In this document: piece after piece, positions 1 through 64,000 of the stretch
Numbering within the stretch: the first letter of the stretch is position 1
How the letters are laid out: every line of letters begins with the position of its first letter
From: Mycoplasmatota bacterium
GTDB taxonomy: Bacteria > Bacillota_I > Bacilli_A > Acholeplasmatales > Acholeplasmataceae
Assembly: GCA_024650045.1 (NCBI GenBank)
Contig: JANKMU010000001.1
Span: 1-64,000, forward strand
DNA: 64,000 nucleotides
Direction: 5' to 3'
The notes under the pieces: generated by a model
The model's input: only the letters and a program-made list of their open reading frames with translations
Told to the model about the DNA's origin: nothing
Database searches by the model: none
Made by a program: the position numbers and the translations under genes

Positions 1-133
1 TTAATGAATCCTTGAGTTCTATGAAACCTAACTTGTTGTTGTCAAAGACGAATTCTTTGACCTTCACACCTGCATCCGTAGCTATGAAGCAGTTGTGTTT
101 GAATTTAGAGATATCGATGCCGACATGGTACAT
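1..133 (-). CDS. IS110-family transposase, 5' fragment
   Basis: The reverse strand encodes 44 residues from ATG at 133 and runs off the left edge. The N-terminus reads MYHVGIDISKFKHNCFIATD, the DEDD (RuvC-like) start of IS110-family transposases, in which the D of GIDISK is the first catalytic acidic residue. A strong site (ggaggtggag) lies just upstream of the ATG and fixes the start. These recombinases are RNA-guided and carry a non-coding RNA beside the gene; a two-hairpin leader is present at 181-310. Only the start is visible, so whether the gene is intact cannot be judged. The family call is firm; subgroup is not. Confidence 0.85.
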   Translation of the reverse strand, partial: MYHVGIDISKFKHNCFIATDAGVKVKEFVFDNNKLGFIELKDSL

Positions 134-180
134 ATCTCCACCTCCTAAAAAAGTTTTTCGGTACTGATGGTTAGTCACGA

Positions 181-310
181 GTTTCCTGTTTACTATATTC
201 TTGTGATTAAGCGTCAAGCGCTAATAAACTTATTGATAGTAAAAAACAGGAACTGTGGTAGGAATCTCCTATAAGCGTCAAGCGCTAAAAACATGAAACA
301 AATCCACAGT
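181..310 (-). ncRNA. Putative bridge (seek) RNA of the IS110 element
   Basis: Two long hairpins lie head to tail directly upstream of the transposase start. In transposase orientation the first is closed by ACTGTGG/CCACAGT (252-258 with 304-310). The second is closed by about 13 base pairs, with a small bulge, between 184-196 and 236-252. Each large loop carries the same 17-base sequence (208-224 and 272-288). IS110-group elements are known to encode a bridge RNA in the 5' non-coding end, with separate target-binding and donor-binding loops. The two-loop layout and position fit; the RNA itself and its ends are inferred. Confidence 0.5.
208..288. repeat. 17-base direct repeat pair in the hairpin loops
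   Basis: The sequence taagcgtcaagcgctaa occurs exactly at 208-224 and 272-288, 64 bases apart, once inside each of the two hairpins of the putative bridge RNA. Each copy can itself fold as a small AGCG/CGCT hairpin. No third copy was noticed in the window. Confidence 0.8.
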
Positions 311-347
311 ACCTATTAAAAATTATAACAAATGAAAGAAAGGAAGC

Positions 348-385
348 TATATTCAGTATCAATCAAATGCTACATACTGAATATA
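348..385. other. 12-bp inverted repeat before the GH65 gene
   Basis: Perfect inverted repeat: tatattcagtat at 348-359 pairs with atactgaatata at 374-385, with a 14-base loop. It lies just before the ATG at 397, and its loop contains the alternative ATG at 367. It may be a 5' UTR hairpin or a regulator site. No T-tract follows, so it is not a standard terminator. Confidence 0.6.
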
Positions 386-396
386 CAAGAGATAAC

Positions 397-2643
397 ATGG
401 GAAAAATTGCACAAAGATATTTGGACGTAGATCCATGGAAAATCATTGAAACAGGATTTCATGAAAAACAAGCAGTTGTTTCAGAGTCTTTGTTTTCACT
501 ATCGAATGAATATATGGGAGTTCGTGGTTTCTTTGATGAAGGTTATCCAAAAGAATCTTTAATAGGTACTTATTTTAATGGTATATATGAGATTCCTAAG
601 AATATCCAAAGAAGTCATTATAAAGGCATTTCCGACAAGTCTCATTATATGGTAAATGCTGCAAATGCTTTTTATACAAGAATATTTATAGACGGCGAAA
701 TGTTTATCTTTAACCCTAATGAGATATCAAATTACAAAAGAGAACTTGATTTAAAAACTGGAGAACAAACTAGATCTTATCAAGTCAAAGATCTGTTTAT
801 AATTACATTTAAGCGTATTTTAAACATGAAAACCTATCAAATTAGTCATCAAGTTATTGAGATTGAACCTATCAATTATCATGGTCAGATGAGTATTCAG
901 ATAGGTATAGATTTTAGAACTAAGCATTGGGGAAAACCTGGGTTCTGGGATGTTAAATCCTGTGATAAACGTTATGCTTTAGGATATACCACAACTAACC
1001 AAAGTCTATTTAGTGGATACAAACTAGATGTTAATATAAGCCATCAATCTCAAATTGAATGTAAAGGAAGATTGAATATCGAAACCATTAATTTTGATTT
1101 AAACAAATCGGTATACATAGAAAAAACGATAGTTTCTTTAGTCGATAAAAAAGGTGAGAAATCATTAGATACATATCTAGATGAATCTTCTAACTTGTTA
1201 GACCAAGCTTCCTATAAAAATACTTATCAAGATAATCAATTGTTTTATCATAATTATTTTAATGAAAATGATATCGTTATTGAAGGCGATCCAGAAAATC
1301 AACAAGGCATTAGATATTGTTTGTTTCAACTTGTGAATACTTATTTAGGTGTTTCTGAAGATAATAATATTGGTGCAAAAGGATTAACGGGAGAAGCATA
1401 TTCTGGTCATGCCTTTTGGGATTCAGAAACTTATTGTGTTCCTGTATATTTATTTACAAACCCTAAAGCAGCAAAAAATTTATTAATGTTTAGATATAAT
1501 ACACTTAAACAAGCGAAGAAGCGGGCAATAGAACTTGATTGCAATGGAGCATGTTATCCGATTGCCACATTAAATGGTGATGAAGCTTGTGATTTATGGC
1601 AACACGCATCTCTGCAGTTTCAACCATCTAGTGCAGTTGCATATGCTATATGGCATTACGTTAAGAATACTAAAGATATTGAGTTTATGTTGAATTATGG
1701 ATTTGAAATGCTTGTGGAAATCGCAAGATTTTTCTCATCAAGAGGACAGTACAATCAAGATCAAACTAAATTTGGTTATTATGGTGTGATGGGACCTGAT
1801 GAGTTTCAGATGATGGTAAACCACAATGCATATACGAACCTATTAGCCAAAGAATCTATGTCATGGATGATTGATGTTTACGAAACATATCAACATCAAC
1901 CTGAAATTAAAAAGGTTGTTCAAAACTTAGGATTAACTTTAACTGAAATAGAAACCATGAAAAAACAATGCGAATTAATGTATATACCTTATGACAATAA
2001 AACGAAAATCTATGAGCAGCACGAAGGCTTTCATGATCTTCCTCATATCGATATCCATAGTATTCCAGTCACTGATTTTCCTTTGTATGCACATTGGAGT
2101 TATGATCGAATCTATCGAAACGATATGATTAAGCAACCCGATGTATTAATGTTTATGTTTTTATTCAATCAACGTTTTGACATTGAAACTAAAAAGGCTA
2201 ATTATGATTATTATGAACCAAAAACAATCCATGAATCATCACTATCTCCATCTATACACTCTATTTTCGCATCTGAATTAGGTTATAAAAAACAAGCACT
2301 AGAGTTTTTTGGATTCGCGACAAGAATGGATTTAGATGACTATAATAGAAACACTAAAGAAGGTCTTCATTTGACATCGATTGCTGCTGCTTGGGTAAAT
2401 ATTGTTTACGGGTTCGGTGGACTAAGAAGTGATGGTGAAATCCTAAAATTAGCACCATATTGTCCTGACACATGGAAATCATATCAGTTTAATTTCCATT
2501 ATTTTGATTCAAATATTCGCGTATATGTTAACCCTGAAAAAGTTACATTAACATTAGATCAAGATTTAAAAGAACCTTTGATGATATATGACAAGGTTTA
2601 CCATTTAAAAAAGGGAATGACAACCATACATGTGGGAAATTAA
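397..2643 (+). CDS. GH65 alpha-glucoside phosphorylase (first of tandem pair)
   Basis: Glycoside hydrolase family 65 protein of 748 residues. These enzymes cleave alpha-glucobioses with phosphate to give beta-glucose-1-phosphate in the cytoplasm. Family marks: N-terminal VDPWKIIETGF and SESLFSLSNEYMG, the FWDSE segment, and GPDEF with catalytic acid Glu469. The substrate-pocket segment reads LNGDEACDLWQHASLQFQPS, quite unlike the second copy, so the aglycone preference probably differs. ATG 397 is preferred because it gives the usual family N-terminus. ATG 367 would add ten residues and lies in the loop of an inverted repeat. It overlaps the next gene by 14 bases and stands in an operon with beta-phosphoglucomutase. 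Kojibiose, nigerose or maltose specificity cannot be told by eye. Confidence 0.9.
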   Translation: MGKIAQRYLDVDPWKIIETGFHEKQAVVSESLFSLSNEYMGVRGFFDEGYPKESLIGTYFNGIYEIPKNIQRSHYKGISDKSHYMVNAANAFYTRIFIDGEMFIFNPNEISNYKRELDLKTGEQTRSYQVKDLFIITFKRILNMKTYQISHQVIEIEPINYHGQMSIQIGIDFRTKHWGKPGFWDVKSCDKRYALGYTTTNQSLFSGYKLDVNISHQSQIECKGRLNIETINFDLNKSVYIEKTIVSLVDKKGEKSLDTYLDESSNLLDQASYKNTYQDNQLFYHNYFNENDIVIEGDPENQQGIRYCLFQLVNTYLGVSEDNNIGAKGLTGEAYSGHAFWDSETYCVPVYLFTNPKAAKNLLMFRYNTLKQAKKRAIELDCNGACYPIATLNGDEACDLWQHASLQFQPSSAVAYAIWHYVKNTKDIEFMLNYGFEMLVEIARFFSSRGQYNQDQTKFGYYGVMGPDEFQMMVNHNAYTNLLAKESMSWMIDVYETYQHQPEIKKVVQNLGLTLTEIETMKKQCELMYIPYDNKTKIYEQHEGFHDLPHIDIHSIPVTDFPLYAHWSYDRIYRNDMIKQPDVLMFMFLFNQRFDIETKKANYDYYEPKTIHESSLSPSIHSIFASELGYKKQALEFFGFATRMDLDDYNRNTKEGLHLTSIAAAWVNIVYGFGGLRSDGEILKLAPYCPDTWKSYQFNFHYFDSNIRVYVNPEKVTLTLDQDLKEPLMIYDKVYHLKKGMTTIHVGN

Positions 2644-4798
2644 GACATCTGAATTTAATCGAGATAAAATTATACACCACGGTAACCAGTTTTTAACTGG
2701 TCATTTAATGCTAGGTGTTAGAGGGACCTTAGATGAATATAGAAAAGAACAATTGGTTGCGATCAATTGTCCTTTGGTCTATGATCAAGTTGGTAATGGC
2801 TGGAGAGAACCAGTCAATGCATTTAATCCTCTATATACTAAGATTCAAGTTAATCAAGAATCTATTGATGTGCTTAACCATCATCCCATTAAACACGATC
2901 AAATACTTAATATAAAAGATTCAACAATGGCAAGACATAGTGTCTTTAAAAAAGAGGATATGTTAATGACTATTGATTCTAAAAGGTTTGTATCAGCAGT
3001 TGACCAAAGAGCAATTATAGGCGTATATCATGTATCCACAAATAAAGATGCAACAATTGAGATCTTAACAGGCATAGATACGCATATATGGGATATTAAT
3101 GGCCCTCATATCGAAATGATTAAAACAGGTGAAACACCTTATTTAAAAGCTTACGGTGTGACACATGAAAAAGGTTATAAGATTCAAACTTTAAAGAAGA
3201 TTGATTTAAAGTTTGAACCTAAGTCATTAGAAACGATAACGACTTCAGATGGTGTCTTTTATAACATCAGAATAGATGCAAAAGCAAATGAAACATATAC
3301 GTTCCACCAATATGCTGTTATTGGTGTAAATGAGGATGATAATCAATTGCAAGCAACACTTGAAAAAATTGTAAGTGATGGTCATGATCATAGACTCATT
3401 AAACATCAACAAGCTTGGGATAAAAGATGGATGGATGCAGATGTCTTGATAGAAGGTGACAATGAAGCACAACTTGCTTTAAGATATTCTATATATCATT
3501 TGCTGCTTTTATCACCTAGTATCTACAAACAAGCATCAATTCCAGCAAGGGGTATTTCAGGCCAAACATATAAAGGTGCAATCTTTTGGGATACTGAAAT
3601 CTTTATGTTGCCTTTTTACTTAAATACTGATATCAAGAGTGCTAAACATATTATTGATTATCGTATTCATGGTCTAAAAGGAGCAAAAGAAAAAGCCAAA
3701 TCATATGGATTCAAAGGGGCATTTTATGCATGGGAATCTCAAGAACATGGGTATGATGCATGCACAGATTATAATGTTACAGATGTATTCACTAAAAGAC
3801 GAATTAGAACTTATTTTAAAGACAAACAAGTTCATATATCAGCTGATATCGTTTATGCGATTCAAACTTATATTCACCGTACAAATGACTATTCGATTTT
3901 AAAAGAAGGAGCACTTGAGGTAATCCTTGAAGTCGCAAGATTTTATTTAGATTACGGAAAATATTCTATTCTAGATGACCGTTTTGAAGTATGGGATGTT
4001 ATGGGTCCGGATGAATATCATGAGCGTGTCCATAATAATGCTTTTACCAATCGAATGGTTAAGATGGTATTTGATACTGTGGTTCATTACGAAGCATATT
4101 TTAAAAAAGAAAATGACAAATACTTTGATGAACTAGTTCATGGAATCGGCTTTAAAAAGCCACTTCATGAAATCCATCAAATCAAAGATAAAGTATATCA
4201 AAAAGAAATATCGAAGCATCAATTGATAGAACAATTCGATGGTTATTTTAACTTTCGAGATGTGTCATTAAAAGATATATTTAAAAATAAGTTACATGAA
4301 AATGAATATTTAGGTGGACATGGTTTAGCTGGGGATACCCAAATCATTAAACAGGCTGATGTCATCACGATGCTTTACTTGTTTAGAGATGATTTTGACT
4401 TAAATGTTATGGAAGCTAACTGGAAGTATTATGAGCCTAGAACAGAACACGGCTCATCATTATCTGCAAGTATGTATGCACTTGTTGCATGTATGATTGG
4501 CAATCCCGAATATGCATATCCACTCTTTATGAAATCAGCAACTGTTGATTTAACTGGTATATCTAAAACATATGCTGGAGACATATATATTGGCGGTACA
4601 CACCCCGCAGCATCAGGTGGTGCATACATGACTGCTATATACGGATTTTCAGGTTTGTCTTTAACAGATAAAATAAGTGTAAATCCTCAATTACCTAAAT
4701 CAATACAATCTTTAACTTATAAAATTATCCATCAAGGAAAGAAATATCAAATTTATGTCTCAAACAAACTTTCAGAAATCAAGGAGATACAGTTATGA
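2630..4798 (+). CDS. GH65 alpha-glucoside phosphorylase (second of tandem pair)
   Basis: 722-residue GH65 protein. It has FWDTEIFMLPFY, GPDEYHERVHNNAFTN with catalytic Glu462, and the phosphate-binding HGSSLSAS near residue 605. The segment AWESQEHGYDACTDYN followed by HISADIVYAI resembles annotated kojibiose/nigerose-type phosphorylases, but specificity is not assigned. It overlaps the upstream GH65 by 14 bases and the downstream pgmB by 4 (ATGA), so the three are translationally coupled. Two divergent phosphorylases feeding one mutase imply use of at least two alpha-glucosides, with ATP saved at the first activation step. Confidence 0.9.
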   Translation: MWEIKTSEFNRDKIIHHGNQFLTGHLMLGVRGTLDEYRKEQLVAINCPLVYDQVGNGWREPVNAFNPLYTKIQVNQESIDVLNHHPIKHDQILNIKDSTMARHSVFKKEDMLMTIDSKRFVSAVDQRAIIGVYHVSTNKDATIEILTGIDTHIWDINGPHIEMIKTGETPYLKAYGVTHEKGYKIQTLKKIDLKFEPKSLETITTSDGVFYNIRIDAKANETYTFHQYAVIGVNEDDNQLQATLEKIVSDGHDHRLIKHQQAWDKRWMDADVLIEGDNEAQLALRYSIYHLLLLSPSIYKQASIPARGISGQTYKGAIFWDTEIFMLPFYLNTDIKSAKHIIDYRIHGLKGAKEKAKSYGFKGAFYAWESQEHGYDACTDYNVTDVFTKRRIRTYFKDKQVHISADIVYAIQTYIHRTNDYSILKEGALEVILEVARFYLDYGKYSILDDRFEVWDVMGPDEYHERVHNNAFTNRMVKMVFDTVVHYEAYFKKENDKYFDELVHGIGFKKPLHEIHQIKDKVYQKEISKHQLIEQFDGYFNFRDVSLKDIFKNKLHENEYLGGHGLAGDTQIIKQADVITMLYLFRDDFDLNVMEANWKYYEPRTEHGSSLSASMYALVACMIGNPEYAYPLFMKSATVDLTGISKTYAGDIYIGGTHPAASGGAYMTAIYGFSGLSLTDKISVNPQLPKSIQSLTYKIIHQGKKYQIYVSNKLSEIKEIQL

Positions 4799-5427
4799 TT
4801 AAAGCAGTTATATTTGATTTAGATGGCGTTATTGTTAGCACTGATCAACTTCATTATGAAGCATGGAAACATATAGCGGATCAAGAAGGTATTCATTTTG
4901 ATGAAAAAATCAATCATCGTCTTCGAGGTGTATCGCGCATGGACTCTTTAAACATTATTTTAGAGAATGCGAATAAGAAATATAATGATTCAGAAAAAAA
5001 ATCATTAGCAAAAACAAAAAATGATTACTATGTAGAGTTACTTAAACAACTTTCGCCCAAAGATATGTTACCGCATGTTTATGATGTACTCTTAAAGCTC
5101 AAAGAAAAAGGTATAAAAATAGCAATTGGTTCGTCATCTAGAAATGCAAAAACGATATTAAAATACCTTAACATTACCAATTTATTCGAAGCGATTGCTG
5201 ATGGAACAGATATTGAAAACTCTAAACCCGCACCAGATGTATTTTTAAAAGCTGCAGCAAAACTAGGGGTTCCATACGCATCCTGTGCTGTCATTGAAGA
5301 TGCAACAGTTGGTATTGAAGCAGCTAAAAAAGCGGGTATGCTAGCAATTGCTGTATTTGATGCAAAAAAGTCAAAGCAAGCTGATTATAAACTCGATGAT
5401 ATAAGAGATTTGTTATCAATTGTTTAG
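4795..5427 (+). CDS. pgmB: Beta-phosphoglucomutase
   Basis: HAD-superfamily protein of 210 residues, the usual length. It converts beta-glucose-1-phosphate to glucose-6-phosphate, the step that follows GH65 phosphorolysis. The motif I sequence VIFDLDGVI carries nucleophile Asp8 and acid/base Asp10; motif II is IAIGSSSRN; motif III/IV is ENSKPAPD and AVIEDATVGIEAA. A helical cap lies between motifs I and II. It overlaps the second GH65 gene by 4 bases, which settles the pathway role. Confidence 0.93.
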   Translation: MIKAVIFDLDGVIVSTDQLHYEAWKHIADQEGIHFDEKINHRLRGVSRMDSLNIILENANKKYNDSEKKSLAKTKNDYYVELLKQLSPKDMLPHVYDVLLKLKEKGIKIAIGSSSRNAKTILKYLNITNLFEAIADGTDIENSKPAPDVFLKAAAKLGVPYASCAVIEDATVGIEAAKKAGMLAIAVFDAKKSKQADYKLDDIRDLLSIV

Positions 5428-5436
5428 GTGTATAAT
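5409..5436 (+). promoter_or_regulatory. Possible promoter of the LacI regulator gene
   Basis: A TATAAT box at 5431-5436 follows the pgmB stop and lies about 30 bases before the regulator start. The upstream element is weak (ttgtta at 5410-5415, short spacer), so only the -10 box is supported. Confidence 0.35.
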
Positions 5437-5467
5437 ATAAGTAGATGAAGTATAAAAAAGGAGAAAT

Positions 5468-6499
5468 ATGACAAAAAAGACGAATATTGCTGAAATTGCA
5501 AGATTAGCTGGAGTTTCAACAGCAACTGTTTCATATGTCATTAATGATGTAGATAAGGTTTCTGAAAAAACGAAAGAGCGTGTAAGAAAGATCATGGCTG
5601 AATTGGATTATATTCCAAGTATTAACGCTAGATCTCTATCAAATGGACGAACAAAACTGATAGGTGTAACATTGCCACTCATCGCTCCATCGGATACAAC
5701 AGGAACGCTTTTAGAAACCAATCCTTTTTTTGCTGAGTATTTAGGTGAAATACATAAAGTTATTGCATCATATGGATATGATATCTTATTATCAGGTATT
5801 CAAGTAAAAGGTAAATATAAGAACTGGATTAAAAGTCGTGGTTTAGACGGCATTATTTTGTTAGGTTCTTATCCACCTGATATTTACGAAGAAGTAAAAG
5901 CTTTGAATATTCCAACAGTATTAACAGATATTTATGAGACCTATGCAAATGATTTTCATTCTGTGAATACAGATGATGCTGAAGGATCATATTTAGCAAC
6001 AAAACATTTAATTAGTTTAGGACACAAAAAAATTGGATTTGTTGGTGGATCAATTAAAGAATCACCTATTCATAATAATAGATATTTAGGTTACGGGAAA
6101 GCCATGCTTGAAGGACATTTGAAAATCAATAACGATTGTGTGTTTGAGACGTTGACAACTTTTGAAGGCGGTGTTAATTTTGCACAGCGTTTAATGAGAG
6201 ATAAAGTCGATTTAACAGCTTTAGTTGTCGATGCTGACATTGTAGCATTAGGCGTTATGAAAGCTTGTCAGGATGCAGGTAAGAAGATACCTGACGAACT
6301 ATCTATTGTAGGTTTCGATGATATTCAAGCAGCTTCATTTACTTCTCCGGGTCTAACGACCATTAGACAGTTTATCTCTAAAAAAGGAGAGATTGCTGCT
6401 AATTTGATAATGAAGGATATATTAGCAAGTACAAGAACTACCGATTCAAAAATGGTGAAATCAAAATTAATTATTAGAGGCAGTACAAAAAAAATATAA
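5468..6499 (+). CDS. LacI/GalR-family transcription regulator
   Basis: 343-residue DNA-binding regulator. The N-terminal helix-turn-helix is IAEIARLAGVSTATVSYVIN, followed by the hinge helix region NARSLSNGRTKLIGV. The rest is a periplasmic-binding-protein-like effector domain, with VGFDDIQAASFTSPGLTTI near the C-terminus as in the family. A GGAG site precedes ATG. As the last gene after two GH65 genes and pgmB, it most likely controls that operon in response to an alpha-glucoside or its product. The operator was not identified with confidence. A terminator follows directly. Confidence 0.93.
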   Translation: MTKKTNIAEIARLAGVSTATVSYVINDVDKVSEKTKERVRKIMAELDYIPSINARSLSNGRTKLIGVTLPLIAPSDTTGTLLETNPFFAEYLGEIHKVIASYGYDILLSGIQVKGKYKNWIKSRGLDGIILLGSYPPDIYEEVKALNIPTVLTDIYETYANDFHSVNTDDAEGSYLATKHLISLGHKKIGFVGGSIKESPIHNNRYLGYGKAMLEGHLKINNDCVFETLTTFEGGVNFAQRLMRDKVDLTALVVDADIVALGVMKACQDAGKKIPDELSIVGFDDIQAASFTSPGLTTIRQFISKKGEIAANLIMKDILASTRTTDSKMVKSKLIIRGSTKKI

Positions 6500-6509
6500 G
6501 CTAATAAAA

Positions 6510-6545
6510 AAGTCTTCCTATAATTAGGGAGACTTCATTTTTTTA
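6510..6545 (+). terminator. Rho-independent terminator after LacI gene
   Basis: Nine-pair stem, aagtcttcc at 6510-6518 with gggagactt at 6527-6535 (one G-U pair), followed by a run of T. It separates the GH65 operon from the convergent membrane-protein gene and may work in both directions. Confidence 0.85.
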
Positions 6546-6557
6546 TGATGAATGTTT

Positions 6558-7268
6558 TTACAAGATAAAACCTAGAATAAGTAATAAATAAACAGGTAAG
6601 AAGCTTTTTTTACCATATACATAGAGTAGTCCTGGAACAAGAGCCCATATCGTCACGCCTAACGCACCTGCTGGATGCGATATGAAGTGAATCATGCCCC
6701 AAGTTAACATCAAACCAATGCTTCCATATGGAATATACTTGTTTTTAAAAACTTTTTCACCGAACCTTTGAAAAAGTGCAATCATTAAGAATACAAGTAA
6801 CATTTCTGCAAAGTAGTATAACACTTGAAATAAAGTAACGATAAATGCATTGTCGCCATACATAATCTCAAATCCTCGATATTCACTAAAAACTTGTGGA
6901 ACTTGTGCATCAGTTACAAACATTTGAACAAGTGCTGAAGCAATCACAACAAGGATTGCTATAATCACTAAATAAAAGATTCTATTAGATAATTTAAAAT
7001 CAATTAAGTCTTTAATAATATCATTCTTTTTTGCCCACAAGTAAATAAGGTAAACACCAATCAACCATACGATGATTGTGATAACCCAATGAGCGATTGC
7101 TCCATACCAATGAATTGGCCAATTTCCAATTTGCGCAAAACTTCTACCATCGATGATTCTAGAAATAAAGAGTACACCAAACTCTAACCCTAAAATCCCA
7201 AATGCTACCATAGCAAAAACCAAATACATAATGTTATTTGGTTTATTTTTGACTGTTATCTCCATCAT
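6558..7268 (-). CDS. CPBP-like multi-pass membrane protein
   Basis: 236-residue hydrophobic protein with about seven to eight membrane segments. The C-terminal half, with YYFAEMLLVF, the histidine of WGMIHF and a following HPAGALGVTIWAL, resembles CPBP/CAAX-like intramembrane protease folds, but the classic EExxxR motif is not clear, so activity is uncertain. ATG 7268 is chosen because aaaggaaaaggac lies just before it; a longer frame to 7334 lacks such a site. It is a single gene, convergent with the LacI regulator. Related proteases process C-terminal sorting signals in other bacteria, which may matter given the Cys-containing tails elsewhere in the window, but no direct link is shown. Confidence 0.55.
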   Translation of the reverse strand: MMEITVKNKPNNIMYLVFAMVAFGILGLEFGVLFISRIIDGRSFAQIGNWPIHWYGAIAHWVITIIVWLIGVYLIYLWAKKNDIIKDLIDFKLSNRIFYLVIIAILVVIASALVQMFVTDAQVPQVFSEYRGFEIMYGDNAFIVTLFQVLYYFAEMLLVFLMIALFQRFGEKVFKNKYIPYGSIGLMLTWGMIHFISHPAGALGVTIWALVPGLLYVYGKKSFLPVYLLLILGFIL

Positions 7269-7440
7269 AATGTCCTTTTCCTTTATTGTATTTATTATTA
7301 TCAACACTTCTGTATCGTTTATATCCTGTAACATTATACTATAATTGTGGTTAATATGAAAACGAATCTGACTATTTAGAATATATTACTTTAAATGCTT
7401 ACTTATTTATGATGTTTCTTAAGTATTTGTTAATTTTATA

Positions 7441-7466
7441 CTTTGAAGTTCAAAGCATGATAAAAT
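7441..7466 (+). promoter_or_regulatory. Palindrome and -10 box before the diguanylate cyclase gene
   Basis: ctttgaagttcaaag at 7441-7455 is a perfect inverted repeat around one central base. A -10-like taaaat follows at 7461-7466, and the gene starts 35 bases later. The position suggests an operator over the promoter; no regulator is assigned. Confidence 0.4.
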
Positions 7467-7501
7467 GAGGTTGAAAGAGTTATGAAGGAAAGGATGATTG
7501 T

Positions 7502-8929
7502 ATGAAGTCATATAATTATATGGATATTATTCCAAAAGCAAAAAAAATAATAAGATATGTTGCATTGATTTATACTTTTGTCATTGTCCTTATAACAATA
7601 GTTATTAGAAAATACCCTATTTATAGCACACTTTCACCTTTTGCTCAGTTAGCATATATTGTTATCCCAATTCTTTTAATCATATTTGTAGTCTTATTTT
7701 TCACGCATGAGATATTAGGTGCGATTTTTTCATTATTGTTTATCTCTACATACAATGTTGCTACTTTGTTCATAGATAATGTTAGAAATCTTGAACTCCA
7801 AATGAATATGTTTTTTGCCTTTGGATTAATGATTATTTTCCTACGTTACTTCGAAAAAGCTATACAATCTGAGCGAATTGATTATCAAATACTCATGGGT
7901 AGATATGAACAACTGAATCTGTATTCTAATATCACAAAATCAATGTCGGAAATTACAACAAAAATGTTGATTAATGATGATTTAAATCTGATACTTCAAA
8001 CAATCTTAGAAAAAGCGGTTCACCTAATACCGAAAGCGCAATATGGTAGTATTTTGATAAGAAACGAAGATCGTATGGAGTTTAGAGCTGCTGTAGGATA
8101 TGATTTGAAGACTCTAAAGAAGATCAATCTATATTTTGAAGACATGTTTCAATATAAGTTAGATTTATTATATGAGCCTACAATCATTAGTGATGTCAAA
8201 ACATTTAATAAAAAGAATCTAAAAGCAGAAACAACAAAATCGATGGAGGATAGTGATGCATTGACAGCGAAGTCAGTTCTAACTTGCTCATTTGTTTTAA
8301 ATGATACTATTTATGGTTTTATCAACTTGGATAATCTAGAGGACTATGATGCATTTGGTGAACAAGACAAAAGTTATATTAAGCATTTCGCTTCTCAAAT
8401 TGAAATTGCGCTGAATAATCACTTAATGGTTGAAAAAATATATAATTTATCAAAATATGATGAACTTACAGGGGTTTTTTCAAGAAAATATCATGAAAAA
8501 ACTTTACATGATATATATGATGATTCTAAGAAAGCAAATAAAGAGTTTAGTGTTGCTGTGATGGATATTAATAATTTAAAACAAATTAATGATACTTATG
8601 GGCATAATGCTGGTGATGAATACTTAAAACATTTTACTACGATAATCAAAGATAATATTAGAGATAACGATGTATTATCTAGAACTGGTGGAGATGAATT
8701 TGTCTTGACAATGTCAAATGCTAGTCTTGAAAAAGGACAAATCATTTTACAACGTATAAAAGAGGCAGCTTTAAAAAGACCTTTTGTTTATGAAAAAATA
8801 AAACATACAATTGAATTTGGGTGTGGTGTTGCAAGTTATCCAGAAGATGACAAGGAGATTATTGGACTCATGCGCATTGCTGATCAACGCATGTATGAGG
8901 ATAAAAAGAAAAGTAAAGCATCAAAATAA
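7502..8929 (+). CDS. Membrane-anchored GAF-GGDEF diguanylate cyclase
   Basis: 475 residues. Four to five membrane helices occupy about residues 15-120, a GAF sensor domain about 145-300, and a GGDEF domain about 310-472. The active-site loop is intact (GGDEF at 396-400), with the product-inhibition I-site RxxD (RDND, 387-390) exactly five residues before it. It should make cyclic di-GMP at the membrane under control of a ligand bound by the GAF domain. It is monocistronic and closed by a strong terminator. No c-di-GMP phosphodiesterase or receptor is visible in the window. Confidence 0.92.
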   Translation: MKSYNYMDIIPKAKKIIRYVALIYTFVIVLITIVIRKYPIYSTLSPFAQLAYIVIPILLIIFVVLFFTHEILGAIFSLLFISTYNVATLFIDNVRNLELQMNMFFAFGLMIIFLRYFEKAIQSERIDYQILMGRYEQLNLYSNITKSMSEITTKMLINDDLNLILQTILEKAVHLIPKAQYGSILIRNEDRMEFRAAVGYDLKTLKKINLYFEDMFQYKLDLLYEPTIISDVKTFNKKNLKAETTKSMEDSDALTAKSVLTCSFVLNDTIYGFINLDNLEDYDAFGEQDKSYIKHFASQIEIALNNHLMVEKIYNLSKYDELTGVFSRKYHEKTLHDIYDDSKKANKEFSVAVMDINNLKQINDTYGHNAGDEYLKHFTTIIKDNIRDNDVLSRTGGDEFVLTMSNASLEKGQIILQRIKEAALKRPFVYEKIKHTIEFGCGVASYPEDDKEIIGLMRIADQRMYEDKKKSKASK

Positions 8930-8933
8930 ATCA

Positions 8934-8969
8934 ATAGGTCTTGCATGATTAATTGCAAGACCTATTTTT
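8934..8969 (+). terminator. Rho-independent terminator after the cyclase gene
   Basis: Twelve-pair perfect stem, ataggtcttgca at 8934-8945 with tgcaagacctat at 8954-8965, then a T run. Confidence 0.92.
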
Positions 8970-9118
8970 GCAACGAGCAAGAGATGATGAAAAAATTTTT
9001 TTAATTGTGATAAAATGACCATCATTCATAAATGTGCTGTTGTTTTTTTTCTAGATTCAAAGTAAGATAAGAGTATAGAATAAACAGTATATATCAAAAC
9101 CTTGTTTAAGAAAGGATT

Positions 9119-9157
9119 ATGCATCTATTGCATAACAACACATATGAGATCATTTAA
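9119..9157 (+). other. Possible short leader ORF overlapping the ROK gene start
   Basis: ATG 9119 has the best ribosome site of the region (aagaaagga, five bases away) but is out of frame with the kinase. It encodes a 12-residue peptide, MHLLHNNTYEII, that ends at 9157, overlapping the kinase ATG at 9144. It could couple translation of the kinase, or it could reflect a frameshift in the start region. Confidence 0.25.
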
Positions 9158-10553
9158 ATATAGCTGTAAGCCAAAAATCATATCAGAATTAGATCCTTCA
9201 TTTCGTCCCATTGCATTAGCAAATGCAAAGTACTTGGAAGCTGTTATGAAATCAGATCATCCTGAACCAGTAACGATTGCTATTGAAAGAGACCAAGGCA
9301 TCCAATCAATTTATAAAACATTTGTTTTTAATGATTCACAGAATCAATTCGGATCTAATGCTTTTTATATTGAAAGACTTGTTAAATCTTTGCTATGGAT
9401 TAAAGGTGGTTGGAAGATTATCTTTGGTGGACCTAAATCAGTAGGTGAGTATCTTAAGCAAATATATAAAAAAAATGGCTTGCTTGAATTTGATAGAGCA
9501 TTTATGTCTAGAATTTATGAAAAAGATTTTGTAGTTGAAGTAACTACTTCTGATCAAATAAAAGAGTCAAATGAAACATCAAAGCCTTTAGGTAGACATT
9601 TGGATGGATATCGTATTGGTTTTGATGCTGGTGGATCTGACCGTAAAGTATCAGCTGTTATTGATGGTGTTCCTATTTATTCAGAAGAAGTGATTTGGCA
9701 TCCTAAACTTCAAGAAGATCCTAACTATCATTATCAAGGTATTTTAGAGTCAATGAAAACTGCAGCATCCAAAATGCCGAGAGTAGAAGCTATTGGTGTG
9801 AGTGCAGCAGGTGTTTATATCAACAATCGCGTTATGGCAGCATCGCTATTCATTAAAGTACCTGAGGATTTATTCGACATCCATGTTAAAGATATGTTTA
9901 AAAACATAGCTAAAGAGTTTGGAGATGTTCCTATTGTTGTTGCTAACGATGGAGACGTAACTGCATTAGCAGGATCAATGAGTCTAGAGGCTAATCAAGT
10001 TCTAGGTATCGCTATGGGTACCAGTCAAGCTGCAGGGTACGTTGACCAAAAAGGAAATATTACAGGATGGTTAAATGAACTTGCCTTCGTTCCGGTAGAT
10101 TATCACATCAATGCTCAAGTTGATGAGTGGTCACTAGATTTTGGTTGTGGAGTTAAATATTTTTCACAAGATGCAGTCATTAAATTAGCAAGATACGGTA
10201 ATTTAGAGATTGATCCAAGTTTATCACCGGCTGAAAAGTTAAAACATATTCAATATTTGTTAGGCAAAGGCAATGAGATTGCTAAACAAATATTTGATAC
10301 GATTGGCATTTATTTAGGATATTCAATTGCATATTATGCTGATTTCTACGATATCAATAAAATATTGATTTTAGGAAGAGTGACTTCTGGTGAAGGTGGG
10401 TTACATATCATTAAGAATGCAAAACAAGTTTTAGAAACAGAATTTCCGAAATTGGCAAAACAAATTCAACTCACATTACCAGATGAAAAAAATAGACGTG
10501 TTGGACAATCTGTTGCTGCAGCAAGTCTTCCAATCATTAAAGATAGAAAGTAA
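9144..10553 (+). CDS. ROK/BadF-like sugar kinase with N-terminal extension
   Basis: 469 residues from ATG 9144. Residues 1-150 form an extra domain of unknown type. The actin-fold kinase part begins with YRIGFDAGGSDRKVSAVIDG (phosphate 1 loop), followed by AIGVSAAGVYI, VVANDGDVTALA and GIAMGTSQAAGYV. The CxCGxxGC zinc motif of typical ROK kinases is missing; only a single Cys in LDFGCGVKYF remains. It probably phosphorylates a sugar or amino sugar in the cytoplasm. The PIG-L deacetylase gene follows by 11 bases, so the two may act on one acetylated sugar. The start is uncertain: no good ribosome site precedes ATG 9144, and an in-frame TTG at 9102 would add 14 residues. Confidence 0.7.
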   Translation: MRSFKYSCKPKIISELDPSFRPIALANAKYLEAVMKSDHPEPVTIAIERDQGIQSIYKTFVFNDSQNQFGSNAFYIERLVKSLLWIKGGWKIIFGGPKSVGEYLKQIYKKNGLLEFDRAFMSRIYEKDFVVEVTTSDQIKESNETSKPLGRHLDGYRIGFDAGGSDRKVSAVIDGVPIYSEEVIWHPKLQEDPNYHYQGILESMKTAASKMPRVEAIGVSAAGVYINNRVMAASLFIKVPEDLFDIHVKDMFKNIAKEFGDVPIVVANDGDVTALAGSMSLEANQVLGIAMGTSQAAGYVDQKGNITGWLNELAFVPVDYHINAQVDEWSLDFGCGVKYFSQDAVIKLARYGNLEIDPSLSPAEKLKHIQYLLGKGNEIAKQIFDTIGIYLGYSIAYYADFYDINKILILGRVTSGEGGLHIIKNAKQVLETEFPKLAKQIQLTLPDEKNRRVGQSVAAASLPIIKDRK

Positions 10554-10564
10554 GAGGGGATTAT

Positions 10565-11413
10565 ATGAAACTTAATAAAAAAACTGCAGAATTCTTCGTT
10601 CCAGATCAAACAAGTATTGAAGAAGCTATTCAAAGAACGACGCATATGTCAATTGCTGCACATCAAGATGATATTGAAATTATGGCGTATGATGGTATTT
10701 TAAAATGTTTTGGAAAAGATGATCAATGGTTTTTTGGTGTTGTTGTAACTAACGGTTCAGGTAGTGCTAGAGATTCCATCTATAAAAACTATACTGATGA
10801 ACAAATGATTGAAGTTAGACGTTTGGAGCAAAAAAAAGCTGCATATATTGGTGAATTCGGAGCATTGGCATTATTGGATTATCCAAGCTCTGAGACTAAA
10901 GATCCTAAAAACACAGAAATTGTTGATGAACTTACCGAGCTTGTTCGCTTAGCAAAACCAGAAATACTTTATACACATAATCTAGCAGATAAACACGACA
11001 CTCATATCGGTGTAACAACAAAAGTGATTAAAGCCTTAAGAAAACTGCCAGCAGAAATAAGACCTAATAAAGTTTATGGATGTGAAGTGTGGAGAGATCT
11101 TGATTGGATGATAGACGATGAGAAAGTCGTTTTTAATGTCAGTGATCATCCAAATCTTGCAGCATCGCTCGTTGAAGTCTTTGATTCTCAAATTGTTGGT
11201 GGGAAGCGTTATGACCTAGCAACCATGGGTAGACGTATGGCAAATGCGACATATTTCACATCACATGCTGTCGATCAAGCAAATGCTCTTACTTTTGCAA
11301 TGGATCTTACACCATTAGTTGAAGATGTTAATCTAGATATAGAAACTTATGTTCTCGATTACATTGAGCGTTTCAAAAAAGATGTATCAAAACGCATCTC
11401 AAAAATGTTATAG
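10565..11413 (+). CDS. PIG-L/LmbE-family deacetylase
   Basis: 282-residue zinc-dependent deacetylase-family protein. The metal site AAHQDDIE (His33, Asp35, Asp36) and the second motif HNLADKHDTHIG (His138, His144, His147) are intact. Family members remove N-acetyl groups from GlcNAc-type sugars. A site (agagggga) precedes ATG. It is co-transcribed with the ROK-like kinase, suggesting a two-step conversion of an N-acetylated sugar in the cytoplasm, as no signal peptide is present. The window holds no nagA (GlcNAc-6-phosphate deacetylase), so a replacement role for this pair is possible but speculative. Confidence 0.85.
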   Translation: MKLNKKTAEFFVPDQTSIEEAIQRTTHMSIAAHQDDIEIMAYDGILKCFGKDDQWFFGVVVTNGSGSARDSIYKNYTDEQMIEVRRLEQKKAAYIGEFGALALLDYPSSETKDPKNTEIVDELTELVRLAKPEILYTHNLADKHDTHIGVTTKVIKALRKLPAEIRPNKVYGCEVWRDLDWMIDDEKVVFNVSDHPNLAASLVEVFDSQIVGGKRYDLATMGRRMANATYFTSHAVDQANALTFAMDLTPLVEDVNLDIETYVLDYIERFKKDVSKRISKML

Positions 11414-11447
11414 TTTATGACCATATAAAAAAGAACTTGTGTTAAAA

Positions 11448-11481
11448 AATGCTGACAATCCATAGGAGTCAGTGTTTTTTT
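11448..11481 (+). terminator. Rho-independent terminator after the deacetylase gene
   Basis: Nine-pair stem with two G-U pairs, aatgctgac at 11448-11456 with gtcagtgtt at 11468-11476, running into a T tract. Confidence 0.8.
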
Positions 11482-11591
11482 ACTATTCGGCATTTTTTTT
11501 CATTCATTAAAGTATAGAATGAAGATGTAGAGAGCAATATCACTTGAGTGGCAGCAAAACAGTGAATCTTATCAAAGAAAGGATTAGAAAA

Positions 11592-12239
11592 ATGAAAAAA
11601 GTATTTTTTTTAGTTGCACTATTTAGTTTACTTTTCTTACAAAGTTGTCAAGAAGAAGTCATTCCAACGCTTCAATGTGGCACGAATGAAGAAAATATTA
11701 ATGGTGTATGCGAAATTATTTTACAACCCGAGGAACTCGCTTTAGTTAACGCGATTGCAAATGCTGATGATATATCAAATTATCAAATGGATATTACGAT
11801 TCAAAATGGTCATGATTTATATGATATGATTATTCAATTTGACAGTGAAAAATCTTCATTTGAATTTGATGGCCAAGTAGAATATTATGAACAACAAGGT
11901 GGAACACTTTATCATTATATTCCTCAAGGAGAACTTTATGTAAAAGAGACAGTCACAACAACAGGAAGTAATGAGTATGAATTCTTTAAATCATTTGAAG
12001 TTGATTGGTTTACCTATAACAATGGTAAGTATTTAATGAATCTACAAAATCAATCACAAGCACAACTGTTCTTTAATGATTCATTTCCAGATAGCGAACT
12101 TACAGGATTCGAAATGACGATTGAAAATGATTTTATATCAGAAATGGTTTTCTTACTTCAAGTCGGTGAAATAAGTTATCGTTTTGTTATTGAGTTTAGC
12201 AATATCGGCACAATAGATATTGTCTTACCTCAAGTATAG
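11592..12239 (+). CDS. Predicted lipoprotein with C-x7-NGxC motif
   Basis: 215-residue secreted protein. The signal peptide ends in the lipobox LQSC, with lipidated Cys19. Just after it sits CGTNEENINGVC (Cys29-Cys40), a short two-cysteine module also found in two other exported proteins of this window. The remaining about 165 residues look like a small beta-rich domain of unknown function. ATG 11592 is used because aaagaaagga lies eight bases upstream and the lipobox follows properly. The NAGPA-type glycosidase gene begins 11 bases later, so both are probably co-expressed at the cell surface. Confidence 0.75.
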   Translation: MKKVFFLVALFSLLFLQSCQEEVIPTLQCGTNEENINGVCEIILQPEELALVNAIANADDISNYQMDITIQNGHDLYDMIIQFDSEKSSFEFDGQVEYYEQQGGTLYHYIPQGELYVKETVTTTGSNEYEFFKSFEVDWFTYNNGKYLMNLQNQSQAQLFFNDSFPDSELTGFEMTIENDFISEMVFLLQVGEISYRFVIEFSNIGTIDIVLPQV

Positions 12240-12250
12240 GAGGCATAATC

Positions 12251-13813
12251 ATGAAAAAAATATTAGCCTTAATTTTATTATTACTTACAGTTTCATTTAT
12301 CCAATCTCATGAAGTCAATGCAGCATTTAGACTTTATGAGACCACAAAAGAAACAGTATTTGTTGAAGGTGTTAGACATACCAAAATTGTTGGCTCAATT
12401 GATATGGATGGCTTAGTAACTAATCAAGTAATCAACTATATAGGTGCCAATGTTAAACAATATAGTGATCTCAACATTGTAGTTGCTGATAATTACCCTG
12501 CACATGGATGGTCCATGTCTGGATTACCAGTCATTATTGAAAATGTCAATCAAAAGTATGATAACTATGATGTCATTGGTGGTGTCAACGGTGATTTTTA
12601 TGACATCAATGATACTGGTCAATCTTTATCTCTTCATGTTAGAGATTTTGAAGTTATTCAAAGAGGTTATGGTACAAATCGTAATGCAGTAGGCTTTAAA
12701 GATAATGGAGAAGTTATCCATGGTAAACCTACATTTGATGGATATGAACTTCTTGTCTATAATGATGAAGGTCAACTTAAAAATAGAGTTCCTGTTAATC
12801 ATATCAACCAAGCTCCTCAAAGTGATAGTGAAATATCTGTGTTTTTTGATGATACTTTAATTGATATTCCAGAACAGTATAATAAAGTTATCATGGAAGG
12901 TATAGAAACGAAAATTAATAAAAATAAATCCGGATATTTTGGAAAAGGTTCATTGATTGCTACAACGACTAATTCAGTAGCTATTGAAGCTAATCAGTTC
13001 ATTATTGTAGGCCATGAGTTCAATAATGATGATTTAATTACAGATACTGACTATGCTGTGGTTCAATTAGGATTAAGTGGAGAATGGAATGATGTTAGAT
13101 TTGCAATTGGTTCAGATGCACAACCACTTGTTATTGATGGAGCAGCTAATCTTTCACTTAATGCTGGAGCAAGTTGGGATTTTCCTGCTCCAAGAACAGC
13201 TATCGGTATTAAAACAGATGGCACAGTATTCTTTGTTGTCGTTGATGGTAGAAATAAACCCCAAGGCATGGATGGCGTTAAACTGAGAGAATTAGGTGAA
13301 ATCATGGCTCACTTTGGAGCAGATAGAGCTTATAATTTGGATGGTGGTGGATCTTCAACCATGGCGTTAATCGATCCAGAAACTGAAGAATATGTAATAT
13401 TAAACACACCTTCAGATTTAAGAATCAGAAGTGTAAGTAATGGTGTTTTCTTTGTTAAAGGCGAACATGAACCAATTCCTGATCCAATTCCTGAATGGCC
13501 AGATAATAGAGATCAACTTCCAATACCAGGTAATGTATTTGTAGATCAACAAGGTATACTTCATTTTGAAGAGGTACAAGGCAGTATTTCTTATAGTGTT
13601 GTCATTAATGGAAAAGAAACGATTGTTGATGATAATCAGTTAGCATTAGCTCTTCCGATTGGTTCACATGAAATCACAGTTCGTGCAAAAGGTGGATCAG
13701 CTTACAAATCTTCTGATTATACCACTCAAATTGTTTATAATGTTTATCCTCAGGACATCTATAAGTTCTTAGAATTACTTAAAAATTTCGCTAGCTATAA
13801 TACAGCTCCATAG
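12251..13813 (+). CDS. Secreted NAGPA-domain phosphodiester glycosidase
   Basis: 520 residues. A signal peptide (residues 1-24, ending VNAA) is followed by a NAGPA (DUF2233) domain of about residues 60-400: GGVNGDFYDI, NAVGFKDNG, VVDGRNKPQGMDG and YNLDGGGSSTMAL are typical. Family members cleave GlcNAc-1-phosphodiesters or act on surface polysaccharides and teichoic-acid-like polymers. A proline-rich linker (about 408-425) leads to a small C-terminal Ig-like domain. It has no C-terminal anchor, so it is probably released. It is co-transcribed with the upstream lipoprotein and closed by a terminator. Confidence 0.82.
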   Translation: MKKILALILLLLTVSFIQSHEVNAAFRLYETTKETVFVEGVRHTKIVGSIDMDGLVTNQVINYIGANVKQYSDLNIVVADNYPAHGWSMSGLPVIIENVNQKYDNYDVIGGVNGDFYDINDTGQSLSLHVRDFEVIQRGYGTNRNAVGFKDNGEVIHGKPTFDGYELLVYNDEGQLKNRVPVNHINQAPQSDSEISVFFDDTLIDIPEQYNKVIMEGIETKINKNKSGYFGKGSLIATTTNSVAIEANQFIIVGHEFNNDDLITDTDYAVVQLGLSGEWNDVRFAIGSDAQPLVIDGAANLSLNAGASWDFPAPRTAIGIKTDGTVFFVVVDGRNKPQGMDGVKLRELGEIMAHFGADRAYNLDGGGSSTMALIDPETEEYVILNTPSDLRIRSVSNGVFFVKGEHEPIPDPIPEWPDNRDQLPIPGNVFVDQQGILHFEEVQGSISYSVVINGKETIVDDNQLALALPIGSHEITVRAKGGSAYKSSDYTTQIVYNVYPQDIYKFLELLKNFASYNTAP

Positions 13814-13849
13814 GTTAAATCCTGAAAAAAATTATCTAATAATGACAAA

Positions 13850-13880
13850 ACATGCGTCTTTTGGCGCATGTTCTTTTATT
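13850..13880 (+). terminator. Rho-independent terminator after the NAGPA gene
   Basis: Stem acatgcg at 13850-13856 with cgcatgt at 13865-13871, then tcttttatt. Confidence 0.82.
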
Positions 13881-13932
13881 AATCTCATATCTATGATATG
13901 TTAGAATCGTATATTAATGTTGAGGTGGCAAA

Positions 13933-14724
13933 ATGAAGATTATTACATGTATAAAACAAGTACCAGCATCATCAAATGTTCAAGTCGATCCGAAGACTGG
14001 AGTTTTAATCAGAGATGGAAACAATGTCAAGATGAATCCTTTTGATCTTTTTGCGTTAGAAACAGCTTTTGAGATTAAAAATTTAAGTAAAAATACAACC
14101 ATTCACTCTATTACGATGGGTCCACCATCAGCAACGAGTGTATTATATGAAGCACTCTATATGGGATCAGATGAAGCAACATTAATAAGTGATAGAAGAT
14201 TTGCTGGAGCTGATGTATTAGCAACCTCTTATACGCTATCACAACTTGTTACTCATATAAACAATTTCGATTTAATTATTTGTGGTAAACAGACAACAGA
14301 TGGAGATACAGCACAAGTTGGTCCTGAAATGGCTGAGTTTTTAAACATCCCCCATGTTCCTTATGTAAAAGAAATTGTTGAAGTCAAAGAAAAATCCATC
14401 ATCATAAGAAGTGCATATGATAACTACGATGAACTAGTTGAAGTCTTTTATCCATGTTTAATAACAGTTGATAAAGACGCAAATGTACCAAGATTACCCT
14501 CATATAGAAGAAAAGTTCAATTAAGAGATTATAAGATTCAAATGATATCATTAAAAGACTTAAAAGATCAAGATCCTGATCATTATGGTCTTAATGGTTC
14601 ACCAACGCAAGTTGATGAGATTTTTCCTCCTGAGAAAAGAACAGAAGCTATTTTAGTTGAAGGTAATAGTAAGAAAATCTCAAACGAAATGTTTAAAATA
14701 TTAAAAGAAAGTCGATTCTTATAG
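13933..14724 (+). CDS. etfB: Electron-transfer flavoprotein, beta subunit
   Basis: 263-residue EtfB. It starts MKIITCIKQVPASSNVQVDP, with NPFDLFALETA and the FAD/AMP-loop region ICGKQTTDGDTAQVGPEMAE. In bifurcating Etfs this subunit carries the flavin that exchanges electrons with NAD(H). The following genes are EtfA and an FAD lactate dehydrogenase, the order of lctB-lctC-lctD of Acetobacterium woodii. A gaggtgg site lies before ATG. It is first in an operon bounded by terminators at 13850 and 17361. Confidence 0.95.
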   Translation: MKIITCIKQVPASSNVQVDPKTGVLIRDGNNVKMNPFDLFALETAFEIKNLSKNTTIHSITMGPPSATSVLYEALYMGSDEATLISDRRFAGADVLATSYTLSQLVTHINNFDLIICGKQTTDGDTAQVGPEMAEFLNIPHVPYVKEIVEVKEKSIIIRSAYDNYDELVEVFYPCLITVDKDANVPRLPSYRRKVQLRDYKIQMISLKDLKDQDPDHYGLNGSPTQVDEIFPPEKRTEAILVEGNSKKISNEMFKILKESRFL

Positions 14725-14734
14725 GTGAGTGATA

Positions 14735-15940
14735 ATGTCATATATTAAAGTAAACCAAGATAAAGTAAATGATAAAATCGCCAAAGAATTAATTGACATT
14801 TGTCCTTTTAATGCTTTTGAGTATACTGATGCATATTTATCAATAAATGCATCATGTAAAATATGTAAACTATGTGTCAAAAAAGGTCCTGATGGTGTTT
14901 GTGAGTTTATTGAATCAAAAAAAGAACTCATTGATAAATCTAGATATAAAGGTATTGCTGTATTTGTAGAAATCCATAATCAACATGCTCATCCTGTATC
15001 ATGGGAACTCATTGGTAAAGCAAAAGAACTCAAAGCAAAAACCAATGAAAAAGTGTTTGCTATAGTAATTGGAGATCAAGTTAATCATATAGCCGAAGAA
15101 GCGTTAACATATGGAGTTGACGAAGTTTTCTTATATGATGACCCAATGTTTAAGGATTTTAATGTTGAGATTTATACCAATGTTATTGAAACATTTTATA
15201 AAGCATATCAAAATAACGTTATTTTATATGGTTCAACACCTTTAGGTAGAAGTTTTGCTCCTAGGATTGCTGCTAGATTAAAAACTGGATTAACTGCTGA
15301 TTGTACGATGTTAGATATTACACATGATGGTGAGCTTTTGCAAATAAGACCAGCATTTGGTGGGAATATTATGGCGAAAATCAATACACCAAATCATCGA
15401 CCACAAATGGCAACCATTCGATATAAAATGTTTAATGCTCCCAAGATAGGTAATCCATTTGGTAAAATAAATTATGAAAAGACAGATGGAATCATTAACA
15501 AAACTGGAATAAAGCTACTTGAGACATTGCATAAACCAGTCATTTCAGATTTAAGTGATGCTGAAATCATTATTGCAGTGGGTAGAGCATTTAAGAAACA
15601 AAAAGACCTAGAACTCATTGAGCCCTTAAGAAAGAGATTGAATGCAGAAATAGGTTGTACAAGACCTTTAATTGAAAATGGTTGGTTTGACCCAAGAAAA
15701 CAAATTGGATTATCAGGAAGAACAGTCAAGCCTAAGCTCATTATCAATTTAGGTATTAGTGGTGCAGTCCAATTTATCGAAGGGATGAAAGAATCAGATT
15801 TGATTATCACAGTTAATAGTGATATTCATAATAAATTATTTGATATAAGCCATTACTCAATTGTTGGTGACATTTATGAAGTATTACCCGAATTAAATAT
15901 ATTAATAGACCAAATATTGGAGGAAAACTATGAACTATAA
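14735..15940 (+). CDS. etfA: Electron-transfer flavoprotein alpha subunit with one-cluster ferredoxin domain
   Basis: 401 residues from ATG 14735 (aggtgag seven bases upstream). Residues 1-60 are a degenerate ferredoxin domain: the first CxxCxxC triplet is gone, but CP of ICPF and the second triplet CKICKLC remain, which is exactly the ligand set for one [4Fe-4S] cluster. The C-terminal FAD domain has GRAFKKQKDL, GLSGRTVKPKLII and NLGISGAVQF. The single-cluster form fits the EtfA of the lactate dehydrogenase-Etf complex, where ferredoxin delivers or takes electrons. It overlaps the next gene by 11 bases. Confidence 0.92.
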   Translation: MSYIKVNQDKVNDKIAKELIDICPFNAFEYTDAYLSINASCKICKLCVKKGPDGVCEFIESKKELIDKSRYKGIAVFVEIHNQHAHPVSWELIGKAKELKAKTNEKVFAIVIGDQVNHIAEEALTYGVDEVFLYDDPMFKDFNVEIYTNVIETFYKAYQNNVILYGSTPLGRSFAPRIAARLKTGLTADCTMLDITHDGELLQIRPAFGGNIMAKINTPNHRPQMATIRYKMFNAPKIGNPFGKINYEKTDGIINKTGIKLLETLHKPVISDLSDAEIIIAVGRAFKKQKDLELIEPLRKRLNAEIGCTRPLIENGWFDPRKQIGLSGRTVKPKLIINLGISGAVQFIEGMKESDLIITVNSDIHNKLFDISHYSIVGDIYEVLPELNILIDQILEENYEL

Positions 15941-17327
15941 AAAAATGGATCAATCAGACTTCAGTTACTTAAAAAGTTTAGTTGGAAATGAACAAATACG
16001 CATACATAACGAAATTGAAAAAGACTTTTCACATGATGAATTAGGAACCGTGTTTGGATTTCCTGAAGCTCATGTAACGGTAATTGAAAAATCTCATATT
16101 CAAGCTATTATGAAATATGCATATCAAGAAAATATTCCAGTAACCGTTAGAGGTAGTGGAACTGGACTAGTGGGGGCTTGTGTGCCACTATACGGAGGTA
16201 TTTTACTAGATACATCAAAGATGAACCGAATTATCGAACTAGATAAGACTAACTTGACACTGCGTGTAGAACCAGGTGTTCTACTTCTAGATATTTATGA
16301 ATGTGTTGAAAAAGAAGGATTGTTTTACGCACCAGACCCAGGAGAAAAAACAGCAACGATTGGTGGAAACATATCTACAAATGCTGGAGGTATGCGTGCT
16401 GTTAAATATGGTGTTACACGCGATTGGGTTCGTGGACTAGAAGTTATTACTCCTGATGGTGAACTGATTACTTTAGGGGGTAAGGTTGTAAAAAATTCAA
16501 CAGGATATGCACTTAAAGATTTAATTATTGGAAGCGAGGGAACTTTAGGAATTATCGTAGAAGCAACCCTAAAACTTATTCCAAAGCCGAAGAAAACAAT
16601 TAGTCTACTCGTACCGTTTAAGAATAGAGAAGATGCAATTTCTGCAGCTCCAAGACTTATTATGGATCACGTGATTCCAACAGCGGTTGAGTTTTTAGAA
16701 AAACAATCACTACAATATAGCGAAGAGTTTTTAGGTAAGAAAATACCACATAATAATTTTGAAGCATATTTATTAATAAGTTATGATGGGAATAATGAAC
16801 AAGCAATCCAAGAGGATATCGAGATTGCAAGTTCATTATGTGTCAATCAATATAATGCAATTGATGTGTTCTTAGTTGATACCGAAGAGCGTAGAACTAG
16901 TGTCTGGAATGTTAGAGGTGGATTCCTAGAAGCCATCAAATCATCAACTTCAGAAATTGATGAATGCGATGTTGTTCTTCCTAGATCTAATATTGGTGCT
17001 TTCTTGGAATATGTAAGAGAACTTAGTCAAACTTTAGATATTCGCATCCCTTATTTTGGTCATGTAGGTGATGGTAATTTACATATCTATTTTTGCAAAG
17101 ATGATTTAACTGATGATATGTGGAAAGAAAAGGTTAACAAAGGTTTTTCTTTAATGTATGATAAAGCATTTACCTATGGTGGACTGGTTTCAGGAGAACA
17201 TGGAATTGGTTTTGCTAAAAGAGAATACATGGTAAAATTATTAGGTAAAAAACAGTTAGAGATGATGAAGGGTATTAAAAAAACATTTGATCCCAAAAAC
17301 ATTTTAAATCCTGGAAAAGTTGTATAA
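15930..17327 (+). CDS. FAD-linked lactate (2-hydroxyacid) dehydrogenase, GlcD/LctD type
   Basis: 465-residue flavoprotein. The PCMH-type FAD-binding domain shows VTVRGSGTGLVGACVP, DPGEKTATIGGNISTNAGG and GSEGTLGIIVEATLKL. The C-terminal cap shows YFGHVGDGNLHIY and GLVSGEHGIGFAKREY. It oxidises a 2-hydroxyacid, most likely lactate, to the 2-oxoacid. Linkage to etfBA with a single-cluster ferredoxin domain argues for the confurcating Ldh-EtfAB complex, in which lactate oxidation with NAD is driven by reduced ferredoxin, or the reverse. Glycolate as substrate cannot be excluded. A terminator follows at 17361. Confidence 0.88.
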   Translation: MNYKKMDQSDFSYLKSLVGNEQIRIHNEIEKDFSHDELGTVFGFPEAHVTVIEKSHIQAIMKYAYQENIPVTVRGSGTGLVGACVPLYGGILLDTSKMNRIIELDKTNLTLRVEPGVLLLDIYECVEKEGLFYAPDPGEKTATIGGNISTNAGGMRAVKYGVTRDWVRGLEVITPDGELITLGGKVVKNSTGYALKDLIIGSEGTLGIIVEATLKLIPKPKKTISLLVPFKNREDAISAAPRLIMDHVIPTAVEFLEKQSLQYSEEFLGKKIPHNNFEAYLLISYDGNNEQAIQEDIEIASSLCVNQYNAIDVFLVDTEERRTSVWNVRGGFLEAIKSSTSEIDECDVVLPRSNIGAFLEYVRELSQTLDIRIPYFGHVGDGNLHIYFCKDDLTDDMWKEKVNKGFSLMYDKAFTYGGLVSGEHGIGFAKREYMVKLLGKKQLEMMKGIKKTFDPKNILNPGKVV

Positions 17328-17360
17328 AGTTATTGGTATAATTAGAGTATGTATATTTAG

Positions 17361-17385
17361 AAAGGCTAGTCATTAGCCTTTTTAA
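17361..17385 (+). terminator. Rho-independent terminator after the etf-ldh operon
   Basis: Stem aaaggcta at 17361-17368 with tagccttt at 17374-17381, followed by T residues. Confidence 0.82.
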
Positions 17386-17391
17386 TTAGCG

Positions 17392-17441
17392 CATGAACAT
17401 AACTATGTTATATTCAATGAATTAATGATATAATGTTCATG
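17392..17441 (+). promoter_or_regulatory. Promoter and inverted-repeat operator of the RpiR gene
   Basis: The pair catgaacat (17392-17400) and atgttcatg (17433-17441) forms a nine-base inverted repeat spaced by 32 bases around a -10 box, TATAAT at 17429-17434. The -35 region is weak. The layout suggests autoregulation by the RpiR-type protein encoded just downstream; this is inference. Confidence 0.4.
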
Positions 17442-17495
17442 AAAACACTTACAGTTTTTAGTTGAAATAACATAGAGGTGATTGAAATTAGCGTA

Positions 17496-18332
17496 ATGTT
17501 GAATATGTTAAAATACAAAGAAGATCTAAGCATGGCTGAACGTGTTGTTTTAGATTATCTTATTGAAAATAAAGCTGTACTCAAAGACTTCTCTGTTGAA
17601 AAAATAGCTGAAGCTGCATATACATCTCCTGCATCAGTTGTAAGAATGTGTAAAAAGCTTGGTTATAAAGGATTCAAAGATTTTAAAATAGATTTCATCT
17701 TAGCGAATGCAAAAGTTGAAATTCCAGAAAATAAAGAATATGCCGATGTCATTTTGGCTAAAGATTCACATTGTGGATTATCTGCAATTGAAAATAACAT
17801 CAGAGTATTAGAAGACACTTTAAAACTCTATGATGAAGAGATTGTGAAAAAAGCAGCTGACATTATTATGAGTGCGAGAAAGATATTGATTTTTGGTAAA
17901 GGGTCATCTTATTTAGTATGTAAAGATCTAGAGATGAAACTTAGAAGAATTAATAAGTTTTGTATTGCTCAAGGTGAGAGTCATGAACAATTAGTTGATG
18001 CCTCATTTATTAATCAAAAAGATGTGATTATCTTTATTTCTAACTCAGGTAAAACTAAAGAAATCATTAGTGCAGCTTTAGTTGCTAAAGAGAATAAAGC
18101 GAGAATCATTAGCATTACTAAATTAGGAGCTTCAATGCTTTCTGAATTATCAGATGTTGTATTATATACATCAACTTTAGAAGGAGAATTTAGAAGTGCA
18201 GCAATGACTTCAAGAATTTCTCAATTTTGTATGGTGGATGCGTTGTTTGCTCATTGTGCATATACGGATATTGATCGATCAGTTCGAACATTAGAGATGA
18301 CATACAAAACGTTTAAGAAGTTTAAAAGATAA
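17496..18332 (+). CDS. RpiR/MurR-family transcription regulator
   Basis: 278 residues. An N-terminal HTH_6 domain (about 10-75, with SPASVVRMCKKLGYKGFKDF) precedes a SIS sugar-phosphate isomerase domain (about 110-240, with ILIFGKGSSYLV and IISISNSGKTKE-like IFISNSGKTKEII). SIS domains in this family bind phosphosugars; MurR of E. coli senses MurNAc-6-phosphate. It stands directly before anmK and heads the peptidoglycan-sugar locus, so a MurR-like role is likely. The start is uncertain: agaggtg at 17474-17480 is 15 bases from ATG 17496, and a GTG at 17478 would overlap that site. Confidence 0.85.
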   Translation: MLNMLKYKEDLSMAERVVLDYLIENKAVLKDFSVEKIAEAAYTSPASVVRMCKKLGYKGFKDFKIDFILANAKVEIPENKEYADVILAKDSHCGLSAIENNIRVLEDTLKLYDEEIVKKAADIIMSARKILIFGKGSSYLVCKDLEMKLRRINKFCIAQGESHEQLVDASFINQKDVIIFISNSGKTKEIISAALVAKENKARIISITKLGASMLSELSDVVLYTSTLEGEFRSAAMTSRISQFCMVDALFAHCAYTDIDRSVRTLEMTYKTFKKFKR

Positions 18333-18344
18333 CTAAATTAAGAG

Positions 18345-18374
18345 AAGCATATACACAAATATATGCTTTTTTTA
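18345..18374 (+). terminator. Rho-independent terminator after the RpiR gene
   Basis: Nine-pair perfect stem, aagcatata at 18345-18353 with tatatgctt at 18360-18368, then a run of T. Confidence 0.88.
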
Positions 18375-18436
18375 TTGTATTTTAAACGATTTATTTTTTT
18401 TGTAATTTGAAAAAAACAACCAAAAGAAGACCTTTT

Positions 18437-18466
18437 TATAGTTTTAAAAACTATATGAACTATAAT
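18437..18466 (+). promoter_or_regulatory. Palindromic operator and -10 box before anmK
   Basis: tatagttttaaaaactata at 18437-18455 is a 19-base palindrome with one central unpaired base. It covers the -35 region of a promoter whose -10 box is TATAAT at 18461-18466, 24 bases before the anmK start. This is a good candidate binding site for the adjacent RpiR-type regulator, unless another regulator is used. Confidence 0.5.
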
Positions 18467-18489
18467 AGGGTTGATGATAGGTGAGTTGT

Positions 18490-19641
18490 ATGAAGAAACT
18501 AGCTATTGGTATGATGAGTGGGACCTCTCTTGATGGCATCGATACTCTAATTGTAGAGATTGAAGGGACGTTTACTCAAACAAAAATTAAACCTATTGCA
18601 TATAAAACCTATCCGTTTGAATCAAAGCTTCTTGATAGAATCAAGAAAGCATTCTCAATCACTGAAAGTTCATCAGAACTGCTTTGCAGTCTGAACTTCG
18701 AATTAGGTGAAGCCTTTGCAAGCGCTGCCATAGCGTTATGTAAACAAGAAAATATTCAAATGGATGATGTTGCATTTATTGCTTCACACGGACAAACCAT
18801 TTTCCACATTGGTCAACCAAAACATGAAATGGTGAGATCCTCACTTCAACTTGGTGAAGGGGCAGTAATTGCTAATATGTGTCAAACAACTGTGGTCTCT
18901 AATTTTAGAGCATCAGATATAGCAGTTGGTGGACAAGGTGCACCACTAGTACCTTATGCAGATTTTATTTTATTTAGAGATGAATCTTTAAATAAAGCAA
19001 TACATAATATTGGTGGGATTGCAAATATGACAGTTTTGAAGAAGGGTTGTCAGTTAGATGACGTTTTTGCTTTTGATTCTGGACCTGGCAATATGATGAT
19101 CGACTATGCAACGAAGAAATTTTACAACCAACCATATGATACAAATGGTGATATTGCAAGAAGTGGTAAATTGATTCATAAACTTTTTGATGAACTTCTT
19201 AATCATCCATATTTTTTAGAAAAACCACCTAAGTCTACTGGAAGAGAAGATTTTGGTGACTCATATACCGAGAATGTCATTTCTAGTTATTTAGAACACG
19301 AATCGAAAGATATTATTCACACATTAACGCATTTTACTGCAAAAACAATGATTGACGCATATGAAAATTTTATTTTACCTAAAGTAGACATTGATGAAAT
19401 CATCTTATGCGGTGGTGGAGCATATAATCAGTTTTTAGTCGAATTAATACAAAACGGATTATCCAATATTCAAATTAAAAAACTTGAAGATGTTGGTATG
19501 GATAGTAGTTCTAAAGAAGCATTAGCATTTATTATACTAGCCAATGAAACGCTTCATATGAATCCATCAAATGTTGTTCAAGCAACGGGTGCAAAAAAAC
19601 GAGTCATACTCGGACAAGTAAATTATTATTTCAAGGAATAA
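18490..19641 (+). CDS. anmK: Anhydro-N-acetylmuramic acid kinase
   Basis: 383 residues, normal for AnmK. It cleaves the 1,6-anhydro ring of anhydroMurNAc and phosphorylates it to MurNAc-6-phosphate in the cytoplasm. Marks: IGMMSGTSLDGIDT (ATP loop), FIASHGQTIFHI, NFRASDIAVGGQGAPLVP (sugar and catalytic Asp) and DSGPGNMMID. Start ATG 18490 has aggtgag seven bases upstream. It is first gene of a run that continues to 30331 with overlaps. Its substrate arises only from lytic transglycosylase action on peptidoglycan, which points to wall-fragment use. Confidence 0.95.
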   Translation: MKKLAIGMMSGTSLDGIDTLIVEIEGTFTQTKIKPIAYKTYPFESKLLDRIKKAFSITESSSELLCSLNFELGEAFASAAIALCKQENIQMDDVAFIASHGQTIFHIGQPKHEMVRSSLQLGEGAVIANMCQTTVVSNFRASDIAVGGQGAPLVPYADFILFRDESLNKAIHNIGGIANMTVLKKGCQLDDVFAFDSGPGNMMIDYATKKFYNQPYDTNGDIARSGKLIHKLFDELLNHPYFLEKPPKSTGREDFGDSYTENVISSYLEHESKDIIHTLTHFTAKTMIDAYENFILPKVDIDEIILCGGGAYNQFLVELIQNGLSNIQIKKLEDVGMDSSSKEALAFIILANETLHMNPSNVVQATGAKKRVILGQVNYYFKE

Positions 19642-19666
19642 GAATCCCTAAGAAAGTTGTGTACAT

Positions 19667-20833
19667 ATGAAAAAAGGAATCAAAATTGTAACCATAGGAA
19701 AAACATCTGAATATACTTTAAAATTAATAGAAAGTTTCATCCATAGATCCGATGAACTTCCAATACAAGAATTGTGGTTGGTTGATGCAAAAAGTAATGA
19801 AGACCAACTAGAAAGTATGATGAAGTCAGTTAAGTCTATGTTTGAGAAAGAAAATCTTTTGATAAATGTATTTAGTTCATGGAATCAAAAAGAGGCTTTA
19901 GTTGATGCTGATTATGTTATTACTCATTTAGATAACAACTCATTTTCGAACTCTGATTTGCATGAAAACAGCAATGCCTCACAACAGGTATTTTCTGCAT
20001 TATCTACAATACCAGTGATGTTTGATATCATTAACGATATCAAGGTATCTTGTGAAAATGCATGGCTTATTAACATAACGAATCCAGCCGGTATCATCAG
20101 TGAAACAGTATTTAGATATGCCGATTTTGATCATTACATAGGTGTTTGCAATGTTCCATCTCAATTAACAAATCATTTTGCAAATGAACTCAATGTTAAA
20201 TCAAAAGATTTAATCCCTTATTTTGCAGGATTAAATCATTTGTCATATGCAATGAATGTTTACCATAAAAATAAAGATAAGTTACCTCAAATTATTTCAA
20301 TGACTAAAGATTCTATGCATAATCCTTATCAATGGAATTATGAGTTTATTAAAGAACTAGGAGTATATCCTTCACCATATCATCAATATTATTATCATCA
20401 TGATGAAATAGATAAATTCACTGGTGTTAATATAGATGAGGCTATATTGTATTGTTGTGATGTTGCTTGTAGCATCATCAGTTCAATACATAACGATAAA
20501 AGAGATTATCAGGTTGTTAACACGGTTAATAATGGTCATATAACAGATCTTCCTGATGGTTGTGCAATTGAAATAACATCTAGGATTACTAAATATGGTC
20601 CGGTTCCAGTGCATATCGGAAGATTGCCAATTCAAATAAGAGGATTGATTCAATCTGTGAAGGCATTTGAAGAGTTACTCGTTGATGCCATTTATGAGAA
20701 AGATCTAAAAAAAGTTCTATTGGCACTACAAATACATCCATCAACGCAATCTATTACAAATGCTAAAAGAAGTTTTGATGCATTTATCGATGGAAATCAA
20801 CAAAACTTATTTAGATATGAAGAGGGAAAATAA
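19667..20833 (+). CDS. Glycoside hydrolase family 4 protein
   Basis: 388 residues, shorter than most GH4 enzymes (about 430-450). An N-terminal Rossmann start (GIKIVTIGKTSEYTLKLIE) fits the NAD-dependent GH4 fold. INITNPAGIISET, metal-ligand Cys in YIGVCNVPS and His in AGLNHLSYAM are conserved. GH4 enzymes cleave 6-phospho-glycosides by an oxidation-elimination mechanism. The HGxxGQET-like segment of other GH4 proteins is replaced by DLHENSNASQQV, so the substrate may be unusual. Its place between anmK and a GHL10 gene suggests a phosphorylated amino-sugar glycoside, which is inference. It overlaps the next gene by one base. Confidence 0.82.
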   Translation: MKKGIKIVTIGKTSEYTLKLIESFIHRSDELPIQELWLVDAKSNEDQLESMMKSVKSMFEKENLLINVFSSWNQKEALVDADYVITHLDNNSFSNSDLHENSNASQQVFSALSTIPVMFDIINDIKVSCENAWLINITNPAGIISETVFRYADFDHYIGVCNVPSQLTNHFANELNVKSKDLIPYFAGLNHLSYAMNVYHKNKDKLPQIISMTKDSMHNPYQWNYEFIKELGVYPSPYHQYYYHHDEIDKFTGVNIDEAILYCCDVACSIISSIHNDKRDYQVVNTVNNGHITDLPDGCAIEITSRITKYGPVPVHIGRLPIQIRGLIQSVKAFEELLVDAIYEKDLKKVLLALQIHPSTQSITNAKRSFDAFIDGNQQNLFRYEEGK

Positions 20834-22053
20834 TGAAGCTATATAAATATAAAAAACCGGATGAACCAATTTGTTACTATAATACAAACCAACAAATTAT
20901 TATTCCCGATGATTATCAACAAAAAGCATTTAGAGCATTATGGGTATCAAATGTAATCAATATCGATTTACCAACAGTTGAAGACATTGATGTTTATCAA
21001 AACAAGGTTATCACCATGTTAGAAACATGTTTAAGTTATAACATCAATGCAATATTCTTTCAGGTTCGTACAAATAATGATGCATTTTATGAATCTAAGC
21101 TGAATCCGTATTCAAGATATTTCACAGGACAAGAAGGACAAAAGCCACCATATGATGTATTGAAATGGATTATTGAAGAAACGAAAAAGCGAAATATTGA
21201 GTTCCATGCATGGTGCAATCCCTATCGTGTTTCGATGAAGGCTCAAATGTCACCAGATGAGTATTTAAAAACATGTGATGAACTCAATTTTGCAAAAAAG
21301 CATCCAGAATTAACAGTGTTAGATAAGAATGGTCAAATCATTTTGAATCCCGCTAAACAAGAAGTTAAAGATTTTATTATTGAGTCAATGGTAGAACTTG
21401 CATCAAATTATGATATTGATGGTATTCATTTTGATGACTATTTCTATCCTTATGCTGGACTTGATGATCATAAAAATGATTTAGTTGAGTTTTCACAAAG
21501 AAAAGATCAGTCACAATCATTAGGCGACTTTAGAAGACAAAATGTAACAGATGTCATCAAAGGTGTTTATCAAGCACTAAAAAAATTAAATGCTAAACTA
21601 CAGTTTGGAGTCAGTCCATTTGGTATATGGATGAATAAAGCAAATCATCAACTGGGATCCAATACAGATCCAAAATGTAGCCAAAGTTATGATAATCAGT
21701 ATGCTGATGCATATCTTTGGGTTAAAGAAGGATATTTGGATTACATTGTTCCACAAATTTATTGGGAGTTTGGACATCCGATTGCACCATTTGCTGATAT
21801 AGCTGATTTTTGGGTGAATGCAGTTAAAAATACAAGTGTTGATTTATATATAGGGCATGGTGCATATCGTTTAGGTAATGAAGGTGAGTTTGAAAATCCT
21901 TATGAAATTGTCAATCAATTAAAATATGTTTCACAATTTCCAGAAGTCAAAGGACATGTTTTCTTTACTTATCATACATTTATTGATCAAGGTAAAACAG
22001 AAGAAGGTATGCAAAAATTAAAAGAGTTGTTTACAAAAGGAGTTAACATATGA
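20833..22053 (+). CDS. Cytoplasmic GHL10 (DigH/YddW-like) glycan hydrolase
   Basis: 406 residues with no signal peptide, so it acts in the cytoplasm. The GHL10 (DUF187) TIM-barrel domain covers about residues 30-345: FRALWVSNVINID, NAIFFQVRTNNDAFYES, FHAWCNPYRVS, GIHFDDYFYPYAG and VPQIYWEFGHP. E. coli DigH (YddW), of the same family, cuts peptidoglycan strands that have lost their stem peptides. The neighbours (AnmK, AmiE-like hydrolase, amidase, NamZ, NagZ) support that substrate. It overlaps the GH4 gene by 1 base and the next GHL10 gene by 4. Confidence 0.85.
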   Translation: MKLYKYKKPDEPICYYNTNQQIIIPDDYQQKAFRALWVSNVINIDLPTVEDIDVYQNKVITMLETCLSYNINAIFFQVRTNNDAFYESKLNPYSRYFTGQEGQKPPYDVLKWIIEETKKRNIEFHAWCNPYRVSMKAQMSPDEYLKTCDELNFAKKHPELTVLDKNGQIILNPAKQEVKDFIIESMVELASNYDIDGIHFDDYFYPYAGLDDHKNDLVEFSQRKDQSQSLGDFRRQNVTDVIKGVYQALKKLNAKLQFGVSPFGIWMNKANHQLGSNTDPKCSQSYDNQYADAYLWVKEGYLDYIVPQIYWEFGHPIAPFADIADFWVNAVKNTSVDLYIGHGAYRLGNEGEFENPYEIVNQLKYVSQFPEVKGHVFFTYHTFIDQGKTEEGMQKLKELFTKGVNI

Positions 22054-25000
22054 AAAAAATAATCAGTATTTTATGGATAACAATAGCTTTATTTTCAATC
22101 AGTTTGATTGAATTAACATATGCAGATGGACCGTTACAACCATTATCAGTTGGAGGAACTGCAATTTATCATTACGATACAACAGATCCAGTAATGACAC
22201 CACAAAACTATGTTGAAAGACAAAGTGAGTTTAGAGGTGTGTGGGTTGCTACTGTTTATAATTTAAATATGCCGCTTCATACTAGCCAAACGCAGTATAA
22301 AGCAGCATATGATGATTTATTAGATCGTGCAGAAGCAAACAATCTTAATGCGATTTTATTCCAAACAAGACCTAGAAATGATGCATTTTATCAAAGTAGT
22401 TATGCACCATGGAGTAGATATTTAACAGGTACAGAAGGTAATGACCCAGGATGGGATGTTATGGAGTATATGGTAACGGAAGCGCATGCGAGAGGGATAG
22501 AGTTCCATGCTTGGATGAATCCATACCGAGTAACTACCACTGGTGGAGATAAAATGACTTTACTCAATGCTTTAGCTCCTAATAATTTTGCTAGACAAAA
22601 TCCAGATTTAGTTATTGCTGATAACGATGGAAAACTAATCTTAAATCCAGGTGAACCAGCTGTCGTTGATTACATAAAAAATGTTGTTGGTGAAATTATG
22701 GATTTATATGATGTAGATGGCATCCATTTTGATGACTATTTTTATCCATATGCAGGATTGACATCTGACTCAGCGACATATGATAAATATAAATTACCTG
22801 GTGAATCATTAGGTGATTTCAGAAGAAGAAGTGTAAATAATGCAATATCAGGTGTAAAGTCTGTCGTAGACGAACATAACACAACAGATAGCACAGATAT
22901 TAGATTTGGTGTTTCTCCAATCGGTTTATGGAAAGTTGGAGCACCAGATGGAGCAAACGTTGCCCCAGGCTCATCACAAAGCTATTACGGACAATATGCT
23001 GATTCTAAAAAATGGGTTGATGAAGGATGGGTTCATTATATTAACCCTCAAATCTATTGGAATTTTAATCATTCTTTAGCACCATATGCTGATGTTGTTG
23101 ATTGGTGGGCAGAAACGGTTAGAGGAACTGGTGTTGATTTAATTATTGGACATGGTATTTATCGAACAGAGTATCCTACTGCTGAGTTTTATGAGCAAAT
23201 CAAATATAACCAAAAACATCCTGAAATAAAGGGGTCTATGTTGTATAGTGCTTCGTATCTAAATACAACACACATGGCCTATGTAAGAAATAATGCTTGG
23301 ACTACTAAACCGCTAAACACTTGGGCAACAAGTAATGTTGATGCACCTACATATAGTTTAAATGGTACTTTATCAGGTAGTGTCTATCGTAGTGATGTAG
23401 AAGTTACTTTATCGTCAACACATGATGTTTACTATCATTTAGGTGATGGTATTTGGAACTTATATAGTGTTCCATTTACAGTAACTGAACAGGGCACACA
23501 TACGGTTTATTATAAAGCAGTAGATTCTATGGATCAGGAAAGTTTAGTTCAAGCATTCAATTTTGAAATTGAAAAAATTAATAGCGATATTCCAACGATA
23601 CATGTTACAGGAGATATGATTGGAAGTGATTACCTACTAGGGTCATCTGTTTCAATTACTTCTAGTGAACATACTATATGGGTAGCAATCAATAAAGGAT
23701 CTGTTGGTGAATGGATGCTTTATTCAGAACCTATTATTTTAGATGAGTTAGGAACCTATTATATTAGATCCAAAACAATTGATGCTGAGGGCATTGAATC
23801 AGCAGAATCTACAAGAAGTATTAAAGTTGTAGATGAAATTTATCCGGATCCAACGATTTCAATTGAAGGTGTTGGAATTGACCCATATTATCAAAATGTT
23901 GAAATAACATTATTAAGTGATGCACCTTCTATATCTTATCGAATTAATGATGGTGTATGGACAACATATACAACGCCTTTTACGATTGATACTGAAGGAG
24001 AATATACTATCCTATATAGAAATGATGATAGCGTACAAAATATTGTTTCCAAAGATATCATCATAGATCAAACACCTCCAAGTGATCCTGTTATCACCAT
24101 AACAGGGAATCAAGAAGGTATCTATTATATTGAAGAAACAGTAATCGAGTTATCACCGATAGATATAGATGATTCTACGATGTACCGTCTTCATAATGGC
24201 AGCACGTGGACCAGTTGGAGACTATATGATGATCCAATTATATTAGCACTTAATGCAACTTATAAAATAGAATATTATGCTCAAGATAAAGCTTTAAACA
24301 CATCAGAAGTAATAGGTGAATTTATCAGATTGGCAATACCACCAAGTGAGAATAATAGGTTTGTTATTAGAAATGGTGAATATGTCAATTACTATCAAAC
24401 AGACATACCGGTAGAATTACCAACAACATATACTGAAAAAGAAGCTGAAATACGTGCTGTTTGGGTTGCAACTGTAGCCAATATTGATATTGGTTTACAT
24501 GAATCAGAAACACAATATAAAAATGATATTATCAATATGCTTAATCGATTAGAAGAGCTTAATTTTAATCTAATCTTTTTCCAAACAAGACCAATGAACG
24601 ATGCATTTTACGAAAGTGACTATGCACCATGGAGTAGATATGTTACTGGAGCAGAAGGTGTTGATCCAGGTTGGGATATCTTCCAGTTCATAATAGATGA
24701 AGCACATCATAGAGGTATTGAAGTTCACGCATGGTTAAATCCATATCGTGTTTCTAATGGCACTCAAGATAAAGCTACACAACTAGCTTTACTTCATGAT
24801 GATAATTTTGCTAAACAGAATCCTGATTTAGTCATCCAAGATCTTAATGGAAGTCTAATTCTAAATCCTGGAGAACCACAAGTTAGGATTTACATTACTA
24901 GTGTAATTAATGAATTGATGTCTAAATATAATGTTGATGGTGTTCATTTCGATGATTATTTCTATAGTTATAGTGGAACAGCTCATAGTGAAGATGATGA

Positions 25001-26036
25001 TACATATCAAAGAACAAAATTAACGAATGAAACAAAAGATGATTGGCGTAGAAGAAATGTCGACACACTCATTAAGAACTTATCATTAACTATTAATAAC
25101 TGGAATAATAATCAAAGCAAACATGTTAAGTTTGGTATTAGTCCATTTGGTATATGGCAATCAGGTGGAGATCATGGTTCAAACACAAGCACATCTACAT
25201 TGCAAAGTTACTATGGCCAATATGCTGATACTAGAAAATGGGTTATAGAAGGTTGGCTTGATTATATAATGCCTCAGTTGTATTGGGAGTTTGATCACAG
25301 TTTAGCACCGTTTGCTGATCTAGTTGATTGGTGGGCTGAACTTTGTGAAACTTATGATGTTGATTTAATTATTGGTCAAGGGTTTTATAGATATACCAAT
25401 AATTCATGGTCAGATCCAAATGAAATGACTGAGCAAATCAGATACATGTCACAATATGACAGCATTATTGGTAGTTCTATATTCTCATATAAAACCTTAA
25501 ATAGCTCAAATACTAATGTTGTACAAGCACTTGATAGAATGCAAAATATTTATTGGACAGAATATCCGAGTTTCCCATGGGAAAGCGATGTAGTTAAAAC
25601 ACCGGATCCTGTTGAAATACCGAACGCGAACTTGGTAGGAACTATCATTAGTGGAAGTAAATACGAAGACAGCATTACAGTATCACTAACATCTGATCAT
25701 GATGTTTATTATCAAATCAATAACGGTGACTGGACACTATATAGTTCAAATATAACGATTAACGAACCAGGAACTTATACTGTACAGTTTAAGGCAATTG
25801 ATGATTTAGGTAATGAAAGTATAGTAAGTTCAGTAACTTTTGAAATTATAAAAACTACTTGTGAAGATGGATATGAATATATAAATGGTTCATGCATACC
25901 TATTGAGGTAGAACCATCACCTCCAAAATCTGGATGTTTTTCAACACTGGGATCTGGTAATGTGATATTTACTACATTTGCACTAGTTCTGGGGACAACT
26001 CTACTATTTATACTTAGAAGGAAAAAAGTGATTTAA
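22050..26036 (+). CDS. Secreted double-GHL10 glycan hydrolase with Ig-like repeats and C-terminal anchor
   Basis: 1328 residues. Signal peptide 1-25; first GHL10 domain about 55-410; three to four Ig-like repeats (about 430-780, each with a CHB_HEX-like YxxGDGxWxxYS...GTxTVxYKAxD pattern); second GHL10 domain about 800-1180; one more Ig repeat; a C-x7-NGxC module (Cys1271-Cys1282); and a tail with GC (Cys1296), one membrane helix and RRKK. Both catalytic domains keep NPYRV, GVHFDDYF or GIHFDDYF, and the NPQIYW or MPQLYW block. Two GHL10 units in one surface protein suggest processive or bivalent cutting of denuded glycan strands. The single-domain homologue upstream is its cytoplasmic partner. 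Confidence 0.85.
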   Translation: MKKIISILWITIALFSISLIELTYADGPLQPLSVGGTAIYHYDTTDPVMTPQNYVERQSEFRGVWVATVYNLNMPLHTSQTQYKAAYDDLLDRAEANNLNAILFQTRPRNDAFYQSSYAPWSRYLTGTEGNDPGWDVMEYMVTEAHARGIEFHAWMNPYRVTTTGGDKMTLLNALAPNNFARQNPDLVIADNDGKLILNPGEPAVVDYIKNVVGEIMDLYDVDGIHFDDYFYPYAGLTSDSATYDKYKLPGESLGDFRRRSVNNAISGVKSVVDEHNTTDSTDIRFGVSPIGLWKVGAPDGANVAPGSSQSYYGQYADSKKWVDEGWVHYINPQIYWNFNHSLAPYADVVDWWAETVRGTGVDLIIGHGIYRTEYPTAEFYEQIKYNQKHPEIKGSMLYSASYLNTTHMAYVRNNAWTTKPLNTWATSNVDAPTYSLNGTLSGSVYRSDVEVTLSSTHDVYYHLGDGIWNLYSVPFTVTEQGTHTVYYKAVDSMDQESLVQAFNFEIEKINSDIPTIHVTGDMIGSDYLLGSSVSITSSEHTIWVAINKGSVGEWMLYSEPIILDELGTYYIRSKTIDAEGIESAESTRSIKVVDEIYPDPTISIEGVGIDPYYQNVEITLLSDAPSISYRINDGVWTTYTTPFTIDTEGEYTILYRNDDSVQNIVSKDIIIDQTPPSDPVITITGNQEGIYYIEETVIELSPIDIDDSTMYRLHNGSTWTSWRLYDDPIILALNATYKIEYYAQDKALNTSEVIGEFIRLAIPPSENNRFVIRNGEYVNYYQTDIPVELPTTYTEKEAEIRAVWVATVANIDIGLHESETQYKNDIINMLNRLEELNFNLIFFQTRPMNDAFYESDYAPWSRYVTGAEGVDPGWDIFQFIIDEAHHRGIEVHAWLNPYRVSNGTQDKATQLALLHDDNFAKQNPDLVIQDLNGSLILNPGEPQVRIYITSVINELMSKYNVDGVHFDDYFYSYSGTAHSEDDDTYQRTKLTNETKDDWRRRNVDTLIKNLSLTINNWNNNQSKHVKFGISPFGIWQSGGDHGSNTSTSTLQSYYGQYADTRKWVIEGWLDYIMPQLYWEFDHSLAPFADLVDWWAELCETYDVDLIIGQGFYRYTNNSWSDPNEMTEQIRYMSQYDSIIGSSIFSYKTLNSSNTNVVQALDRMQNIYWTEYPSFPWESDVVKTPDPVEIPNANLVGTIISGSKYEDSITVSLTSDHDVYYQINNGDWTLYSSNITINEPGTYTVQFKAIDDLGNESIVSSVTFEIIKTTCEDGYEYINGSCIPIEVEPSPPKSGCFSTLGSGNVIFTTFALVLGTTLLFILRRKKVI

Positions 26037-26037
26037 T

Positions 26038-27096
26038 ATGAGTTTGAACGAAATAAAAGAGATGCTTTTGGAAGGTGTTTTAAAAAAACACTTTCCAGGG
26101 GCTCACTTCGCAATTGTATATAAAAATCAAGAGCCCCTTATAGACTATGTTGGATATAAGCAAATTTATCCTGAGTTTATTGAATGTCAAGGTGATGAAA
26201 TATACGATGTGGCTTCTTTGACAAAAGTGGTTTCAACAACAACAATCATTATGAAATTGATTGAAGATAAAAAATTAACTTTGGATACAAAAGTATCAGA
26301 TATATTAAATTGGTTTACACATGAAGAGATATCTATCTATGACTTATTAACACACACATCTGGTCTTCCTGCAGATATCCCAAGAGCTAACACATTAAAA
26401 GATAGAGAAGATGTAATATCAAAGATTAGAGAAACAAAACTTAAAGAAGAAAAAGGAAAATATGTTATCTATTCAGATATAGGGTTTATTTTATTAGGTT
26501 TAGCTATTGAAAAAATAACTAACAAGTCTTTAAATGATTGTGGGCAAGAGATGATATTTAAACCATTAAATATGAAGGATACCAGTTATTTTCCCAATAT
26601 TGAAAGAACTGCGCCAACAGAATATCGAAAAGATGATGTTTATCACGGACTATTACAAGGAAAAGTACATGATGAGAAAGCATTTGCTTTAGGCGGTGCA
26701 GGTCATGCAGGTTTATTTTCTACAGTCAAAGATTTATCCATTTTTATAAAAGCTATATTGGAGAATCAATTTGTATTAAAATCTCAAACTCTAGATATGC
26801 TATTTGAAGTTAGAGAACAAAAACCATCATTAAACGGCACATCATTAAAAAGAGCTCTAGGATGGGATAAACCCACTGAAGGCAGTTCATCAAGTGAGTT
26901 ATCAGATTTCGAACAAACGATTTTGCACACGGGTTTTACTGGATGTAATATGTTTATTGACCGAAAGAATGGCATTGGATTTGTCTTATTATCAAATGCT
27001 GTACATCCAAAAAGAGAGTTAAATAAGATAATTGGATATAGGAAATTAATTGCACAAAAAATATATGAGTGTAGGGAGGAACATACACATGGGTAA
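26038..27096 (+). CDS. Beta-lactamase-fold serine hydrolase, AmiE-like
   Basis: 352 residues without signal peptide. The active-site motifs of the S12/class C fold are present: Ser60-Leu-Thr-Lys63 (DVASLTKVV), Tyr144-Ser-Asp146 (YSDIGF) and His296-Thr-Gly298 (HTGFTG). B. subtilis AmiE (YbbE), encoded beside nagZ, namZ and murQ, is such a protein and removes the peptide from MurNAc-peptide; the similar neighbourhood here supports that role. An esterase or DD-peptidase activity remains possible. It starts one base after the GHL10 stop and overlaps the amidase gene by 8 bases. Confidence 0.82.
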   Translation: MSLNEIKEMLLEGVLKKHFPGAHFAIVYKNQEPLIDYVGYKQIYPEFIECQGDEIYDVASLTKVVSTTTIIMKLIEDKKLTLDTKVSDILNWFTHEEISIYDLLTHTSGLPADIPRANTLKDREDVISKIRETKLKEEKGKYVIYSDIGFILLGLAIEKITNKSLNDCGQEMIFKPLNMKDTSYFPNIERTAPTEYRKDDVYHGLLQGKVHDEKAFALGGAGHAGLFSTVKDLSIFIKAILENQFVLKSQTLDMLFEVREQKPSLNGTSLKRALGWDKPTEGSSSSELSDFEQTILHTGFTGCNMFIDRKNGIGFVLLSNAVHPKRELNKIIGYRKLIAQKIYECREEHTHG

Positions 27097-30000
27097 AAAA
27101 ATATTATGGATAGGTATGTTGATTGTTTCAGCATTTGCCCTATTTGCTTGCAGACAGGACATTATATTGTCTATTGATGATTTGTCAGTGACAATGAAAG
27201 AAGGTGAAACTTATCAAATTGATTTCACAAGTAATGACAGTCTTCTCATATTTGAGTCAAATGATGAAAGTATTGTTACCGTTAGTGACTCTGGATTTGT
27301 TGAAGCAGTTTCAGCTGGTGAAACAGTCATTAAGGTAACATCCTCTAAAGATAGTTCAATTACAGTTGATATATCTATTACTGTTGAACCGAATGTAGCA
27401 ATTGAAGTTGAAGAAGATGCTTTAACAATATATGTAGGTGATGAACAAGCAATTACTTACACTTCAAGTTATGGTGTAACCTTTGAATCTAGTGATGAAT
27501 CAATTGTCACAGTTGATGAAACAGGTCATATTGAAGGCTTATCAGAAGGTGAAACAAAAGTTACGATAAGATCAACAATCGATACTTCAGTTTTTAAAGA
27601 AGTAGTAATAACAGTTAGAAAAGTTATTGACCTAGAGGTTGACTATGATTTATATGAACTATGGATTGGGAAAACCGAAAGTATAGTTTATACCTCAAAT
27701 GATGATGTTCGATTTGAAATCGAAGATAACACTATTATTAGTATCTCACCAGAAGGTATCATTACAGGTTTAAAGAGTGGTCTAACAACTATTGAAATTA
27801 TATCAACCTATGATGAAACAGTCAGTGAAACAATCAGTGTAAGAGTTTATAACGATGCTGAAACATTATTAGTCACTGGAGAAAACAAATTAAACGTCGA
27901 TGATAAAACAACACTTGTTGCAGAAGTTGGTCCTGAGGATGCTTATCATTATGTGACATGGACTTCAAGCGATGAAGAGGTTGCAACTGTTAATGAAGAA
28001 GGTGTTTTGACAGCACTAACACAGGGTACAGTTACAGTTACCGCAACATCAAATTTCGATGAAACATTAGTAGGAAGTATCAGTGTTGAAGTCGTGAACT
28101 ATTTGGTTGTTGATGAATCTAAAACTACAAGTGAAACAACTACTTATGAAGATATCACATTTGAATATGGAACAAAATTATTCTCAAATATTCAAGATGC
28201 TATTGATGTAGCAACAGAGAATGCAACCATTTTTGTATTCGCTGGAACTTATAATGAAGACCTAACAGTAGATGTTGGAAACATCTCTATAGAGGGATTT
28301 ACAGGTGCAAGCATTCAAGGTAATGTAATCATTGGTGCAAATGGTGTTCAACTATCTAACTTAGAATTTACTGGTGCATCTACCATTACTAATTTGCAAT
28401 CGATTGAAAATTTAGTCTTCAACAATAACACAGTTTCTAATGTTACAACAGCAACTATGTTTATGCATATTAATGGGATTTCTAACTTAGAAGTTAAAGG
28501 TAATGTTTTCACTAATTTAAGTGGTGATGCTATTGTTGTTGAAAACTATTTAAGTGGACTTGTTAAAATATATGGCAATATAATATCAAATGCCAATACA
28601 GCAATTAAAGTGATTGCTGGTGATGATTATGCTACTGATACTAAAGTTCAAGTTGAAAGAAACACAATTGATCAAGTAACAATCGGTATTGAATTTCAAA
28701 CGATAACATCAATCGATATCATTGACTATGCTAGATTTAATTCAGTCTCAAATTATTCTAACTTAGCAGCAAAAGCAAATGCAAATCACAATGTAGACTT
28801 TACACTAAACTATTGGGGGAAGACTACACCAGATGTTGTTGACTTTGAAGAAATAACGATTTATGATTTAAGAGGGTTCTACTCTGATGCTACAAGTATC
28901 ATTAGTGAATCAAAATATGATCCTTTAATACCAGTTAAGATTATCCCTGAATCAGAAGAATTACTTCTTGAAGTTGGTGATATCCATGCAATTGGTTATG
29001 AAGTTTTACCTATCGGATCTAACCCTGATAAAGTTCGCTTTATTACTTCAGACCCAGATAAAGTTCAGTTCCAGTCTTATGGGGTTATGAAAGGTTTAGA
29101 AAGTGGATATGCAAATATTACATTAAGATTATCTAATGACTTCTCTATAAATGCAGTGATGAATATTGAATTAACTACAGATCCTGGTATTGAAATAACA
29201 CCATCTGTTAATTCTCAAAACCTTATTGTAGGAGATGCATTAACATTGGAGACAATGGTGTTTCCATATCAGATTAAAGATGAACTTGTTATATATGAAT
29301 CTTTAAATCCAGGCGTAGCAACGATTAATCAAAACGGTGAAGTAACTTCGCTTTCTGCTGGTACAGTTACATTTAAAGTTAAATTAGATAGCGATTATAA
29401 TGTTAACACTGAATACACAATTGAATTCTATTCAAGCCTAGATGAAAACAATCTACTGGACCTACTAACAATGAATCAAATGAGTTATACAATACATCAC
29501 GAATGGTTACAGTATGGAGTTGCATTCAATTATATTGAGTCTAGATATGACAGTGTTTCAAGATATTTATTTCAAGATATCGATGTCAACACATCTAAGT
29601 TGCTTCCTATAAGTTCAGGTATTCGTCCTGGTATATTAAAACCCGATCATCCAGAAGGAATAACAACATACAATTCGGATAATGTTTATTGGGTAGTTGT
29701 ACATGAAACAGCAAACACAAGCCCAGGACAAGGTGCATTAGCCCATGCAAATTATTTATGGAATGCAGCTCAAAATGGAACACAACTTTGGGTTTCTTGG
29801 CAGTATACAATGGATGATACTTATACGTATCAACATGTACCAGAAAATGAAATAGCATATCATGCAGGTGATGGTTCATCATTACCAGGAACGAGCACAA
29901 CCTATTTAGGTGGTGGAAATCGAAATGGCGTTGGCATTGAGATGTCGGTTGCTAACGATGAAGACATGTATTTAACTTTTCAAAGAACTGCTAAGTTATC

Positions 30001-30331
30001 TGCAGATATATTGGTAAGATACAATTTACCGAGATCGCATATCAAATTCCATCAAGATTTTTCAGGTAAATGGTGTCCACAGGGCATGTTAAGAGGTGGA
30101 ATGGTTCCTATATTCCAAGAGTTAGCAGATGCTGAATATGCTGTTAGACAAGCTCAAGGAGATCGAACAATCACCTTTGAATCTAATCATCCAGAGTATG
30201 TTGATCAAACGGGTAGAGTGATTAAAATGCCAGATCGACCAATGACGGTTAGTTATACAATAACAATCACAGATAACGAAGTATCAACATCTAGAACTTT
30301 CTTTACATATTTACCTGGTACAATGCATTAA
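27089..30331 (+). CDS. Surface lipoprotein N-acetylmuramoyl-L-alanine amidase with Big_2 and beta-helix domains
   Basis: 1080 residues from ATG 27089 (gggagga upstream). Signal peptide with lipobox FACR. Four Big_2-like domains (about 25-345, each ending with a SS/SxDExxVTV...GxVxxLxxG pattern) lead to a right-handed beta-helix (about 350-570), two more Big_2 domains (about 600-790) and an Amidase_2 domain (about 830-1030). Zinc ligands are His872 (VVHETANT), His988 and Cys996 (FHQDFSGKWCPQGM). It should remove stem peptides from peptidoglycan, making the denuded strands that GHL10 enzymes cut. Stacked Ig and beta-helix parts suggest binding to another cell or polymer. It ends the gene run that begins at anmK. 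Confidence 0.9.
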   Translation: MGKKILWIGMLIVSAFALFACRQDIILSIDDLSVTMKEGETYQIDFTSNDSLLIFESNDESIVTVSDSGFVEAVSAGETVIKVTSSKDSSITVDISITVEPNVAIEVEEDALTIYVGDEQAITYTSSYGVTFESSDESIVTVDETGHIEGLSEGETKVTIRSTIDTSVFKEVVITVRKVIDLEVDYDLYELWIGKTESIVYTSNDDVRFEIEDNTIISISPEGIITGLKSGLTTIEIISTYDETVSETISVRVYNDAETLLVTGENKLNVDDKTTLVAEVGPEDAYHYVTWTSSDEEVATVNEEGVLTALTQGTVTVTATSNFDETLVGSISVEVVNYLVVDESKTTSETTTYEDITFEYGTKLFSNIQDAIDVATENATIFVFAGTYNEDLTVDVGNISIEGFTGASIQGNVIIGANGVQLSNLEFTGASTITNLQSIENLVFNNNTVSNVTTATMFMHINGISNLEVKGNVFTNLSGDAIVVENYLSGLVKIYGNIISNANTAIKVIAGDDYATDTKVQVERNTIDQVTIGIEFQTITSIDIIDYARFNSVSNYSNLAAKANANHNVDFTLNYWGKTTPDVVDFEEITIYDLRGFYSDATSIISESKYDPLIPVKIIPESEELLLEVGDIHAIGYEVLPIGSNPDKVRFITSDPDKVQFQSYGVMKGLESGYANITLRLSNDFSINAVMNIELTTDPGIEITPSVNSQNLIVGDALTLETMVFPYQIKDELVIYESLNPGVATINQNGEVTSLSAGTVTFKVKLDSDYNVNTEYTIEFYSSLDENNLLDLLTMNQMSYTIHHEWLQYGVAFNYIESRYDSVSRYLFQDIDVNTSKLLPISSGIRPGILKPDHPEGITTYNSDNVYWVVVHETANTSPGQGALAHANYLWNAAQNGTQLWVSWQYTMDDTYTYQHVPENEIAYHAGDGSSLPGTSTTYLGGGNRNGVGIEMSVANDEDMYLTFQRTAKLSADILVRYNLPRSHIKFHQDFSGKWCPQGMLRGGMVPIFQELADAEYAVRQAQGDRTITFESNHPEYVDQTGRVIKMPDRPMTVSYTITITDNEVSTSRTFFTYLPGTMH

Positions 30332-30395
30332 TACTGAAAAAAACATTCAAAAAATGCAAAAATATGGCTTTATGGGTTGAAATGGTTATACACGA

Positions 30396-30424
30396 TTGAC
30401 AGCGTTTTCATTAAGATATAAAAT
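30396..30424 (+). promoter_or_regulatory. Near-consensus promoter with overlapping cre-like site
   Basis: TTGACA at 30396-30401, a 17-base spacer, and TAAAAT at 30419-30424 form a strong sigma-A-type promoter. The sequence tgacagcgttttca at 30397-30410 matches the CcpA cre consensus TGWAANCGNTNWCA at all but one position and overlaps the -35 box, so glucose repression is likely. It drives the surface protein gene, which has a GGAGG site 37-44 bases downstream. Confidence 0.7.
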
Positions 30425-30460
30425 GATGATGACGTTGAAATAAAAAATAGGAGGAAAAGA

Positions 30461-32914
30461 ATGAAAAAGATTTTAGTTTTTGTATTGTTAGGTTTTGCGT
30501 CATTTGTAGCTTTAGCTGGAAACAGTGTATATGCTGCTGATGAAATTATTGATTTATATCCATACGATAACATAGCTTGCTTAGAAGCAAGTGCTGAATG
30601 TTTGAATACCAAGGTCGGTAGTGATCATTGGAATTTCACTTATGGTGGATATAGATATCACGCTGTTAGAGGCTCAGTAAGATATGTTTCTGAGTTCGAA
30701 GATGACAACAATGATGGTTTTATTACTGCATTGGAAATCAGTGGTATTTCTTGGGGATCATTTGGATCAACAATAATTAATAACACTGATGAAGCTGTAG
30801 AATTAAAAGTAGATGCTGGCGATGTAAATAGAATGGATTTATATTCAGGCTCTAGACATGATGTGTATTTACACTTCGATGAAGCTGGCGTACTCCAAAT
30901 GTTTGAAAATTCAGTTAACACTTATTATATTCATAATACAGGCACAACTGAAGCACCAGTATGGCGTTTAGCTACTCAAGCTGAAATTGATGCTTATGAT
31001 GCTGCTGCTGATCCAGCTGTTGATACACCAAATACAGTTGTTGACAACATTAGAATGAAACTTGATGATACTGACCCTAAAGGGTATGTATTAGAAAGAT
31101 TAAGATTTGTTGAAATGCTTAAAGACGGTGTTGACAAAGTTACTGATCCTGAAAGTGAATGGTCAGACATTATTGATGGTAACCCTGTTGATATGATTAT
31201 CCAACCAGGTTGGACAGTATTAAGTTTTGCTTTCTTAGATAGAACAAGTAATGCTAAAAATTTAGAATATATTATGTCATTACCTGAAGTCATGATTGAT
31301 GATACTGTTGATCCTCTTGTAACTGAATATATTCATCAACCTCCAGTGTTCTCAGGAATAACTGCATTAGATGATGATTTAGTAACTCCTGGTGTTAATA
31401 TTGTTGTTGAATTCAATGGCGATTTCGATTTAGATCCTGCAATTACAGCTGAATGGGTTAATATGTTTGATGGAACAGGTACAATTATTAATTCAACAGA
31501 ATTTATTGATTACTCAGTTGACATTATGGAAGATGACGTTGTTCTAGAAACGATTAATTTCACTTATGATGACGTTTTAGATGAATATACAGCTAGTGGA
31601 CCAGTAACTATGGTTGATTCAAGTGTGTTTGGCGCTGGTTATAAAGCTGTTTGGTATGCTACAACTCCAGAAGGTGATTTAATGGAAGTTGAAGCTGATG
31701 TAGTTATTGGTGTTATGCCTCCGAAATTCGCTGGCGTAGCTGATAGATATATCAACCAAAGCACACCTGTTGATTTATTAGAAGGTATTACTGCAGATGA
31801 TGGATATAGTAATGATGTAACAGATACAATCGAAGTTACTTATCCTGCTAATTTAAACACATACAATCCATTCCCTGGAACATATGAAATTGAATTAGAA
31901 TTTACTCACAATGTATTTATCGCAGGTATTCAAACTGCTGTAACTGTTAAAGGCGAATATATTGCATTAAATCCAGATACAGATGTTAACCAAAATGTAG
32001 CTACTACAACTCACCCTAAACCAATGGTATTTACGGATGAATTAATTTTCCGTGGTATCGGTAGTGGTTGGGGAAGTGTATTAGTTAAAGTTGCTGCTGA
32101 TGGTACTATGATGGAAAGATATGACAGATATAATTGGGAACATACAACTTCTGAAGGTACTACAGTTGGTAGTTTAGAATTATTTAATGCATGGCAAGCT
32201 GCTATGACATTAGCTGATGGTGAATTCATGGTTACCGCTCATGGTTCTGTAGAAGCTCCAAGATTAAGAGCTGCTAATTTATCATTTGGCGATCCTGTTA
32301 CATTCGAACCAGGTACTGAAGATTTTGATACTGATATTATTACAACAGCAAGTTATACATTAACTGTTGATGATTTAACTGCTCCAATTCTTGTTGTAGT
32401 TAATAACAATTATAAAGTTGAAGCTAATGCTTATACAACTGTAAACCAAGCAATTCTTGCTAACGTTGTTGCATTTGATTTTACTGATGATGTTAGTGAT
32501 TTATCAATGTATGTTTCAAATAATGGTGGAATGACTTTAGTTCCAGGCACATATACAGTAGAAGTAACTGTTGAAGATGCTGCTGGTAACACAGCTGTTC
32601 AAAGCTTTGACGTAACTGTTATTGCACCTAAATTAACTGAAGCAGAAGTACAAGCTTTACTTGATGCTCAAGCATTAACTCAAGCAGAAATTCAAGCATT
32701 AATTGATGCAAGCGTTCTTACTGAAGCACAAATTCAAGCATTAATTGATTCAGGTACATTAACTGAAGCAGAAATTCAAGCATTAATTGATGCTGCTACT
32801 GAAGTTCCTGAAACAGGATGTGGATCTTCACTTAATATCGGAAGTTCATTATTCATCGTATTCAGTTTAGTTATTGGCGCTTCAATCGTTTTCATCATTA
32901 GAAAAAGAAGCTAA
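30461..32914 (+). CDS. Large surface protein with Ig-like domains, 14-residue repeats and C-terminal anchor
   Basis: 817 residues. Signal peptide 1-25 (ending VYAADE); a long N-terminal region of unknown fold; Ig-like/DUF5011-type domains around residues 290-720 (for example FAGVADRYINQSTPVDLLEG, and TYTVEVTVEDAAGNTAVQSF); four 14-residue repeats (725-780); then VPETGC (Cys787), a membrane helix and RKRS. Rich use of GCT, GAA and TTA codons and a near-consensus promoter suggest high expression. It lies between the two halves of the sugar locus and may bind substrate or other cells. No catalytic motif was recognised. Confidence 0.75.
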   Translation: MKKILVFVLLGFASFVALAGNSVYAADEIIDLYPYDNIACLEASAECLNTKVGSDHWNFTYGGYRYHAVRGSVRYVSEFEDDNNDGFITALEISGISWGSFGSTIINNTDEAVELKVDAGDVNRMDLYSGSRHDVYLHFDEAGVLQMFENSVNTYYIHNTGTTEAPVWRLATQAEIDAYDAAADPAVDTPNTVVDNIRMKLDDTDPKGYVLERLRFVEMLKDGVDKVTDPESEWSDIIDGNPVDMIIQPGWTVLSFAFLDRTSNAKNLEYIMSLPEVMIDDTVDPLVTEYIHQPPVFSGITALDDDLVTPGVNIVVEFNGDFDLDPAITAEWVNMFDGTGTIINSTEFIDYSVDIMEDDVVLETINFTYDDVLDEYTASGPVTMVDSSVFGAGYKAVWYATTPEGDLMEVEADVVIGVMPPKFAGVADRYINQSTPVDLLEGITADDGYSNDVTDTIEVTYPANLNTYNPFPGTYEIELEFTHNVFIAGIQTAVTVKGEYIALNPDTDVNQNVATTTHPKPMVFTDELIFRGIGSGWGSVLVKVAADGTMMERYDRYNWEHTTSEGTTVGSLELFNAWQAAMTLADGEFMVTAHGSVEAPRLRAANLSFGDPVTFEPGTEDFDTDIITTASYTLTVDDLTAPILVVVNNNYKVEANAYTTVNQAILANVVAFDFTDDVSDLSMYVSNNGGMTLVPGTYTVEVTVEDAAGNTAVQSFDVTVIAPKLTEAEVQALLDAQALTQAEIQALIDASVLTEAQIQALIDSGTLTEAEIQALIDAATEVPETGCGSSLNIGSSLFIVFSLVIGASIVFIIRKRS
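32633..32800 (+). repeat. Four 42-bp coding repeats (14 residues each)
   Basis: Four in-frame copies of a unit with the pattern LTEAEIQALIDASx, differing mainly in the last three residues. Helical periodicity suggests a stalk or coiled segment between the Ig domains and the C-terminal anchor. Such repeats can change number by slippage. Confidence 0.88.
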
Positions 32915-32949
32915 TAAACTATAAATTTAGTAATAATCCTTGATATTAA

Positions 32950-32985
32950 AAAGTGCCCGTGATGTATACGGGCACTTTGTCTTTC
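32950..32985 (+). terminator. Terminator after the surface protein gene
   Basis: Eleven-pair perfect stem, aaagtgcccgt at 32950-32960 with acgggcacttt at 32968-32978, and a modest T-rich tail. Confidence 0.82.
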
Positions 32986-32991
32986 AAAACT

Positions 32992-33016
32992 TAACTGATG
33001 TAATCAGTTAGTTTTT
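32992..33016 (+). terminator. Second, tandem terminator
   Basis: Eight-pair stem, taactgat at 32992-32999 with atcagtta at 33003-33010, then gttttt. Placed right after the first hairpin, it shields the next operon from the strongly expressed surface gene. A three-base loop makes it a little tight. Confidence 0.6.
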
Positions 33017-33018
33017 AG

Positions 33019-33044
33019 TGAAAATAATTTTTCAATTGTGAAAA
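33019..33044 (+). promoter_or_regulatory. Operator-like array of three alternating half-sites
   Basis: TGAAAA (33019-33024), TTTTCA (33029-33034) and TGAAAA (33039-33044) alternate in orientation with exactly four bases between them, giving two overlapping inverted repeats. The array lies 40 bases before a -10 box. It is a candidate binding site for the regulator of the long downstream operon; the identity of that regulator is not known. Confidence 0.5.
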
Positions 33045-33060
33045 TATCAAGTATAGGGTA

Positions 33061-33088
33061 TTCAGAGGCTATGTGAATATAGTATAAT
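33061..33088 (+). promoter_or_regulatory. Possible promoter of the ABC-NamZ-MurQ operon
   Basis: TATAAT at 33083-33088 with a poor -35 match (ttcaga at 33061-33066, 16-base spacer). It is the only convincing -10 box before the gene run that extends to 52138. A weak -35 would fit activator control. Confidence 0.4.
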
Positions 33089-33148
33089 TAACATATACGA
33101 TACTAGTATGGCAGAGATTAATTTTATAGAGAAAAGAGGTTATAAATA

Positions 33149-34774
33149 ATGAAGAAACTCATCGGGTTTTTATTGATGTTCGCACTTTTCTTCGGACTAG
33201 CAGCATGTAATGGTGGTGATGTTGATCCAACAGAACAAACTCAACCAACTGGAACGGCATCTATTACTGGTGTAACACCTGTTACGATAACAGTTGGTGA
33301 TGAATTTGACCCACTAGACGGTGTGACTGCTACAGATACTGAAAGTGGAGATGTTACAACTGATATTTCAGTTACAGGTGCGATTAATTTAAACACAGCA
33401 GGTAATTACACAATTACGTATAAAGTTACAGGTAGTGATGGCATAGAAGTTACTGTAAATAGAACGATTACAGTATTAACTGCTGAAGGTTGTCCTGTAA
33501 ATCAGGAAAAAGTTAATGGTATATGTGTACCAATCGAACCTACAGAAATTGTTATTATGCATGGTGCACCATATGAGGTTGATCCATTCCATTCAAGTTT
33601 TAGTGGAACAGAGCAATTAGAAAGACAACAATTACAACGTGAAGTAGAAGAACGACTAAATGTTGAAATCGTGTATCGTGCTTATCCAGCAAATGCAGCA
33701 TGGGGTCCATCTCGTGTATCAGCTATTATTCAGTCATCTGTTGCTGGAGATCATCTTGCTGATATTTATTGGTCAGTAAGTGATTGGATTCAAGGATTGG
33801 TCAATGGTGATGCAATTGTTCCAGTTGATCAATACTTAGCAACTCATGGTAGTAATATTCATGAAAGCTATCGTGAAGTTGGTAGTTTTAGAGAACTTGT
33901 ATATGGTTTTGGATCAGGTAAATTAACTGTTGATTCTGGTCTATATTACAATGCAGACTTAGTTGCAAGCCTTGGTGTGGAAAATCCAACACAGTTATTT
34001 TTAGATGGTCAATGGACCTGGTCTAAATTTGATCAATGGGCAACTCAAGTTCAAACCGCACTATCAGCTCAAGATGAAGACAGTTATGCTCTTGGTGGTA
34101 TCTTGGCATTATATGCTGAAAATATGATTCCATTAAATGGCGGAAGTTTGATTAATAGAAATACAGGTAAAGTTGCGTTTACTCAAAATCCAGCGCTAGA
34201 CACTTATTCATTCTTAAATACACTTTATACAAAAGGTGTCTTTGAGTTAACACCTGCTTATGATGCGGGTAGCCCACAATGGCAAGCTGGTAAAGTTGCT
34301 ATGCATCCTGGTAATTATTGGTTTATTAATGCCGATAATAGATGGGGTAATATAGCATTTGAACTCGGATTTGTTCCATACCCAAAAAATGATACATTTA
34401 CTGGCGAATATGTTTCACCAGTTTCAGGTGTTGCAGTATATCATGTCGCTAGTGGTATGAGTGCTGAAAAAGAAGCATTAGTCTTCCAAGTATGGAATGA
34501 ACTTCAATTGTGGCAAACAGAAGAACAAATGGAGTTAAGTTTTGAATTATCATTAATTTCAAGATTTGATAAAGAAGAATATGTTGAAGCATATCTAGCT
34601 ATTTATGATAAGGTTTACTTAGAACTTATCAGCGCGATTGGTATTAGTCCATATAGCGAAAATGGTTGGAGAGCAAATGTAAATGGTGCGATTAGAGAAG
34701 GAACAGCTAGAACTGTGATGGATCAAATCAAACCAATATATGAAGCAGCTTTAGAAGAATATTTAAACGGATAA
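33149..34774 (+). CDS. Sugar ABC transporter solute-binding lipoprotein with Ig-like domain
   Basis: 541 residues. Lipobox GLAAC with Cys20; DUF5011/Ig-like domain about 38-110 (VGDEFDPLDGVTATD, GNYTITYKV); the module CPVNQEKVNGIC (Cys115-Cys126); then a family 1 extracellular solute-binding domain from about 133 to the end (APYEVDPFHSS, LADIYWSVSDWIQGLVNGD, YYNADLVASLGVENPTQL, YALGGILALYAENM). An Ig domain between anchor and binding protein is unusual and may lift it away from the membrane. The two permease genes follow, so an oligosaccharide, probably a wall-glycan fragment, is the likely ligand. It starts the operon ending with nagB. Confidence 0.85.
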   Translation: MKKLIGFLLMFALFFGLAACNGGDVDPTEQTQPTGTASITGVTPVTITVGDEFDPLDGVTATDTESGDVTTDISVTGAINLNTAGNYTITYKVTGSDGIEVTVNRTITVLTAEGCPVNQEKVNGICVPIEPTEIVIMHGAPYEVDPFHSSFSGTEQLERQQLQREVEERLNVEIVYRAYPANAAWGPSRVSAIIQSSVAGDHLADIYWSVSDWIQGLVNGDAIVPVDQYLATHGSNIHESYREVGSFRELVYGFGSGKLTVDSGLYYNADLVASLGVENPTQLFLDGQWTWSKFDQWATQVQTALSAQDEDSYALGGILALYAENMIPLNGGSLINRNTGKVAFTQNPALDTYSFLNTLYTKGVFELTPAYDAGSPQWQAGKVAMHPGNYWFINADNRWGNIAFELGFVPYPKNDTFTGEYVSPVSGVAVYHVASGMSAEKEALVFQVWNELQLWQTEEQMELSFELSLISRFDKEEYVEAYLAIYDKVYLELISAIGISPYSENGWRANVNGAIREGTARTVMDQIKPIYEAALEEYLNG

Positions 34775-34780
34775 AATGAA

Positions 34781-34819
34781 ATACAATGCCCCCTTTGAAA
34801 TACAAGGGGGAGATTGTAT
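34781..34819 (+). other. Intercistronic hairpin after the binding-protein gene
   Basis: Two stacked stems: atacaat (34781-34787) with attgtat (34813-34819), and ccccctt (34789-34795) with aaggggg (34804-34810). No T tract follows and the next gene begins 18 bases later. Such hairpins, as between malE and malF in E. coli, protect the upstream message so that the binding protein is made in excess over the permeases. Confidence 0.65.
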
Positions 34820-34836
34820 GAAAAGGAGTGTTTTCT

Positions 34837-37755
34837 TTGAAAAAATATACAATTATAACGATTGCGATCCTACTTACAATTACGATTTATGCAATTATAG
34901 ATAGTATCGTTGTCAAATACAAACAAGATTATCTAGATTTCAATAGCGTACCAGGAGAAATCGTTAATGTTTCTGATTTGGAATATTTCGATACTGCTGA
35001 CTACTTTAATTATCTAGATTCATTTGAAGAAAATTATCCACAAGACCAGAATATTAAAATTCATGGTGCCAATTATGATTCGATAATTGGTGATCAAACA
35101 ATTATAGATACTTATGAAGATAAAGACGATGTCTTACTGACCCAGGAATCTGGGTCAGTAACATGGTCATTTTCTGTTCCTGAATCAGGATTTTACAATT
35201 TAAAAATGAATTATTATCCATATGAGGGAAAAAGTTCTATTGCAGAAAGAATAGTATACATTAACGACGAAATACCTTTCAATGGAGCTAGAAATATAAC
35301 TTTTAGACGAATATGGGGCAATAAAAGCGAAGTTATTCAGGATATACATGGAAATGACATTCGCCCTAGTCAAATTGAACAACCTAAATGGACTCAAGCA
35401 TTTTTTAAAGATTCCATTGGTTATGTCAACCAACCATATCTTTTTTACTTAAACCAAGGTGTGAATACGATTACACTTGAATCTTTGAGAGAACCTCTAC
35501 TAATTGATTCAATAGAAGTTTTATCGGTTCTTGAAGTTCCATCATACAACCAGATGAAACAGTCATATGTTGAAAATGGTTATCAAACAATTGATGAAGC
35601 AATTCATTTTGAACAAGCAGAAAATGCAACACATACTACTTCACCAACATTATACGCATTAAATGATCGCACAAGCCCATTAACAATGCCTAGTCATCCA
35701 TCTTTAATAAAGCTTAACACGATTGGTGGAAACAACTGGAGAGTTGCGGGAGATCAAATTTCTTGGAATTTTGAAGTCGAAGAAAGTGGTTTATATGCGA
35801 TCAGCTTGCGAGTCAAGCAAAAGATTGCTGCTGGAATGAGTGTTGCTAGAAATATTTATATAAATGGTGAAATTCCATTTCTTGAATTAGAAAATTATGC
35901 TTTTAAGCATTCAAATAACTGGAGAATACAAACTTTAGGTACAGAATATGAACCTTATTTATTCTATTTTGAAGCAGGAAAAGAAAATACTTTGACAATG
36001 GAAGTATCGCTTGGTCAATATGGACCTTTAATTGCTCAAATTCAAAATTCAATATCTAACTTAAATAAATTGTATAGAGAAATATTGGTTTATACAGGAC
36101 CAGAGCCAGATCAGTTTAGAGATTATCAATTACAGGAACGTGTTGTTAATTTAATTCCTAGACTAAATGCAGAAAGAGAAAATCTCAATTTTGTAAGAGA
36201 TAGTATTATTGAAATATCAGGATCAAAAAGTGATAAAACGGGTATTTTGGATACAGTTATTTTACAATTGGATGATTTTATTGAAAAACCAAGAGAAATT
36301 CACAAAAAACTATTGCACTATAATTCCAATGTTTCATCATTGGGGACGCTTGTCATTTTGTTATCAGCACAGCCTTTAGAAATTGATTACTTTATGATTC
36401 ATGATCCTGAAACAAAGTTACCACAAGGACAGGCAAGTTTCTTCTCTAAGTTTATTTTCAGCATGAGATCATTTTTTGGATCATTTGGTGTTGACTATTC
36501 AGCAATTGGACAAACTAGTCATGATGATGCAAATGAGACAATTGAAGTTTGGTTATCAATTGGTAAGGATCAAGCCAATGTACTTAGAAAATTAATCGAT
36601 GAGTCTTTTACACCAAATTATGATATTCAAGTGGATTTAAAGTTAGTTAATGGTGCTGTATTGCTACCAGCAACTTTATCAGGTGAAGGACCTGATGTTG
36701 CTATGGGTGTTGGTAATGATATACCAGTGAACTATGCAATGAGAAATGCAGTTTATGACTTAACTAAGTTTGATGATTTTGATACGATAGCACCTAGATT
36801 TAAAGAAAGTGCATTTGTACCGTATCAGTATCTAGATGGTATATATGCAGTTCCTGAACAACAAATATTTTTAATGATGTTTTATAGAACAGATATATTT
36901 GATGAACTTGGACTCACATACCCTAATACTTGGGATGAAGTAATTCAAATGATTCCAAGTCTCCAAAAACATAATTTAGAGTTTTATTTACCAGTACCTA
37001 TTACACAAGGTGCGGTAATAAACTTACCACCTAACCCAATCTTTTCTACAATGTTTTACCAAAATGATGGTGAGTTCTATATTGATGGAAATAAAGAGTC
37101 AGGATTTAACGAAGGTTTAGGGCCACAAATATTTGAAACATGGACAAGATTTTATACAGATTATTCATTCCCAGTAGAAGCTAATTTTGTAAACCGTTTT
37201 AGAAGTGGTCAAATGCCAATTGGTATTATTTATTATAATGCATACAATACACTTTCAGTGTTTGCCCCTGAAATCAGAGGGAAATGGGATTTTGTTCCAG
37301 TGCCTGGTACGTTAGTACCTGATGGAGATGGTGGAACTACTTTGAGAAGAGATACAGTATCTACCGGAACTGGAGCTATTATTTTAGAGCAATCAATGAA
37401 GAAAGAAGCTTCTTGGGAGTATTTAAAATGGTGGACCAGTACAGAAACTCAAGTTCAATTTGGACGTGAGATGGAAGGTATTTTAGGTGCAGCAGCAAGA
37501 TACCCTACTGCCAATGTAACAGCGATGAGTATGCTGCCATGGACAGTTAATGAATATTCTAAACTTTCTGCACAATGGGATGATGTTCGAGGAATCCCAG
37601 AAGTACCAGGTGGGTATATGACTGGACGTCACTTAGATAATGCTTTTAGATTGGTTTATGAAGATAGAGCAAATCCAAGAGAAACTATTTATGATTATGT
37701 TCAAACGATTAATGAAGAGATAGCTAAAAAACGAAGAGAGTTTGGTCTAGACTAG
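34837..37755 (+). CDS. Membrane-anchored 972-residue protein with C-terminal solute-binding domain
   Basis: An N-terminal helix (about residues 4-24, YTIITIAILLTITIYAIID) without lipobox or clear cleavage site likely anchors it. Residues about 60-240 and 250-390 are two similar jelly-roll-like units (SVTWSFSVPESGFYNLKM and ISWNFEVEESGLYAISLRV, both with ARNIYINGEIPF-like blocks). A helical stretch (about 410-490) follows. From about 570 to the end is a family 1 solute-binding domain (GEGPDVAMGVGNDIPVNYA, YRTDIFDELGLTYPNTWDEV, WEYLKWWTSTETQVQFG). Start TTG 34837 has aaaaggag eight bases upstream. It is probably a second binding component with carbohydrate-binding arms. Confidence 0.78.
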   Translation: MKKYTIITIAILLTITIYAIIDSIVVKYKQDYLDFNSVPGEIVNVSDLEYFDTADYFNYLDSFEENYPQDQNIKIHGANYDSIIGDQTIIDTYEDKDDVLLTQESGSVTWSFSVPESGFYNLKMNYYPYEGKSSIAERIVYINDEIPFNGARNITFRRIWGNKSEVIQDIHGNDIRPSQIEQPKWTQAFFKDSIGYVNQPYLFYLNQGVNTITLESLREPLLIDSIEVLSVLEVPSYNQMKQSYVENGYQTIDEAIHFEQAENATHTTSPTLYALNDRTSPLTMPSHPSLIKLNTIGGNNWRVAGDQISWNFEVEESGLYAISLRVKQKIAAGMSVARNIYINGEIPFLELENYAFKHSNNWRIQTLGTEYEPYLFYFEAGKENTLTMEVSLGQYGPLIAQIQNSISNLNKLYREILVYTGPEPDQFRDYQLQERVVNLIPRLNAERENLNFVRDSIIEISGSKSDKTGILDTVILQLDDFIEKPREIHKKLLHYNSNVSSLGTLVILLSAQPLEIDYFMIHDPETKLPQGQASFFSKFIFSMRSFFGSFGVDYSAIGQTSHDDANETIEVWLSIGKDQANVLRKLIDESFTPNYDIQVDLKLVNGAVLLPATLSGEGPDVAMGVGNDIPVNYAMRNAVYDLTKFDDFDTIAPRFKESAFVPYQYLDGIYAVPEQQIFLMMFYRTDIFDELGLTYPNTWDEVIQMIPSLQKHNLEFYLPVPITQGAVINLPPNPIFSTMFYQNDGEFYIDGNKESGFNEGLGPQIFETWTRFYTDYSFPVEANFVNRFRSGQMPIGIIYYNAYNTLSVFAPEIRGKWDFVPVPGTLVPDGDGGTTLRRDTVSTGTGAIILEQSMKKEASWEYLKWWTSTETQVQFGREMEGILGAAARYPTANVTAMSMLPWTVNEYSKLSAQWDDVRGIPEVPGGYMTGRHLDNAFRLVYEDRANPRETIYDYVQTINEEIAKKRREFGLD

Positions 37756-37768
37756 AGGGAGGTAACCT

Positions 37769-38701
37769 GTGCAAGCAAACACATTAGACATCAAAGCATT
37801 GACGAAACGTCAGCTTATATGGAAAGAAATGAAGAAATATAAACACAGCTACGTCCTCATGGCTCCTTTTGTCATTTTGTTTATGACATTTACAATTATT
37901 CCTGTATTCATGTCTTTAGGCATTAGTTTTACATACTTTAATTTATTAGAACCACCAAGATTTATTGGTTTAGATAATTACATGAAACTAGCACTAGACG
38001 ATGAGGTATTTATCATCGCAATGAAAAATACATTAATTCTCGCGGTTGTTACGGGACCTGTAAGTTATTTATTAGCATTTGTATTTGCGTGGTTAATTAA
38101 TGAATTAGGACCTAAATTAAGAGCATTTATGACGTTGGTTTTTTATGCACCATCGATTTCTGGTAATGCATTTTTAATGTGGTTATTAATCTTTTCAGGT
38201 GATGTTCATGGTTATCTAAATGCTTTCCTAATTCGATTTGGGTTTATAGATAATCCTATTTTATGGTTGAAAAACCCTGACTATATGATGCTAGTTATTA
38301 TTGTTGTACAGTTATGGTTAAGTTTGGGTGTATCTTTCTTAGCGTTTATCGCAGGCTTACAAAGTGTTGATAAAACACTTTATGAAGCTGGTGCTATAGA
38401 TGGTATTAGAAACAGATGGCAAGAGTTATGGTATATCACACTACCTTCAATGAAACCTCAATTGTTGTTTGGTGCAGTTATGCAAATAACTACATCGCTT
38501 GCAATCGCAGAGGTATCGATGCAATTGGTAGGGTTCCCTTCTGTACAATATGCAGGTCATACGATTGTTACGCATTTGATTGATTATGGTTCAACACGCT
38601 TTGATTTAGGTTATGCATCAGCTATTGCAACCATTTTATTCTTAATTATGATGACTACGAATCTTGTTGTTCGAGCAATCTTGAGAAAGGTTGGTGAATA
38701 G
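37769..38701 (+). CDS. Sugar ABC transporter permease (MalF/UgpA type)
   Basis: 310 residues, six membrane helices, with the EAA loop EAGAIDGIRNRWQELWYITLP for docking the ATPase. GTG 37769 is the start, with gagggagg seven bases upstream. It forms a pair with the next gene. Binding protein, anchored binding-domain protein and two permeases are in order, but no ATPase gene is present, so a shared MsmK-like ATPase elsewhere in the genome is expected. Confidence 0.9.
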   Translation: MQANTLDIKALTKRQLIWKEMKKYKHSYVLMAPFVILFMTFTIIPVFMSLGISFTYFNLLEPPRFIGLDNYMKLALDDEVFIIAMKNTLILAVVTGPVSYLLAFVFAWLINELGPKLRAFMTLVFYAPSISGNAFLMWLLIFSGDVHGYLNAFLIRFGFIDNPILWLKNPDYMMLVIIVVQLWLSLGVSFLAFIAGLQSVDKTLYEAGAIDGIRNRWQELWYITLPSMKPQLLFGAVMQITTSLAIAEVSMQLVGFPSVQYAGHTIVTHLIDYGSTRFDLGYASAIATILFLIMMTTNLVVRAILRKVGE

Positions 38702-38702
38702 C

Positions 38703-39581
38703 ATGATGAAAAAACTTAAAAGATTCTTCAACTTTAAACGTACGAAAAAATTGAATAGATCTGTAGCAGGAAACATGATGTTGTTTACAATCCTTGCTAT
38801 TTTTGGGATTTTTAGTGCTTATCCACTGATTATGACTGCATCAAATGCATTTAAATCATTAGATGAATTGTTTTTATTCCCCCCAAGATTATTTCCAAGA
38901 AATATTACTTTTGATAACTTTAGAGATTTATCAGAGCTTATGGAAAACTCATGGATTCCGTTTTCTAGATATTTCTTTAACACAATATTAATTACAACTT
39001 TAGGTACTGCAGGACATGTATTAATCGCATCTATGTGTGCTTATCCACTTGCTAAATATAAATTTCCAGGACGTAGTCTTATTTTTACTCTTGTTGTTTA
39101 TTCATTGATGTTTGCCCCACAAGTAACTGCAACACCTAATTATATTATCGTTTCAAGAATCGGTTTGATTGACAATCCAGCAGCAATTATTTTACCAGCT
39201 ATTGCATCTAGCTTAGGTTTATATTTAATGAAACAGTTTATGCAGCAAATTCCTATGGAATTAATTGAGTCTGCAAAAATAGATGGAGCAAGTGAATATC
39301 GTATATTCTTTACGATTGTAATGCCATTAGTTAAACCAGCATGGCTTACTTTAATTATTTTATTATTCCAAAGATTATGGATCACTGATGGTGGATCATT
39401 TATCTTTAGTGAAGAGTATAAACCAGTATCATATGCACTTAGACAAATTGCACAAGGTACCATCGAACGTGCGGGTACGATTGCTGCAGTGTCTTTTATC
39501 ATGATGATAGTTCCTGTGACTTTCTTTATTATTTCACAATCAAGAATTGTGGAAACATTTAGTCACTCTGGAATGAAATAG
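38703..39581 (+). CDS. Sugar ABC transporter permease (MalG/UgpE type)
   Basis: 292 residues, six membrane helices, with the EAA loop ESAKIDGASEYRIFFTIVMP. The ATG at 38703 follows the previous stop by one base, with aaagg 12 bases upstream; an in-frame TTG at 38691 would add four residues but lacks a site. It completes the first permease heterodimer of the locus. Confidence 0.9.
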   Translation: MMKKLKRFFNFKRTKKLNRSVAGNMMLFTILAIFGIFSAYPLIMTASNAFKSLDELFLFPPRLFPRNITFDNFRDLSELMENSWIPFSRYFFNTILITTLGTAGHVLIASMCAYPLAKYKFPGRSLIFTLVVYSLMFAPQVTATPNYIIVSRIGLIDNPAAIILPAIASSLGLYLMKQFMQQIPMELIESAKIDGASEYRIFFTIVMPLVKPAWLTLIILLFQRLWITDGGSFIFSEEYKPVSYALRQIAQGTIERAGTIAAVSFIMMIVPVTFFIISQSRIVETFSHSGMK

Positions 39582-39591
39582 GAGGTATGAA

Positions 39592-41067
39592 ATGACAAAA
39601 CTTATTACGATATTTTCGTTATTGATTACACTTCCAATTCAATTATCTGTTGTTAGATATAATTATTCATATTATGGTGAAGTCGTTTACTCTGCACCAG
39701 GTATGAACTTTTCAACATACTTTAATGAAAAGACTTTAGGTACAGTCTTATCATCACCAGAAGACATGGTTGTATATGAAGATCAAATTTATATTATTGA
39801 TTCCAAAACAAATAGCGTCATTATTGTTGATGAAGATTTTAATCTTGTATCTGAACATGCTGTTTTTGATCTGACACCAGACTATTTAAGCAAACTTCAA
39901 GATGAAGGTATCAATGATGTGACTAGTTTGACGCTCAATGGTCCTTTTGGAATTGATGTGACATATAGTGGGATTTATATTGCAGACACTGCAAACTATA
40001 GAATTATCAAGCTTACTCATGATTTTGAGGTTGTTGATGTCTTTTCTAGTGTTGATGATGCGACATTTGATGAGCTTAATTTTGAACCATTAAAACTTAC
40101 TGTTGACTTATCTGAACGCATGTATGTGGTTGCTAAAAATGTTTATGAAGGTATTATTGAACTTGATACAGATGGTTCATTTAATCGTTTTACAGGTGTA
40201 AATCCTATTCGATTAAATCCGTTCCAAATATTTAGTAGATCACTTATGACAGAAGAGCAGCTTGCACAACTACAGTTATTTTTACCTACAGAATATACCA
40301 ATGTTTCAATTGATGAGAACAGTTTTATTTATGCAACATCTAGACCATCAGAAAACAATGCTGAAAATCAAATACAATTGATTAATCCTAAAGGTGTTGA
40401 TGTTATTAAGCGAAATGGATACCATCCACCAATGGGAGATATTCATTATATAGAGGGTATGAATAACTATGTCATCACCGGACCATCAACTCTTGTAGAC
40501 ATTGCAACAACAACAGATGGTATTTATACTGTATTAGATCAAAAGAGAAGTCGGTTATTCACTTATGATAGTGAAGGTAACTTGTTGTATATTAATGGTG
40601 AAGAAGGATCCCAAAGTGATAAATTCACAGAAGGTGTATCCATCGCATATTTTGGTGATGATTTATTATTACTTGATCGAAAAACGAGAACTGTTATCGT
40701 TTATCAGTTAACAGAGTTTGGTCAAGCAGTTAATGAAGCAATATCTCTTCACAATCAAGGACGCTTCGAGGAAGCTTCTGAAATTTGGAGAGAAGTATTG
40801 GTTTTAAACACAAATTATGGAATCGCTTATAACGGTATTGGGAAATACTATCTTAGAGAAAAAGATTATGCAACCGCTATGGAGTATTTTAATGCTGGGC
40901 ATGATTTCTACTATTATTCGAAAGCTTATAAAGGATATAGAAATGAAATACTAAAAGCTAATTTTGGTTATATTGTTGGTGCTGTAGTTATTATTCTTGG
41001 CGGATTTACAGCTCTAAAGGTTCGATCCACATATAAAAAGGGAGGTTCTATACTTTATGAAGACTAA
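39592..41067 (+). CDS. Exported NHL beta-propeller/TPR membrane protein
   Basis: 491 residues. Signal or anchor peptide 1-20; NHL-type propeller about 45-370 (SPEDMVVYEDQIYIIDSKTN, NGPFGIDVTYSGIYIADTAN); a TPR pair about 385-445 (NQGRFEEASEIWREVL, YLREKDYATAMEYFNAG); a membrane helix about 455-478; and a short cytoplasmic end. It probably sits outside the membrane as a scaffold or ligand sensor. It is linked with YIP1 and DUF5696 genes next to sugar ABC transporters here; that grouping is also familiar to me from other Bacillota, but its function is not established. Confidence 0.72.
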   Translation: MTKLITIFSLLITLPIQLSVVRYNYSYYGEVVYSAPGMNFSTYFNEKTLGTVLSSPEDMVVYEDQIYIIDSKTNSVIIVDEDFNLVSEHAVFDLTPDYLSKLQDEGINDVTSLTLNGPFGIDVTYSGIYIADTANYRIIKLTHDFEVVDVFSSVDDATFDELNFEPLKLTVDLSERMYVVAKNVYEGIIELDTDGSFNRFTGVNPIRLNPFQIFSRSLMTEEQLAQLQLFLPTEYTNVSIDENSFIYATSRPSENNAENQIQLINPKGVDVIKRNGYHPPMGDIHYIEGMNNYVITGPSTLVDIATTTDGIYTVLDQKRSRLFTYDSEGNLLYINGEEGSQSDKFTEGVSIAYFGDDLLLLDRKTRTVIVYQLTEFGQAVNEAISLHNQGRFEEASEIWREVLVLNTNYGIAYNGIGKYYLREKDYATAMEYFNAGHDFYYYSKAYKGYRNEILKANFGYIVGAVVIILGGFTALKVRSTYKKGGSILYED

Positions 41068-41698
41068 ACTTAAACGTATATGGTTCGATTACTTCCAATT
41101 CCCTAAATATATATTATTTCATCCTTTTGATGGTTTTGATGAATTCAAAAGATACGAAAAAGGCAAATTATCAGTAGCGATAGTTTTTATTGCTTTATTT
41201 GCGTTTTTTAGAATTTTCTCATTTCAAAATTTAGGTTTTTTAATTAATCCAAATAACCCTATGATGTTAAACTCTCTACAAGAGATTTTTACAGTTGTTC
41301 TGTTGCTGGGTTTATTTACCGTAGGTAATTGGTCGGTAACGACACTCATGGAAGGTAAGGGTAAATTCAAAGAGATAGTTATGGTTACTGGCTATGCACT
41401 ATTTCCACTACTTATTATTGGTTTTCCAAGTGTTGTTTTGTCAAACTACCTAACACTAGAAGAAATGGCATTTTATAACTTGTTAATGTATATTGCATAT
41501 ATTTTAACCGCATGGATGTTGTTTATGGGTATTTTAAATATTCATCAATATGGTTTAGGCAAAACAATTATTGCCTTTCTACTTACCGTGGTCTCAATGA
41601 GTGTCATGATGTTTTTTGGTTTGTTGTTCTTTGATTTGATACAACAATTTATCGCGTTTATTTCTTCAATATATGAAGAATTAAGCTTACGATATTAA
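41057..41698 (+). CDS. YIP1-family membrane protein
   Basis: 213 residues with about five to six membrane helices. The opening MKTKLKRIWFDYFQFPKYIL and HPFDGFDEFKRYEKG, then GYALFPLLIIGFPSVVLSNY, fit the Yip1 (PF04893) family. It overlaps the propeller gene by 11 bases and is followed closely by a DUF5696 gene. The role is unknown; a membrane partner of the propeller protein or of the transporter is possible. Confidence 0.72.
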   Translation: MKTKLKRIWFDYFQFPKYILFHPFDGFDEFKRYEKGKLSVAIVFIALFAFFRIFSFQNLGFLINPNNPMMLNSLQEIFTVVLLLGLFTVGNWSVTTLMEGKGKFKEIVMVTGYALFPLLIIGFPSVVLSNYLTLEEMAFYNLLMYIAYILTAWMLFMGILNIHQYGLGKTIIAFLLTVVSMSVMMFFGLLFFDLIQQFIAFISSIYEELSLRY

Positions 41699-41708
41699 GG
41701 AGGATAAA

Positions 41709-44276
41709 ATGAAACTTAAAAGAATAATTATACTTGTCCTAATTTTATCCGCAGTTTCACTTTATATCTTTGCATTTAATATGAATGCTAGTACTTTAAG
41801 TGATCCTAACCTTATTTCTTTTAGCAAAGATAATTTTGTTGATTCAAATGAATTAACAGAAACCAATAAATTGGTTGCTGAAAATACGAATTTTAGATTG
41901 TATTTTGACGAAACAACATCTTATTTTAAGGTTCTTGATATAAGAACAGGAGAATATTGGGAGTCTAATCCATCTATTCAAGATCCTTGGGAATTAGATC
42001 CAACAAAGCCGATAACAACTTCTGCGATTCAAAAACAAAAATCAACCCTTGAGATTTCGTACTTTAATCAAGCCGGGTCACTGACAACAATTAACAATTA
42101 TCAATATAGTATTTATCATCCTGCTAGTATTTTAAATGATGAGGGTGAACGTACGTATAGTGTCAAATATGTTGATCAAGGCGTTCAAGTACTCTATTTC
42201 ATTGAAGACCTTGAAATTGATTATTTGTATTTCCCTAAATATATGCCAAAAGAAGAGTTTGAAGCATTAGAAGATTTTACGATGTTAAGTACTTTGGCGT
42301 ATACAGGATTTAATGAAGAGTATCAAGCTTATGAGATTGTTAATTATCAAGGCATGTCTAGACTTGTTAAAAGAAGACTTTATGATGTCTTTTATGGAAA
42401 ACTAGAATACAGTAGAGAACGTTCAATTGAAGAAAATGAATCTTATGGATATTTTGAGCAATTCGAAAAAGTATCTTTTGAGATTGCTATTGAAATTAAA
42501 TTAAACGATAAAGGTGTTGACACATCGATTATTGCTGAATCAATTGTTGAACCAGAAAATGTTAAACTTGCAAGAATATCACTGTTTCCATTGTTTGGAA
42601 CTGCAGTCTCTATTAAGGATAATATTGCAACACAAGGGTATATTGTAATTCCCGATGGTAGTGGTGCGGTGATGGAATTTAATAACGGGAAGTTTTATCA
42701 AAATGCTTATCGGAAGAGATTGTATGGACTTGATTTATCATTAATGCCATATAAAATGCCTGAGCAGCAACAAAAAATTAGTATTCCTCTATATGGAATG
42801 GTTAAAGAAAATGGTGGTTATGCCGCAATCATCACTCAGGGTGATGCAATGGCATCAATCAACGCTGACGTGTCTGAACGTATTGATTCATATAACAAAG
42901 CATTTGTAACTTTTAATTTAAGAGAGAGTGAATCAGTAACGATAGGATCAGGATTTAATCGTTATGGTATTGATTTATGGACGAAGGAAAGAGTGAATTC
43001 TGATTTCACAGTTAAATATATCTTCCTTGAAGGTATTAACAATAACTACACTGGAATTGCAAAAGCATATCAAAATCATTTAATAGAAGAACATGGGTTA
43101 CAGGTAACTGACCAAACAAGCCAAACAGTATTAACAACTGAATTTATTGGAGCATATAACCGTAAGGAATTCTTTTTAGGAGTTCCATATAATACACTGG
43201 AATCTTTAACTACTTTTAATCAAGCAAAAACTATTGTTGAAGAGTTAAAGGCATTAGGTGTTGAAGACATTAACGTGTTATATACTGGTACGATGAATGG
43301 TGGGTTAAACTCAGTAGTTCACACTCAAGCAGATATCGAAAGAGTGCTTGGTGGAAACAAAGGATTAAAGTCATTAAATAATTATTTACTTGAAGAGCAA
43401 GTTATGTTGTACAACAATATCGATTTGATGACGGCATCAAAATATAACCGCTTATTTGATCAATATCGATATTCAGCAAGTAGAATTAAAGGCTCCTTAG
43501 CGCTTGATTTTAATTATCATTACCCAACAAGACTTCCATATTCTGAAACAAATTATATGCATAGCGGTGACGATTATGTTGTTAGTCCATTATATTATCA
43601 AGCTATCTATAGCAAATTCGCTAAAGATTATGATTATAGTGGAATCGCATTGATGAATATGGGTTCAAAAATAGCAGGAACTTATCCTAAAGACGATGTA
43701 CTCTATAAACAAGATGCTATACAATTACAAATAGAATTATTAGAACAAATAGAATTAAATACTATGTTGAATAATCCATTAGGATATGCATTACCATACT
43801 CGGATTATATAACTGACTTACCAACTGAAACAACGTTATATGCGATTATTGATTATCAAATACCGTTGTTACAACTTGTTTTATCAGGTATAGTTGACTA
43901 TTCAAGTGATAGTATCAATTTACCTAGTGATAGAAGCACTGAATATCAATTTTTAAAATTAATTGAGACAGGTTCAAATGTGAAGTACACATTAACATAT
44001 GATTCATCACAAGAACTGTTAAATACTGATTATAACTATTACATGACAACACATTATATAAATTGGATAGATATGATGAGTCAACAAGTTAATGAATTAA
44101 ATCAAATTGGGATACACCAAGGGTATCTTGTTTCCCATGAAAGATTATCAAATAATGTTTTTGAAGTTTCATACTCTAGTGGATTAAGAATTGTTATTAA
44201 CTATAATCGCTCAAATGTTATAGTTGAAGGACAAACCGTAAGTGGTATGGACTATCTCATTTTGGAGGGGGTATAA
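41709..44276 (+). CDS. DUF5696-like exported protein
   Basis: 855 residues. N-terminal helix 4-26 (IIILVLILSAVSLYIFAF) for export or anchoring. A beta-rich first half (FRLYFDETTSYFKVLDIRTG, IVIPDGSGAVMEFNNG, IPLYGMVKENGGYAAII) precedes a TIM-barrel-like second half (about 490-760, with TIVEELKALGVEDINVLYTG and KGSLALDFNYHYP). This arrangement matches DUF5696 proteins found near sugar ABC transporters. It may be a glycoside hydrolase of an undescribed type, but no catalytic residues can be named. It ends one base before the next permease gene. Confidence 0.65.
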   Translation: MKLKRIIILVLILSAVSLYIFAFNMNASTLSDPNLISFSKDNFVDSNELTETNKLVAENTNFRLYFDETTSYFKVLDIRTGEYWESNPSIQDPWELDPTKPITTSAIQKQKSTLEISYFNQAGSLTTINNYQYSIYHPASILNDEGERTYSVKYVDQGVQVLYFIEDLEIDYLYFPKYMPKEEFEALEDFTMLSTLAYTGFNEEYQAYEIVNYQGMSRLVKRRLYDVFYGKLEYSRERSIEENESYGYFEQFEKVSFEIAIEIKLNDKGVDTSIIAESIVEPENVKLARISLFPLFGTAVSIKDNIATQGYIVIPDGSGAVMEFNNGKFYQNAYRKRLYGLDLSLMPYKMPEQQQKISIPLYGMVKENGGYAAIITQGDAMASINADVSERIDSYNKAFVTFNLRESESVTIGSGFNRYGIDLWTKERVNSDFTVKYIFLEGINNNYTGIAKAYQNHLIEEHGLQVTDQTSQTVLTTEFIGAYNRKEFFLGVPYNTLESLTTFNQAKTIVEELKALGVEDINVLYTGTMNGGLNSVVHTQADIERVLGGNKGLKSLNNYLLEEQVMLYNNIDLMTASKYNRLFDQYRYSASRIKGSLALDFNYHYPTRLPYSETNYMHSGDDYVVSPLYYQAIYSKFAKDYDYSGIALMNMGSKIAGTYPKDDVLYKQDAIQLQIELLEQIELNTMLNNPLGYALPYSDYITDLPTETTLYAIIDYQIPLLQLVLSGIVDYSSDSINLPSDRSTEYQFLKLIETGSNVKYTLTYDSSQELLNTDYNYYMTTHYINWIDMMSQQVNELNQIGIHQGYLVSHERLSNNVFEVSYSSGLRIVINYNRSNVIVEGQTVSGMDYLILEGV

Positions 44277-44277
44277 A

Positions 44278-45240
44278 ATGAGCATAAAAAATATAATCCC
44301 TAAAATGAAGAGAAATACCCCTATCATTAAAACACCAAAAGATAGCAAACGTATGATGACTTATAAGACGGAAAAACTGATTATGAGCTTTGTATTTTTG
44401 CTGCCATGGTTGTTTGGTCTTGCTTTCTTGTTTATCATCCCGATGTTTAGATCATTTAGATATAGTTTCTTTAAATTAACACCACAAGCTGGAAGTATTA
44501 TAGAAGAATTTATCGGCTTTGAGAATTATATTTTTGCGATCAATACACATGTTACTTCAACATCAAGTTTTAAAGTTGAATTATTAACAACAACTTTTGA
44601 TGTTGCAATCAACTTACCAGTACTCTTAATTTTTAGTTTGTTTATTGCGGTTATGTTGAACATGAAGTTTAAAGGACGTGCAATTGTTAGAGCAATCTTC
44701 TTTGTACCAGTTATTTTAAACTCAGCAGCAGTTGCAACTGCATTAGGTAGTGGTGATGCGATTAATGCAATATTGGAGCAACAAGGTATTGGTACTATAT
44801 TTGATTTAGAATTTTATTTGTTACAAACTGGATTAGCACCATTCTTGATTGGTTTTATTACAGGTTTAATTGCTAGAATCTATGATATTTTAGCACTTGC
44901 TGGTGTGCCTATCTTGTTATTTTTAGCAAGTATTCAGTCCATCCCTAAACACTTATATGAAGCAGCTAAAATTGAAGGTGCTACAGCTTATGAAATGTTT
45001 TGGTTGATTACATTGCCGAATGTTACACCTCATATCATAACAGTTACAGTCTTTGCTTTAGTTGATACTTTCTTAACATCGCCAGTATCAAGAATTATTA
45101 GTGATGAGCTGAATGTTCAACATTGGGGACTTTCTTCAGCAATGGCATGGATATATGTGGGCACAATTGTTGTGTTATTGTTGATTATTGGTGGATTCGC
45201 GAAAATCTTTAGGATTGGAGAGTCACACTATGAAAACTAA
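44278..45240 (+). CDS. Sugar ABC transporter permease, second pair, subunit 1
   Basis: 320 residues, six membrane helices, EAA loop EAAKIEGATAYEMFWLITLP. ATG 44278 is chosen because ggaggggg precedes it. It belongs to the MalF/UgpA type. A second permease pair in one operon implies a second substrate (for example a different chain length) served by the second binding protein. Confidence 0.9.
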   Translation: MSIKNIIPKMKRNTPIIKTPKDSKRMMTYKTEKLIMSFVFLLPWLFGLAFLFIIPMFRSFRYSFFKLTPQAGSIIEEFIGFENYIFAINTHVTSTSSFKVELLTTTFDVAINLPVLLIFSLFIAVMLNMKFKGRAIVRAIFFVPVILNSAAVATALGSGDAINAILEQQGIGTIFDLEFYLLQTGLAPFLIGFITGLIARIYDILALAGVPILLFLASIQSIPKHLYEAAKIEGATAYEMFWLITLPNVTPHIITVTVFALVDTFLTSPVSRIISDELNVQHWGLSSAMAWIYVGTIVVLLLIIGGFAKIFRIGESHYEN

Positions 45241-46228
45241 AGTAATAGAGTATTTCAAAAATAAAATACAGAATATTATGGATTATTTTGGCAATCCAGT
45301 TGTTAATATGAGAAGAAAAAGAAAGCTTCAACATATTGCGATGGTGACTGTTCGATCAATATTACTGATTGGTTTATGTTTTGTTATTTTATTCCCAACA
45401 ATTCAACAGATTTTACAAGCACTACGTGCACCAGAAGATGTTAATAATCCTGCAGTTATTTGGATACCCGAAAATTGGTCATTATTAAATATTAAAATTG
45501 CAGCATTGGTTTTGGATTATAAAAATGCTTTGATTAATACGGTGAAACTAAGTTTTATATCTATGATTCTTCAAATAGCATCTACAGCACTTGCTGGTTA
45601 TGCATTTTCAAGACTTAGATTTAAGGGCAGTAATATACTATTTATATTTGTTATTTTGACGATTATCGTACCACCTCAAGCTTTATCTCTTGCTCAGTAT
45701 TTCTATTTTAGAGGCATGGGTTTATTAGGTAAAGAGGGATCTATTTATTTAATGAGTGGTTTAGGTATGGGTATTCGTTCTGGTATATTTATTTATATTT
45801 TTAGAAGCTTCTTTAGAGGGCTTCCAAAGGAACTAGAAGAATCAGCTATTATTGATGGAGCTAGTGTATTTAGAACATTTTGGAGCGTTATGCTTCCAAA
45901 TGCAAGAGGTGCAATTGTAACGGTTGGATTATTCGCATTTGTATGGCAATGGAATGATGCCTATTATGTTAAGATTTTTGAAGTTAGTACTGCGAGCTTC
46001 CCGTTGTTAACGATGAGATTATTGAATGCTGCTGAAGGGATGTATGCTTCATTATTCTATACCGGAGCATTAAATCTTATTGGTCAAGATGTTTGGGCGA
46101 ATCCAGTATTCCTTGCGTTAATTTCAAATGTTGCAGCATTACTGATGATGTTACCATTATTGATTATGTATTTATTTGTTCAAAAATCATTTGTTGAATC
46201 TATTGAGAGAACAGGTATTGTTGGATAG
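45230..46228 (+). CDS. Sugar ABC transporter permease, second pair, subunit 2
   Basis: 332 residues, six membrane helices, EAA loop EESAIIDGASVFRTFWSVMLP. ATG 45230 with attggagag upstream; it overlaps subunit 1 by 11 bases. It belongs to the MalG/UgpE type. No ATPase gene accompanies this pair either. Confidence 0.9.
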   Translation: MKTKVIEYFKNKIQNIMDYFGNPVVNMRRKRKLQHIAMVTVRSILLIGLCFVILFPTIQQILQALRAPEDVNNPAVIWIPENWSLLNIKIAALVLDYKNALINTVKLSFISMILQIASTALAGYAFSRLRFKGSNILFIFVILTIIVPPQALSLAQYFYFRGMGLLGKEGSIYLMSGLGMGIRSGIFIYIFRSFFRGLPKELEESAIIDGASVFRTFWSVMLPNARGAIVTVGLFAFVWQWNDAYYVKIFEVSTASFPLLTMRLLNAAEGMYASLFYTGALNLIGQDVWANPVFLALISNVAALLMMLPLLIMYLFVQKSFVESIERTGIVG

Positions 46229-46239
46229 AAGAGGTTGTT

Positions 46240-46881
46240 ATGAAAGTTGAAAGAATGTTGATGCAGAAATTAAATACAATCGCAGATTGGATTATTCGAA
46301 TTGTTGTCATCAACATTATGACGATTATTTTGTCAATCCCTATTATCACAATGTATCCTGCAATGTCAGCTGGATATAACTTATTTAATGATTATGTGAA
46401 TAAAGATGAAGTAAATATATTTAAAGGTTATTTTGGTTACTTTAAAAAAGATTTATGGAAAAAAATAGTTTTAGGATTCGTTTTTGTATTTGCTGCTAGT
46501 TTAGGATATGCAAATGTAACTTATTATATAGAGTATTTGAAACAAGATAGTGATTGGTTTTATTTAGCTGGATACTACGTTACAATTGTTCTTTTGCTTG
46601 CTGTATTTATAATCACACTATATTCATTTACGGTTATTCGTGTTTATCCTAAGGCAAAATACATGACGATTTATAAACTTTCATTTTATTTAAGTGGTAA
46701 ATATTTCTTAAAAACAATTTTATTAATCATATCAACTGTCTTACCATTTTTAATGCTTTTAGCACCACTAACTGCTGTGATGTTTGTATTTTCTGGTGTT
46801 TCATTAGCCATTTTGATGAATGTTTTATTAACCACTCCAGCAGTAATATATCTTAAGGAACTAGGTGAAAAAAATGTTTAA
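46240..46881 (+). CDS. DUF624 (YesL-family) membrane protein
   Basis: 213 residues with about five membrane helices. The start LNTIADWIIRIVVINIMTII, then PIITMYPAMSAGYNLFNDYV, is typical of DUF624/YesL proteins, which accompany sugar ABC transporters in Bacillota. The function is unknown, possibly transporter assembly or signalling. It overlaps namZ by 8 bases. Confidence 0.8.
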   Translation: MKVERMLMQKLNTIADWIIRIVVINIMTIILSIPIITMYPAMSAGYNLFNDYVNKDEVNIFKGYFGYFKKDLWKKIVLGFVFVFAASLGYANVTYYIEYLKQDSDWFYLAGYYVTIVLLLAVFIITLYSFTVIRVYPKAKYMTIYKLSFYLSGKYFLKTILLIISTVLPFLMLLAPLTAVMFVFSGVSLAILMNVLLTTPAVIYLKELGEKNV

Positions 46882-48016
46882 AGTTGGTATCGAGAATATT
46901 GATCAACATATAGAACTGTTTAAAAATAAACGTGTTGGATTAATTACTAACCCAACAGGTGTAACATCAGATTTTACAACAACAATTGAAGTTTTAGCTA
47001 ACAAAACAAATTTGGTTGCTTTATTTTCACCCGAACATGGTGTAAGAGGAGATCTACAAGCTGGTGTTCATTTGGGTACTTATACAGATGAGAAAACAGG
47101 ATGTATAGTTTATTCGCTATATGGTGAAACTAGAAAACCAACCAAAGAAATGATGGATCAAATAGACATCTTATGTTTTGATATCCAAGATGTTGGAGCA
47201 AGATTTTATACTTATATCTATACGATGGCTTACGCGATGATGGCTTGTAAAGAGTTTGATAAAGAGTTCGTCGTATTTGATCGTCCTAATCCTGTTGGAG
47301 GATTAGATGTTGAAGGTAATATATTGGATATTGAGTATCGATCATTTGTTGGATATTATCCATTAACTCAACGCTATGGATTAACATTGGGAGAACTCTC
47401 AATGATGTATAATCAAGAATTTGAAATAGGATGTAAGTTACATGTTGTTAAGATGGAAGACTGGAGTAGAGCAGATCATTTTAGTGATTTGAATCGTCAT
47501 TGGGTTTTACCATCACCGAATATTCCAACAACAGATACTTTATATGCATATTTAACAACTTGTTATTTCGAAGGAACAAATGTTTCTGAGGGAAGAGGTA
47601 CAGCAAAGCCGTTTTCAATGTTTGGTGCACCGTGGTTGGATGCAGATAAGCTGATTGATGAACTCAAAAAAAGAAGTCTAAAAGGTGTTGAGTTTAGAAA
47701 AGTTTATTTCACTCCAATGTTTTCAAAACATAAGGATGATTTATGCCAAGGGGTTGAACTTTTTGTTACTGATGTGAAAGCATATAAGCCAGTTTCAACT
47801 GGGTATACATTGATTTACTTAATTAGAGATTTGTTTAAAGAGTTTAAGTTCCTAGATCCATATCGACCAGGTGGTAAGCAAATGATTGACTTATTAACTG
47901 GAAGCGATGATATGAAGAATAAAAGATATAGTTTAGATGAAATGCTAGATAAGATTGATAAGGATTCTTTAGAATTTAAGACCAAGAAAGAGAGGTATCA
48001 CCTATATGAAATATGA
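46874..48016 (+). CDS. namZ: Exo-beta-N-acetylmuramidase (DUF1343)
   Basis: 380 residues without signal peptide. DUF1343 marks: KRVGLITNPTGVT, FSPEHGVRGDLQAG, VYSLYGETRKPT, FDIQDVGARFYTYI, DRPNPVGG and GRGTAKPFSMFGAPW. B. subtilis NamZ (YbbC), which is secreted, removes MurNAc from the non-reducing end of wall glycan. The lack of a signal peptide here places the reaction in the cytoplasm, so oligomers must be imported first. ATG 46874 is preferred (aggtg upstream). It overlaps nagZ by 11 bases. Confidence 0.93.
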   Translation: MFKVGIENIDQHIELFKNKRVGLITNPTGVTSDFTTTIEVLANKTNLVALFSPEHGVRGDLQAGVHLGTYTDEKTGCIVYSLYGETRKPTKEMMDQIDILCFDIQDVGARFYTYIYTMAYAMMACKEFDKEFVVFDRPNPVGGLDVEGNILDIEYRSFVGYYPLTQRYGLTLGELSMMYNQEFEIGCKLHVVKMEDWSRADHFSDLNRHWVLPSPNIPTTDTLYAYLTTCYFEGTNVSEGRGTAKPFSMFGAPWLDADKLIDELKKRSLKGVEFRKVYFTPMFSKHKDDLCQGVELFVTDVKAYKPVSTGYTLIYLIRDLFKEFKFLDPYRPGGKQMIDLLTGSDDMKNKRYSLDEMLDKIDKDSLEFKTKKERYHLYEI

Positions 48017-49577
48017 TTTGAATCAATTGACTTTAGAAGAAAAAATAGGTCAACTCTTTATGTTTGGTTTTGACGCATTAGATATTAATGACCACGCTTT
48101 AAAATTGATAAAAGACTATAAAATTGGAAATGTAATCTTATTTGCAAGAAATGTGAAGACTCCAGAGCAAACATTTAAGATGAATCAAAATCTTCAAAAA
48201 TTAGCCTATGATCAAATCGGAATACCAATGTTTATTAGTATCGATCAAGAAGGTGGTATGGTCTCAAGAATTACTAATGGAGCAACATTCTTTCCTGGTG
48301 CAATGACAATAGCAGCAACTAACGATGTCAATAATGCATATTTATGTGGAAAGTTCATGGGCTTAGAATTAAAAAATCTAGGTATCAATATGAACTTTGC
48401 ACCCGTGTTGGATGTTAATAATAATCCAAAGAATCCTGTGATTGGAGTTAGAAGTTTCTCTGATCAAGCTGATATGGTTTCAGATTATGGAGTTGCATTT
48501 ATTGAAGGCTTACAAGAAAATATTATAGCAACTGCGAAACATTTTCCTGGCCATGGAGATACACATGTTGATTCTCACTTAGCACTGCCTAAGGTTGAAT
48601 ATGGTATGGACCGTTTAAATAAAGTTGAACTTGTTCCATTTAAAAAAGCAATCAATCAAGGTGTTCAAGCAATTATGAGTTCACATATTAACTTTCCAGC
48701 ATTAACAGAAAACGGACTTCCTACAACTTTATCTAAAAAATGTATGACCGGTTTCTTAAGAGAAACATTAGGATTTGAAGGATTAATCGTTACAGATGGC
48801 ATGCAAATGAAGGCAATACAAGATAACTACACAACTGTAGGAGCTTCGTTAATGGCAATTGAAGCTGGTGCTAATATTGTTTGTATATGTCACTCAGAAG
48901 AACTTCAAATAAAGGCTGTAGAATACATTAAAGAATCAGTAGAAAATAATAAAGTATCAATCGATATTATTAACGAACGTGTTAGTCGTGTCTTAAGACA
49001 TAAAGAGAAACTAAATGACATAAACTTTAATGCATCATATACATCTATAAAGCATATCGTTGAAAATAATCAAACAAAATCATTTTCATATGATGTAGTT
49101 AAAGATGCATTGACATTAGTTAAAGGAAACCCATTAGAATTGCAAGATTATGCATTATTTATTGGTGTTCGTCCAATCGTTACATCGATTGCTGATGAAT
49201 CTGATGGAGGATATAGCATCACAAGGTTAATTATCAAACAATTACAAAATATTGATACATGGGATATTTCAATTCAACCTACGAAAGAAGATATTGATGG
49301 CATCGTGCAATCTGCAAAGAAGCGCAAACAAGTTGTTTTATGTACATATAATGCAAACATCTACCAAGAGCAAATCGATTTGATTAATAGACTTATTGAG
49401 TTAGATATAGACTTTCATGTTATATCTATGCGTAATCCATATGACATGCATTACGCAAAAAAAATCAAAAATTATGTATGCCTATATGAATATACACCTA
49501 ACTCAATTCAGGTTCTTCTAGAATACTTGAAAGGAGAATTGGTACCAAAAGGTATCATACCTATCGCATATGAATAA
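48006..49577 (+). CDS. nagZ: Beta-N-acetylglucosaminidase, GH3
   Basis: 523 residues, cytoplasmic. The GH3 TIM barrel (1-340) has the NagZ motif KHFPGHGDTHVDSH with catalytic His183 and Asp185 on the acid/base loop, and nucleophile Asp264 in IVTDGMQMKAI. The C-terminal 180 residues are an alpha/beta domain as in Bacillus NagZ. It removes GlcNAc from the non-reducing end; together with NamZ it can shorten a GlcNAc-MurNAc chain one sugar at a time. It overlaps its neighbours on both sides, showing tight coupling. Confidence 0.95.
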   Translation: MKYDLNQLTLEEKIGQLFMFGFDALDINDHALKLIKDYKIGNVILFARNVKTPEQTFKMNQNLQKLAYDQIGIPMFISIDQEGGMVSRITNGATFFPGAMTIAATNDVNNAYLCGKFMGLELKNLGINMNFAPVLDVNNNPKNPVIGVRSFSDQADMVSDYGVAFIEGLQENIIATAKHFPGHGDTHVDSHLALPKVEYGMDRLNKVELVPFKKAINQGVQAIMSSHINFPALTENGLPTTLSKKCMTGFLRETLGFEGLIVTDGMQMKAIQDNYTTVGASLMAIEAGANIVCICHSEELQIKAVEYIKESVENNKVSIDIINERVSRVLRHKEKLNDINFNASYTSIKHIVENNQTKSFSYDVVKDALTLVKGNPLELQDYALFIGVRPIVTSIADESDGGYSITRLIIKQLQNIDTWDISIQPTKEDIDGIVQSAKKRKQVVLCTYNANIYQEQIDLINRLIELDIDFHVISMRNPYDMHYAKKIKNYVCLYEYTPNSIQVLLEYLKGELVPKGIIPIAYE

Positions 49578-50481
49578 ATATATTATAGGTATTGATGGTG
49601 GAGGAACGAAAACATTAGGAGTTCTCTTTGATATCAAAGGAAATGAACTTAATCGAGTTGAATTAGGATTTTCAAATTTCTCAATTGATGAGCATACAGC
49701 AAAAACCAATATTGAAAAAACGATTGAGACACTTATTAAAAATCTAGATCAGGATAGAGAATTGTTCATTCAATTGGGGATTGCAGGATATTCCAAAATT
49801 AAACAAAGCACAGAATTTGTTAAATCATTAGAACAAAAATTTAATGCAACTGTTGATTTAGATTCTGATGCGATGATCGCTTTGTACTCTGTCAAACAAG
49901 ATCAAGATGTAAATGTCATTATGGTCATTGGTGGTACAGGTAGTGTTCTTATGATAAATAATGGAAATCAAGCAAATTTAATTGGTGGATTTGGACATTT
50001 ACTAGGTGATGAAGGATCGGCATATCATCTTTCCATAGCAGCACTGAAAAAGGTTATTGAAGAAAAAGAAAGTAACCAAAGATTAAGTCCTTTATCAGAA
50101 AAAATATTAAAAGAAATCAATGTATTTGATTATCAAGAAATCAAAAATTACGTCTATAACAGAAATAAAAGTGAGATTGCTGCTTTATCTAGATTTGTTG
50201 CTGAGTGTGCAATCGAAAATGATGAGGATGCAATTAATCTACTCATTCAAGAAGGTAGATATTTAGCTAAACAAACAATAAATGCATATCATCGTTTGAT
50301 GAGTAAAGAAAAGATCATTATTGCATTAAGAGGTGGATTTTTACTTAATGCACCTTATGTAAAAGAAACATTAATTAAGGATTTGAATCAAAGTTTAAAG
50401 GATTTCGTAATTGATATGAATCCAACCGAGCCGGTTATTGGAGCATATTATTTAGGTTTTCTAAAACTTTCAAAGGGGTGA
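49570..50481 (+). CDS. BadF-family N-acetylmuramate/N-acetylglucosamine kinase
   Basis: 303 residues, actin-like ATPase fold. The phosphate loop is YIIGIDGGGTKT (Asp9); GGTGSVLMINNG and GFGHLLGDEGSAYHLS are typical of GlcNAc kinases of the BadF/BadG family. Clostridium MurK, of this family, phosphorylates both MurNAc and GlcNAc at C6 and is encoded near murQ. It overlaps nagZ by 8 bases and lies just before murQ, giving the missing kinase step for products of NamZ and NagZ. Confidence 0.87.
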   Translation: MNKYIIGIDGGGTKTLGVLFDIKGNELNRVELGFSNFSIDEHTAKTNIEKTIETLIKNLDQDRELFIQLGIAGYSKIKQSTEFVKSLEQKFNATVDLDSDAMIALYSVKQDQDVNVIMVIGGTGSVLMINNGNQANLIGGFGHLLGDEGSAYHLSIAALKKVIEEKESNQRLSPLSEKILKEINVFDYQEIKNYVYNRNKSEIAALSRFVAECAIENDEDAINLLIQEGRYLAKQTINAYHRLMSKEKIIIALRGGFLLNAPYVKETLIKDLNQSLKDFVIDMNPTEPVIGAYYLGFLKLSKG

Positions 50482-50486
50482 CTAAA

Positions 50487-51395
50487 ATGGTTGATATAAG
50501 CAAAATCAGCACAGAAAAAAGAAATGAAAATACGAAAAACATTGATTTAGTATCCACTACAGAGATATTAAAACTAATCAACAACGAAGACAAAACAGTA
50601 CCATTTGCTGTTGAAAAAGCAATTGATCAGATAACTATTGTTGTTGATCAGGTAACAGAGACGTTTAAAAATGGTGGAAGACTCTTTTATCTCGGTGCGG
50701 GAACTAGTGGAAGATTAGGTGTGCTAGATGCAAGTGAATGCCCACCTACTTTTGGTGTTCCAACAGATTTAGTCATCGGTATTATTGCAGGTGGTGACCA
50801 CGCATTAAGATTTTCCATTGAAGGTGTAGAAGATTCTGATAAACAAGCAGAAAAGGATTTAGAAAAATATAAATTGTCAAAAGATGATTTTGTTATTGGC
50901 ATTGCAGCTAGCGGACGTACACCTTATGCAATCGGTGGTATTGAGTATGCTAATCGTGTGGGATGTAAAACAGGATGTATAACGACATCTGCAGATTCAC
51001 AGATTGCTAAGCTTGCAAAATATCCTATTGAGGCTATTACAGGTGCTGAACCACTAACGGGTTCAACACGTATGAAATCTGGTACTGCACAAAAGTTGAT
51101 TTTAAATATGATTACAACAGCATCAATGGTTAAAATTGGTAAAGTATATGAAAACTTAATGATTGATGTGCAAATGTCAAATGATAAATTAATATCAAGA
51201 GCTCAACGTATCGTTATGGAAGTTACCGGCGTAAGTCAAGAGATTGCAGAAGAATACTTAAAGAAACACAACTCTGTTAAACATGCTATTTTCGGTATTA
51301 TATCTAACATTGAAGATAAAAAGACAATCGAAGAGCTACTCAAAGAACATAACGGAAATATTCGTGAATCTTTAAAAAGCAAAAGAAAAAAATAA
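50487..51395 (+). CDS. murQ: N-acetylmuramic acid 6-phosphate etherase
   Basis: 302 residues, SIS fold. The signature FYLGAGTSGRLGVLDASECP with catalytic Glu84 is diagnostic. It removes D-lactate from MurNAc-6-phosphate, giving GlcNAc-6-phosphate. ATG 50487 (aaaggggtg upstream) is used. It lies between the MurK-like kinase and nagB. The D-lactate set free could feed the lactate dehydrogenase-Etf complex at 13.9-17.3 kb, which is inference. Confidence 0.96.
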   Translation: MVDISKISTEKRNENTKNIDLVSTTEILKLINNEDKTVPFAVEKAIDQITIVVDQVTETFKNGGRLFYLGAGTSGRLGVLDASECPPTFGVPTDLVIGIIAGGDHALRFSIEGVEDSDKQAEKDLEKYKLSKDDFVIGIAASGRTPYAIGGIEYANRVGCKTGCITTSADSQIAKLAKYPIEAITGAEPLTGSTRMKSGTAQKLILNMITTASMVKIGKVYENLMIDVQMSNDKLISRAQRIVMEVTGVSQEIAEEYLKKHNSVKHAIFGIISNIEDKKTIEELLKEHNGNIRESLKSKRKK

Positions 51396-51412
51396 GGTAT
51401 ATGGTGTAAAGC

Positions 51413-52138
51413 ATGAAAATTATGATTTGTAAGGACTACGATGAAGTATCTAAAAAAGCTGCTTCGATAGTGATTAAAGAAATCAAAAAAAATCCAGATC
51501 TCAAGATTGGTCTTGCGACTGGGTCGTCTCCAATAGGTTTATATAAGAATCTTATTGAGGCGTATCAAAAGAATAAAATATCATTTAAGAGTGTTGTTTC
51601 TTACAACCTTGATGAATATATAGGAATAGATAGAAGTCATCCCCAAAGCTACTATTCTTTTATGTATGAAAATTTATTTAAACATATCGATATGAATGAT
51701 GACAATATCCATATTCCTGATAACGATATTGATAGAATTGATCATTTAGCAGAAGACTATAATCAAGTGCTTCATGATAATCAACTTGATATTCAGATTT
51801 TAGGGATTGGAACCAATGGTCATATTGGGTTTAATGAACCAGGTACTCCATTAGGAAACGAAACATTTATTGTTACACTTGATGAGCAAACAAGAATGGA
51901 TAACTCAAGGTTTTTTAATAGTATTGACGAAGTACCTAAGTTTGCTATTACGATGGGTATAAAAAATATTATGTATTCTAAAAAAATTGTACTTATCGCT
52001 TCAGGTAAAGAAAAAGCAAAGGTTATACATAAAATGATTAAAGGTAAAGTTACAAAAAATTTACCAGCATCAATTCTACAACTTCACCCTGATTGCACCG
52101 TCATTATTGATGAGCAAGCAGCAAGTAAATTAAAATAA
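51413..52138 (+). CDS. nagB: Glucosamine-6-phosphate deaminase
   Basis: 241 residues, standard length. GLATGSSPIGLYKNL, SYNLDEYIG (catalytic Asp) and LGIGTNGHIGFNEPG are diagnostic. It turns glucosamine-6-phosphate into fructose-6-phosphate and ammonia, joining wall sugars to glycolysis. No nagA is present in this window, so GlcNAc-6-phosphate deacetylation must be encoded elsewhere. It is the last gene of the long operon; a terminator follows. Confidence 0.96.
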   Translation: MKIMICKDYDEVSKKAASIVIKEIKKNPDLKIGLATGSSPIGLYKNLIEAYQKNKISFKSVVSYNLDEYIGIDRSHPQSYYSFMYENLFKHIDMNDDNIHIPDNDIDRIDHLAEDYNQVLHDNQLDIQILGIGTNGHIGFNEPGTPLGNETFIVTLDEQTRMDNSRFFNSIDEVPKFAITMGIKNIMYSKKIVLIASGKEKAKVIHKMIKGKVTKNLPASILQLHPDCTVIIDEQAASKLK

Positions 52139-52159
52139 AAAAATGGTTGAAAAAGAAGT

Positions 52160-52197
52160 AATTCTGATATCAAAATTGATATGTGAATTATTTTTTT
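52160..52197. terminator. Bidirectional terminator between nagB and the methyltransferase gene
   Basis: aattctgatatcaa at 52160-52173 pairs with ttgatatgtgaatt at 52176-52189 (two mismatched positions in the stem), followed by a T run on the plus strand and T-rich DNA on the minus side. Confidence 0.8.
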
Positions 52198-52769
52198 GCA
52201 CAACCACCAACAAATATTTGCTTTGTTAAATATTGATATTCTCCAATTTGAAATCCATTTTCAACTAAAGAGGATCTAATATCTCTATTTAAATTACATC
52301 CAGATGAAATTTTTCTCCAAACAGGATTGATCCAATTAAAAATTGTTCTTAAAGACTTCTTTTTTGGATGGATATGCTCTATGAATAAGAGTTTACCATC
52401 GTCTTTAAGAACTCTTTTTATTTCTTGTAATCCTTGATTAACATCTTTTACAGTACAAAACACTAAAGTAAAAATGACTGTATCAAATGAAGCGTTTGGG
52501 AAAGGTAAATCTTCTACAGATGTTTTGTTTATTTTAATTTTATTAATTGAGTCATGTTTTTGTACTCGTTTGATTAATCTTTTGTCTATATCAATGTCAG
52601 TAATAACTAATGAATCAATGACGTCAAAATGATATTGCTTAAGATTTAAACCAGTACCACCACCAATTTCTAAAACACTCCCTGATGCCTTAGTTAATAT
52701 GCTTCGCCGAGCCTTGCGTAAAAATCTTTTTTCAAATAAGTACATAAATGAATCATAAAATGAGACCAT
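52188..52769 (-). CDS. Class I SAM-dependent methyltransferase
   Basis: 193 residues. The SAM-binding motif VLEIGGGTGLN (about 33-43), ITDIDIDKR, EDLPFPNASFDTVIF and LKDDGKLLFIEH give a complete Methyltransf_11 fold. The HPKKKSL...NPVWRKISSGCNLNRD stretch resembles UbiE/METTL7-like small-molecule or lipid methyltransferases. aaggaggt lies before the ATG. It stands alone and convergent to nagB. The substrate is unknown. Confidence 0.88.
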   Translation of the reverse strand: MVSFYDSFMYLFEKRFLRKARRSILTKASGSVLEIGGGTGLNLKQYHFDVIDSLVITDIDIDKRLIKRVQKHDSINKIKINKTSVEDLPFPNASFDTVIFTLVFCTVKDVNQGLQEIKRVLKDDGKLLFIEHIHPKKKSLRTIFNWINPVWRKISSGCNLNRDIRSSLVENGFQIGEYQYLTKQIFVGGCAKK

Positions 52770-52971
52770 TATATAATACCTCCTTCATTAGGAATCCTTG
52801 AACCGAGTTATACTTGAGATTAAAAACGTTTTATAAGAATCATTTAATCGTTTTTGATAATGTAACTACCTATTTTGTAACATATCGCCAAAAATATAAG
52901 AATCTTATTGTCTTTAATAAACAATGAAAAAAAGCACTTTACCTATTATAATGGAAATACGAGGTGATACG

Positions 52972-54165
52972 ATGAAATATCTATTTAAGAATGCAAATTT
53001 GGTTCATGAAAATCAAGTTGTAGATCTTTATACAGAAGATAATCAAGTCTTTATCTCAAAAAGCAATGGCAATGAAAAGCAATATGATCAAGTCATTGAC
53101 TTAGAAGGTCGCATTGTAATTCGCGGTTTTAGTGATACGCATATGCATCTTGATAAAGCATTGATTGGTGAAAAAGTTATTAATCATAGCGGTACATTAG
53201 ATGAAGCAATTAAAATCATGACGAAATATAAACCCGAAATGACTGATCAAGACATTGAGGAACGTATGAAACGTGTTATTGATTGGGCTTATGAAAATGG
53301 TACAAGGTTCCTAAGAACTAATATTGATATTGATAAAGGTATTCAACTAAGAAGTTTTAAAATTATTCAAAAGCTTAAGGAACAATACAAAGATACAATG
53401 ATTATTGAAAGCATTGCGTTTCCTCAAGAAGGATTCTTGGATGAAGAAGAAAATTTTAAACTTTTAGAACAAGCATTAAAAGAAGGTGCAGATGTTCTAG
53501 GCGGTATTCCAGCTTTTGATCACGATCCGCAAAAACATCTATCTAGACTCATGGAACTCGCTGTGAAGTACGATGTTGACTTAGATGCTCACATTGATGA
53601 AACAGATGACCCAAATGTCTTAACGATTAAGGATTTAATTAATCTTACAAGAAAACACCATTATGAAGGAAGAGTAACTGCAGCACACTGTTGTTCATTA
53701 GCTGCAAATTTCTCAGAAATTGTAGATCCAATTTTAGAAGATGTTAAGAAGCTGAATATTAATATCGTACCGCTACCAAGTACAAATTTATATTTGCAAG
53801 GTAGACAAGATGTGAAAAACATTAGAAGAGGGATTGCTCCAATTAAAAAAATGATGCATGATTTTGGTATCAATGTTGCAATCGGCTCAGACAATGTGCG
53901 TGATCCATTTAACTGTTTCGGTAATGCCAATCCTTTAGAAACAGCATTGATTGCTGCGCATGGTGCTCATATGGGTGCTACACAAGATTTTAAAGGGTTA
54001 TTCGATGCAGTAAGTGTGAATGGTATGAAGATTATGAAACAAGACTATCATATCAATCAATCGAAATTTTTCGTGGTCGTGGATTCAAAAGATCCAAGAG
54101 ATGCGATAATTTCTCAAAGTAAAGTATTCGGATTTTATGAGTCTGGCAAATTTGTCAAAGATTAA
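52972..54165 (+). CDS. Cytosine deaminase-like amidohydrolase
   Basis: 397 residues. The metal and catalytic residues follow the CodA pattern with nearly the same spacing: His57 and His59 (DTHMHLDKA), His207 and Glu210 (AHIDE), His239 (AAHCCSL) and Asp307 (IGSDNVRDPF). Thus it deaminates or hydrolyses a pyrimidine, triazine or related ring in the cytoplasm; cytosine is only one option. ATG 52972 with gaggtg is the start. Its position beside the PucR-controlled ring-opening operon suggests an upstream step, such as converting an amino-substituted ring to the hydroxy form. Confidence 0.82.
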   Translation: MKYLFKNANLVHENQVVDLYTEDNQVFISKSNGNEKQYDQVIDLEGRIVIRGFSDTHMHLDKALIGEKVINHSGTLDEAIKIMTKYKPEMTDQDIEERMKRVIDWAYENGTRFLRTNIDIDKGIQLRSFKIIQKLKEQYKDTMIIESIAFPQEGFLDEEENFKLLEQALKEGADVLGGIPAFDHDPQKHLSRLMELAVKYDVDLDAHIDETDDPNVLTIKDLINLTRKHHYEGRVTAAHCCSLAANFSEIVDPILEDVKKLNINIVPLPSTNLYLQGRQDVKNIRRGIAPIKKMMHDFGINVAIGSDNVRDPFNCFGNANPLETALIAAHGAHMGATQDFKGLFDAVSVNGMKIMKQDYHINQSKFFVVVDSKDPRDAIISQSKVFGFYESGKFVKD

Positions 54166-54181
54166 ATAGCCCCCCCAGAAA

Positions 54182-54219
54182 AGAGTGACATTGATTTTAT
54201 TTCAATGGCATTCTTTTTT
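54182..54219. terminator. Bidirectional terminator between the amidohydrolase and pucR
   Basis: agagtgacattga at 54182-54194 pairs with tcaatggcattct at 54202-54214 (one G-U pair, one mismatch), followed by a T run; the two flanking genes converge on it. Confidence 0.78.
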
Positions 54220-55768
54220 ATTTATCATTTTCCATCAAGTTAATATGCACATATAAAGCTAAATATAAATCAAAGAAATGCGAACGATGATTATTGATTC
54301 TATAGCCTAGTTTTTCAATTACAGATAATCTATATTTAAGTGAATTAGGATGAATAAATAAGGATTCAGCTGTATTTTTGATTGAAAAGCGACACTGAAT
54401 ATACTTGTATAAAGTATTAATTAAAGGTAAGTTAGTTTTTTGCTCATACTCTAATAATTTTCCAATGATAGGATGTGAAAATGACCTTAAGTCATCATAA
54501 CTCAATGTTTTAAGTAAAGTCATCAACCGAACATGATTTTCATTGAATATATCTAAATCTATCATTCTAACTTTTGCATTATTTACAGTTTTTGACAAGA
54601 TAGCAAATACCTTTGGTATTTCATGTGCTTGATCTATTGGATTTGAGTAAGCTAATTTTAGTGTTATATCTGGGATCTCATTTTTAACTCGATCATATAT
54701 TTTTTCTACAGCAGCGGCATTATTGGCTTCATAAGATGTATTAACGATAAACAATATAAATGCATCCATAAAAATGTATCTTACATTTTTTTGATTAATT
54801 TTAAGTTGTTCTACTATCGATCTTAAGATGACATGAACGGATTGTTCTTCCTTATGTTTACCACTAATTGAAAACAATAGAAGAAACAAGGGAAATTGAA
54901 CGTCCCAATTATAGAATTTTGAGACCTCCATCAATTCTTCATTTGTATTGTAATTTGAGGTAATATTACTAACAAATCCTAATAAGAATTGATTTTGTCG
55001 CATAAAATTTTCTCGCTTTTTTTGATAAACGAAAATCGACACCATTTTATAAATTTCAGCATAGTTATATAAAATATACCTTTTTTCCTCACCTGTGAGT
55101 AGGGCAAGACGATATATAACTTCATCTTGATACTCTACATTTGTAACATACAATAGGTGATTGTTATCTTTAACTAACGTATTAGCAGGATGTTGGTATT
55201 TGGCATAATATGAAGCAATCAAATCACTTGAATAATATAATTTGTCATCTAAAGGACTTTGAATTAGTATATCTAGGTCATCAATACGTTTTACACTTTC
55301 GACGAGTTTACCTATAGATGGCTCACTACCTATAGTTCTAAGCATATCAGAGTAAAAAGAAGCAAAATTGCTTTTACTAAACTCGCTCCCTTGTAACTCA
55401 CTGAGTATTGCGTTAAATATAGTTGATAAGTTTGCATCATAATTTAGTGTAATGATAGGTAAATGCAGCTGATCAGCCAACGCAATAATTGATTTGGGAA
55501 TCTCATCAACGTAACGATGAATCTTCACCATAATACCCGACACCTTTTTCTCGTCTAAGATATGGAGAAGCTTTTCAAATAAACTTATATCCTGTTTAAT
55601 TGGATAAAGAGTAGTTAAAATGAGTGAATTTTCGATAACATATTTCTCAAATTCAGGAGTTTCTAAAACAGATACACTTGATACAGTTCGATTCAAGTGA
55701 TCTTTACCAGCTATTATTTCAAAAGATTCAATGACGTTGATGTTTAATAGTTTATCAAGCGTTATCAT
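54218..55768 (-). CDS. PucR-family transcription regulator
   Basis: 516 residues. An N-terminal PucR domain (1-125, TLDKLLNINVIESFEIIAG, ENSLILTTLYPI), a middle GGDEF-like CdaR domain (about 280-410), and a C-terminal HTH_30 (about 455-510, TAESLFIHPNSLKYRLSVIE). PucR of B. subtilis controls purine and allantoin catabolism. It is divergent from the ring-opening amidohydrolase operon, sharing a 180-base promoter region, and is very likely its regulator. ATG 55768 is preferred (aaggaaagg upstream). Confidence 0.92.
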   Translation of the reverse strand: MITLDKLLNINVIESFEIIAGKDHLNRTVSSVSVLETPEFEKYVIENSLILTTLYPIKQDISLFEKLLHILDEKKVSGIMVKIHRYVDEIPKSIIALADQLHLPIITLNYDANLSTIFNAILSELQGSEFSKSNFASFYSDMLRTIGSEPSIGKLVESVKRIDDLDILIQSPLDDKLYYSSDLIASYYAKYQHPANTLVKDNNHLLYVTNVEYQDEVIYRLALLTGEEKRYILYNYAEIYKMVSIFVYQKKRENFMRQNQFLLGFVSNITSNYNTNEELMEVSKFYNWDVQFPLFLLLFSISGKHKEEQSVHVILRSIVEQLKINQKNVRYIFMDAFILFIVNTSYEANNAAAVEKIYDRVKNEIPDITLKLAYSNPIDQAHEIPKVFAILSKTVNNAKVRMIDLDIFNENHVRLMTLLKTLSYDDLRSFSHPIIGKLLEYEQKTNLPLINTLYKYIQCRFSIKNTAESLFIHPNSLKYRLSVIEKLGYRINNHRSHFFDLYLALYVHINLMENDK

Positions 55769-55883
55769 AAATTCACAACCTTTCCTTCTTAATTGTATCA
55801 AAATCACCCGTTAAATGCTTGTATTTTGTTCATAATCTATATAAATCGACGCACTTATTTGGTGTTTGTCGACATATACATAA

Positions 55884-55897
55884 TGAAAGCGCTTTGA
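55884..55897. promoter_or_regulatory. cre-like catabolite control site
   Basis: tgaaagcgctttga matches the CcpA consensus TGWAANCGNTNWCA at all but one position. It lies in the shared region between pucR and the ring-opening operon, 50 bases before the latter's start, so carbon catabolite repression of the operon is likely. Confidence 0.65.
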
Positions 55898-55946
55898 TAT
55901 ACTTTAAGTATAGATAACCATATTTTTAGAAAGGTAAGGTGAAATA

Positions 55947-57050
55947 ATGCAAAAAGTTGAAGTACATCGCATACCGATGTCATCGCCAGACGATTTACGT
56001 TCCTTTGAAAAACTTATAGATGACAAAGTCATCGATCCTAAGCAATTGATTGCTGTTTTGGGTAAAACTGAAGGCAATGGATGTGTTAATGATTTTACAA
56101 GAGCATTATCAACGATGGCTTTTCGTTCTTTTTTAGCTAAAAAAATGGATATGGCTGAAAAAGATGTTGTTCATAAAGTCGCTTTTGTTATGTCTGGTGG
56201 TACTGAAGGTGTCATGTCACCTCATGCAACTGTGTTTACAAAACAAGATGTATCAGGAAACAAAAGGAAAGATAAATCTCTTGTAGCATCTTCTGGATAT
56301 ACTAGAGATTTCTTACCAGAAGAAATAGGTACAGTAGCAATGGTTGAAGAAGTTGCCAGGGTTGTCAAAGAACTGATGAATGATGCTGGTTTAGAAAGTG
56401 CTGACGATGTTCATTTTGTACAAATCAAGTGTCCTCTTTTAACATCAGAACGTATAAAAGATGCTAGTAAAAGAGGGAAATCGGTAGTTGTGACTGACAC
56501 ATACAAATCTATGGGGTACTCTCGTGGTGCTTCAGCACTAGGAGTTGCTTTAGCTTTAAATGAAATACCTAAAGATAAAATAACAGAAGATGTAATATGT
56601 AAAGATTGGTCTTTATATTCAGATGTTGCATCTACATCTGCGGGCATTGAGTTGATGAATTGCGAAATTATCGTAATGGGAAACTCATACGATTCAGCAT
56701 CAAATCTATCCATAGGACACAGTGTAATGAAGGATGCAATCGACTTGAAAGCAGTAATCGAAGCAATTGAAAGTGCTGGTATGAAAGTTGATAAACTACC
56801 ATCTGATGAGCAATGCAAGAATATTGTCAATGTTTTAGCTAAAGCAGAAGCAAGCACAACTGGCGAAGTTAGAGGAAGAAGAAATACAATGTTAACAGAT
56901 TCCGATATCAATCACACGCGACATGCAAGAGCAGTTGTAAGTAGTATTGTCGCGGCAGTTGTTCAAGACCCTATGGTCTACATTTCTGGTGGTGCTGAAC
57001 ATCAAGGACCTGATGGTGGAGGTCCAATAGCCGTTATTATTAAGAAATAA
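55947..57050 (+). CDS. Ring-opening amidohydrolase, cyanurate hydrolase/barbiturase family
   Basis: 367 residues, the usual length for AtzD/TrzD/barbiturase. The threefold fold shows three Ser-Lys pairs: Lys40 with Ser83 ([17 protein letters not shown]), Lys161 with Ser231 ([11 protein letters not shown]), and Lys299 with Ser347 ([15 protein letters not shown]). The family hydrolyses cyanuric acid to carboxybiuret or barbiturate to ureidomalonate. It cannot be told by eye which ring is used; a five-membered ureide is also possible. First gene of the operon, behind a cre-like site. Confidence 0.9.
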
Positions 57051-57096
57051 GAATATTAATATAATAAAAAAAATAGAAAGAGAAAGGTAAATATTT

Positions 57097-58398
57097 ATGG
57101 AACTTATACTTTTGATACTCCCTTTAGTTGTTATTATTTTTTTCCTAGTTAGAAAAAGACATATGCTTGTAGCAGGATTTATGGGAGGAATAACAGCGAT
57201 TATTATCTCATGGATTCTTGTTGGAATGGGAACACTAGAAACCGGTATTAAATTTACAGATATGAATGAACTGATTATCGGTGTTGGTGTTCGTGATATG
57301 CTTTCAAGATACCTGACTCCAGTTATGTATGCAGCAACAGCTGTAATGATTTCTAGAGCAGGTAGCATTAAAGCATTAATTGAAGGTCTTAATAGACTTT
57401 TAAAAGGTAAATTAGCTTGGTTAGCAGCATCTATCGTTTTAGTACAAGGTATTGCTACATATATGGCTGGTTTAGGTGCTGGTAATACTATGGTTATTGC
57501 TCCGTTAATGCTAGCAGCCGTTGGATTTATTCCTGGAGTTGTTGCTGCGATGGCAGTTGCAACTGCAGTAGGTTTTACTACATCACCTGCGTCAACAGAA
57601 ACGAGTTTCACTGCAACTGCAGCTGGAATGGAAGTTGGTGCTTTTGCTAACTTAATGTTACCATTTACAATTATTGTATTCTTGTTAGCAGCAGGATTAG
57701 CATTCTACTCAGTTTACAAAAGAGGAAATATGGTGCGTGTAGGCGAACAAGAAGAATCAGAATTTACAAACATGCCATCAAAACAATTATGGCAAATGGT
57801 TATTCCAGCTCTAGTATTCCTTGTATTCGTTGTTTTAGGTGGGGCATTTAATAGATTATTCCCAATTCCAATCATTGTTCCTATTATAAATGTTTTAACA
57901 GCAGCAATCTTAACGATTATCTTTTGTAAAGTCACACCAGACGATGCTGGAAGAAACTTAATAGATGGTTCAAAATTTATTTTAACAACTCTATTTGGTG
58001 TTGGTATCTTCTTAGGTTTCATTAATCTAATTGGATTCCTTGGAACATTTAGTGAACTTGCTTCATTAGTAGGTCAAGCACCTGAATGGTTAGTCATTTT
58101 CTTAGCTTGTGTTTTAGGATTTACTATCGCAATTCCTTCTGGAGCATTTGCAGCTGGTGTATTAACATTGATTTTACCTACATTATCACTTATACCTGGA
58201 TTAACACCTCTAGCATTTGGATTAATCGCAATCTCTGTCGGTTTGGGTACTCAAATTAGTCCGGTTCAAATCAATGTTGCTGCACTTAGTGATGGATTTC
58301 AAGTTTCTATTATGGACATTATCAAAGGTAACATGAGATATGTACTAAGTTTTGGTGCAGCAATAGCAGTCGTTGCTTTAGTTGTAGGTATACTATAA
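57097..58398 (+). CDS. Ion-transporter-superfamily permease
   Basis: 433 residues with about 11-12 membrane helices in two similar halves. Glycine/serine-rich loops AGLGAGNTMVIAPLML and GFTTSPASTETSFTA in the first half, and AIPSGAFAAGVLTLI and GLGTQISPVQINV in the second, resemble re-entrant hairpins of DcuC/CitMHS-like carriers. It may move an organic acid such as the ring-cleavage product or a dicarboxylate. It is not a known nucleobase permease. It lies between the ring opener and the NCS2 permease. Confidence 0.65.
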   Translation: MELILLILPLVVIIFFLVRKRHMLVAGFMGGITAIIISWILVGMGTLETGIKFTDMNELIIGVGVRDMLSRYLTPVMYAATAVMISRAGSIKALIEGLNRLLKGKLAWLAASIVLVQGIATYMAGLGAGNTMVIAPLMLAAVGFIPGVVAAMAVATAVGFTTSPASTETSFTATAAGMEVGAFANLMLPFTIIVFLLAAGLAFYSVYKRGNMVRVGEQEESEFTNMPSKQLWQMVIPALVFLVFVVLGGAFNRLFPIPIIVPIINVLTAAILTIIFCKVTPDDAGRNLIDGSKFILTTLFGVGIFLGFINLIGFLGTFSELASLVGQAPEWLVIFLACVLGFTIAIPSGAFAAGVLTLILPTLSLIPGLTPLAFGLIAISVGLGTQISPVQINVAALSDGFQVSIMDIIKGNMRYVLSFGAAIAVVALVVGIL

Positions 58399-58440
58399 TA
58401 TAATCAATAAAAAACAAGTAAAATTGTGTTGAAGAAAAGA

Positions 58441-58499
58441 ATAAAGGGATCTTTATGATAATAAGCATCTTTGCTTGTTTTCCAACGAGATTCCTTTAT
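58441..58499 (+). ncRNA. Structured leader RNA before the NCS2 permease gene
   Basis: A 12-pair outer stem (58441-58452 with 58488-58499, one G-U pair) encloses an asymmetric internal loop of eight and nine bases and a seven-pair inner stem (58461-58467 with 58472-58478) with a tctt tetraloop. No T run follows, so it is not a normal terminator. It lies 14 bases before the permease ribosome site. The shape suggests a cis-regulatory RNA or a processing hairpin; no known riboswitch class was matched. Confidence 0.5.
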
Positions 58500-58523
58500 C
58501 TTTAAATTATATGAGGTGAAGCC

Positions 58524-59855
58524 ATGAGTGATGAAACTAGAAACACATCATTGATATATGACGTCAATGACAAACCAAGAAGTGTAAAAGATTTGTTCAT
58601 TTATACAAGTCAATGGATTATGATTATGTTTTACCCTGTTGTATGGGGTTACTCTATCGTTGGATTAGGTTTAGGTTTAACTGGTGAGGAACTTGGATTA
58701 TATATGATTCGTGTTGTCTTTATGATAGGTGTGGCTACACTTGTTCAAGTTTCATTTGGACATAAGTTATCGATGATCTCTGGTCCAAATATAATACCAT
58801 CACTAGCTATTGTTGCTGCTTTCAGTATAGGTGGTAAAGATTACGCACTCCAATCATTTAATGCTTATATTTTTGCTGGACTTTTGGTCGCTATTTTAGG
58901 ATTTTTTGGTGTGTTTAGCCATATTGGAAAGGTTTGGACTCCGCTGACATCAGGTGCAATGATTATGATGGTTGGATTATCAACAAGCATGGTTGGAGTA
59001 GGACTAATCGCAAATCAAAATGCCTCACTTCCTTTTTATGTAGGTATTGCATTAGCCTTAATATGCGGATATTTATCTATTAAGGGTAAAGGCATGTTGG
59101 CAAGTGTACCCGTGTTAATAACGATATTTTTAGGATATATTATTTTTATGCTAACGGGTAGATTTGATTGGGAACTTGTTAGAAGTATGCCTACATTTAC
59201 ACTTCCACAAGTTTTTCCATATGGAACTGCATTTCCACCAATTGATCTTATCATTATCATGATTATCGTAAACATTTTTTCCGCGATTAACCTATATGGT
59301 AATATTCAAGGATACTCAAGTATCGTTAAAGTTAAAAGAGACCTAAAAGCAGAAAAACGATACTTCTCAATATTTGGTATGGTTGAAGGTGTTGTAACAT
59401 CAATCTTTGGAGTACCAAGCCATGTAGCATATGGTGAAAATTTAGGATTTGTTTTGTTAACAAGAATTGCTTCACGAATATTCTTAATTATAGCGAGTTC
59501 GGTTTTCATTTTAATGAGTTTCTTTGGGAATATTGGCGGTATTATGGCAGCCATGCCTAGTGCAGTTGCTGGTGCGGTGTTGCTAGGTGTTGCTAGTACC
59601 TTAATTGGTATTGGGGCAAAACAATGGCAAAGTGCCAAAGTGTTCGAAACAAGAGAGATATTTATAGTCGGATTCTCCATATTCTTAGCATTTGGTTTAG
59701 CGGGCTTACCAGCAGAATTTTATAACACAGTTCCAAGACTTGTAGGAACTTTGTTTAAAAATCCAGTTATTACTGTGATTATATTTGTGGTATTTTTAGA
59801 ACAAGTCATATTTAGAAATGAAAGAAGTATAAAAATAGTAAAGGAGAATGAATAA
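58524..59855 (+). CDS. NCS2-family nucleobase permease
   Basis: 443 residues with about 12-14 membrane helices. GVATLVQVSFGHKLSMISGP (substrate motif 1 region), YGENLGFVLLTRIASR after FGVPSHVA, and MPSAVAGAVLLGVAS are the NCS2 (xanthine/uracil permease) signatures. It would import the cyclic substrate, such as cyanurate, barbiturate or another ureide, by cation symport. It overlaps the next gene by one base and is preceded by a structured RNA. Confidence 0.85.
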   Translation: MSDETRNTSLIYDVNDKPRSVKDLFIYTSQWIMIMFYPVVWGYSIVGLGLGLTGEELGLYMIRVVFMIGVATLVQVSFGHKLSMISGPNIIPSLAIVAAFSIGGKDYALQSFNAYIFAGLLVAILGFFGVFSHIGKVWTPLTSGAMIMMVGLSTSMVGVGLIANQNASLPFYVGIALALICGYLSIKGKGMLASVPVLITIFLGYIIFMLTGRFDWELVRSMPTFTLPQVFPYGTAFPPIDLIIIMIIVNIFSAINLYGNIQGYSSIVKVKRDLKAEKRYFSIFGMVEGVVTSIFGVPSHVAYGENLGFVLLTRIASRIFLIIASSVFILMSFFGNIGGIMAAMPSAVAGAVLLGVASTLIGIGAKQWQSAKVFETREIFIVGFSIFLAFGLAGLPAEFYNTVPRLVGTLFKNPVITVIIFVVFLEQVIFRNERSIKIVKENE

Positions 59856-60706
59856 TGGGAAATATAAGAACTTATGAACCGTTTTATGATAAAAATAGAG
59901 AAAAAACATTAGAAAAAGTAACAGAAGCTTACGAAAAGTTTAAGAAAACAAAAACATTTGAATTTCCTAGATGGTTATATGGAGAGCCAATAGGTAAATT
60001 AATCAAAGTTGAAGTTGAAGATTGTCCAACATTTGGAGATACTGCATATGTTGAAATGGATACAGCTAGAACCGCATTCTTATCGATAGACATGCAAACA
60101 GATTTCTGTGGAAAAAAAGGGTATGTTGATGTTATGGAATACGATTTATCATTGACTGCACAAGCTCTTGATCCAATAGAAGACGCACTAAAAGCTGTAA
60201 GAAAAACAGATATGAAAATTATCCATACCAGAGAAGGACATAGTCCTGATCTTTCTGACGCACCATTTAATAAAATACTAAGAAGTAAAATAATTGGTAA
60301 AGGTGTAGGTATTGGTGATACACCAGAAGGTGGTATGGGAAGACTATTGGTTAGAGGTCAAAAAAACTGGGATATTCATGAAAGACTTTATCCACTTCCT
60401 GGTGAATATGTGATAGATAAGGCTGGTAAAGGTGCATTTGGATCAAGTACGATTCATATGTTGTTAAAAAACTTAGGGGTAACACATCTTGTTATCAGTG
60501 GTATTACGACAGATGTCTGTGTACATACAATCATGAGAGAAGCTAATGATTATGGTTATTGGTGTATCTTAATGAAAGATGGTACTGGAGCTACTGATTA
60601 TGACAATCACTGTGCAGCGATTAAATCTATCAAGATGCAAGGTGGTGTGTTTGGAAACGTTACAGATTCTAAACGCTTTATTAAGGCACTTGAGAGCACT
60701 AAATAA
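59855..60706 (+). CDS. Isochorismatase-family amidase, biuret hydrolase/RutB-like
   Basis: 283 residues. Catalytic triad: Asp79 (LSIDMQTDF), Lys189 (VIDKAGKG) and Cys222 (ITTDVCVHTIMREA). HTREGHSPDLSD and RLLVRGQKNWDI place it in the subgroup with biuret amidohydrolase and ureidoacrylate hydrolase RutB. It would hydrolyse an amide or carbamoyl bond of the ring-opened product, releasing ammonia. Downstream of the ring opener and upstream of the FdrA set, it fits a middle or final step. Confidence 0.85.
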   Translation: MGNIRTYEPFYDKNREKTLEKVTEAYEKFKKTKTFEFPRWLYGEPIGKLIKVEVEDCPTFGDTAYVEMDTARTAFLSIDMQTDFCGKKGYVDVMEYDLSLTAQALDPIEDALKAVRKTDMKIIHTREGHSPDLSDAPFNKILRSKIIGKGVGIGDTPEGGMGRLLVRGQKNWDIHERLYPLPGEYVIDKAGKGAFGSSTIHMLLKNLGVTHLVISGITTDVCVHTIMREANDYGYWCILMKDGTGATDYDNHCAAIKSIKMQGGVFGNVTDSKRFIKALESTK

Positions 60707-60755
60707 TAAAATATAATAGACGAAATTTACTAGAAGTTACGAAATGGTGGGTTAA

Positions 60756-61568
60756 ATGATAGAAGCTAATATTATATCCATTGACAATGAAATGTTAAAT
60801 GAACTTAAACAAAATAACGCATTTGTCTATGCGATACATCATCACTCATTACACCTCAAAGTAGGTGAGAAAATAATGACACTCGGTTGTCAAATAACGA
60901 GTGGAAGACACCATATTGTTATTGATTCAAATTTAAGATTCAAAAATATAGGGTTAAAAACAAATGAAAAAGTTATCGTCGATCAACAAACAATAAAAAT
61001 TGGATCATACATTTTTCATATCAACGATCTAGATATTCATTTGTTTAGACCCTATAAAAAAACATATAAGGTTAATGATGATGTTAGAACATTATTAAAA
61101 AGACTTGAAAAGATGATTGATAAAGAACAAAAACATCATCTTTTTATCCATGGTAATCACCCAGTAGAGACTTATGTATTAGAAAAAATAGAGGCATTCT
61201 TAAACAATCAAAGTTTTGAAAATGCTATTAAACTTGTTGGCTTAGGTCAAGGGTTAACGCCATTAGGTGATGATATTATTGTCGGGTATATTTTGGGTAT
61301 AAATACATTGGGTTTAACAATACCTTGGGTAGAAAATATAATTGAAATAGCGAAGGTAAAAACCAATCTGTTTAGCAAGCAAAATCTAGAAGATGCACAT
61401 TTAAAACTATATCCGACAATATATATTCAACTGATTGAAGATTTATTTATCAATAAAAAAATAGATCATGCAGAAGACTTCATCAACATCGGAGATACTA
61501 GTGGTGTTGGTATATTAAAAGGTTTTTTGTATGGTATAAGAGCAGGTGAGAAAAATGAAAGATTATAA
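60756..61568 (+). CDS. DUF2877 protein, AllH (YlbF)-like carbamoyltransferase subunit
   Basis: 270 residues. The DUF2877 motif VGLGQGLTPLGDDIIVG is at 161-177. In E. coli the DUF2877 protein YlbF (AllH), FdrA (AllF) and the DUF1116 protein YlbE (AllG) together form oxamate carbamoyltransferase, which converts oxalurate and phosphate into oxamate and carbamoyl phosphate. All three families occur here in a row. It overlaps fdrA by 14 bases. The true substrate in this organism is open. Confidence 0.85.
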   Translation: MIEANIISIDNEMLNELKQNNAFVYAIHHHSLHLKVGEKIMTLGCQITSGRHHIVIDSNLRFKNIGLKTNEKVIVDQQTIKIGSYIFHINDLDIHLFRPYKKTYKVNDDVRTLLKRLEKMIDKEQKHHLFIHGNHPVETYVLEKIEAFLNNQSFENAIKLVGLGQGLTPLGDDIIVGYILGINTLGLTIPWVENIIEIAKVKTNLFSKQNLEDAHLKLYPTIYIQLIEDLFINKKIDHAEDFINIGDTSGVGILKGFLYGIRAGEKNERL

Positions 61569-63090
61569 AGTAATAAAAAATGCATATTATGACTCTGTCA
61601 CACTCATGGGAACAACAATAACAATCAAAAAGGAATTAAACCTTAAAGATCTTGTTATGTTTATGGGAACTGATATGAATAAAGATATGATTAAGTCTGT
61701 CGGTTTGTATGATTCGCAATTTGATAAAGCTACACCTAATGATCTGTTATTAGCTGTTGAAATGAATGAGAAAAACGACCAATGGGCAGAACAGGTCATT
61801 GATCAATTATCAAACCAAAACAGTAAATCAGATCAAAGTGAAACAGTCTACAAAACAATTTCTCAAGCAAAAAATGATAAAGACAGCAATATCGCAATTA
61901 TAAGTATTCCTGGGATATATGCAGCACGAGAAGCATATAAAGCATTAGATAATAATATGCACGTCATGTTGTTTAGTGATAATGTTGATGTAGAGGATGA
62001 AATTGCATTAAAGAATTTGGGCATAGAAAAGGATCTTTTAGTCATGGGACCCGATTGTGGAACTGCAATCATTAATGGTAAAGGATTGTGTTTTGCCAAT
62101 CAAGTCAATAAAGGAAACATTGGATTAGTAGCAGCAAGTGGTACTGGATTACAAGAAGTAACTGTTATTATTGATAGATTTGGTGGAGGTATTACACAAG
62201 CTATTGGTGTTGGTGGACGTGATTTATCAAAAGATGTGGGTGGAAAAATGATGTTAAAGGGTATTGATGCCCTAGTTGAAGATGAAAATACAGAAGTCAT
62301 CGTTTTGATTAGTAAACCACCTCATCAGTCTGTTTTAGATAAAATTTTGGATAAGTTAAAGACAATTAAAAAACCAGTTGTTTTATGCCTTTTAGATGCT
62401 AAAGTTGATATTGAATTGAAACATGTTCATTTCACATCAACTTTAACCGAAGGAGCTCAAAAAGCATTAGAACTGATTGGAATAGAAACAATGGATCTAT
62501 TATCAATAGATGATGAAACTAGAAATTTAATCAAAAATGAACGTAAACAATTAGCAAAAGGGCAAGACAAGGTTAAAGGATTATTTTGTGGTGGCACATT
62601 AACTTCTGAGGCATTGAGCATATTGAGAACTGATTTAAAAGATATAACAAGTAATGTAGCAAAGAAGGATCATGAAAAAATGAAAGATCCTAAGAAAAGT
62701 TCTGGTCATAATCTAGTGGATTTAGGTGACGATATATTCACTCAAGGTAAGCCACATCCAATGATTGAACCAATGATTAGACTAGATCGAATTCTAGAAG
62801 AAGCTAAACTAAAAGAAACAGCTGTTATTCTACTAGATTTTGAATTAGGATTAGGTTCTCATGAGGATCCAGTAGGCGTCACCATTGAAGCACTTGATGA
62901 AGCTAAACAAATTGCTAAAGAACAAGATAGATATTTAAGTATAGTAGCATATGTTTGTGGGACAAACAAGGACCATCAAGGCCTGGAAAGATCAGAGCAA
63001 TTATTAAAAGAACATGGTGTCATTGTGGCAAAAACTAATGCACATGCAGCCATGATTGCTAAACATATTGTAGGAGGTGTGTTTAAGTGA
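61555..63090 (+). CDS. fdrA: FdrA (AllF)-like carbamoyltransferase subunit
   Basis: 511 residues with two succinyl-CoA-synthetase-like units. MGPDCGTAIINGKGL (about 164-178), VAASGTGLQEVTVIIDRFGG and GVGGRDLS mark the first; VILLDFELGLGSHEDPVG (near 425) marks the second. Though often annotated as acyl-CoA synthetase, FdrA of E. coli is part of oxamate carbamoyltransferase. ATG 61555 with aggtgag upstream is the start. It overlaps the DUF1116 gene by 4 bases (GTGA). Confidence 0.9.
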   Translation: MKDYKVIKNAYYDSVTLMGTTITIKKELNLKDLVMFMGTDMNKDMIKSVGLYDSQFDKATPNDLLLAVEMNEKNDQWAEQVIDQLSNQNSKSDQSETVYKTISQAKNDKDSNIAIISIPGIYAAREAYKALDNNMHVMLFSDNVDVEDEIALKNLGIEKDLLVMGPDCGTAIINGKGLCFANQVNKGNIGLVAASGTGLQEVTVIIDRFGGGITQAIGVGGRDLSKDVGGKMMLKGIDALVEDENTEVIVLISKPPHQSVLDKILDKLKTIKKPVVLCLLDAKVDIELKHVHFTSTLTEGAQKALELIGIETMDLLSIDDETRNLIKNERKQLAKGQDKVKGLFCGGTLTSEALSILRTDLKDITSNVAKKDHEKMKDPKKSSGHNLVDLGDDIFTQGKPHPMIEPMIRLDRILEEAKLKETAVILLDFELGLGSHEDPVGVTIEALDEAKQIAKEQDRYLSIVAYVCGTNKDHQGLERSEQLLKEHGVIVAKTNAHAAMIAKHIVGGVFK

Positions 63091-64000
63091 GTACTAAACA
63101 ATTATTTAATGAAGAGCTAAGAGTTGTAAATATCGGATCTCCTTCATTTAAAAAAGACTATGATACACAAAATATTGATTATGTTCATCTTGAATGGAAA
63201 CCTCCAGCATCAGGTAATATTAAATTGATTAAACTGTTAGATCAAATATATCCTATGAAAGAACTTATTGAAAAAGCTAATGAGGAAGTTGTCGAAAAAA
63301 TTAAAACAGCTGAAGCTAAACTAATAGGCGTACAAAAAGCAATTGATGTTATTCCTAAAATGACAAATCATACGATACTACATTCAGGACCACCTATCAA
63401 ATTTGATAAAATGGCTGGGCCAATGAGAGGTGCAATTATTGGAGCACTTATTTATGAAGGGTTAGCAAAAGATCAAGATGAAGCAACTAAACTCGCAAAA
63501 TCTGGAAAGATTATTTTTGATAGTGCACATCATCATCAGGCTGTTGGACCAATGGCAGGTGTTATTTCACCATCTATGCCTGTCCACATCTTATATAACG
63601 AAATCCACGAAAATTATAGCTATTGCACAATAAATGAAGGTTTAGGAAAAGTATTAAGATATGGTGCTAACAGTAAAGAAGTTATAGAACGATTGAAGTT
63701 TATCGAAAAAACAGTTATGCCTGTACTTAATCAAGCCATAAAACTAGCAGAAGGAATTGATGTTAAATCAATCATCACTCAAGCACTACACATGGGCGAT
63801 GAATGCCATAATAGAAACAAAGCATCATCCGCAATTTTCTTAAGAGAAATCGCAAGTTATATTGTTCAAACCGATTATTCAAACGAAGAAAAACAAAAAA
63901 CGATTGAGTTCATTAAAAATAATGAACATTACTTTTTGAATTTATCAATGCCGTACTGTAAACTCGCATTAGACAGTGCAAGAAATACAAAGTATTCAAC
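63087..64000 (+). CDS. DUF1116 protein, AllG (YlbE)-like carbamoyltransferase subunit, partial
   Basis: The first 304 residues are seen before the window ends. It starts at GTG 63087, overlapping fdrA by 4 bases, with taggaggtg upstream. ILHSGPPIKFDKMAGPMRGA (near residue 97) and HHHQAVGPMAGVISPSMPV (near 150) are DUF1116 marks. With DUF2877 and FdrA it completes the three-part complex. A carbamate kinase (AllK-type) would be expected soon after the right edge. Confidence 0.9.
   Translation, partial: MSTKQLFNEELRVVNIGSPSFKKDYDTQNIDYVHLEWKPPASGNIKLIKLLDQIYPMKELIEKANEEVVEKIKTAEAKLIGVQKAIDVIPKMTNHTILHSGPPIKFDKMAGPMRGAIIGALIYEGLAKDQDEATKLAKSGKIIFDSAHHHQAVGPMAGVISPSMPVHILYNEIHENYSYCTINEGLGKVLRYGANSKEVIERLKFIEKTVMPVLNQAIKLAEGIDVKSIITQALHMGDECHNRNKASSAIFLREIASYIVQTDYSNEEKQKTIEFIKNNEHYFLNLSMPYCKLALDSARNTKYS

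What the first reader, a model, noticed from the sequence alone, without database searches (positions are those of the whole stretch)
1..310. IS110 element start with a two-hairpin bridge-RNA-like leader sharing a loop sequence
The leader upstream of the transposase folds into two long hairpins, as in IS621-type bridge RNAs, and both loops contain the same 17 bases. Normally the two loops differ because they pair with target and donor. Near-identical loop cores could mean that target and donor share sequence, which would predict insertion into copies of a site like the element end.
Basis: partly seen in the sequence, partly recalled or inferred. Interest (0 to 1): 0.6.

Follow-up and report, generated by a model that had tools for sequence, protein, structure and literature searches.

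The report
RNA-guided mobile element hitting gene starts
This is one end of an RNA-guided bacterial jumping gene (IS110 family); the base run shared by its two RNA loops is a structural cap rather than a guide, and its real target guide spells a ribosome-binding site, so copies land just in front of genes, as was known for the mycobacterial relative IS900.

Summary
On the minus strand, upstream of an IS110 transposase gene cut by the contig end, lies a two-loop leader, and both loops contain TTAGCGCTTGACGCTTA. The leader is a bridge RNA: 52 relatives show strong compensatory changes, and the guides match the element ends and target sites. The shared stretch is a small hairpin (AGCG-CUUGA-CGCU) capping both the target-binding and the donor-binding loop. 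The guides flank it and differ, and target and donor are alike only in the CT core. Exact identity of the two caps occurs in 1 of 59 distinct elements (0.27 expected by chance).

The element has at least five copies here. All five right flanks begin CTCCT and all five left flanks carry a start codon, so copies split the Shine-Dalgarno sequence (AGGAG) of genes. An empty ortholog site confirms this for the window copy, which sits in front of a glycoside hydrolase 65 (GH65) gene. Across 39 guides and 65 insertions, the right target guide fits its own target far better than other guides do (0 of 5000 permutations). Targeting of translation-initiation sites is known for IS900, so this is a new member of a known kind with a bridge-RNA explanation added.

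The parts
1..389 (-). left-end part of an IS110-family insertion sequence; the rest is cut off by the contig end
   Evidence: other copies share sequence up to 388/389 and diverge beyond it; about 1.5 kb in the 94% identical copy of genome G072
2..133 (-). N-terminal 44 codons of the DEDD transposase/recombinase
   Evidence: 95% identical to a full 388-aa protein (L095) that matches PF01548 and PF02371
160..313 (-). bridge RNA core closed by an outer stem (309-313 with 160-164)
   Evidence: outer stem has changes on both sides in all 5 pairs over 52 relatives
252..310 (-). target-binding loop (TBL), stem 304-310 with 252-258
   Evidence: alignment A2 and named-structure count
287..295 (-). left target guide CATGTTTTT; register includes the core, as in IS621
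   Evidence: own-guide pairing 4.50 of 9 vs 3.93+-0.16 permuted, 0/3000, only in this register; the match of the window copy itself is weak
274..286 (-). TBL cap hairpin AGCG-CTTGA-CGCT (first copy of the shared 17 bases)
   Evidence: 4 of 4 stem pairs change on both sides among relatives
266..273 (-). right target guide TATAGGAG, complementary to core+target CTCCTATA, i.e. a Shine-Dalgarno sequence
   Evidence: all five G000 copies have CTCCT at the right junction; family test 6.15 of 7 vs 4.86+-0.13, 0/5000
183..251 (-). donor-binding loop (DBL), stem 235-251 with 183-196
   Evidence: fold and double changes in the aligned stem
224..230 (-). left donor guide AGTTTAT, identical to the element's right end ATAGTTTAT|CT
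   Evidence: right ends on contigs C41, C15 (both ends), C9, C21; own vs foreign guides 6.46 vs 5.15 of 7
210..222 (-). DBL cap hairpin AGCG-CTTGA-CGCT (second copy of the shared 17 bases)
200..205 (-). right donor guide CACAAG, pairs with core and left end CTTGT
   Evidence: RDG-LE pairing own 5.53 vs 4.68+-0.18, 0/2000
349..384 (-). inverted repeat ATATTCAGTAT...ATACTGAATAT at the left end; position of the 5' stem-loop
   Evidence: read from sequence
380..385 (-). -10 box TATATT; joins with TTGACT of the right end at 17-bp spacing in the circle junction
   Evidence: junction rebuilt from L095 and G000 right ends
388..389 (-). core dinucleotide CT at the left end
   Evidence: divergence point of copies
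397..2643 (+). target gene, glycoside hydrolase family 65; its Shine-Dalgarno sequence is split by the insertion, 7 nt before the ATG
   Evidence: empty ortholog ...GACAAGG-AG-ATATAAC-ATGGGAAAAATT in G005; other half ...GACAAGGAG at the C15 end

Best explanation
An IS110-family element whose left end makes a bridge RNA. Each of the two loops is built as stem, left guide, cap hairpin, right guide. The shared 17 bases are the two cap hairpins, which presumably are recognised by the recombinase or serve as rigid loop ends. The donor loop recognises the joined element ends (AGTTTAT|CT|TGTA). The target loop recognises a translation start: the right guide TATAGGAG pairs with CT|CCT of the target, i.e. 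the Shine-Dalgarno sequence AGGAG. Recombination at CT inserts the element inside the Shine-Dalgarno sequence with its left end facing the start codon. Shown here: RNA structure, element ends, guide-target and guide-donor matching, an empty site, and proximity to start codons. Inferred: transcription of the RNA, cap recognition by protein, and the reaction steps.
For: Covariation over five helices in 52 elements, 0/500 shuffles, and RNAalifold found the same helices unaided. RTG vs own target 6.15/7 against 4.86+-0.13, 0/5000, and significant within both the CT-core and CA-core classes. The guides follow the register of the site: GGAGATG with CATCTCC, GGAGTTG with CAACTCC, AGGAGTG with CACTCCT, GAAGGTG with CACCTTC. 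LTG 0/3000 in the IS621 register and null one base off. RDG-LE 0/2000. 60 of 72 insertions have a start codon 4-13 nt from the core opening a frame of at least 30 codons, mostly at 5-7 nt; in the window this holds for 11% of positions and 35% of AGGAG sites. Five of five G000 right flanks are CTCCT, and an ortholog gives the empty site. The junction promoter TTGACT-17-TATATT resembles that described for IS621 (PMC11208158).
Against: No RNA or activity data. The left guide of the window element fits its own five targets poorly, and in CA-core elements the left guide is not significant (495/3000). Selection against insertions inside genes could add to the start-codon enrichment. LDG matching was used to locate right ends, so that test is partly circular outside the multi-copy families. 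The G000 copies are known only as half elements at contig ends.
Confidence: 0.93

Rival explanations
1. One reading: the shared 17 bases are guides, so target and donor share sequence and insertions go into sites like the element end.
For: Exact 17-base repeat in both loops.
Against: The repeat is a covarying hairpin, target and donor share nothing beyond the core, and real targets are CTCCT sites before start codons.
Confidence: 0.02
2. The exact identity of the two caps in this element is a recent, selected event (gene conversion or co-adaptation) that gives the target loop the same protein contact as the donor loop.
For: Both stems and loops are identical in the window element; the donor cap of IS621 contacts RuvC, the shorter target cap does not (PMC11208158).
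Against: Only 1 of 59 distinct elements, 0.27 expected from independent caps; no coupling of loop sequences within elements (10 observed, 8.5 expected). The 94% identical L095 has a 3-pair cap stem.
Confidence: 0.1
3. Insertions are not aimed at ribosome-binding sites; they are survivors after loss of insertions that disrupt genes.
For: Sites just outside coding sequence are tolerated in general (general knowledge).
Against: The guide itself spells the Shine-Dalgarno sequence and varies together with the site; random or AGGAG sites have far fewer start codons.
Confidence: 0.05
4. The leader is only a transposase 5' UTR or attenuator with two hairpins.
For: It sits directly upstream of the transposase; single-sequence fold is weak.
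Against: Four guide segments match element ends and targets.
Confidence: 0.02

Closest known systems
IS621 bridge RNA (IS110 family; PMC11208160, PMC11208158)
   Same: bridge RNA in the left end; two loops each of stem, left guide, stem-loop, right guide; core included in pairing; promoter rebuilt at the right-left end junction; CT core
   Different: IS621 targets REP elements; its target cap is shorter than its donor cap. Here both caps carry the same C..GA type loop, an outer stem encloses both loops, and the target guide spells a Shine-Dalgarno sequence; some relatives use a CA core
IS900 of Mycobacterium avium subsp. paratuberculosis (IS110 family; PMC8141618, citing Doran et al. 1997)
   Same: target motif CATGNNNNNNTCTCCTT, i.e. 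start codon plus Shine-Dalgarno sequence on the reverse strand, the same target layout as here
   Different: IS900 was reported to carry the antisense gene hed; no long antisense frame starts at the right end here (maximum 38 codons in 57 elements). I found no paper in the library that links IS900 targeting to a bridge RNA; IS900 itself was not examined
IS1111/IS110 seekRNA systems (PMC11187229)
   Same: RNA-guided DEDD transposases with programmable target choice
   Different: IS1111 members have subterminal inverted repeats and their non-coding RNA region downstream of tnp; here it is upstream, as in IS110

Membership tests
IS110-family element | DEDD transposase with PF01548 and PF02371 domains | tested here: met
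   full-length relative L095 matches both; window fragment 95% identical over 44 aa; C-terminal half on contig C41
IS110-family element | long non-coding left end upstream of the transposase | tested here: met
   about 255 nt between left end (389) and start codon (133)
Bridge RNA of IS621 type | two stem-loops with internal loops holding left and right guides around a stem-loop | tested here: met
   covariation
Bridge RNA of IS621 type | guides complementary to target and donor, core included | tested here: met
   left target guide weak for the window element itself
Bridge RNA of IS621 type | sigma70-like promoter rebuilt at the right-left end junction | tested here: met
   TTGACT-17-TATATT by sequence; activity not tested
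Bridge RNA of IS621 type | RNA transcribed and bound by the recombinase | not testable with these tools
   needs RNA sequencing or pulldown
IS900-like targeting of translation-initiation sites | insertion between Shine-Dalgarno sequence and start codon, fixed orientation | tested here: met
   five right and five left flanks in G000, empty site in G005, 60 of 72 insertions in the clade
IS900-like targeting of translation-initiation sites | antisense hed gene using the target's start signals | tested here: not met
   no antisense frame above 38 codons starting within 60 nt of the right end

The most novel reading that the evidence does not exclude
In this element the target-binding loop has acquired the donor-loop cap, so both loops can make the cap-RuvC contact that in IS621 is specific to the donor loop. 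It could then recombine target with target, i.e. rearrange the host genome between ribosome-binding sites.
Probability: 0.07. Interest if true: 0.65.

Novelty: new member of a known kind. Interest (0 to 1): 0.42.

Why it matters
The 1997 observation that IS900 targets translation-initiation signals has no stated mechanism in the papers I could search. Here a clade in Mollicutes, Bacilli and Clostridia shows one directly: the right target guide is a Shine-Dalgarno sequence, and it shifts register together with the site. Shine-Dalgarno sequences are widespread, numerous and outside coding sequence, which would let an element move between hosts with little damage. It also offers natural guide sets that address gene starts in general, useful for testing bridge RNA specificity.

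Tried and rejected
Rfam scan: no match at gathering score. Single-sequence fold: not decisive. Reading the shared 17 bases as a guide: rejected. Assigning the conserved CCT at the right junction to the element: rejected because it varies with the right guide (CACCTT, CATCTCC, CAACTCC) in other elements while the left donor guide ends before the core. Searching for a hed-like antisense gene: none. One translation of the C41 half was taken in the wrong frame and is not used; one Pfam call and one protein comparison failed on coordinates.

Full report
What is there. Window base 1 is base 1 of contig G000:C11. The minus strand carries the start of an IS110 transposase gene at 133 and its leader. 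A 94% identical complete element exists in genome G072 (L095): 388 aa, with PF01548 and PF02371. A 20-nt direct repeat at 95% identity with an exact 17-mer in common is confirmed at 208-227 and 272-291.

Ends and copies. The left-end sequence recurs at the starts of contigs C32, C27, C9 and C1, and the right end at C41, both ends of C15, C9 and C21. The element is therefore present in at least five copies on which the assembly broke. The ends are CT|TGTATATTC on the left and ...TTGACTTCGTATAGTTTAT|CT on the right. All five right flanks start CCT after the CT core; all five left flanks contain CAT, the start codon on the other strand, starting 8-12 nt before the core.

Empty site. The ortholog in G005 (86% identical) reads ...CTTAGCAGACAAGG-AG-ATATAAC-ATGGGAAAAATT. 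In G000 the two halves are ...CTTAACAGACAAGGAG (end of contig C15) and AG-AGATAAC-ATGGGAAAAATT (window 388 onward). The element thus sits inside the Shine-Dalgarno sequence AAGGAG of a GH65 gene, 7 nt before its ATG at 397.

Bridge RNA. Fifty-two non-redundant leaders from Mollicutes, Bacilli and Clostridia were aligned without structural guidance. RNAalifold finds an outer stem, the stem of the target loop, a hairpin inside each loop and part of the donor-loop stem. The named structure has 97.5% of cells paired, 14 of 20 pairs with double changes, 156 double-changed cells against 41+-8 in shuffles (0/500), and slid controls below 47% paired. Relatedness inflates such shuffle tests, but the slid controls keep relatedness and are far lower.

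What the 17 bases are. They are the cap hairpins AGCG-CUUGA-CGCU at 274-286 (target loop) and 210-222 (donor loop), plus a few matching flanking bases. In relatives the target cap is ACAG/CUGU, AUAG/CUAU, GUAG/CUAC, AACG/CGUU or ACCA/UGGU, and the donor cap AGCG/CGCU, AACG/CGUU, AACA/UGUU or ACCG/CGGU. In most elements the loop of both is of the form C..GA. The caps coincide exactly only in the window element (1 of 59; 0.27 expected from independent caps). In IS621 the corresponding stem-loops exist; the donor one contacts RuvC and the shorter target one does not (PMC11208158).

Guides. The right target guide against its own target (core plus five bases): 6.15 of 7 pairs, permuted 4.86+-0.13, 0/5000; also 0/5000 within CT-core and within CA-core elements. 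Right ends were located through the left donor guide, not the right target guide, so this test is independent of how the site was found. The left target guide in the IS621 register (nine bases including the core, adjacent to the cap): 4.50 against 3.93+-0.16, 0/3000, with three perfect 9 of 9 cases (L189, L204, L154); one base off gives nothing. It is clear in CT-core elements (0/3000) and not significant in CA-core ones. Donor side: the right donor guide against the left end, 0/2000; left donor guides match their own right ends better than foreign ones (6.46 against 5.15 of 7), partly circular as noted. Target and donor are alike only in the core.

Target class. Most right target guides contain a Shine-Dalgarno core (GGAG, GAGG, AAGG) in a register set by the core dinucleotide. 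Sixty of 72 insertions have a start codon 4-13 nt from the core with a frame of at least 30 codons, peaking at 5-7 nt. In the 64 kb window the rate is 11% for positions in general and 35% for AGGAG sites.

Comparison. IS900 has the target motif CATGNNNNNNTCTCCTT (PMC8141618) and was described in 1997 as targeting translation-initiation signals (title cited there). The target class is therefore known. I found no paper in the library that joins this to a bridge RNA, but subscription papers, preprints and paper supplements were not searched. Unlike IS900, these elements have no long antisense frame starting at the right end.

Limits. No transcript or activity data; half copies at contig ends; background rates from one window; sequences are related, so permutations over guides are not fully independent.

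Noticed in passing
L002 1500-1915 (G000:C1:61268 to the contig end at 61682): A second, distinct IS110 element (54% identical N-terminus) with CA core and right target guide GAGGTG sits at the end of contig C1; its other half was not found in the assembly.
   Followed up: partly
window 397-6499: The insertion lies in front of the first gene of a likely disaccharide-use cluster: two GH65 proteins, a HAD hydrolase and a LacI-type regulator. The insertion may alter its translation.
   Followed up: partly
L103-L106, L123-L125, L171-L183: Related elements use a CA rather than CT core dinucleotide, with the guides changed accordingly (TG in the right guides).
   Followed up: yes
window 324-350, minus strand, and the same place in relatives: A conserved TATAAT-like box and a CCTTTCTTTC tract lie just before the target loop, besides the junction promoter; they may serve a second promoter in the integrated element.
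   Followed up: no
L166 148-317: This more distant element has a right target guide side (TTTTTGTCAATTTC) that does not look like a Shine-Dalgarno sequence; the target class of that branch is not resolved.
   Followed up: no
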